This document shows positions 1 to 32,167 of a stretch of DNA of 32,167 nucleotides, one piece after another. This DNA is from Candidatus Omnitrophota bacterium (GTDB lineage: Bacteria; Omnitrophota; Gorgyraeia; 2-02-FULL-51-18): positions 1 to 32,167 of the forward strand of contig JAHFFN010000017.1 of assembly GCA_023247915.1 (NCBI GenBank), read 5' to 3'. Every line of letters begins with the position of its first letter. Within the stretch, counting starts at the first letter, position 1. The notes under the pieces are model-generated. The model made no database searches. It saw only the letters and a program-made list of their open reading frames with translations, and was not told the origin of the DNA. The position numbers were made by a program, and so were the translations under genes.

Positions 1-101
1 ACAAGACTCGACATTTTAAAATCTTTGAGGAAAACCACGAGCACCAAATACGCCAAAAGCATGCCCTGCCACGCCGAAGAGCCGACGCCCCCGAGAGCGC
101 C
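1..101 (-). pseudogene. RND permease reading frame continuing past an in-frame stop (runs off the left edge)
   Basis: Immediately after the TAA at 102-104 the same frame stays open to the window edge, about 33 codons. It encodes a segment typical of the start of the first transmembrane bundle of RND pumps: a stretch reading WQGMLLAYLVLVVFLKDFK, which is TM2 and the following loop, preceded by GALGGVGSSA. In intact RND proteins this follows the DQS motif directly, with one ordinary residue where the stop now lies. No start codon preceded by a ribosome site is apparent here, so separate translation is unlikely. The rest of the gene lies outside the window. Confidence 0.7.
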
Positions 102-1136
102 TTAGATAGACTTGGACTGATCGGAAATAATATCGACTTGAATGTCTTTGGGAAGCTGTTCTTTTAAATCCGACAAGCGCTTCAAAATACCGCCAGTCAC
201 CTGCACCGTATTGGCCTGGGCTTGTTTTTGAATCGCGATCGTCACGTTATCGACGGAATTAAAACGCGAAAAGCTGGTGCGCTCTTTCATGGAACGATTG
301 ATTTCCGCGACGTCTTTTAAAAGCACAAGACGATTGGAAGGGTCTTTGGAATTCATGTCCTCAAAACGGGGATCTTTGGAGCCTTTCAAATTTTCGCGCT
401 TGACCGGTACCTGCCCCACTTCTTCCATGTGCTTAAATTCCCCGAGAGTACGCACGAGGTATTCATAAAAACTTTCTTTGATGGTGCCGCCGGGATAATT
501 AAGATTGGCGGCGCCAACGGCGTCCGACACCTCGACGATGGAAATACCGGAAGCGCGCAGCTTCGCCTGATCCACATCGACTAAAATCTGTTCCTCCGCG
601 CCGCCGGAAATTGTCGCGGACGCGACACCGTGAATTTTTTCAAGTTCGTCCTTAAACCACTTCCGCGCGACTTCTCTGAGCTGAATCGGCGAGCGTTCTT
701 TCGAGGAAATGCTGATGAGCATGACCGGCAATTCAAACGGATTATTTTTTTTGACGATCGGTTCAGCCGCGTCGCGCGGCAAGCGTTCTTTGATGAGATC
801 AATTTTTTCGCGCACCTGTAGCGACGCGAAATCCATATTTTGATTCCAACCAAATTCGGCGACGACGAGCGACAAACCTTCTTTGGAAATCGAGGTGACT
901 TTACGCAGTACCGAGATACCGCCCACCGCTTCTTCGATGGGCTTGGTGATCAGCGTTTCAATTTCTTCAGGCGCCGCGTTTTCATAAGGCGTGACAATCG
1001 ACAATTGCGGGTAAGAAATCGGCGAAAAAAGATCGCGCGATAAAAGCGAAAAGGAAATCGCCCCGAAAAGAAACACCCCGATATACACCATCAGGGTGGT
1101 AATGGGCCGACGTATGGAAATTTCGGGAAGGCTCAC
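102..1136 (-). CDS. RND-family efflux permease, N-terminal 344 residues, ended by a premature TAA
   Basis: This is the inner-membrane proton-driven pump of a tripartite exporter. Residues about 12-32 form TM1, followed by the porter (PN1/PN2) domain with typical RND sequences such as TKPIEEAVGGI, VREKIDLIKERLP and DVDQAKLRASGIS, ending at DQSKSI. RND permeases are about 1000 residues; here a TAA at 102-104 stops the frame at 344, although homologous sequence continues in the same frame beyond it. The start is GTG at 1136, with AGGTGG (overlapping the TAG stop of the upstream adaptor gene) as ribosome site. It is the third gene of the tolC-adaptor-pump operon. The N-terminal family assignment is secure. 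Whether the protein is truncated, the gene is decayed or the stop is an assembly error cannot be decided here. Substrate is unknown. Confidence 0.85.
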   Translation of the reverse strand: MSLPEISIRRPITTLMVYIGVFLFGAISFSLLSRDLFSPISYPQLSIVTPYENAAPEEIETLITKPIEEAVGGISVLRKVTSISKEGLSLVVAEFGWNQNMDFASLQVREKIDLIKERLPRDAAEPIVKKNNPFELPVMLISISSKERSPIQLREVARKWFKDELEKIHGVASATISGGAEEQILVDVDQAKLRASGISIVEVSDAVGAANLNYPGGTIKESFYEYLVRTLGEFKHMEEVGQVPVKRENLKGSKDPRFEDMNSKDPSNRLVLLKDVAEINRSMKERTSFSRFNSVDNVTIAIQKQAQANTVQVTGGILKRLSDLKEQLPKDIQVDIISDQSKSI

Positions 1137-1144
1137 AGGGCCAC

Positions 1145-2278
1145 CTAGAAGATTCCCTCTTGGGTTTCGGTGATTTCCACTTTAGCGTTGTCTTGAAATT
1201 CTTGCTCGACATCGACGATGACTTGATCGCCTTCTTCCAAACCTTCTTTGACTTCAATCGCGTCCGGAGTCGCGTACGCGATCTCAATCGTCCGGGTTTC
1301 CACGGTTCCAAAAGCGGATTCTGTTTTCTCTTCACCGGGTTTGGCCGCTTCTTTCGGCGCCAACTCCGCGGATTCTTCGGGATGCACCACAAACACCAAG
1401 TACTGATCTTCTTTTTTCTTGAAGCTCGAGCTCGGAATCACGAGCGCGTTTTCTTTTTCATACACCAGCACATTCACGCGCCCGAACATACCGGGTTTTA
1501 TTTTTTCATCCACATTTGAAAGCTTCGAACGCACCTTCACCGTGCGGGAGCGGCCTTCCACAATGGGCGCCACAGAATCGATTTTTCCTTTGAACACCTG
1601 ATCGGGGTAAGACTCGACGGTGACCTCGACATTTTGCCCTTCTTTAACCTTGGGAATATCTTTTTCGATGATTCCAAATTCAATGTAAACGTCTTTGATG
1701 TCCACAAAAGCTCCCACCTTGTCCTGCGGAGTCACATAAGAACCTTTGTCCACTTCCAACGCGCCCATGTAGCCGTCGCTGAAAGCGATGAGATTGGTTT
1801 TTTCAAGCTCCACCTTGGCGGATTGATACTCCAGCTGGGATTGTTTGAGCTTGGTTTCCACGATATTGCCCAACTCAAAAAGTTTGGCCTGTTTTTCCAT
1901 CTCGATTTTGGCGTATTCGAGTTTGAGCAGCGCCTCTTTCTGATCAAGACTGGCGATAATATCGCCCTGCGTGATGCGCTCCCCCTCTTTGAAATTGATG
2001 TACTCGATATTTCCCGCCGTCGGAAATCGCAAGTCATACTCCCGGAAGCCTTTGATCGTACCCAACGACGGCAAGGTGTCGCGAAAACTCACATGCGCGA
2101 CTTTGTAAACTTTGACGGGCGGGGGAATTTCAGCCGCCGTTTTTTTCTCCGCGTCTTTTTTGTGTTTTTTTAATACCGGAAAACCGCCGACACAACTGAT
2201 ATTATTTTTGACAAACGACGCGATAAAAAATAACGCGACAATCACCGCTAAAATCGGAATGAGACGTTTTATTTTCAT
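1145..2278 (-). CDS. Efflux RND transporter periplasmic adaptor (membrane fusion protein)
   Basis: A 377-residue adaptor that would link the inner-membrane RND pump to the outer-membrane channel. Residues about 7-24 are a hydrophobic N-terminal anchor or signal. They are followed by a lipoyl/barrel-sandwich half (GNIEYINFKEGERITQGDIIASLD), a short coiled-coil hairpin (about 115-160), the second lipoyl half (SDGYMGALEVDKGSYV), a beta-barrel domain and a membrane-proximal domain (PGMFGRVNVLV, VIPSSSF). An acidic, Ala/Glu/Lys-rich insertion lies near residues 305-325. The ATG overlaps the TGA of the upstream tolC-like gene (ATGA), indicating translational coupling. The pump gene begins 8 nt after its TAG. 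The short hairpin resembles heavy-metal or multidrug (AcrA/MdtA-like) adaptors; specificity cannot be read from sequence. Confidence 0.93.
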   Translation of the reverse strand: MKIKRLIPILAVIVALFFIASFVKNNISCVGGFPVLKKHKKDAEKKTAAEIPPPVKVYKVAHVSFRDTLPSLGTIKGFREYDLRFPTAGNIEYINFKEGERITQGDIIASLDQKEALLKLEYAKIEMEKQAKLFELGNIVETKLKQSQLEYQSAKVELEKTNLIAFSDGYMGALEVDKGSYVTPQDKVGAFVDIKDVYIEFGIIEKDIPKVKEGQNVEVTVESYPDQVFKGKIDSVAPIVEGRSRTVKVRSKLSNVDEKIKPGMFGRVNVLVYEKENALVIPSSSFKKKEDQYLVFVVHPEESAELAPKEAAKPGEEKTESAFGTVETRTIEIAYATPDAIEVKEGLEEGDQVIVDVEQEFQDNAKVEITETQEGIF

Positions 2279-4107
2279 GAGGGTTCTGAACCTTTCTTAG
2301 AAAAAATATTCGGATCTCCCAGCGACACGCCGAGACTTGAGACCGCCAGGTTGTAATCAACCACGGCTTGGATGAATGAAAATTTGTCCTGTGTTAATTC
2401 GATATAGCCCTCGATCAGATTCGCGGGTTGCGATTCTTGGAGTCCCACCAGATACTCCAAAATGGAATTTTGTTTTTCTTGATAACGGATCTTGGCAATC
2501 GACGAATCGATTTGAATCAATGATTTTTGAATGTTGTAATAATCTTCTCGGATCTTGAGCGTGAGTTCATTTTTGGTTTTGTCGAGATCCGCTTCCGCTT
2601 GGAGCAACGCGCCGCGCGCGCTTTTTTCATCCGTAATTTCAGCAAATTTATCCATGATATTGAAAGTCAGTTTTTGGCTCCAATCCTCTGAGCCGCCGGT
2701 CGGAGAAATCACCGAAGGCGCATACACGTGTTTGACCTGCTCCCATTCCACGGAGTTGGGACCCAGAGGCATACTGCCTTTGATACCAAAAAACCATTCC
2801 TTTTCTTGATTAACCTCCAACTTGTCATTAATGCCACGAGTGGGTGTAGGCGTGTCTTCGCTCGTAAAGGTGGAATAAGTCGCATCGTCCAAAATACCTT
2901 CACCGGATGTCCCGTAAGAACCACGAAGATCAAAGTGTGGTCTTTTTTTAGCGGCGTACACTTCCAATCCATATTTGGCGGATTCTCGTGTAAATTCTTT
3001 GGCTTTCAAATCGGGATTGTATTTGTAACCTTGCTCCAAAAGATCCTCAAAATTTAATTCTTTTTTCTCAAAATTTAATTTCAAATCCAAAGGCAAAGGC
3101 TCTTTGGCATTTAATCCGATGGTTTGCACTAAAGAAATATTGGCGGACAAAAGATCATTGTTGGCCGATTCCATTTGGAAAAAAACTTGATGATACTGGG
3201 ATTCCGTATTCAGATACTCCACTTCTGATATTACTTTTTCACGGTGCGCGTCGAGAATACGCTTGTAAACAACATTGGTTTGATTATAAAGTGCGACTTC
3301 GTACTCGACGTTGTACTCCGCTTTGACGGCTCCGTAATAGGCGCTGCGAACTTGTTGAACAAATTCATTTTTGGCTTTTGCGTATTCTGCTTCGGCATTA
3401 CGCACATTTTCATCCGCTTGTTTGGCGGTAAGAATTAATTCTCCGCCGTAATAAAGCGGCTGGTTCACATTGACTTTATAGCTTTGCGTTCTAAAAGTAC
3501 GCGGAGTGGGCTGTGTCGTGGAGGGTTGTTTACCTCCGGAACTATTTGGCAAAACCGCGACCAATTGCACCGTTGGAAAAAGCGCACGGCTGGCTTCATT
3601 GCGTTTGGACTTGGCGACTTCGATTTTCTGCGCGGCGGATTTGGTTTGCAAATTATTGGCCAAACCAATTTCCACAGCCTCCTCTACCGTAATTTTCCCG
3701 TCAGAAACGGCGACCTTGTAAAGCATTTGGCCCTCAGAAAGTTTGGGCTCTCGATACTTAGGAGCAAACCATCCTTTTTTTGCTTTTGGTTTTTCGGCGA
3801 CAGGCGCGGCGAGCGGCGATGTTTGTTGAGGTTTTTGAGTCGAAGGGGTTAATTTTATTTCTTTAGGCCCCTGTTCATAACCGCTTCGCGTCAGTTCCGT
3901 GATCAAATCCTGCGCTTCTTTTTCTAAATACACGGATTTTTCTTGATCGAGCGCGACATTCACGCTGTCCATTTTTTGGGCGATACTTTGCTGTTTTTGT
4001 TTGGCGTAAACGATTTCTTGTTGAAAGGAATTGAGGGACTCCTCAGCGTAACAAAAAACTGAGAAAAAAAGAGCAAAACCCACCATGAAGGGAGTAAGTT
4101 TTTTCAT
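2275..4107 (-). CDS. TolC-family outer-membrane efflux protein
   Basis: A 610-residue outer-membrane factor forming the exit duct of the tripartite exporter. It begins with a Sec signal peptide (MKKLTPFMVGFALFFSVFCYA, cleavage after about residue 21). Next comes an unusual N-terminal extension of roughly 110 residues, Gln/Lys- and then Pro/Ala-rich, before the first OEP repeat, which starts near ITVEEAVEIGLANNL. Two OEP halves with long amphipathic helices follow (for example NAEAEYAKAKNEFVQQVRSA and LLQAEADLDKTKNELTLKIR). Typical TolC proteins are 420-500 residues, so the extension is notable; it may be a periplasmic or peptidoglycan-contacting segment (inference). It is the first gene of the export operon, with its own strong promoter and a very short leader. 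Its stop overlaps the adaptor start. Confidence 0.93.
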   Translation of the reverse strand: MKKLTPFMVGFALFFSVFCYAEESLNSFQQEIVYAKQKQQSIAQKMDSVNVALDQEKSVYLEKEAQDLITELTRSGYEQGPKEIKLTPSTQKPQQTSPLAAPVAEKPKAKKGWFAPKYREPKLSEGQMLYKVAVSDGKITVEEAVEIGLANNLQTKSAAQKIEVAKSKRNEASRALFPTVQLVAVLPNSSGGKQPSTTQPTPRTFRTQSYKVNVNQPLYYGGELILTAKQADENVRNAEAEYAKAKNEFVQQVRSAYYGAVKAEYNVEYEVALYNQTNVVYKRILDAHREKVISEVEYLNTESQYHQVFFQMESANNDLLSANISLVQTIGLNAKEPLPLDLKLNFEKKELNFEDLLEQGYKYNPDLKAKEFTRESAKYGLEVYAAKKRPHFDLRGSYGTSGEGILDDATYSTFTSEDTPTPTRGINDKLEVNQEKEWFFGIKGSMPLGPNSVEWEQVKHVYAPSVISPTGGSEDWSQKLTFNIMDKFAEITDEKSARGALLQAEADLDKTKNELTLKIREDYYNIQKSLIQIDSSIAKIRYQEKQNSILEYLVGLQESQPANLIEGYIELTQDKFSFIQAVVDYNLAVSSLGVSLGDPNIFSKKGSEPS

Positions 4108-4127
4108 TAAGATTTATCTTCTAATGT

Positions 4128-4156
4128 ATTCTAGAGAAAGGACTTAAAGATGTCAA
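4128..4156 (-). promoter_or_regulatory. Sigma-70-type promoter of the tolC-adaptor-pump operon
   Basis: On the minus strand TTGACA (4151-4156) is separated by exactly 17 nt from TAGAAT (4128-4133), a perfect -35 and a 5/6 -10. The expected start point, about 4121, leaves a leader of only about 14 nt before the ATG at 4107, with AGAAG (4118-4122) at the very 5' end as a weak ribosome site. The -35 box overlaps the TGA that now ends the truncated rarA frame (4153-4155), so this promoter sits at the junction where rarA lost its C-terminus. Confidence 0.8.
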
Positions 4157-4785
4157 GGAACGTGTCGATTTTTCAACGCGTCCGGAACCGGTGGGGTGCG
4201 ATCAGAAGTGATTTTTTGAAGAGATTCCTCAATCTTTAAATAAGCTTCTTTAGATTTAGTCGCGCGACTTAAATAAATCACGGTTTGAGAAAAAATAATG
4301 CGTGCTTCCGGCATGCCCACAAACTCAGTTGCCTGCAAAGTCGCGTTGGCCAACACCAACGCCATCGGATCCGCGTTGCCAATATCTTCCGAGGCAAAAA
4401 TCACCATTCGCCGCGCGATAAAACGGGTATCTTCCCCGGCGTAAAGCATTTTTGCCAGATACGACAACGCTCCGTCCGTGTCCGAAGCGCGCATCGACTT
4501 GATAAATGCGGAAATGGTGTCATAGTGCTGATCACCATCCGCGTCATAGACCACGGCTTTCTTCTGAATAGACTCTTCCGCAATGCTTCGAGTCAAATGC
4601 ACTTCTGAATTGGCAGATTTAGTCGTCAAAATACCCAGTTCTAGGGCATTGAGTGCACGGCGGGCATCCCCATCTGAAATTTTGGCCAAAAAATTCAAAG
4701 CGTCTTCATCAACTTTGACAGAAATAGTGCCAAATCCATTTATTTTGTCGACTAACGAGTTTTTTAAGATAGTCTTTAACTCATT
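4153..4785 (-). pseudogene. rarA: rarA (mgsA) 3' part: helical lid and oligomerisation region, truncated
   Basis: This continues the rarA frame directly after the TAA at 4786-4788. The first 29 codons (NELKTILKNSLVDKINGFG...) match the expected AAA+ lid, followed by NFLAKISDGDARRALNALEL, the signature of the RarA/clamp-loader lid. Next is the tetramerisation region (ARRMVIFASEDIGNADPMAL, ATEFVGMPEARIIFSQTVIYL). The frame ends at VPDALKNRHVP with TGA, where family members normally run another 60 or so residues including a GYKYPHDY-like motif; none of this is found in any frame before tolC begins at 4107. The first plausible internal start is a TTG at 4698 without a clear ribosome site. With the upstream nonsense codon this argues for a decaying gene. 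Confidence 0.8.
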
Positions 4786-5295
4786 TTATGACAATGGCTT
4801 AAGTTCAAACACCAGGGAACGGGAAAGAAGGGCTGGAACAATGGAGAAAAATGGATTATGGGTAGTTGCCCCAATCAAAATGGGGTTCCCTTTTTCCACA
4901 TCCGGCATCAAAATATCTTGCTGGGCTTTGTTAAAACGGTGGATTTCGTCGATAAAAAGAATCGTGCGCTGGCCGGAAAGATCAAAACGTTTTTTGGCCG
5001 CGTCGATCACCTTTCGCATCTCCGCCACATTGCTTGTGACCGCGTTGAGAGGCTCAAAAAAGGATTTGGTCTCGTTAGAAATAACACCCGCGAGCGTCGT
5101 TTTTCCGGTACCGGGAGGCCCGTACAAAATTAACGAAGAAATCTTATCCGACTCAATCGCCCGCGTCAAAAGTTTCCCGGAACCCAAAATATGCGACTGC
5201 CCCACATATTCTTTAAGCGACGCCGGCCTCATCCTCGCCGCCAACGGCTCCGTCTTCTTCGAATTAACTTTCTTTTCCGCCTGAAACAAATCCAT
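4786..5295 (-). pseudogene. rarA: rarA (mgsA) 5' part: AAA+ ATPase core, ended by an in-frame TAA
   Basis: RarA/MgsA is a clamp-loader-related AAA+ ATPase acting at stalled replication forks. Visible motifs: box region LAARMRPASLKEYVGQSHIL (18-37), Walker A GPPGTGKTT (59-67), Walker B LFIDEIHRF (113-121), sensor 1 GATTHNP (142-148) and arginine finger LLSRS (156-160). The frame stops after FELKPLS at residue 169 with TAA (4786-4788). The family reads on here as PLS-[K/E]-x-[E/D]-L, and that continuation lies in the same frame just beyond the stop. Start is ATG at 5295, with no strong Shine-Dalgarno. A 169-residue product would hold the nucleotide-binding core but no lid, so activity is doubtful. 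Confidence 0.85.
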
Positions 5296-5726
5296 TTTAT
5301 TTTACTCGCACGAATGAAAAAATTATTTCTTACTACTTCCAATCATTAGAGCTAGCGACGGGTGGCACCGGACGGGGCGCCCCGTGGGCGCGCAGTCCAT
5401 GAAATTTTTTTAAAAATGTTTAAAAAAATTTCTGCTTCTGGACGAGCACCCATGGGGCTGTCCGGTGACAGGATCCGTCGCCTGAACACGTGCTCGGAAT
5501 CGACGTGGCAAAGAAACTATTTTAGAATGAGGGCCCCGCCTGTGCCGTGCTGCCGCGCCGCTTTTGCTGAACCCTACTAGACAAGGGCGGGAACCAACCG
5601 GACGCCTTTAGGTCATCTTTTCTTGCGAAAAGCGACTCACCAGCGCCGCGAGATCAGCTCCCTGGTTTGATGAGTATTGGATCCGCAATTATTGGACGCT
5701 CATGATCCACGAGCACCGCAGGGAAA
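5296..5726. other. 431-bp gap without a convincing gene, compositionally patchy
   Basis: No frame here resembles a known protein over a useful length. The gap holds a GC-rich palindrome ACGGGGCGCCCCGT (5372-5385), a perfect AT-rich hairpin (5401-5432), and a second small hairpin CTGTC-CGGT-GACAG (5458-5471). On the minus strand a short stretch ending in TAA (about 5612-5687) reads NQGADLAALVSRFSQEK, which resembles the extreme C-terminus of some methyl-accepting chemotaxis proteins; it may be a gene remnant, with low confidence. I looked for landmarks of RNase P RNA, tmRNA, SRP RNA and 6S RNA on both strands and did not find them. It lies between broken rarA and the coiled-coil gene. Confidence 0.5.
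5366..5467. repeat. 102-nt imperfect foldback with a perfect 14-bp apical stem
   Basis: The outer arms CACCGGAC (5366-5373) and GTCCGGTG (5460-5467) are exact reverse complements. Inside them GCCCC (5379-5383) can pair with GGGGC (5454-5458), TGGG (5385-5388) with CCCA (5449-5452), and GTCCA (5395-5399) with TGGAC (5439-5443). The tip is a perfect 14-bp inverted repeat (5401-5414 with 5419-5432) around the loop AATG. The structure is therefore GC-rich at the base and purely AT-rich at the tip. No T-run follows on either strand as in an ordinary terminator. It could be a structured RNA, a miniature palindromic element or a recombination scar. Confidence 0.65.
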
Positions 5727-7337
5727 TTAAGCTTGTTTTGTTTTTTGCCGGTCATCAAAACTGGAAACTAAGGATTCCAGATACGATTCAAAATTAGATT
5801 TTAAATTTTGCATATCGGCGAGATTGGCCGCGAGATTGGCCTGTAATTCCGCGATCGTTTTTTGATATTTGGCTTCCTGACTCTTGACGGCCTGGTTGGC
5901 TTCATTCAGCTCCTTCACGCGCTCGTTCAATGTCGCGAGACTTTCTTCGCGCGCGCTGAGTTTCGCCTCTGTGGTTTTCAGCTGATTTTCCAATTTAGCA
6001 ATCGCCGCTCCTGATTCCGCGTGCGTTCTTTTTAAAACCGCGGCGGCTTTCTCAAGATCACTGATCCGTCCCAACGCTTGAACATAGTCCGCGTCGCGTC
6101 TCTTGTAACGGCTCTCGAGTCCCTTGTATTCATTGTTCATCGACTCTTTTTCTTTCAAGAAATCATCGCGATCGGCCGTGGCTTTTTGGACTTCTTCTTC
6201 CGCTAACTGCAGGCGTTTATTTTCCGCTTGAAGCGCGTTGTTGGAATCCGTGAGTTTCGCGATCTGATCTTCGTATTCATTCTTGGTTTCATCAAATGTT
6301 TTTTGCACTTCTTGTTTTTCCGATTCCAACATCACGATCTCGCCGCGCGCTTTATCCAGCGTCGATTGCAAATCGCTTTTGGAAGCGCGTTCTTTGACAA
6401 TGTCATTTTTAATCGAACGCATCACATCCATTTCGCTTTGAAGTTTTTTATTTTGAAGTGCGAGTGAATCGATTTTGGCCGTGGAGGCGTCCATGCTCAA
6501 CTGCATCTCTTCTTTTTCTTTCAAAAGATCTTTGTTGGCCGCTTGAGCTTCTTCTAACTGAGACGTCAAATAACTTCTGGCATCTTTAAATTCGCCATCG
6601 GACGCTTGAGCGCTTTGAAGCTTGGCTTGCAGCGTTTCGTTGCGGGATTTGAGCGCTTCAATCTGAATCACATATTCATTGGCGGAAAGATCCCGAGGTT
6701 CTTCCGGGGATACCGCACGGCTTTCCAGTTCTTTGACACGCGCTTGTAAAATCTGAACACGCTGATCGGCGTTTTGCTTTTCTAGACGTAATTTCTGGAC
6801 ATCCACCTCGGCTGTTCCCACCGCGGCGGGCTTGGGCTTGCTGATTTGGCTTTTGATCGCGCGGAGTTGAGACTCCAGGTCACGATTTCTGGCTTGCAAT
6901 CCCTGCAATTGATTAAAAGCCTCTTCTCTTTGTTGAGCCAAGGCCTCTTTTTCGGACTGGATAGAGGTTATCTGAGTATTTAAAACTTCTAACTTTGACT
7001 GTAACTCACTGCCATTAAAAGAATTAGGATTTTTAATAGTCGAAATTGGTGCCACTTCTACCGCAAATTGCTGTTTAGCCGTCTGAGACTTTAAGGTATC
7101 GATCTCCTTATAAGCTTCGTCGCGCTCTTTGGTCAGCGTGCGGACATGGTCTTTCCAAATTTCCAGAAGTTCTTGTCCCCGTTCAGGATCGGACGTTTGA
7201 GAGTTGTCCTGAGAACGCGACACGTCAACGGCCGGTTGGCCTGCCTGGAGTGTTTCCGCCTTTACAGAGGCACTGGGGCTCAAGGACAAACAAAAAAGCA
7301 CTAAAACGAAAATAAAAAATTTTCTCATATTTCTCAT
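5727..7337 (-). CDS. Secreted or periplasmic long coiled-coil protein, function unknown
   Basis: About 536 residues. It opens with a basic N-terminus and a hydrophobic signal (FFIFVLVLFCLSLS), with likely cleavage after SVKA. Almost all the rest is heptad-rich coiled coil dominated by Glu, Lys, Gln, Leu and Ala (for example LTSQLEEAQAANKDLLKEKE, SLATLNERVKELNEANQAVK), from about residue 45 to the end. I do not recognise a named family; similar repeats occur in SMC-like, tail-fibre-like and envelope scaffold proteins, so similarity searches will be dominated by composition. I place the start at ATG 7337, which has AAGGGAG about 10 nt upstream and puts the signal peptide at the N-terminus. An in-frame ATG at 7391 would add 18 residues and lacks a ribosome site. 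It lies downstream of the SemiSWEET gene, probably in the same transcript. A periplasmic structural role is inference. Confidence 0.75.
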   Translation of the reverse strand: MRNMRKFFIFVLVLFCLSLSPSASVKAETLQAGQPAVDVSRSQDNSQTSDPERGQELLEIWKDHVRTLTKERDEAYKEIDTLKSQTAKQQFAVEVAPISTIKNPNSFNGSELQSKLEVLNTQITSIQSEKEALAQQREEAFNQLQGLQARNRDLESQLRAIKSQISKPKPAAVGTAEVDVQKLRLEKQNADQRVQILQARVKELESRAVSPEEPRDLSANEYVIQIEALKSRNETLQAKLQSAQASDGEFKDARSYLTSQLEEAQAANKDLLKEKEEMQLSMDASTAKIDSLALQNKKLQSEMDVMRSIKNDIVKERASKSDLQSTLDKARGEIVMLESEKQEVQKTFDETKNEYEDQIAKLTDSNNALQAENKRLQLAEEEVQKATADRDDFLKEKESMNNEYKGLESRYKRRDADYVQALGRISDLEKAAAVLKRTHAESGAAIAKLENQLKTTEAKLSAREESLATLNERVKELNEANQAVKSQEAKYQKTIAELQANLAANLADMQNLKSNFESYLESLVSSFDDRQKTKQA

Positions 7338-7392
7338 GGGTACTAGACTCCCTTGGCCTGACATTAATTTTGTGATATTTCTGGATCTCATT

Positions 7393-7665
7393 CTAAGCCT
7401 TTGGACGGTATTTTAAAATAAAAAAAAGAACGGCGGAAAAGAAGACAATATTGACAACACCGAAGGCGCGAAACGCGAAATCTTCCGATAGTAGCGCGTG
7501 CGGCGTCATGAGAACAATGCAAACCCAGACCCCGATCGCCCAAGAGAGACTAAAATCGCCCGAACTTTTTCTTTTAATGATTTTAAGTATCAACGGAATA
7601 TTGAAAAACGGCAAAACCACGCCCGCGACCGCGCCGATCCAAAGAATCCACTGCTGGCGATTCAC
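7393..7665 (-). CDS. SemiSWEET / PQ-loop family small membrane protein
   Basis: A 90-residue protein with three predicted transmembrane helices (about 5-27, 39-60 and 64-85), the size and topology of a SemiSWEET half-transporter that dimerises to form a sugar-permeable channel. The first helix and loop contain PFFNIPLILKIIKRKSSGDF, matching the family pattern in which a Pro in TM1 is followed by a basic loop and S-x-x-(F/S)-S before TM2. It starts with GTG at 7665, overlapping the TAG of pheT by one base, so it is probably translationally coupled to pheT. A sugar-transport role is from family knowledge; the substrate is unknown. Its position behind phenylalanyl-tRNA synthetase genes is odd and gives no functional hint. 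Confidence 0.8.
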   Translation of the reverse strand: MNRQQWILWIGAVAGVVLPFFNIPLILKIIKRKSSGDFSLSWAIGVWVCIVLMTPHALLSEDFAFRAFGVVNIVFFSAVLFFILKYRPKA

Positions 7666-9689
7666 TAGGAACGAAACTCGACTTGATAACGCTCTTTGAG
7701 CGAATCCATCACGCGGCGTTGGAGCCCATTAATTTCTTCATCGGTGAAAGTCGCGTTTTCTTTTTGATATTCCAAAGAAAAAGCGAGGCTCCGTTTTCCT
7801 GCGGGAATATTTTTTCCGATGTACTGATCAAATAGTGTGACGTCTTTGACAAAAGGCTTGGCGGTTTCACGCATAAGATTGGCAAGAGACTCAACCGGCA
7901 CCGCGCGATCCAATACAAACGCCACATCACGCCGCGCCGAGGGAAATTTGGGCACCGGTTGAACACGCGATGATTTTTTAAGACCATCCTCCGAAAGAAT
8001 GCGGTCTAAAATAATTTCCGTATAAAAAACGTCTTTCGTGAGATCCCATTTTTTTAAAATAGTGCCAGATACTTTGCCGATACCCGCGGTCAACTCTTGG
8101 GAAACAAAAAGCGCGGCGTGATCGTCAAAAATGGAGTTGGAACCGGCGTTTTTCCATTCCCATTGAGCGATTTGCAAATGATGAAAAATATTTTCAACGA
8201 TTCCTTTTAGATCATAAAACGAAGCTTCTTGCTTGTGTTGCCAATTTTCCTCGGAGGCGCCGTAAAGTGTGATCCCGAGCACCGTCTCTTCCTTGCCATT
8301 CAGATGCCGGTTGCCGATTTCGAACAATTTCAAGGAAGAAACCTTGCGATGCGCGTTGAAAAGAACCGTCTGAAGAGCGCCTGTGAACAAGCTGGGACGA
8401 AAATATTCCAAGTCCGCGCTCACAGGGTTCATGATTTTTTGAATCTTGGAATCCACCGTGAACCCACTGTCCTCCACCGCTTTTTTGGATAAAAAACTGT
8501 AGGTGATGATTTCCTGAAAGCCCATCGCCGCTAAAAATTTTTTAAGCTCAAACTGCGCCGGCGCTTTTTTATCGCGATAATTCCCAAGCACATGGCGCGT
8601 GATGGGAATCGCCGAAGGAACTTTATCAAAACCTTCGATTCTTAAAATCTCTTCGATCAAATCCGCTTCCTGCGTGATGTCCCGGCGAAACGAAGGCGGC
8701 GTGACCACGATTTTTCCAACACCTTGCGCCACCGACGGGATGCCCAAATTTTTTAAAATTTGAATCATGCGTGAGGCCGGAACCTTAAATCCTAAAAGCG
8801 CGTCCACTTGGGAAACGCGCACTGTGATTTTTTTTTGTTTTTCCGAGGGAATTTTTGAAATCTCGAGGACAGCGCCCTCACTGCCTCCGGTCCACTCCAC
8901 AATCAGATCCGTCGCGCGGCGCGAAGCAAGCGTCACGGTATCACGATTGACGCCGCGCTCAAAGCGATAGCTCGATTCGGTGGAAATTTTATATTTTTTG
9001 GCGGCTTGTCTCACCGTGGCTTGATCAAAAACAGCAGCTTCGAGCAAAATATTTTTAGTCGACGCGGTCACTTCGGTGGCCTTGCCGCCGATCACCCCGG
9101 CGATCGCGATCGCCTTTTCCGCATCCGCGATCACGAGCGTCTCTTCACCCAAAACGTACTCTATGCCATCAATTCCTAAAAACTTTTCTCCTTTGTAAGC
9201 GCGACGGACGATCACGGTATGCCCCGCGATTTTGTCATAATCAAACGCGTGAAGCGGGTGTCCCATTTCAAAAAGCACAAAATTGGTCGCGTCCACCGCG
9301 TTGTGGATCGCGCGCGAGCCCATGTGGCTCAGGTTTTGAATTATTTTTTCAGGAGAATTTTGAATGCGAACATTTTGAATCAAACGTGCCGTATAAAATG
9401 CGCATCCTTTTTTATCTTCGATCTTTACTTGAAATGGCGCCTTATTTTTTGACTTTTTTTCTTTTGAAATTTTAGGAAATTGAATTTTTTTCCCGGTGAG
9501 CGCGGCGATTTCACGAGCCAGACCCAGGATACTCAAACAATCCGGCCGATTCGTCGTGACTTCAATCTCAAGAATCCCATGATGGACATGCTCCACCGCG
9601 GTGCCGGACATGGTCAAACGCTCGGCAAGTTTTTCAGGCGAATCGGAGACTTGAATGTATTCCTTTAACCACGAAACAGGTAATTTCAT
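7665..9689 (-). CDS. pheT: Phenylalanine-tRNA ligase beta subunit, short form
   Basis: The beta chain of the (alpha-beta)2 enzyme that charges tRNA-Phe; it carries the editing site and the tRNA anticodon-binding fold. Domains in order: B1 beginning MKLPVSWLKEYI and continuing IEVTTNRPDCLSILGLARE, B3/B4 (NAVDATNFVLFEMGHPLHAF; ESSYRFERGVN), B5 (about 285-360), a catalytic-like core, and a C-terminal ferredoxin-like anticodon-binding domain (PKFPSARRDVAFVLD to the end). At 674 residues it is over 100 shorter than the usual 790-800. Residues about 36-40 pass straight from GTAVEHVHHG to ILEIEVTTNRPD, so the OB-fold (Trbp111/EMAPII-like) tRNA-binding insert normally at about 40-150 is absent. It lies 3 nt after pheS and is followed by the overlapping SemiSWEET gene. 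Confidence 0.97.
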   Translation of the reverse strand: MKLPVSWLKEYIQVSDSPEKLAERLTMSGTAVEHVHHGILEIEVTTNRPDCLSILGLAREIAALTGKKIQFPKISKEKKSKNKAPFQVKIEDKKGCAFYTARLIQNVRIQNSPEKIIQNLSHMGSRAIHNAVDATNFVLFEMGHPLHAFDYDKIAGHTVIVRRAYKGEKFLGIDGIEYVLGEETLVIADAEKAIAIAGVIGGKATEVTASTKNILLEAAVFDQATVRQAAKKYKISTESSYRFERGVNRDTVTLASRRATDLIVEWTGGSEGAVLEISKIPSEKQKKITVRVSQVDALLGFKVPASRMIQILKNLGIPSVAQGVGKIVVTPPSFRRDITQEADLIEEILRIEGFDKVPSAIPITRHVLGNYRDKKAPAQFELKKFLAAMGFQEIITYSFLSKKAVEDSGFTVDSKIQKIMNPVSADLEYFRPSLFTGALQTVLFNAHRKVSSLKLFEIGNRHLNGKEETVLGITLYGASEENWQHKQEASFYDLKGIVENIFHHLQIAQWEWKNAGSNSIFDDHAALFVSQELTAGIGKVSGTILKKWDLTKDVFYTEIILDRILSEDGLKKSSRVQPVPKFPSARRDVAFVLDRAVPVESLANLMRETAKPFVKDVTLFDQYIGKNIPAGKRSLAFSLEYQKENATFTDEEINGLQRRVMDSLKERYQVEFRS

Positions 9690-9692
9690 AAA

Positions 9693-10670
9693 TTAAAATT
9701 GTCTCAAAAATCGAATGTCGTTTTCAAAAAATTGGCGGATATCTTCCACGCCGTATTTGAGCATCGCGATGCGCTCAACGCCCATGCCAAACGCGAAACC
9801 GGTGTATTTTTCGGGATCGATTTTGACCGAACGAAGCACATTGGGATGCACCATGCCTGCGCCGAGAATCTCAAGCCACCCACGCGTCGGATGAAGAATG
9901 TCGATTTCAGCGCTCGGCTCCGTGAAAGGGAAAAAATGCGGGCGAAAACGGAGCTTGGTGTCCGCTCCGAAAAATTCTTTGGCGAATGCCAGAAGGATAC
10001 CTTTTAAATCCGCGAAACTCACCTTTTCATCCACCATAAGCCCTTCGATTTGATGAAACATAAAAGAGTGCGTGGCGTCCGTGGCGTCAGGCCGGTACAC
10101 TTTTCCGGGGGCAATGATTTTAAGGGGCGGTTTTGATTTTTCCATCACACGGATTTGCACCGTGGATGTTTGGCTACGCAGAAGCTTGCCGTTTTCAAGA
10201 TAAAAGGTGTCAAATCCGTCACGAGTCGGATGATTGAGCGGAATATTCAGCGCTTCAAAATTATAATATTCTGTTTCGGCCTCGGGGCCGTCCGCGAGCG
10301 AAAATCCCAAGCGCTCGAAAATCTGCGTCAGATCCATCATCACTCGCGTCAAAGGATGAAGCCCGCCGGTCGCGTAAAAGGTGCCCGGCATGGTGGTGTC
10401 GAGCGCTTCGGCACGTGCGCCGGCAGCACCGGAAAAACTCTGTGCCTTGGAAGCGATCAAGGACTCGATCGCCGTCTTAACCCGGTTGATCTCTTGGCCG
10501 GCGGCGCGGCGCTGGTCGGGCGGAACTTCTGAAATTCTCGAGGAAATAGACGTAAAAAAACCTTTCCGGCCCAGATACTTGATTTTAATTTCTTCAAGTA
10601 TCTTCGGGTCGGATAAAAGGTTGATTTCTGTTTTAGCGTCTTCCTCGAGCTTCTTTAATTCGTCAATCAT
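9693..10670 (-). CDS. pheS: Phenylalanine-tRNA ligase alpha subunit
   Basis: The 325-residue catalytic subunit of phenylalanyl-tRNA synthetase. It has an N-terminal helical coiled-coil arm (about 1-85, including KIKYLGRKG), then the class II catalytic domain: motif 1 around GPEAETEYYNFEALNIP, the Phe-binding stretch LNHPTRDGFDTFYL, motif 2 (GKVYRPDATDATHSFMFHQI) and motif 3 (FGMGVERIAMLKYG). Length is normal. The stop TAA is followed by TTT and then the ATG of pheT in the same reading frame, so the two genes differ from a fusion only by this stop. That is useful evidence that TAA works as a normal terminator in this organism. Upstream of its ATG lies a short palindromic repeat separating it from rplT. 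Confidence 0.98.
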   Translation of the reverse strand: MIDELKKLEEDAKTEINLLSDPKILEEIKIKYLGRKGFFTSISSRISEVPPDQRRAAGQEINRVKTAIESLIASKAQSFSGAAGARAEALDTTMPGTFYATGGLHPLTRVMMDLTQIFERLGFSLADGPEAETEYYNFEALNIPLNHPTRDGFDTFYLENGKLLRSQTSTVQIRVMEKSKPPLKIIAPGKVYRPDATDATHSFMFHQIEGLMVDEKVSFADLKGILLAFAKEFFGADTKLRFRPHFFPFTEPSAEIDILHPTRGWLEILGAGMVHPNVLRSVKIDPEKYTGFAFGMGVERIAMLKYGVEDIRQFFENDIRFLRQF

Positions 10671-10680
10671 AATTAAGATC

Positions 10681-10708
10681 GTAGGGGCAATTCATAAATT
10701 GCCCCTAC
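10681..10708. repeat. REP-like palindrome with GTAGGGGC / GCCCCTAC ends
   Basis: A perfect 12-bp inverted repeat, GTAGGGGCAATT and its complement, around the loop CATA. It lies between rplT and pheS. A second hairpin with the same GGGGC...GCCCCTAC ends but a different interior lies at 21354-21381, so these appear to be members of a dispersed family of short intergenic palindromes. Similar GTAGGGGC-type palindromes occur in several bacterial groups. There is no T-run, so an intrinsic terminator role is uncertain. Confidence 0.75.
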
Positions 10709-10713
10709 CGAAT

Positions 10714-11061
10714 TTAACCCTTAGCGATCTTGACGAGTGCGGTAAACGCTTTCTTGTCGTTATGCGCGAGTTCCGCAAGAATTTTGCGGTCGATTTGGAT
10801 CTTGGCTTTTTTCAAGCCGCCGATGAATTTGCTGTACGTCATTCCGTTTTCAACGGCAGCAGCATTCACGCGGGTAATCCAGAGTTTGCGAATAACGGAT
10901 TTGGAATCGCGGCGATCCCGTGTCGCGAACATGAGTGCGCGTTGGACGGTCTCCCGTGCGGTTCTGTAAAGTTTCCGGCGGCCGCCGACGAAACCTTTGG
11001 CGCGTTTTAAAAACTTGCGCCGTCTTCTTAGCCCGGCCGGGACTGTTTTAGCTTTAGGCAT
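10714..11061 (-). CDS. rplT: 50S ribosomal protein L20
   Basis: A 115-residue ribosomal protein binding 23S rRNA early in large-subunit assembly. Typical L20 sequence is seen throughout: GFVGGRRKLYRTARETVQRA, RDRRDSKSVIRKLWITRVNA, then NGMTYSKFIGGLKKA and DRKILAELA. Length is normal (115-120). Its ATG lies within the last codons of rpmI (8-nt overlap), so translation is coupled. It is the third gene of infC-rpmI-rplT. In E. coli L20 represses this operon, but I see no clear L20-binding pseudoknot here and do not claim that control. Confidence 0.98.
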   Translation of the reverse strand: MPKAKTVPAGLRRRRKFLKRAKGFVGGRRKLYRTARETVQRALMFATRDRRDSKSVIRKLWITRVNAAAVENGMTYSKFIGGLKKAKIQIDRKILAELAHNDKKAFTALVKIAKG

Positions 11062-11251
11062 AAGGCATCAATCTCCTCAACTGTTTTTCCATACTGCCGC
11101 TCACAAGATCTTTTTCTCTCAAGTGACGCTTGCGTTTGGACGCTTTTGTTTGCAACAAATGGCGCCGACCCGCACGCCCTTTCTTGAACTTTCCGCTCTT
11201 GGTGACACGAAACCGTTTTTGAACGGATTTGTTTGTTTTTAGTTTCGGCAT
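11054..11251 (-). CDS. rpmI: 50S ribosomal protein L35
   Basis: A 65-residue very basic protein with the L35 pattern MPKLKTNKSVQKRFRVTKSG, GRRHLLQTKASKRKRHLR and a C-terminal basic stretch ending RRLMPYA. Length is normal. Ribosome site AAGGAAG precedes the ATG. It lies 17 nt after infC and overlaps rplT by 8 nt, the conserved infC-rpmI-rplT order. Confidence 0.97.
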   Translation of the reverse strand: MPKLKTNKSVQKRFRVTKSGKFKKGRAGRRHLLQTKASKRKRHLREKDLVSGSMEKQLRRLMPYA

Positions 11252-11268
11252 TGTTTCTTCCTTTGTTA

Positions 11269-11778
11269 TTACTTTGGCATGATGATCATTGTGATCATCC
11301 GGCCTTCCATGTAAGGCGCTTTCTCGACTTCACCCAACGGCGCGATTTCCAGGGCCAAACGCTCAAGCACTTTTTTGCCGGTCGCGATATAATTCATTTC
11401 ACGTCCGCGAAACACCATCGTGATTTTGGCCTTGTCTCCCTGTTTCAGAAAGCGTTCCAAGCTGTGGAACTTCACCATATAATCATGTTCCTCAATAAAT
11501 GGATGGAACTTGATTTCTTTAAGATGAATAACTTTCTGTTTTTTCCGGGCTTCCTTCTCTTTCTTCTCTTGATCGTACTTGAACCGGCTGTAATCCATGA
11601 TACGGCAAACGGGCGGCACCGCGGTTCCTGCCACTTCGACCAAATCAAGCTCGGCGTCTTTTGACTGCCTTAGAGCTTCTTGAATCGGCACAACTCCCAT
11701 TTGATTTCCGTCTTGATCTACGAGCCTTACTTGAGCTGAGCGTATGCCTTCATTGATGCGCGTTGTATTCTTTGAAAT
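11269..11778 (-). CDS. infC: Translation initiation factor IF-3, AUU start
   Basis: IF-3 binds the 30S subunit and discriminates initiator tRNA and start codons. The first ATG in frame (11700) would give only 143 residues and remove the conserved N-terminal RINEGIRSAQVRLVDQDGNQ. Reading upstream in frame restores this, and at 11778-11776 there is an ATT codon preceded 5 nt upstream by AAGGAGGT (11784-11791), with thrS ending just beyond. The start is therefore almost certainly AUU, giving 169 residues, the usual length. AUU initiation is the known autoregulatory feature of infC in E. coli and many bacteria. N-domain (1-75), linker (EKKEKEARKKQK) and C-domain (HLKEIKFHPFIEEHDYMVK, MVFRGREM) are all present. 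It follows thrS and precedes rpmI-rplT. Confidence 0.95.
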   Translation of the reverse strand: MSKNTTRINEGIRSAQVRLVDQDGNQMGVVPIQEALRQSKDAELDLVEVAGTAVPPVCRIMDYSRFKYDQEKKEKEARKKQKVIHLKEIKFHPFIEEHDYMVKFHSLERFLKQGDKAKITMVFRGREMNYIATGKKVLERLALEIAPLGEVEKAPYMEGRMITMIIMPK

Positions 11779-11783
11779 CGAGA

Positions 11784-11791
11784 ACCTCCTT
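11784..11791 (-). promoter_or_regulatory. Ribosome binding site that fixes the infC AUU start
   Basis: AAGGAGGT on the minus strand, nearly complete complement of the 16S anti-Shine-Dalgarno, ends 5 nt before ATT at 11778. No ATG, GTG or TTG lies at this spacing, and the only other in-frame start is 78 nt downstream, within conserved IF-3 sequence. Confidence 0.88.
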
Positions 11792-11805
11792 GGTTATTGG
11801 TAACG

Positions 11806-13545
11806 TTATTTCTTGTGCGAAGACTCCACTTGGAGTTTCTGCACTAATTCCACCGGGCTCATTTGTCCCAGATCGCCGGCCACGCGTGAGCGTACCGCAA
11901 CTTTTTCCGCTTGGATTTCTTTGTCGCCTATCACAATCATATAAGGAATCTTTTCTGTTTGCGCGGCGCGAATGCGCGAACCCAGTGTTTCTGTCGGCGC
12001 CAAAAACTCGACGCGAAAACCCGCGTCCGTCAACTCTTGTTCAATTTTTTTCGCGTACGCTTCATGCGCCTGCGCGATGGGAATCAAGGACACCTGCACC
12101 GGCGAAAGCCACAGCGGAAAAGCGCCGGCATAATGTTCAATCAAAATTCCCATGAAACGCTCCAGAGACCCCAGCACCGCGCGATGTATCATCACCGGCC
12201 GCGACACGCCTCCTTCAGAGTTTTTATATTCTAGTTCAAAACGCTCGGGCATGTTGAAATCAAGTTGGATAGTGCCCAATTGCCAGTCGCGTTGAAGAAC
12301 ATCCTTCACAATAAAATCAATTTTCGGGCCGTAGAATGCGCCGTCACCGGCATTCACCGTGTACGCAAGTCCATTGGCCTTAATCGCTTCTTCCAGCGCC
12401 GCCTCGGCTCTGTCCCAAACCGCATCCGAGCCTACTTTTTTCTCGGGACGAGTCGACAAAAACACTTTGCATTCGGGAAATCCAAATGTCGCGTAAACCT
12501 CCCGTATCATGCGGCAAATACTCGCGATCTCAGAACCTATCTGATCCTCACGGCAGAAAATATGCGCGTCATCTTGCGAGAAAGTGCGAACACGCGTCAA
12601 TCCCGCCGTGACACCCGAACGTTCATAACGGTGCAAACGTCCGAAGTCCGCGATACGTATCGGCAGCTCGCGATACGAATGCATCTCCGACGAATAAATC
12701 AAAGTGTGACTCGGGCAATTCATCGGCTTCACCGCGCATTCGATTTTCTCGATCGTCGTAAAATACATATTGTCTTTGTACTTTTCGTAGTGACCCGATT
12801 TCTTCCATAGCTCGACATCAAAAACTTGCGGCGTGATCACCTCTTGATAGCCGTCGCGCTTGTAAAAACCGCGAATATAATCCTGCAAAAGATTATAAAC
12901 AATCGTGCCCTTGGGTTTAAAAATGGGCGATGCCGCCGCTAGCGGCGAAAACATAAAAAGATTAAGCTCTTTGCCAAGTTTGCGGTGATCGCGTTTTTTG
13001 GCTTCTTCCCGCAAACGCACAAATTCATCGAGTTCTTTCTGCGAGAAAAACGCGGTACCGTAAATGCGCTGCATCACCGCGTTGCCTTCTTGGCCTTTCC
13101 AGTACGCGCCCGCGATGCTTGTCAGCTTGAAAGCTTTGATGAGCCCCGTCGAAGCCGCGTGCGGGTATTTGCAAAGATCGGTGAACTCCCCGTCAATAAC
13201 GATCGAAAGATCTTCGCCGCGGCTTTCTAAATCACCAACAGCTTCCACTTTAAAGGATTCTTTTTTTTCAGAAAATATTTTCTTGGCGTCGGAGCATGAA
13301 ATCATTTTTTTCTCGAACGGAAAATTGGACTGAATGATTTTAAGCATTTCATTTTCCAACATTCTTAAATCTCCGTCGGTGAGCGACTGCTCCAGATGAA
13401 TGTCGTAAAAAAATCCATCTTCAACCGGAGGCCCGAAACCCAACTGAGCCTGAGGAAATTTCCGCTTCACCGCTTGCGCGAGCACATGCGAGCAGCTGTG
13501 GCGGAGTTTGTCGAGGTCTGTGTATTGGGCGGCGATTTTGCTCAT
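11806..13545 (-). CDS. thrS: Threonine-tRNA ligase without the N-terminal TGS domain
   Basis: Charges tRNA-Thr and edits mischarged Ser-tRNA. The 579-residue protein starts directly at the N2 editing domain (LRHSCSHVLAQAVKRKFPQA, with the conserved HSCSH and GFYYD-like FGPPVEDGFFYDIH). About 60 residues of the TGS (N1) domain normally present in 640-residue ThrS are missing. The class II catalytic domain follows: motif 1 region, zinc-binding site (Cys in VKPMNCPSH, then His residues), motif 2 RLHRYERSG, TRVRTFSQDDAHIFC, and motif 3 near PVMIHRAVLGSLERFMGI. The anticodon-binding domain is WLSPVQVSLIPIAQAHEAYA to the end. The ATG at 13545 lacks a strong ribosome site. It heads the thrS-infC-rpmI-rplT block. 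TGS-less forms exist in several lineages. Confidence 0.96.
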   Translation of the reverse strand: MSKIAAQYTDLDKLRHSCSHVLAQAVKRKFPQAQLGFGPPVEDGFFYDIHLEQSLTDGDLRMLENEMLKIIQSNFPFEKKMISCSDAKKIFSEKKESFKVEAVGDLESRGEDLSIVIDGEFTDLCKYPHAASTGLIKAFKLTSIAGAYWKGQEGNAVMQRIYGTAFFSQKELDEFVRLREEAKKRDHRKLGKELNLFMFSPLAAASPIFKPKGTIVYNLLQDYIRGFYKRDGYQEVITPQVFDVELWKKSGHYEKYKDNMYFTTIEKIECAVKPMNCPSHTLIYSSEMHSYRELPIRIADFGRLHRYERSGVTAGLTRVRTFSQDDAHIFCREDQIGSEIASICRMIREVYATFGFPECKVFLSTRPEKKVGSDAVWDRAEAALEEAIKANGLAYTVNAGDGAFYGPKIDFIVKDVLQRDWQLGTIQLDFNMPERFELEYKNSEGGVSRPVMIHRAVLGSLERFMGILIEHYAGAFPLWLSPVQVSLIPIAQAHEAYAKKIEQELTDAGFRVEFLAPTETLGSRIRAAQTEKIPYMIVIGDKEIQAEKVAVRSRVAGDLGQMSPVELVQKLQVESSHKK

Positions 13546-13602
13546 TTAATTTTTAAAATTTAATTCCTAGTTTTAATAAAATATTTTAAGCGTTCAACGA
13601 TT

Positions 13603-13838
13603 TGGGTATGACAGGACTCGCCGCTTTTGCTTCGTAGCAGTCGCATCCTTCGACTACGTCTCAGGATGCTTCTACTCAACAAAAGTCGGGCAGTCGCCGC
13701 CTCGAAAGATGGCAATTGTTTCAAAACATGCCTTAACGACATGTTTTGAAACAATTGCTTTTATTGGCTCGGCGGCTCTTTTCGAGTCCTGTCATTACCC
13801 ACCACGCGGTGGTACTCGAAAAGTCCTTGCTATCAAAG
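13603..13838 (-). repeat. Foldback element 1, downstream of tRNA-Val, bounded by copies of the tRNA 3' end
   Basis: Reading away from the tRNA 3' end (minus strand), the element has four parts. First is a short hairpin. Second is an inverted copy of the tRNA 3' end (about 13780-13804: the complement of the T-arm, acceptor strand and CCA, with one inserted base). Third is a perfect 19-bp inverted repeat (13712-13730 with 13740-13758, 9-nt loop) and a smaller hairpin around GCATCCT/AGGATGC. Fourth, at the far end, is an 18-nt exact direct copy of the tRNA 3' end (13603-13620 equals 13842-13859). The direct copy begins at CGA of the T-loop. No protein is encoded. The element fills almost the whole gap between thrS and tRNA-Val. 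Confidence 0.75.
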
Positions 13839-13915
13839 TGGTGGGTATGACAGGACTCGAACCTGTGACCTTTTCCATGTCAAGGAAACGCTCTAACCAA
13901 CTGAGCTACACACCC
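13839..13915 (-). tRNA. tRNA-Val (anticodon GAC), CCA encoded
   Basis: Cloverleaf: acceptor GGGTGTG paired with CATACCC (one G-T pair), D-arm GCTCAGTTGGTTAGAGC, anticodon stem TTTCC/GGAAA with loop TTGACAT giving GAC, variable region AGGTC, T-arm ACAGG-TTCGAGT-CCTGT, discriminator A and an encoded CCA (complement at 13839-13841). It is the only one of the four tRNAs in this window with encoded CCA. The 3' half from the T-loop is repeated twice downstream, once inverted and once direct, as parts of foldback element 1. Confidence 0.95.
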
Positions 13916-13934
13916 TAAAATTTTAAAACTCCCC

Positions 13935-14124
13935 AAAAACACTGGGCGAGGAGGGAGTCGGCGCCCTCCGCTTCATTCGTCCTGTCGACTCCGTCGCCAG
14001 GCGAATTCAGCTCCGGGTCGGCCACTCGCCGTCTCGATGGATGTCGATGCGCTTTTTGCGCATCGACCTTTATCCAGGGCTTCGACGGCTCACTTCGACT
14101 CCCTAGTTCCTCAACTAAAAACAC
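13935..14124 (-). repeat. Foldback element 2, downstream of tRNA-Leu, bounded by a 26-nt direct repeat of the tRNA 3' end
   Basis: A 26-nt sequence covering the tRNA-Leu 3' end plus 9 nt beyond it (14117-14142) recurs exactly at 13935-13960, 182 bp away. Just beyond the tRNA there is an inverted copy of its T-arm (GGGAGTCGAA, preceded by GAGGA). Then comes GAGCCGTCGAAGCC, closely matching GAGCCGCCGAGCC at the same place in element 1. Next is a perfect 10-bp hairpin GTCGATGCGC-TTTTT-GCGCATCGAC (14043-14067), and finally the direct copy, again beginning at CGA of the T-loop. The order of parts is the same as in element 1, so the two look like members of one family. Confidence 0.78.
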
Positions 14125-14207
14125 TGGGCGAGGAGGGAGTCGAACCCTCATGGGCCGAAGCCCAACAGATTTTAAGTCTGTCGTGTATGCCATTCCACCA
14201 CTCGCCC
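14125..14207 (-). tRNA. tRNA-Leu (anticodon TAA)
   Basis: Class II tRNA of 83 nt: acceptor GGGCGAG/CTCGCCC, anticodon stem ACAGA/TCTGT with loop CTTAAAA giving TAA, long variable arm TGGGC-TTCG-GCCCA, T-arm GAGGG-TTCGACT-CCCTC, discriminator A. CCA is not encoded (GTG follows). The gene reads UUA codons. Its 3' end is duplicated 182 bp downstream. Confidence 0.95.
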
Positions 14208-14261
14208 AGGCAAACTGTGTCCGCCGACGCGTTAGTGGCGGGCAAATGGTACCCGAAGCCT

Positions 14262-14391
14262 CTCGATTTTGATTTAAACGATCGAGATGCTAGGCGCGTG
14301 CAAGCGACCGCGGAGGCGTGCCGGAAGGCACGCCGCACAAGGGAGCGCAGACACGCAACGACGCAGATCGGTCGTTTAAATCAAAATCGAG
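14262..14391. repeat. Foldback element 3, downstream of tRNA-Cys, with 20-bp inverted repeat
   Basis: An exact 20-bp inverted repeat (14262-14281 with 14372-14391, core TCGATTTTGATTTAAACGA) encloses 90 nt. That interior contains the perfect hairpin GGCGTGCC-GGAA-GGCACGCC (14315-14334). The right arm includes the last two bases of the tRNA-Cys gene. Unlike elements 1 and 2 I find no copy of the T-arm, so it shares the position and nested-hairpin architecture but not the ends. The stretch 14208-14261 between tRNA-Leu and this repeat has no recognisable feature. Confidence 0.7.
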
Positions 14392-14460
14392 GCGCGAACC
14401 GGAGTCGCACCGGTCTACGCGGTTTTGCAGACCGCTGCCTAACTGCTCGGCCATCGCGCC
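14390..14460 (-). tRNA. tRNA-Cys (anticodon GCA), with atypical T-loop
   Basis: A 71-nt cloverleaf: acceptor GGCGCGA/TCGCGCC, discriminator T as expected for tRNA-Cys, anticodon stem GCGGT/ACCGC with loop CTGCAAA giving GCA, T-stem ACCGG/CCGGT. The T-loop reads TGCGACT, so position 55, normally T (pseudouridine), is G. CCA is not encoded. It lies 19 nt after coaB on the same strand. Confidence 0.93.
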
Positions 14461-14479
14461 AGAACCAGAGCCCAATAAT

Positions 14480-15106
14480 CTAACAAAAAGGGTTTCTTGA
14501 GTCACGTACTAGTTTTTCGGCCTCGCGCACAATTATTTCGGCGAGTTTCTTCTTGCCGATTGACTCAAAAACGTTTTGGCTTTGATCTTTTTTTATTAAA
14601 AATGCTTCGATCGATTGATCGCCAAACGGTTTTATATTTTTTGTAACCCTTTGTAAAACAATAAGATCCAAACTTTTTCGTTTCAATTTTGAAAGAGCAT
14701 TCTTAAAAAGATCCTGGGATTCGAGCGCAAATCCCACAAAAACTTGACTCGATTTCTTTTTTTTGGCCAACCCGGCCAAAATATCCGGATTTTTTACAAG
14801 CTTAATCGAGTCGAACTTGTCTTTCTTAATCTTTTTGGCCGAAACCGCTTTCGGTCTGGCATCACACACCGCCGCGGCCATCACGAGTACATCTGCCGAC
14901 GCCAAACGCTGTGTCAGCACCTTCTCAAGATCCCGCGCGCTCTCCGCTTCTTCCGGGCAACGCACCCAATCCAGTTTATGCCCGCGTTTTTTTACAGCCT
15001 CCGCTAAAAACCGTCCCATCGTCCCCGTGGAATAATTGGACAGATAGCGAACTGGATCGATCGGCTCCCGCGTCGGACCCGAAGCGATCAAAAAACGCAA
15101 TTTCAA
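14480..15106 (-). CDS. coaB: Phosphopantothenate-cysteine ligase (CoaB), stand-alone
   Basis: Joins cysteine to 4'-phosphopantothenate in coenzyme A synthesis. The 208-residue protein has the nucleotide-binding start SGPTREPIDPVRYLSNYSTG (9-28), the AAAVCDARPK motif (about 79-88; the usual AAVAD has Cys here), the lysine-rich dimer loop KKIKKDKFDSIKL, and VGFALESQDL. Most bacteria carry CoaB fused behind CoaC in one 400-residue protein; here the two domains are separate genes in the same order. The start is TTG at 15106, sharing bases with the TGA of coaC, so the pair is translationally coupled. Confidence 0.9.
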   Translation of the reverse strand: MKLRFLIASGPTREPIDPVRYLSNYSTGTMGRFLAEAVKKRGHKLDWVRCPEEAESARDLEKVLTQRLASADVLVMAAAVCDARPKAVSAKKIKKDKFDSIKLVKNPDILAGLAKKKKSSQVFVGFALESQDLFKNALSKLKRKSLDLIVLQRVTKNIKPFGDQSIEAFLIKKDQSQNVFESIGKKKLAEIIVREAEKLVRDSRNPFC

Positions 15107-15645
15107 CGAAGCGCGTCCGTCACGGCTTTGACAATCGAGGCATTTTCCGCCAAATGCCCCATCCCCTGATCACTGCAAACCAAGTGCCCGTGAATTGGAT
15201 CCACGATTTTCATCCCGCGGTCTTTGACGCGTTTTAAATTTTCTTGTGTGAAAGAATTGGCCAGCATCTTTTCATTCATCGCCGGCGCGATCACCACCGG
15301 TGCCGTGCTCGCCAGCACCGTGCAGGTCAACACATCGTCGGCCATGCCATGAGAAATCTTGGCGATCACATCCGCCGATGCCGGCGCGATCAAAATCAAA
15401 TCGGATTTTTTAGCCAACTCAATATGAATCGGCTTCACGCGGCCTTCCACTGAAAAAAAATCACTGATCACTTCCCGCCCCGCGAAACTTTGCAATGTCA
15501 GCGGCGTGATAAAATGCTGCGCGTCTTTAGTCATCACCACCGTCACTTCATGCCCGAGCTTGCGCAAATCGGTGATGATGTCACACGCTTTATAAGCCGA
15601 GATCGAAGCCGTCACTCCGAGTAAAATATTTTTTCCGGCGGCCAT
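15103..15645 (-). CDS. coaC: Phosphopantothenoylcysteine decarboxylase (CoaC), stand-alone
   Basis: A flavoprotein that decarboxylates phosphopantothenoylcysteine to phosphopantetheine. With the ATG at 15645 it has 180 residues: NILLGVTASISAYKACDI (5-22, FMN-binding), the catalytic His in KPIHIELAKK (H74), LIAPASADVIAKISHGMADDVL, the substrate motif APAMNEKM, and the redox Cys loop HLVCSDQGMG. An upstream start at 15726 would add 27 unrelated residues lying inside gmk and is rejected. The ATG overlaps the TGA of gmk. In many bacteria rpoZ lies between gmk and coaBC; it is absent here. Confidence 0.93.
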   Translation of the reverse strand: MAAGKNILLGVTASISAYKACDIITDLRKLGHEVTVVMTKDAQHFITPLTLQSFAGREVISDFFSVEGRVKPIHIELAKKSDLILIAPASADVIAKISHGMADDVLTCTVLASTAPVVIAPAMNEKMLANSFTQENLKRVKDRGMKIVDPIHGHLVCSDQGMGHLAENASIVKAVTDALR

Positions 15646-16223
15646 CAGAGTCTCTCCGCTCTCAAGATGCCGCGCAACACTTCGGTCGCCACAGGAATGA
15701 AGCGATTTACAATCCGGTAATCGCACAATGAAAGATCGTTTAGTTCTCTCATTTCTTTGGTCGCGATTTTGTAGCGCGCTTGAATTTCTTTTTTGGTTTC
15801 GGTGCCGCGTTTGTTGAGACGGCGCAGCAATTCCTCTCTTGAAGGAGGCGCTAGAAAAATAAAAACCGCGTCGGGCTTGCTTTTTTTGACCTGTTTGGCG
15901 CCTTGCACATCGATCAAAAGAAGCACGTCACGCCCATGCTTGATATGATTTTCAACTTCTTTGCGCGGAGTCCCGTAATATTTTCCAAAAACATTCGCGT
16001 ATTCGAGAAATCCGTGCTTTTGTTTCATTTCAAAAAATTCTTTTTTGCTGACGAAAAAATAATCTTTGCCGTTTTCTTCGTTCGGCCGCGGCGTGCGCGT
16101 GGTGTATGAAATCGATTGGACAAGATTGCGATTTTCTTTTTTCAGCTCGTTGGCAAGCGTGGTTTTGCCGGTACCTGACGAGGCGGAAATAACAAAGAGT
16201 TTGCCTGAACGTTTACTCGACAT
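15645..16223 (-). CDS. gmk: Guanylate kinase
   Basis: Phosphorylates GMP to GDP. The 192-residue protein has P-loop SASSGTGKTT (13-22), the GMP-binding region SISYTTRTPRPNEENGKDYFFV, FLEYANVFGKYYGTP, the Walker B-like LLLIDVQGAKQV, the lid RRLNKRGTETKKEIQARY, and a normal C-terminus ending with FIPVATEVLRGILRAERL. Its ATG lies inside the end of yicC (11-nt overlap) and its stop overlaps coaC, so ndk-yicC-gmk-coaC-coaB is a tightly packed operon. Confidence 0.97.
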   Translation of the reverse strand: MSSKRSGKLFVISASSGTGKTTLANELKKENRNLVQSISYTTRTPRPNEENGKDYFFVSKKEFFEMKQKHGFLEYANVFGKYYGTPRKEVENHIKHGRDVLLLIDVQGAKQVKKSKPDAVFIFLAPPSREELLRRLNKRGTETKKEIQARYKIATKEMRELNDLSLCDYRIVNRFIPVATEVLRGILRAERL

Positions 16224-17100
16224 TCTGAGACTGCTCCCTGATTTTTTCGATGGTGCTTTTGATCTGAATCACGTGATTGGCCAGCGCCACGTCTTGAGAC
16301 TTGGCACCCATCGTGTTGGCTTCGCGTGTCATTTCCTGTCCGATAAAATCAATTTTCCGCCCGACTTCCCCGCTTTCTTTGAGCGCTCGCTTCATCGCGT
16401 CCAAATGACTGGCAAGCCGCGTCACTTCTTCGGAAATGTCCGAACTCTTCAAGTACTGCGCCACTTCCACGGTCAAACGCGCGTGGTCAATCTCACCCGT
16501 TTTTATAAACTCTTCCGAACGGCTCGCCAGATTTTTTTTATATTCCTTGGCAAGCGCCGGCAAACGTTTTTTGATTTGAGCCAGCGACTTAGCAATCTCC
16601 GCCACCCGTTTTAAAAAATCTTTTTCGAGCGCGCGACCCTCAGCCAAACGCGACTGGTTCAAACTTTTAATCGCCAGTTTCATCGCCTTTTCCAATTCCT
16701 TGGAAAATATTTTTTCCCGGTCAAACGAAACGTCTTTGGAAAGCACATCCGGATAATGAAGCACCTCACGCAAAATTGCGGACTCATCATGAGCTTTCAA
16801 ATGCAGTAAACCTTTCAGGTCTTTAATTTTTTGAAATACTTCTTTGGCGAGCGCTTCGTTTAAAACCAATTTTTTTGAGAATACCGCCGGATCGGGACTG
16901 GCGACAAAAAGACTGATTTTCCCACGGCGGATTTCCGTGCTGATAATTTTGCGCACGGATTCTTCAAACACAGTCAGGTGATTAGGAAGCCTCGAAGAAA
17001 CTTCTAGAAATTTATGATTGATGGTTTTGATTTCGACACGAATTTCTCCGTGCGCGGATTTGAGCTCGGATCGCCCAAACCCGGTCATGCTTCTAATCAT
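16213..17100 (-). CDS. YicC family endoribonuclease
   Basis: A 295-residue protein with the family N-terminus MIRSMTGFGRSE and IRVEIKTINHKFLEVSSRLP, and the C-terminal DUF1732-type signature (EEVTRLASHLDAMKRALKES, GRKIDFIGQEMTREANTMGA). YicC proteins are oligomeric RNases acting on RNA in the cytoplasm (family knowledge from E. coli YicC and B. subtilis YloC). Length is normal. YicC followed by gmk is the conserved neighbourhood in many bacteria. ATG lies 13 nt after the ndk stop. Confidence 0.93.
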   Translation of the reverse strand: MIRSMTGFGRSELKSAHGEIRVEIKTINHKFLEVSSRLPNHLTVFEESVRKIISTEIRRGKISLFVASPDPAVFSKKLVLNEALAKEVFQKIKDLKGLLHLKAHDESAILREVLHYPDVLSKDVSFDREKIFSKELEKAMKLAIKSLNQSRLAEGRALEKDFLKRVAEIAKSLAQIKKRLPALAKEYKKNLASRSEEFIKTGEIDHARLTVEVAQYLKSSDISEEVTRLASHLDAMKRALKESGEVGRKIDFIGQEMTREANTMGAKSQDVALANHVIQIKSTIEKIREQSQNVE

Positions 17101-17113
17101 ATTGCCAAACGGC

Positions 17114-17617
17114 TCAAGCCCACACTTTCTTTTTCACGCTGGAAAGAGTGGCGTCTTTGGTGGGAAATAAATTTTCGAAAACGATTTCGTCCGGATCAAA
17201 CCAGAGTTTGATTTCGCGCGCCACGTCCTGTGTGTTGCCGGAAGCATGAATGACATTTTCGTAAACGCCCTTGGTGGTGATACGTCCGAAAGATCCGCGA
17301 ATCGTGCCGGGTTCGGCTTCTTCGGGGTTGGTCGCGCCACAAATTTTACGGATCTTGGAAATCGCGTCTTCTCCGTAATACACAATCGCCATCACACGAT
17401 TGGTGTGATAATGCCCCATCAAGTATTTGACGATTTCTTCAAAGAAGGGCTTGTCCTTCATGTGGCAATAATGTTCTTCAGCCAATTCCCGTGAGACGGA
17501 TTTGATTTTGGTGCCGATAATGACAAGTTTGGTTTCAGAAAGACGGGTCAACACATTGCCGGTCAGCGACTTTTGAAGGCCGTCCGGTTTGATGATTACG
17601 AGCGAAGGTTCTACCAT
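17114..17617 (-). CDS. ndk: Nucleoside diphosphate kinase
   Basis: Transfers gamma-phosphate between nucleoside triphosphates and diphosphates via a phosphohistidine. The 167-residue protein has PSLVIIKPDGLQ at the N-terminus, the nucleotide-site GPTNPEEA-like GATNPEEAEPGTIRGSFG (94-111) and the active-site His in NVIHASG (H124). It exceeds the usual 140 by about 25 residues, mainly a C-terminal tail (DPDEIVFENLF to KKKVWA) and small insertions. ATG at 17617 has GGGAG only 3 nt upstream, an unusually short spacing. A strong promoter precedes it, so it heads the operon ndk-yicC-gmk-coaC-coaB. Confidence 0.95.
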   Translation of the reverse strand: MVEPSLVIIKPDGLQKSLTGNVLTRLSETKLVIIGTKIKSVSRELAEEHYCHMKDKPFFEEIVKYLMGHYHTNRVMAIVYYGEDAISKIRKICGATNPEEAEPGTIRGSFGRITTKGVYENVIHASGNTQDVAREIKLWFDPDEIVFENLFPTKDATLSSVKKKVWA

Positions 17618-17672
17618 AAACTCCCTTAAAATTATTTAAAAATATTATAGAATAAGCCGTATGTAAACTAGC

Positions 17673-17701
17673 ATTCTAAAATAGATTTAATTGGCTGTCA
17701 A
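17673..17701 (-). promoter_or_regulatory. Sigma-70-type promoter of the ndk operon
   Basis: TTGACA (17696-17701) and TAGAAT (17673-17678) on the minus strand with exactly 17 nt between. The two hexamers and spacing are identical to those of the tolC operon promoter. The predicted start near 17666 gives a leader of about 48 nt. The -35 box lies 9 bp from the parB stop. Confidence 0.78.
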
Positions 17702-17709
17702 TACGAAAG

Positions 17710-18558
17710 TTAGGACGATTTGACGCCCAGGATTTTGAGAACGCGTTCCAGGTCTTCCAACGAAAAATATTCGATCTGGATGTTCCCGCGTTTTTTGCCG
17801 TGAAGAATGCGCACCTTGGTGCCCAGCACATGCTGGAGTTTGTCCTCCAGATTGCGAATTTCCGCGTCTCGCGTAAAAGCGACCGTCTTGGCACGCCGGG
17901 TTTGCCCGCGCTGACTTAAAAGTTCAATTTGGCGAACCGACAAACCATTTTTGATGATTTTCTCGCAAAGCGCCGCTTGTTTCTTGGGATCTAGGAGCGA
18001 CAAAAGCGCTTTGGCATGACCCATCGTGATCATATTTTGCGAAATATAATCTTGAATTTTATCTGGTAAGTTAAGCAATCTCAATAGGTTAGATATTGAT
18101 GACTTGTCCTTCCCCACCCGCTTGGCAATCGCGTCCTGTGTGACCCCAAATTCTTGCGCCAGCCGGCGATAAGCCTTGGCTTCTTCCACGGGATTTAATT
18201 CTTCACGCTGAATATTTTCAATAATCGCTGTCTCAAGCGCGTCGGCGTCGGCGATTTTACGGATAATGGCGGGAATTTCTTCCAGACCCAAATGCTTGGC
18301 CGCGCGAAAACGTCTTTCTCCGGCGATAAGTTCATACTGATCCGCGCCCGTGCTACGAACCAAAATCGGTTGAATCACGCCTTTTTCCCGAATGGAATTG
18401 GCTAATTCCTCTAATTTTTCTTTCCCAAATTGAACGCGTGGCTGAAAACGACTCGGAGAAATCTGATGCAATTTTAAATTTTGAATGCGTTCGCGATTGT
18501 CTTGAACACCCGCCGGAATTAACGCTTCCAGTCCTCTTCCCAATACTTTTCTATCCAT
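17710..18558 (-). CDS. parB: Chromosome-partitioning protein ParB (Spo0J)
   Basis: A CTP-dependent DNA clamp that loads at parS and spreads. The 282-residue protein has the N-terminal conserved box LGRGLEALIP (6-15), the ParB/Srx CTP-binding fold with IQP (62-64), GERRFRAAK (80-88) and ENIQRE (114-119), and the helix-turn-helix region (LAQEFGVTQDAIAKRVGKDKSSISNLLRLL). The C-terminal dimerisation domain (IEYFSLEDLERVLKILG) completes it. Length is normal. AGGAG precedes the ATG. It is the second gene after parA, separated by 51 nt; the matching parS palindrome lies upstream of parA. Confidence 0.97.
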   Translation of the reverse strand: MDRKVLGRGLEALIPAGVQDNRERIQNLKLHQISPSRFQPRVQFGKEKLEELANSIREKGVIQPILVRSTGADQYELIAGERRFRAAKHLGLEEIPAIIRKIADADALETAIIENIQREELNPVEEAKAYRRLAQEFGVTQDAIAKRVGKDKSSISNLLRLLNLPDKIQDYISQNMITMGHAKALLSLLDPKKQAALCEKIIKNGLSVRQIELLSQRGQTRRAKTVAFTRDAEIRNLEDKLQHVLGTKVRILHGKKRGNIQIEYFSLEDLERVLKILGVKSS

Positions 18559-18609
18559 AAATCTCCTATAACTAATTTAATACCAAATAGTTACACTTGT
18601 AGGTCAGGT

Positions 18610-19443
18610 TTAAACCTGCTCTACCTTAGTCTGCGCATCCTTAGTCTGTTGGTCCTTAGTTTGCATCGTGAAAGAATCGTTTGGTTGATGATTCAAAAAT
18701 TCCTTGGCCATCTCTTTGTATTTCTTGGCGCCTTCGGATTCTTTATCATACAAGAAAATAGGTTTGCCAAAACCGGGCGCTTCGCCGAGTTTGATATTGC
18801 GCGGAATCACGGCTTGATACACTTTGTCGCCAAAATGTTTTTTGACTTCATTGATCACTTCCGTCGTGAGATTGGTTCTAAAGTCGGCCATTGTCATCAA
18901 AATACCTTCGATCTCCAACCCCGTATTCAAATTATCTTTGACAAGACTGATGGTTTTCATGAGTTGTCCCAATCCTTCCAACGCGTAGTATTCGCATTGA
19001 ATCGGAATAATGACGGACTGACAAGCGGTCAGCGCATTAATGGTCAAAAGCCCAAAAGATGGCGGGCAATCGATGAATATAAACTCAATATCTTGAGATA
19101 CTTGAGACAATGATTTTTTCATCTTACCCTCTCGCCCCATCTCAGAGACAAGCTCGACTTCCAGTCCTGAGAGATGCTCATTGGCAGGGATTAACTGAAG
19201 ATTTTCGATGGCGGTATTGAGAATAATTTCGGCAACAGGCGTGTTCTCTAAAAGCGCGTGATAGATTGATTTTTCAACGGATTTTTTATCGATGCCGAGA
19301 CCGCTCGTGGCATTGCCCTGCGGATCCAAATCGATGAGAAGTGTTTTGTGGCCTTCGAGTGCCAAACAGGAGGATAATGAAACAGCGGTGCTGGTCTTCC
19401 CTACGCCACCTTTTTGATTACAGATCGCGACAATCTTTGTCAT
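18610..19443 (-). CDS. parA: Chromosome-partitioning ATPase ParA (Soj)
   Basis: A Walker-type ATPase whose DNA-bound dimers move ParB-parS complexes. The 277-residue protein has a deviant Walker A KGGVGKTSTA (11-20), LLIDLDPQGNATSGLG (switch region), Walker B FIFIDCPPSFG, and the C-terminal helices typical of Soj. An extra hydrophilic tail carries a short tandem repeat, QTKD-QQTKD-AQTK, visible in the DNA as repeated CCTTAGTCTG-like units near 18620-18660. The ATG at 19443 has no ribosome site, and a promoter places the transcript start almost at the ATG, so the mRNA may be leaderless. Confidence 0.97.
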   Translation of the reverse strand: MTKIVAICNQKGGVGKTSTAVSLSSCLALEGHKTLLIDLDPQGNATSGLGIDKKSVEKSIYHALLENTPVAEIILNTAIENLQLIPANEHLSGLEVELVSEMGREGKMKKSLSQVSQDIEFIFIDCPPSFGLLTINALTACQSVIIPIQCEYYALEGLGQLMKTISLVKDNLNTGLEIEGILMTMADFRTNLTTEVINEVKKHFGDKVYQAVIPRNIKLGEAPGFGKPIFLYDKESEGAKKYKEMAKEFLNHQPNDSFTMQTKDQQTKDAQTKVEQV

Positions 19444-19450
19444 GCGTCTG

Positions 19451-19479
19451 ATATTATTTTAAATGAATAAGAATGTCAA
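19451..19479 (-). promoter_or_regulatory. Candidate parAB promoter giving a near-leaderless mRNA
   Basis: TTGACA (19474-19479) and TAATAT (19451-19456) on the minus strand, 17 nt apart; the -10 matches at four of six positions. A start about 7 nt downstream falls at roughly 19444, one base before the parA ATG, which has no Shine-Dalgarno. The parS palindrome lies 22 bp upstream of the -35 box, so ParB binding or spreading could affect this promoter (inference). Confidence 0.6.
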
Positions 19480-19501
19480 TTCATTTTGATACGAAATATC
19501 T

Positions 19502-19519
19502 AGTTTCCACGTGGAAACT
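19502..19519. promoter_or_regulatory. parS centromere site
   Basis: AGTTTCCACGTGGAAACT is a perfect 18-bp palindrome centred on CACGTG and matches the GTTTCCACGTGGAAAC form of the ParB-binding parS site. It lies in the mnmG-parA gap, next to parAB and about 4.4 kb from the dnaA start, the usual origin-proximal location. Confidence 0.92.
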
Positions 19520-19525
19520 GTAAAA

Positions 19526-21343
19526 TTAGGAGCGTTTTAGCTTTTCGATGGTAACGGCCAGAAGTGAGATATCACAAGGCGTGATACCAGAAATGCGGGA
19601 TGCCTGCCCTAGCGAGATCGGCCGGATGCGCTCCAGCTTCTCTTGGGTCTCGCGACGCAGGCCTTTGATCTCTTTAAATACCAAATCGGCGGGAATCTTT
19701 TTCTCATCATAATTCTTCACCCGGTGTATCATTCCGACTTCCCTCTGAATGTAACCGGAGTACTTAACTTCAATCTCCACCTGGGTTTCAACGTCTTCAT
19801 CCCCCGCCTCTTCATTCAAAATTCCGAGCACATCCCGAAACTTTATTTCCGATCGGCGCAGGTATTGATCCATCGGCACCTGGTTATGGCGGGTCTTGCT
19901 CAATCTTTCAATCCATTTCTCAATGGACTCTTTCTTGACCAGATATTTGGCAAATTGTTCCTTGGTAATTAAGCCCAATTCACGGCCATGCTTCAATAAG
20001 CGTGAATCCGCATTATCTTGTCTTAGAAGCAATCGATGCTCGGCTCTGGAAGTAAACATCCGATAAGGCTCTTCAGTGCCATTGGTCACCAAATCGTCAA
20101 TCAAAACGCCGATATAAGCCTCGGAGCGGCCCAGGATCAAGGGATCCTGATGCCGGATCTTCAGAACCGCGTTAATCGCGGCCATGAGTCCCTGGCAGGC
20201 CGCTTCCTCATAACCCGACGTTCCATTGATTTGACCGGCTAAATATAAATTTTCAATGCGCTTAGACTCGAGCGTTGCCTTGACCTGAGTAGGGGGGCAG
20301 AAATCGTATTCAATCGCGTATCCAAACTTCATAAGTTCAGCATTTTCAAGACCTTGTATACTTCTAATCATCTTAATCTGCGTATCTTGTGGAAAACTTG
20401 TTGAAAAGCCTTGCACATAAATTTCTTGTGTTGTAAGTCCTTCTGGTTCCAAGAATAACTGATGTCGCTCTTTATCCGCAAAGCGAAATACTTTATCTTC
20501 GATGGAAGGGCAATAGCGAGGCCCACGACTTTGAATCTTTCCGGAGTAAAGGGGAGAGCGATGAATATTTTCTTTAATAATGCGATGCGTTTCTTCGCTA
20601 GTGTAAGTAATGTGACACGGCACTTGGGTTTGTGTGATTTTTTCTGTTTGAAAACTAAACGGCGAAGGAATCGCGTCACCATGTTGCGTTTCCAATTTAG
20701 AAAAATCGATGGAACGCGCGTTGAGACGTGGGGGAGTGCCGGTTTTAAGTCTTTTAATTTCAAAGCCCATTTCTTCAAGACAACCGGACAAGCCATGCGA
20801 CGCTTTATCCCCGATGCGGCCGCCGCCGAAGGTGACATCCCCGATGTGAATCAAACCGTTTAAAAAAGTTCCTGTCGTAATGATCACGGACTTCGCGTAG
20901 TAAATGGTGTCAATGCTTGTGACAACACCTTCAGCGGCATTGCCGCTGACTAAAATTTTTTTTACTTCACCTTGCTTTAAATCCAGATTTTCCTGACTCT
21001 CCAAAACAAATTTCATCGTGTTTTGATAAAGTTTTTTATCGCATTGCGCGCGTGGCGCCCACACGGCGGGACCTTTGGAGCGATTGAGCATGCGAAATTG
21101 AATGCCGGTTTTATCGGTGACTTTTCCCATCTCGCCGCCAAGCGCGTCCATCTCGCGGACAATTTGTCCTTTGGCGGTGCCGCCAATTGCGGGATTGCAG
21201 GACATCTGCGCGACAGAATCGAGATTCATGGTGAGAATTAAAGTCTTAGCGCCCATGCGCGCGGAAGCAAGAGCAGCCTCACAGCCGGCATGGCCTGCGC
21301 CAATCACAATCACATCATATTTTTTTTCGGAGATAACAGGCAT
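19526..21343 (-). CDS. mnmG: tRNA uridine-34 5-carboxymethylaminomethyl modification enzyme MnmG (GidA)
   Basis: An FAD enzyme that, with MnmE, modifies U34 of tRNAs reading split codon boxes. The 605-residue protein has the dinucleotide fold VIVIGAGHAGCEAALASARM (11-30), SCNPAIGGTAKGQIVREMDALG, the GTFLNGLIHIG segment, TGTPPRLNARSIDF, CPSIEDKVFRF, and FAD motif YLAGQINGTSGYEEAACQGL. The C-terminal helical domain binds MnmE and tRNA (ending GQASRISGITPCDISLL). Length is slightly below the usual 620-630. It precedes parA by 82 bp, the gap that holds parS, the classic gidA-parA-parB order near an origin. Confidence 0.97.
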   Translation of the reverse strand: MPVISEKKYDVIVIGAGHAGCEAALASARMGAKTLILTMNLDSVAQMSCNPAIGGTAKGQIVREMDALGGEMGKVTDKTGIQFRMLNRSKGPAVWAPRAQCDKKLYQNTMKFVLESQENLDLKQGEVKKILVSGNAAEGVVTSIDTIYYAKSVIITTGTFLNGLIHIGDVTFGGGRIGDKASHGLSGCLEEMGFEIKRLKTGTPPRLNARSIDFSKLETQHGDAIPSPFSFQTEKITQTQVPCHITYTSEETHRIIKENIHRSPLYSGKIQSRGPRYCPSIEDKVFRFADKERHQLFLEPEGLTTQEIYVQGFSTSFPQDTQIKMIRSIQGLENAELMKFGYAIEYDFCPPTQVKATLESKRIENLYLAGQINGTSGYEEAACQGLMAAINAVLKIRHQDPLILGRSEAYIGVLIDDLVTNGTEEPYRMFTSRAEHRLLLRQDNADSRLLKHGRELGLITKEQFAKYLVKKESIEKWIERLSKTRHNQVPMDQYLRRSEIKFRDVLGILNEEAGDEDVETQVEIEVKYSGYIQREVGMIHRVKNYDEKKIPADLVFKEIKGLRRETQEKLERIRPISLGQASRISGITPCDISLLAVTIEKLKRS

Positions 21344-21353
21344 AAAAATAAAA

Positions 21354-21381
21354 TAGGGGGCACGGCATGCCGTGCCCCTAC
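21354..21381. repeat. Second REP-like palindrome with GGGGC / GCCCCTAC ends
   Basis: GGGGCACGGC-ATGCCGTGCCCC (21357-21378) is perfectly self-complementary, extended on both sides by TAG and CTAC with one extra G. It fills nearly all of the 40-bp gap between yidC and mnmG. Its ends match the palindrome at 10681-10708. Confidence 0.75.
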
Positions 21382-21383
21382 GA

Positions 21384-22994
21384 TTAGGTTGTTAACGTTA
21401 CTTTTTTCAAATGGATTTGATAGGCGGTCATCAGAAGGGTGTTGGTCAACCAGTAGAGAACCAGACCCGAGGGCATTTTATAAAAAATAAATCCAAAAAT
21501 AATCGGCATCATCGTGGCCATCATTTTTTGCTGGGATTCCATCGCGGGATCCTGGCCTTCCATCTTGACCTGCATTAATTTTTGCTGAATAGCCATCGCC
21601 GCGACCATGATGAGCGGTAACACGTGAATCTCATTGCCGAGAACGGGAAGAGTAAAGGGGAGACCGACCGAATCCGGCGAAGAAAGATCTTTGATCCAAA
21701 AAAGTTTCGCGTTAATCAAAATCACCGATTTGGAAAGCGCGACGTACAACGCGATGAACACCGGCATCTGAAGCAGCATTGGCAAACAGCCGCCGAAAGG
21801 ATTGACCTTGTGCTTTTTGTAAAGCTCCATCATTTCGCGGTTTAATTTTTCGGGATTTTTTTTGTGCTGTTCGCGCAATTTGGTCATTTGAGGCTGAATC
21901 AATTGCATTCGCTTCATAGACATGTAGCCTTGGCGCGTGAGAGGGAAAAGGATGAGATTGATCAGTGCCGTCAATGCGATAATCGCAAGCCCGTAATTGC
22001 GCGTGCCTTTGTGCAACATTTCGAGCGCACCGACCAGTAGCTTGCCGATCATGTCCAGCTTGCCGAAATTGACGATCGGATCCAAGCCTAGCGGCAAGAG
22101 CTCCTCCAGCTCATTAGGGCCTATATAAAGAAGAAATTCCTGCTCCACGGAACCACCGGCAGGCAGTATCGTTTTAGGGGAAACCAACCCCGCGCGGAAA
22201 TGATGTTTGCCGAGTCCTTCGTGCACCGCGGTAAAATTATCCGCGCCCACCGGTTTAAGAATAATAGAAAAATGACGATCCTTAGCGGCAACCCACTCCA
22301 CCGATCCGGCGCTGGTAATTTTTTTATCGAGCTTGGACTCTTTGATGTGACGGATTTCTTCTTTGCCGTCCTTGTGAGAATAAAAATCAGACTCGATGTA
22401 CTGCATGTCGATGGAATTTCTGGGCTCAAAGTTGGGACCGGCATAAAGCACATAATCCAAAGGTTGGGTTTCTTTGGAAATATTCTCAAAACGAATTTTC
22501 AGCGTGGCGGAATAACCTGAAGACGCAAATTCATATTTTTTGGTGATCTTTATCTTTTCGGAGGAGCCTACGAAATTAAAATTTTCCTGCCCGACTTTCT
22601 GGAAATCATAATACGGAACTTGCGAAGCGCCCGAAAGCTCCACCCAAGTAGGCACTACCGGTATTTCTTTGGGGGGCAGAATTTCTAGAAATTGATTTTT
22701 CCCATGCCCGGCGTATTTTAAAAACTCCACGTGATGAATGGAGCCGGTAATTGAGTTAAAAATAAGTCTTAATTTGTCATTCTTGTAAGGAATGTTTCCC
22801 GCGCTTTCCAGAGGACTACGAGGGAAAGCGGTGATCGCGCCTTTGACAGGCAACGCCGAAGAATCCGCTTTGGCTGTCGCCGACACTTTCGGCTTTTCTT
22901 TCATGTAGTCCGGATAAATTTTCTTGAGAACGACCGGATAAAATCCGAGCACTAAGAAAGACAGAGCCAACGCGATCAGTGTTCTTTTTTCCAT
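21384..22994 (-). CDS. yidC: Membrane protein insertase YidC
   Basis: Inserts and folds inner-membrane proteins, alone or with SecYEG. The 536-residue protein has an N-terminal TM (about 5-25), a large periplasmic beta-supersandwich domain (about 60-330) characteristic of Gram-negative YidC, then the conserved core: KGTRNYGLAIIALTALINLI, FPLTRQGYMSMKRMQLIQPQ with the groove arginine, the cytoplasmic hairpin KLREQHKKNPEKLNREMMEL, NPFGGCLPMLLQMPVFIALY, and final TMs (PIIFGFIFYKMPSGLVLYWL). ATG follows the yidD TAG with no spacing. It is the last gene of rpmH-rnpA-yidD-yidC. Confidence 0.97.
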   Translation of the reverse strand: MEKRTLIALALSFLVLGFYPVVLKKIYPDYMKEKPKVSATAKADSSALPVKGAITAFPRSPLESAGNIPYKNDKLRLIFNSITGSIHHVEFLKYAGHGKNQFLEILPPKEIPVVPTWVELSGASQVPYYDFQKVGQENFNFVGSSEKIKITKKYEFASSGYSATLKIRFENISKETQPLDYVLYAGPNFEPRNSIDMQYIESDFYSHKDGKEEIRHIKESKLDKKITSAGSVEWVAAKDRHFSIILKPVGADNFTAVHEGLGKHHFRAGLVSPKTILPAGGSVEQEFLLYIGPNELEELLPLGLDPIVNFGKLDMIGKLLVGALEMLHKGTRNYGLAIIALTALINLILFPLTRQGYMSMKRMQLIQPQMTKLREQHKKNPEKLNREMMELYKKHKVNPFGGCLPMLLQMPVFIALYVALSKSVILINAKLFWIKDLSSPDSVGLPFTLPVLGNEIHVLPLIMVAAMAIQQKLMQVKMEGQDPAMESQQKMMATMMPIIFGFIFYKMPSGLVLYWLTNTLLMTAYQIHLKKVTLTT

Positions 22995-23225
22995 CTAAAC
23001 AGTCTCCAAAGAATGAGGTGGCACCGGATCAAACCCTCCGGCGCAAAAAGGGTGACAACGCGACACGCGTCCCAAAGTCAGTCTTGTCGCTTTAAAAAAG
23101 CTGTGCACGCCAAACGCTTCGGCCGCGTATTCCGAACAGCTCGGAGCAAAACGGCACGCCTGGCCGCCAATCAGCCTGAAAAATCGTGAAACCAAACGAA
23201 TCAAAAAAACCGCTACCGTGGCCAT
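22995..23225 (-). CDS. yidD: Membrane protein insertion efficiency factor YidD
   Basis: A 76-residue protein of the YidD family (formerly DUF37), peripheral to the inner membrane and aiding YidC-dependent insertion. An N-terminal amphipathic helix is followed by the three-cysteine signature CRFAPSCSEYAAEAF and RVSRCHPFCAGGFDPVP. Length is normal. It overlaps rnpA by 13 nt and abuts yidC, the standard order. Confidence 0.96.
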   Translation of the reverse strand: MATVAVFLIRLVSRFFRLIGGQACRFAPSCSEYAAEAFGVHSFFKATRLTLGRVSRCHPFCAGGFDPVPPHSLETV

Positions 23226-23500
23226 GCCAAATTTCCTATTTCTTTTCGCGCGTCTTCCAAGCCCGGACGCACGGGCTTTTTCAAAACACGCAAATAATAA
23301 ACTTTTTTGTCCGGAAAAATCTTCGGCGCGCTTTCAGCTCTCAGTGCCTCACGAATCAAACGCTTCAAACGGTTTCTGTCTTTTGCCAAACGCACCACTT
23401 TTTTGGGAACCGAAATAAAAACACCCGGTTTACCGCCTGAAAGAGGATTGGAAGGGTCGGAGACCTTAAGCGAGAGCCAGTTGCCGAGGGGAGCGCCCAC
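23213..23500 (-). CDS. rnpA: Ribonuclease P protein component, short N-terminus
   Basis: The protein subunit that helps RNase P RNA bind pre-tRNA. The 95-residue frame contains the diagnostic basic helix KDRNRLKRLIREALRAE and the preceding strand PGVFISVPKKVVRLA; usual length is 110-120. The first start codon in frame is GTG at 23500, without a ribosome site, 5 nt after rpmH ends. The frame is open for another 16 codons upstream, within rpmH, and reads KNSPYKTV, which would fit the missing family N-terminus, but has no standard start. The GTG lies inside a 6-bp hairpin CACCGT-TTTAT-ACGGTG (23498-23514). Identity is good on motif and neighbours; the exact start is uncertain. Confidence 0.85.
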   Translation of the reverse strand: MGAPLGNWLSLKVSDPSNPLSGGKPGVFISVPKKVVRLAKDRNRLKRLIREALRAESAPKIFPDKKVYYLRVLKKPVRPGLEDARKEIGNLAWPR

Positions 23501-23504
23501 CGTT

Positions 23505-23642
23505 TTATACGGTGAGTTTTTTTCTGCCTTTTTGACGGCGTCTTCTCAGAGTATTGCGTCCATCTTTGGATCTCATCTTCTTACGAAAGCCATGAGTTCT
23601 TTTTCTTTTAATATTGGATTTATTCGTCAGCGTCTTTTTCAT
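23505..23642 (-). CDS. rpmH: 50S ribosomal protein L34
   Basis: A 45-residue, highly basic protein read from ATG at 23642 to TAA at 23507-23505. It reads [15 protein letters not shown], then [20 protein letters not shown] and [10 protein letters not shown], the standard L34 pattern with GF(R/M)xRM and GRxxLxxRRxKGRxxL. AAGGA about 10 nt upstream serves as ribosome site. It is the first gene of the leftward rpmH-rnpA-yidD-yidC operon beside the origin, with a strong promoter. Confidence 0.97.
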
Positions 23643-23677
23643 GAATCTTTTGTCCTTTTCTATTTGAGAAGTATGTG

Positions 23678-23707
23678 ATTATAACAACGCCTTCGCCTCA
23701 GTGTCAA
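23678..23707 (-). promoter_or_regulatory. Consensus sigma-70-type promoter of rpmH
   Basis: TTGACA (23702-23707) and TATAAT (23678-23683) on the minus strand, both perfect, with an 18-nt spacer. The start near 23671 gives a leader of about 29 nt. It is back to back with the rightward dnaA promoter. Confidence 0.82.
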
Positions 23708-23722
23708 TGTTAAAGATTCCTG

Positions 23723-23751
23723 TTGCGCCGGGGAGTGAAGATTGGTATAAT
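23723..23751 (+). promoter_or_regulatory. Candidate dnaA promoter with extended -10
   Basis: TATAAT (23746-23751) is perfect and preceded by TGG, an extended -10. The -35 TTGCGC (23723-23728) at 17-nt spacing matches only three of six, as tolerated with an extended -10. The start near 23758 gives a dnaA leader of about 155 nt that runs through the DnaA boxes, so DnaA could repress its own gene (inference). Confidence 0.65.
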
Positions 23752-23780
23752 CCCTCTCACGTTTCTATAAATTTGTAGCC

Positions 23781-23920
23781 TGTGGATAGTTTGTTAATAA
23801 ATAAAGCTCTTTTAAATTTAAATCTGTGCATAACCTGTTAAGTCATAACTTATTTAAAATAAATAACTTACAAAAAATAATATAAAAATTAATAGATTAA
23901 ATACTTCAAACTGTGGATAA
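23781..23920. other. oriC: Replication origin, upstream part: DnaA boxes and AT-rich unwinding region
   Basis: DnaA boxes are written here as complements of TTATNCACA: TGTGCATAA (23825-23833, exact), TGTGGATAA (23912-23920, exact) and TGTGGATAG (23781-23789, one mismatch). Between them 23835-23911 is almost entirely A/T, a good unwinding element. Transcription diverges here, dnaA follows, and further boxes lie downstream of dnaA (25265-25330), so the origin appears bipartite around dnaA. One exact box covers the dnaA start codon. Confidence 0.85.
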
Positions 23921-25298
23921 CTATACACAACTCTCCGTTATTGAAATCTGGTCGAAAACCCTAGAAACCCTTGAGAGGGAGCTGAATGCGCATGTCTGTG
24001 AGCGCTGGTTAAAACCTATACAACCTATTGAAATTAAAGAAGATAAGTTCTATCTTGGCGTCCCCGATGAGTTCTTTAAAAACTGGGTGATGGATCATTA
24101 TGGCAGTATGATTCAACTGGCCTTAAAAGAAATTTTGGGCGGCGCGGAATTAGATTTGGTTATTTTGGAAACTATCAAAACGGAAACTCCTGAAGTTTCT
24201 TCGAGCCCAACGTCGGCGCCGACACCCAATCACAATATAGTGCCGGCTTCGTCTTCCACCGGACTTCTTCAAAATCAAGAAGGCAGTCTTAATCCTAAAT
24301 ATACTTTTTCCGCATTTGTCGTGGGGCCTTCCAATCGCTTCGCGCACGCCGCGTCGATGGCTGTGGCCGATTCGCCGGCCAAAGCTTACAATCCACTCTT
24401 TATCTACGGGCCTGTGGGATTAGGCAAGACTCATTTGATGCAAGCTATTGGACAGCAAGTACTTATAAAAAATCCTAGTCTCAAAGTTCTCTACATTACC
24501 AGTGAAAAATTTACCAATCAACTCATCAATGCCATCAAAACCGGCACCACCGCCAAGTTCCGCGAAAAATACCGTAGTGTTGATTGCATCTTGATCGATG
24601 ACATCCAATTTATCGCCGGTAAAGAGGCGACGATGGAAGAATTTTTTCATACCTTCAACACTCTTTATGATTCTCACAAGCAAATCGTGGTCTCAAGCGA
24701 CAAATCTCCCAAAGAAATCTCCAATCTTGAAGAAAGATTGGTTTCCCGTTTTGAGTGGGGCTTGGTCACCGATATCCAACCGCCGGATTTTGAGACACGT
24801 ACCGCGATTTTGCGTAAAAAAGCAGAAAGAGAAAATATTTACATCCCGGATTCGGTGACTTCCTTCATCGCCGACAAAATCAAATCCAATATCCGCGAGC
24901 TCGAAGGCGCTTTGATCCGCGTCGTCGCGTATTCCAAGCTTGTCGGTAAAGAAGTGGATGAATCCGTCGCGTATGACGTGTTAAAAGACTTGATTGTCGA
25001 ATCTCAGAGGAAAATCACGGTGGATTTGATTCAGAGAAAGGTGGCGGAATATTTTGAAATCCGCCCGTCTGACATGTCGGCCAAACGCCGTTCTCAAAAT
25101 GTGGTTTATCCTCGGCATATCGCGATGTATCTTGTAAGAGAATTAACCGGATTGTCGCTGCCGGAAATCGGCGAACAATTTGGCGGACGAGATCACACCA
25201 CTATTCTTCACGCGTGTGATAAGATTAGGAAAGATATTAAGAAAGATCCTAAGACAAAATCGCTTGTGGATAAGCTTGCGTTTGAAATTAAGAAGTAA
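23913..25298 (+). CDS. dnaA: Chromosomal replication initiator protein DnaA
   Basis: An AAA+ initiator that binds DnaA boxes and melts the origin. The 461-residue protein has domain I (VIEIWSKTLETLERELNAHV, 9-28), a Ser/Thr/Pro-rich linker (about 90-125), Walker A GPVGLGKTH (166-174), Walker B CILIDDIQF, sensor and arginine-finger region, and domain IV with the signature FGGRDHTTILHACDKIRKDI. Length is normal. The first possible start is GTG at 23913 (a stop lies five codons upstream in frame), with no Shine-Dalgarno. This GTG is inside an exact DnaA box (23912-23920), so initiator binding would cover the start region. An exact box also lies near the 3' end of the gene (25265-25273). Confidence 0.97.
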   Translation: MDNYTQLSVIEIWSKTLETLERELNAHVCERWLKPIQPIEIKEDKFYLGVPDEFFKNWVMDHYGSMIQLALKEILGGAELDLVILETIKTETPEVSSSPTSAPTPNHNIVPASSSTGLLQNQEGSLNPKYTFSAFVVGPSNRFAHAASMAVADSPAKAYNPLFIYGPVGLGKTHLMQAIGQQVLIKNPSLKVLYITSEKFTNQLINAIKTGTTAKFREKYRSVDCILIDDIQFIAGKEATMEEFFHTFNTLYDSHKQIVVSSDKSPKEISNLEERLVSRFEWGLVTDIQPPDFETRTAILRKKAERENIYIPDSVTSFIADKIKSNIRELEGALIRVVAYSKLVGKEVDESVAYDVLKDLIVESQRKITVDLIQRKVAEYFEIRPSDMSAKRRSQNVVYPRHIAMYLVRELTGLSLPEIGEQFGGRDHTTILHACDKIRKDIKKDPKTKSLVDKLAFEIKK

Positions 25299-25330
25299 TG
25301 ATCTTGTGTATAACCGGACAGTTATCCACA
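25265..25330. other. DnaA-box cluster downstream of dnaA (second part of the origin)
   Basis: Three exact TTATNCACA boxes: TGTGGATAA (25265-25273, inside the end of dnaA), TGTGTATAA (25305-25313) and, on the other strand, TTATCCACA (25322-25330). A weaker AGTGGATAA lies at 25445-25453, overlapping the dnaN ribosome-site region. The dnaA-dnaN gap is AT-rich. Confidence 0.8.
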
Positions 25331-25388
25331 GTTTGCAGTATCTGTAACATTAAATTTTAAAGTAAGTTACGGCTAATTAACAGAAAAC

Positions 25389-25417
25389 TTGGTACTACTA
25401 CTAATTCTGATTATCTT
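25389..25417 (+). promoter_or_regulatory. Possible dnaN promoter
   Basis: TTGGTA (25389-25394), 17 nt, TATCTT (25412-25417); each hexamer matches at four of six positions. The position in the 156-bp dnaA-dnaN gap is suitable, but in such AT-rich DNA matches of this quality are common. Confidence 0.35.
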
Positions 25418-25454
25418 TTAAGATTATTAAAATACTAAAAGCGGAGTGGATAAC

Positions 25455-26564
25455 ATGAAAATCATCACCTCAAAAGATAGTTTGTTAAAAGGAATTCAAG
25501 TGGTTCAAAATGCGGTAAGTAGTAAAAGTACTTTACCGATTTTGTCTCATATTTTATTTGAAGCGAAGAAAAATGAAATAAGACTAACTGCGACAGATCT
25601 TGAAATTGGGGTGTCGATTAAAATAGACGGGGAAGTGGCTGAAGAAGGCGCGATCACCGTGCCGGCGAGAAAATTTTCTGAAATTGTAAAAGAGTTGCCT
25701 AGTCAGGAGCCGATTCATATTTCGATTAAAAAAGGACAATCAATTAATATTGAAGCGGGAAAAAGTTATTTTAAGTTAATGGGTTTATTAAAAGATGATT
25801 TTCCTCAACTTCCCGAATTTCCATCTCACAGTAAATCATCCGATATTATTAAAATTCCTCAAAAAACTTTAAAAACCATGATTCAACTTACTTCTTTCGC
25901 GATGAGTCATGATGAAACGCGTTATGTGTTGAATGGAATTTTATTTTCTTTTAAAGATAAAGCATTGAAGATGGTGGCAACAGATGGACGTCGTTTGGCA
26001 TTGATTGAAAAAGCACTTCCGGAATTAGGAAGTGTAAAAAAAGATGTGATTGTGCCAATGAAAACTATTCAAGAACTCAATCGTAATTTAATCGAAGAAG
26101 GGGATGTTTTATTTTGTTTTAAAGAAAATCAACTTCAAATTAATTTAAATCCAATTACCATTACTTCTCGTCTTATCGAGGGAGAATATCCAAATTATGA
26201 ACAAGTTATTCCTAAAAAAGTAAAAGAAGAATTAAAAATAAACACTCAGGATTTTTTACAGGCGACGCGACGCGCGAATATTTTAACCAATCAAGAATCG
26301 CAGTCAGTAAAAATTAATATCATTAAAGACCGGATGATTATCACCAAAAATACGCCGGAACTTGGTGAAGTGCGTGAAGAAATTGAAGTGGATTATAAAG
26401 GTGGGGAGCTTGCGATCGGGTTTAATCCTAATTTTCTCATTGATGTTTTAAAAAATATCAGCGGGGAAGATGTGAAGTTTGGTTTTATTGATCCGGAAAA
26501 GCCGGCTGTGATTAAAAGTGGCGACGATTATACATACATTGTTCTGCCGATGCAGGTGAATTAA
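25455..26564 (+). CDS. dnaN: DNA polymerase III beta subunit (sliding clamp)
   Basis: The processivity clamp, a dimeric ring of three similar domains per chain. From ATG 25455 it has 369 residues: domain 1 (MKIITSKDSLLKGIQVVQNA, PILSHILFEAKKNEIRLTAT), domain 2 (MIQLTSFAMSHDETRYVLNG, VATDGRRLALIEK) and domain 3 (LNPITITSRLIEGEYPNYEQ, GFNPNFLIDVLKNI, ending YTYIVLPMQVN, the usual VMPMR-like end). GGAG 8 nt upstream supports this ATG over an in-frame GTG at 25446. Codon use is much more A/T-rich than in gyrB and gyrA next to it. Confidence 0.97.
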   Translation: MKIITSKDSLLKGIQVVQNAVSSKSTLPILSHILFEAKKNEIRLTATDLEIGVSIKIDGEVAEEGAITVPARKFSEIVKELPSQEPIHISIKKGQSINIEAGKSYFKLMGLLKDDFPQLPEFPSHSKSSDIIKIPQKTLKTMIQLTSFAMSHDETRYVLNGILFSFKDKALKMVATDGRRLALIEKALPELGSVKKDVIVPMKTIQELNRNLIEEGDVLFCFKENQLQINLNPITITSRLIEGEYPNYEQVIPKKVKEELKINTQDFLQATRRANILTNQESQSVKINIIKDRMIITKNTPELGEVREEIEVDYKGGELAIGFNPNFLIDVLKNISGEDVKFGFIDPEKPAVIKSGDDYTYIVLPMQVN

Positions 26565-26575
26565 AGGATTTTTTA

Positions 26576-29418
<2,843 letters not shown>

Positions 29419-29419
29419 A

Positions 29420-31921
29420 ATGGCCGAAGGCAAACCTCTTACCGGTAGTCTCTATACCCGCAACGAAAAAGTGGTGAACGTCTCCATTGAGTCGGAGATG
29501 AAGGCATCGTATTTGAATTATGCGATGAGCGTCATCGTCGGCCGTGCATTGCCGGATGTGCGTGATGGACTGAAGCCCGTGCATCGCCGCATTTTATTCG
29601 CGATGAAAGAATTGGGTTTGGATCATTCCAAGTCTTATAAAAAGAGCGCGCGTATCGTCGGTGAAGTGCTTGGTAAGTACCATCCTCATGGCGACACTGC
29701 CGTGTATGACACGATGGTTCGCATGGTTCAGGATTTTTCTTTGCGTTACCCGCTTGTCGATGGTCAGGGAAACTTTGGTTCAGTCGACGGAGATTCCGCA
29801 GCTGCCATGCGTTATACCGAAGCGCGCTTGGCTGGTATCGCCGATGAAATCTTAAGCGACATCGATAAAAACACCGTTCCTTTTGCGCCCAACTTCGACG
29901 ACACGCTCGAAGAACCGACGCTTTTGCCCGCGACGCTTCCCAATCTTTTGTGCAATGGTTCCAGCGGTATTGCCGTCGGTATGGCTACCAATATTCCTCC
30001 GCATAATTTAAATGAAGTGTCGGATGCGATTGTGGCTCAGCTCGACAATCCCGAAGTTTCTATTAAAGACCTGACCAAACTTATCAAAGGGCCTGACTTT
30101 CCGACGGGCGCTACGATTTGTGGGACTGAAGGCATTAAGTCCGCTTATGAAACAGGCCGTGGGCTTCTCAAGATTCGCGCCAAGGCCAGCATTGAGGAAC
30201 TCAAAGCCAATCGTCAGTGCATTGTGATTCATGAGATTCCTTATCAGGTTAATAAATCTAATTTAATTCAATCCATCGCGGATCTGGTGAATGACAAAAA
30301 GATCGAAGGCATTTCCGACGTGCGCGATGAGTCGGATAAAGACGGCATGCGTTTGGTGATTGATTTGAAGCGTGACGCCAACCCGCAAGTGGTGCTCAAT
30401 CAGCTTTACAAGCACACGCAGATGCAAACGACATTCGGTATTATTTTCCTGGCCTTGGTCGATGGCAGTCCGCGCGTATTGAATTTAAAAGAAATCATCA
30501 CCGAGTACATCAAGCATCGCAAAGTCATCATCATTCGCCGCACCCAATTTGATCTGGATAAAGCCAAAGCTCGCGCGCATATCGTCGAGGGCTTGATCAA
30601 AGCGGTCGACATTTTAGACAAAGTCATTAAGACGATTCGCAAATCCAAAACACCCGCCGAAGCCAAGGGCGCCTTGATCGAGGATTATGATTTTTCCGAC
30701 AAGCAGGCGCAAGCGATTTTGGAAATGCAGCTTCAAAAGCTCACCGGTCTTGAAATCAACAAACTCCAAGAAGAATTCAAAGAACTTTTAAAGAAAATCG
30801 AATATTTCGAATCGATTTTAAAATCCGAGAAAAAAGTCCTCGAGATTATTAAAGAAGAATTGTTGAAGCTGAAAGAAAAATACGGCGACGAACGCCGCAC
30901 CGAGATTTCGCGCTCGATGGATACGGAGCTGGCTGTTGAAGACTTGATCGCTGATGAAGATGTGGTGGTCACGATCAGCCATCAGGGTTATGTGAAACGT
31001 TTGCCGGTCACGACTTATCGCAAACAAAAGCGCGGGGGAGTGGGCGTTGGTTCAGGCGGCGTCGAAGAAGATTTTATCGAACATTTGTTTATCGCGTCGA
31101 CGCATGACAACTTGCTTCTGTTTACAAGTAAGGGCAAAGCATTTGTGATTAAGGTGCATGAGATCCCCAACGCGAGCCGTATCGCCAAGGGCAAATTCAT
31201 GGCCAACTTTGTGTCGCTGGCGCAAGGTGAAAAAATTACGTCCTACATTCCTGTGCGCGAATTTAAAGAAGGTCATTATCTGGTCATGGCCACGCGCACC
31301 GGTCAGATTAAAAAGTGCGAACTCACTGATTTTGAAAATACCCGTAAGAGCGGCATCATCGCGATTGGACTCGATCCTAAGGACGAACTCATCGAAGCCG
31401 AAATGACGGATGGCAAACAAGAGATCTTTATTGCCACTCGCAAAGGCAAGGCGATCCGTTTCCCCGAGACGCTGGTGCGTTCGATGGGTCGCGCGGCCGG
31501 TGGTGTTCGCGGCATTACATTGGATCCCAAAGACCATGTAATCGGTATGGAAGTCGTAAACAAAAAAGCGACACTTCTCTCCGTCACCGAAAAAGGTTTT
31601 GGCAAGCGTTCCGAGATCGAAGAATATCGCGTCACCTCGCGCGGCGGTAAAGGGGTTACCAATATTAAGGTCACCGACAAAAACGGCGAAGTCGTTGGAC
31701 TCCGCTGCGTCACCGACAAAGATGACTTGATGATTATGACTCAAGCTGGTATGGTGGTGCGCTGTTCGGTGAAGGATATCCGCGAAACCGGCCGTGTCGC
31801 TCAAGGGGTGCGTCTCATCAACCTCAAAAAAGACAACGACAAAGTCGTCACCATCGCCAAAGTCGAGCCGGAAGACGAAGTCGAGTCCGCCGAGAGCCCT
31901 GAAAAACCCGAAAAGAAGTAA
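29420..31921 (+). CDS. gyrA: DNA gyrase subunit A
   Basis: The DNA breakage-reunion subunit. The 833-residue protein has [20 protein letters not shown] (31-50), the quinolone-resistance region [18 protein letters not shown], the catalytic tyrosine Y132 in AMRYTEARL, the coiled-coil arm (about 365-480) and the C-terminal beta-pinwheel with a GyrA box (KQKRGGVGV) and repeated I-x-x-(T/V)-x-x-G blades. The residue equivalent to E. coli Ser83 is Thr93 and that equivalent to Asp87 is Asp97. The chain ends in an acidic Glu/Pro/Lys tail ([11 protein letters not shown]). It is the last protein gene of the rightward dnaA-dnaN-DUF721-gyrB-gyrA block; tRNA-Glu follows 11 nt later. Confidence 0.98.
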
Positions 31922-31932
31922 GCCAAATTTTT

Positions 31933-32007
31933 GACCCCATCGTCTAGCCTGGCCTAGGACATCACCCTTTCACGGTGATGACGCGGGTTCGAATCCCGCT
32001 GGGGTCG
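31933..32007 (+). tRNA. tRNA-Glu (anticodon TTC)
   Basis: A 75-nt cloverleaf: acceptor GACCCCA/TGGGGTC, D-arm with CGTCTAGCCTGGCCTAGGACA, anticodon stem TCACC/GGTGA with loop CTTTCAC giving TTC, T-arm GCGGG-TTCGAAT-CCCGC, discriminator G. CCA is not encoded. It lies just after gyrA, on the same strand. Confidence 0.96.
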
Positions 32008-32167
32008 TTGTATTGTAGTACCGAACCGAGTGCTACAAGCGGGGGCGTCGGAGTTCACGGCGCCCTCGCGCACCCTCGCTACCAACTTGCTACCCTGACT
32101 ACGGAAAAACTCCTCCACCGTTGATTCATCCGTATCTTTAATAAAAACAATCACTTCCAGCGAATTT
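32008..32167 (+). other. Sequence downstream of tRNA-Glu, hairpin-rich, to the window edge
   Basis: A hairpin of 9 bp with one G-T pair (TTGTAGTAC at 32013-32021 with GTGCTACAA at 32030-32038, 8-nt loop) starts 6 nt after the tRNA. A second possible pairing is GGGGGCG with CGCCCTC (about 32041-32075). No T-run follows either. The minus strand is open from the right edge to 31954, but the last part crosses the tRNA, so I do not call it a gene. Whether this is another tRNA-linked foldback element cannot be told because its far end lies outside the window. Confidence 0.5.

Follow-up and report, generated by a model that had tools for sequence, protein, structure and literature searches.

Short folded units with target-matching arms at tRNA 3' ends of Candidatus Omnitrophota, a probable family of non-autonomous mobile elements

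Introduction

What duplicates the 3' end of a tRNA-Leu gene in a genome of Candidatus Omnitrophota, and leaves an inverted piece of the same tRNA and a hairpin between the two copies? The question arises at one locus of the window, the whole stretch of 32,167 nucleotides analyzed here (GenBank assembly GCA_023247915.1, contig JAHFFN010000017.1, termed C14; the genome has 1.65 Mb in 81 contigs). Tyrosine recombinases integrate islands, ICEs, and satellites at tRNA genes, with att sites in the T-loop and 3' end. The original prediction saw the hallmark of such integration in the repeat, and suggested a mini-element mobilised in trans or an RNA-processing module. On balance, we favor the reading that the unit is a member of an apparently undescribed family of short non-autonomous mobile elements at the tRNA 3' ends of Omnitrophota, which, we infer, spread by copy-and-paste.

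Structure of the tRNA-Leu locus

The predicted 26-nt exact repeat, inverted T-arm copy (14097-14103), and 10-bp hairpin were all confirmed. The two copies of the repeat (13935-13960 and 14117-14142) are spaced by 182 nt; when the surrounding 1.2 kb was shuffled 200 times by mononucleotide, exact direct repeats reached at most 14 nt. tRNA-Leu(UAA), called by both ARAGORN and Rfam, occupies 14124-14208 on the minus strand, and the repeat extends from C56 of its T-loop to the tRNA 3' end and past it. On the tRNA strand, the order is the intact tRNA-Leu(UAA), a 20-nt trailer, GGGAGTC, the core GAAGTGAG...GGCGCC, and the second tRNA 3'-end copy, which starts at tRNA nt 57 and continues for 9 nt past the 3' end. 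The features, all on the minus strand, are as follows.

14124..14208 (-): target gene tRNA-Leu(UAA), intact (ARAGORN and Rfam)
14117..14142 (-): first copy of the direct repeat (X), from tRNA C56/G57 through the tRNA 3' end into the trailer
14104..14123 (-): trailer (T), which separates the inverted arm from the tRNA 3' end and is of local origin
14097..14103 (-): inverted arm, rc(x) = GGGAGTC, which reverse-complements nt 57-63 of tRNA-Leu and serves as the 5' strand of helix P1
13960..14096 (-): core (GAAGTGAG...GGCGCC), three-way junction of P1, P2, and P3
about 14043..14067 (-): P2b, perfect 10-bp hairpin, variable in sequence between copies with pairing kept
13960..14023 (-): P3 domain, in which GGC-C-G-A-CCC pairs with GGGCGCC, plus a variable stem
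13935..13960 (-): second copy of the direct repeat (X'), a duplicate of tRNA-Leu from nt 56/57 through the 3' end, with 9 nt beyond
13953-13959 (-): 3' strand of P1, the first 7 nt of X' after C56
13594..13861 (-): second family member, at tRNA-Val(GAC); covariance model match at 13613-13790
about 13594-13620 and 13833-13859 (-): direct repeat of the tRNA-Val(GAC) member, whose long inverted arm ends at about 13795

The functional unit is wider than the 10-bp hairpin; it is a three-way junction closed by P1, which the inverted copy forms with the downstream direct copy. The 151-nt strand of the Leu unit folds with -77.5 kcal/mol as RNA (z = -7.0 against shuffles) and with -46 kcal/mol as DNA (z = -7.4). 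The window also contains an otherwise ordinary 6S RNA (RF00013, 61 bits) at 5529-5727 (-).

Related copies in the genome and the phylum

A BLAST search with the unit gave matches on several contigs, and inspection of all 40 distinct tRNA 3' flanks placed the element 3' of about 14 of the 40 tRNA genes in its own genome. The layout was found at Val-GAC, Leu-UAA, Leu-UAG, Lys-CUU, Lys-UUU, Phe, Arg-UCU, His, Ser-GCU, Ser-CGA, Asp, and Trp, and remnants follow Gly-CCC and Ser-GGA. A covariance model (R1) built from seven copies called 12 copies in this genome. It also matched 30 of the 99 relatives and, in a sample drawn from the whole phylum, 78 of 384 genomes. The original prediction, which was to be given up if no other tRNA carried such a unit, therefore stands on this point. 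A same-strand tRNA lies at most 450 nt upstream of 171 of the 184 distinct copies, and 18 amino-acid identities are represented; copies without a detected tRNA are mostly at contig ends, second copies in tandem, or next to decayed tRNA 3' ends. Tandem copies were seen in 18 of the 150 units read, and no copy has protein-coding capacity.

A pattern scan of named genomes assigned the carriers to Candidatus Omnitrophota, and exact-pattern matches in other phyla mostly failed the covariance model. One contig labeled Bdellovibrionaceae (L276, JAHFAF010000004.1) gave a strong model match (83 bits). This short contig belongs to a MAG of the 'nzgw' metagenome set, which also yields Omnitrophota MAGs, and mis-binning is the likely reason, or else horizontal transfer. 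L293, another pattern match outside Omnitrophota labels, is also from a MAG.

The original prediction had no named family for this layout. Rfam gave no gathering-threshold match to the element in the window and only sub-threshold matches to other families in seven loci, and no description was found in the literature outside subscription journals and preprints.

Origin of the arms

The arms were compared with the upstream tRNA in the 170 copies with a located T-loop. Of these, 147 have an inverted arm that equals nt 57-63 of their own tRNA in reverse complement, as against 7.5% with randomly assigned tRNAs, and 144 have a direct copy that matches their own tRNA at 7/7 positions (7.3% with random assignment). 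R1 models the pairing of arm and copy and not their identity with the upstream tRNA, so this identity is not built into the search. By position, the inverted match is 0.94 at nt 63, 0.72 at nt 64, and about 0.4 by nt 68, with a mode of arm length at 7-8 nt, and the direct match stays near 0.88 as far as nt 73.

Near-identical cores are found with different arms. In G079, cores that are 99% identical follow Thr-UGU with GATTCCT and Arg-ACG with GAGTCCT. The Trp and Thr cores of G307 (98% identical) and the Lys and Leu cores of G007 (97% identical) likewise differ in their heptamers. When each core was paired with the nearest core of the same genome at a different tRNA, the heptamer was shared in 6 of 106 cases (5.3 expected). 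Inheritance of the arms with the core, in the manner of a fixed guide, is rejected by this chance-level sharing. Cores that are 95-99% identical and carry different arms, each matching its own tRNA, indicate that the arms are formed anew from the target rather than brought along with the core.

The trailers of near-identical core pairs in one genome are mostly unrelated as well. The trailer was therefore rejected as a part of the element and is treated as local outside genus g31, where trailers have a shared look. Taken together, heptamers and trailers indicate that core and arms differ in origin: what moves is the core, and the arms are written anew. The start of the duplication is fixed at C56|R57, and its other end is mostly the tRNA end and sometimes 20-46 nt beyond. 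Most single copies show a clear duplication over tRNA nt 57-73/76 and no further, which leaves the position of the second break uncertain. At Asp, Arg-UCU, and Ser-GCU the rest of the duplicated acceptor has decayed while P1 is retained, as selection for a P1 of at least 7 bp would explain.

Conserved fold

The core measures about 85-160 nt and forms a three-way junction in each copy. Its boundaries are GAA, the reverse complement of T54-T55-C56, and C56, i.e. the universal T-loop TTCRA. The helices derived from the seven own-genome copies are P1, in which the inverted arm of 7-10 nt (sometimes longer) pairs with the downstream direct copy; P2 with the perfect, sequence-variable hairpin P2b; and P3, composed of GGC-C-G-A-CCC/GGGCGCC and a variable stem. 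In these seven copies, 95% of the cells are paired and both sides have changed in 26 of 46 pairs, and no shuffle or register slide came near this pairing. In 126 further matches, which were aligned to the covariance model itself and are hence biased toward its structure, 93% are paired, and 124 sequences gave 935 double-changed cells against 262 in shuffled data; the covariation was reached in 0 of 500 shuffles. Outside the helices, a pair of junction positions shows tight coupling (MI 0.60 against a shuffle maximum of 0.07, uncorrected for kinship).

That the repeat arose by chance, or is ordinary diverging spacer, has a negligible probability. We found no point in its favor; 184 copies share one layout, the arm match exceeds its null more than 10-fold, and the covariation is beyond all shuffles. 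The explanation was rejected on these grounds, on the 14-nt shuffle maximum at the Leu locus, and on syntenic clusters that lack the Leu copy (below).

G-U pairs are scarce in P1 (2.0%), P2b (2.2%), and P3 (0.5-2%), and make up 4.9% in P2 and 5.6% in the tRNA stems of the same set. The scarcity in P1, P2b, and P3 hints at folded DNA or freshly copied arms.

In a variant core, a branched GCGCGCCGC...GGCGCG(T/A)CAGGCGCGC domain replaces P2b. It was seen at Ser-GCU and Ser-CGA in G000 and at Ser, Gly, Glu, Leu, Gln, and Val in G010, and the replacement suggests a modular exchange of the P2 loop.

Occupied and empty sites

Among sister species, some sites are occupied and others empty, and tandem arrays and truncated remnants are seen as well. 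In genus g31, tRNA-Trp is occupied in G032 and empty in G206. At tRNA-Val, G360 is occupied and G087 empty, and G216/G206 form a second pair. The trailer CGATATTTTAAAAGGG follows tRNA-Val in one of G360 and G087 and the duplicated 3' end in the other. The syntenic Cys-Leu-Val cluster of G008, G004, and G360 has no element at Leu. Individual pairs are read here without a direction of gain or loss; the empty sites could be excision products, because some g31 trailers are common to different species.

The unit is accordingly not fixed, and the counter-case of a sequence fixed and diverging like spacer, named with the original prediction, fails. As far as genome comparison can tell, the proposal of a non-autonomous mini-element is well supported: near-identical copies in one genome sit at different tRNAs, sites are occupied or empty, tandems occur, and no protein is encoded.

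The folded strand could instead be a cis-acting RNA of the host, a tRNA-trailer module for processing, termination, or switching that is kept by selection and spread by conversion. In the switch version, the tRNA 3' half and the downstream copy would be alternative pairing partners of the inverted arm. The strong compensatory changes, the coupled junction bases, the stable RNA fold, and the retention of P1 beside a decaying acceptor agree with such a role. We regard it as unlikely for a module that serves only about 14 of the 40 own tRNAs and 78 of the 384 phylum genomes, is patchy at orthologous tRNAs of sister species with inconsistent carrier tRNAs, forms tandem arrays and truncated remnants, and sometimes lies beyond a terminator-like hairpin. 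A role in RNA processing may be secondary to the mobile element.

Search for a motor

Candidate enzymes were sought above all in G079, which is 95% complete and has about 12 young copies. In the tyrosine-recombinase explanation, a circle of X, T, arm, and core would be integrated in trans at C56|R57, with X and X' as attL and attR and the tRNA 3' end restored. The unit does resemble such integration: it has attL/attR-like direct repeats that start in the T-loop at C56|R57 and cover the tRNA 3' end, tRNA function is preserved, gain and loss are precise between the repeats, and tandem arrays are present. However, it measures 85-160 nt, is gene-free, and has one core at 18 tRNA identities, and the att-like arms are remade for each target, the inverted 7-mer included. 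A constant element-borne attP matching one attB was not found; the equivalent of attP (X plus the inverted arm) would have to change with each tRNA while the cores remain 95-99% identical. No copy encodes an integrase in cis, and for an extra one in trans G079 offers only two PF00589 (Phage_integrase) genes, both of XerC/XerD-like size; PF00589 counts show no obvious tracking of element presence. The explanation is quite improbable, and the claim that the repeat is a hallmark of tyrosine-recombinase integration found no support in the form given, since the att-like sequence differs per tRNA around a constant core and G079 has only those two genes.

A single-stranded DNA element moved by an HUH/Y1 transposase, as in REPIN/RAYT systems, would fit the folded strand that is nearly free of G-U pairs in P1, P2b, and P3, and Y1 transposases occur in 76 of the 99 relatives. 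Against it stand the G-U rate of P2, near that of tRNA, and the lack of any PF01797 (Y1 transposase) match in G079 and G022, which have many and several copies, respectively. REPINs, moreover, are two short inverted palindromes (PMC3116915). We hold this explanation to be highly improbable.

Reverse transcriptase (PF00078, RVT_1) had no match in G000, G001, G002, G009, or G079, and among the 99 relatives it occurs in 7 of 30 with the element and 12 of 69 without. As an obligate motor, a reverse transcriptase, a Y1 transposase, or an extra tyrosine recombinase is thus unsupported by presence and absence. An autonomous version was also considered in the 2.2-kb stretch between two G079 copies and rejected, as the stretch holds a separate unit and not an enlarged copy. 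This separate unit (L162, G079:C1:287700-290700, about 471-2541) is about 2 kb long, has 37-nt terminal inverted repeats, and lies between two tandem tRNA-tail elements at tRNA-Arg(UCG). Its ORFs, read by eye, are Xre-like and RES-domain-like, possibly a toxin-antitoxin pair.

Discussion

Here, we propose that the element would be inserted at the tRNA 3' end by copy-and-paste. In the universal T-loop (TTCRA), one strand would be opened precisely at C56|R57, and the core would be copied onto the opened end from a template of RNA or single-stranded DNA. The new strand may then snap back and copy at least 7 nt of the target, which would write the inverted arm, and the direct duplication would result from another break, placed either at the tRNA 3' end or beyond it. 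The tRNA gene stays intact, which would make the insertion harmless, and the element could be lost by recombination between the duplicated tRNA ends. The template, the order of the steps, and the enzyme are presumed in this scheme, which starts from the observed anatomy, target-specific arms, and mobility pattern; we consider the copying and snap-back moderately likely. Arms remade for each tRNA around a conserved core would explain the spread over 18 tRNA identities without harm.

Tentatively, the family may represent a class of mobile nucleic acid that is new: an RNA or single-stranded DNA with a three-way junction, which invades tRNA genes at the universal T-loop and writes a target-matching helix by copying 7-10 nt in inverted orientation. 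Its kind would be new because the arms are remade from the target. With the same reserve, its motor might be an enzyme yet to be named or a ribozyme-like activity at C56|R57.

The element resembles integrase elements in its direct repeat, REPINs in size and folding, and target-primed retroelements in its junctions, yet for each of them a defining feature was looked for and not found. To our knowledge, the attachment site or guide of site-specific elements is fixed, REPINs have no target-templated arms, and no target-primed retroelement has a three-way-junction core. Like the REPIN/RAYT palindromes (PMC3116915, PMC8266576), the Omnitrophota units are short, non-autonomous, folded, and form chromosomally dispersed families. 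Unlike REPINs, they are sited at tRNA 3' ends (171/184), have a three-way junction rather than paired REPs and target-copied arms, and are present in genomes without Y1 transposase. The REPIN/RAYT layout of two inverted REP palindromes with a conserved 5' tetranucleotide and extragenic dispersal was not found, nor was a cognate Y1/RAYT transposase in G079 and G022.

Target-primed retroelements include R2, LINEs and SINEs, and group II introns. They share with the element a strand-specific exact site, extra inverted sequence at the 5' junction, and possibly a duplication whose other end varies; most of the copy-rich Omnitrophota genomes, in contrast, lack reverse transcriptase, and the unit has no 3' tail and a fixed arm of about 7 nt or more. 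Integron attC sites are structure-conserved folded single-strand sites with a GTTRRRY crossover, a cassette ORF, and attI as the target. The Omnitrophota unit is likewise a folded strand of conserved structure with a variable terminal hairpin, but it has no cassette ORF and its target is a tRNA, not attI; GTTRRRY is absent at the junction, which is C|RA of the T-loop in the copies read.

Neither a known integrase nor a reverse transcriptase nor a Y1 transposase accounts for the element. The family is a marker of genome dynamics for Omnitrophota, a phylum with few cultured members, and its duplicated tRNA 3' ends may mislead the annotation of tRNAs and genomic islands.

Two further repeats were seen near tRNA genes. 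A second palindromic family, CATCTGCGnCGTTGC ... GCGCCTnGCATCTG with an inner hairpin, is found in the window at 14262-14391. In G000 it lies 3' of Gly-GCC, Leu-CAG, His, Ser-GCU, Met, and Gly-CCC; a pattern search gave nine places in this genome, not always adjoining tRNAs, and the repeat also occurs in the relatives G002, G010, and G012. It sits inside long inverted arms, which are probably invaded tRNA terminator hairpins. In genus g31, the repeat AATCCGnnnnnnnGCGGATTTGATCCTGA...GCGACTnAATAAGGAGC...GAAGGACC follows tRNA-Trp and tRNA-Tyr (L145, L146, L328), and its hairpin-loop motif GCGAC..GGAGC is common to 75 of the 184 element cores.
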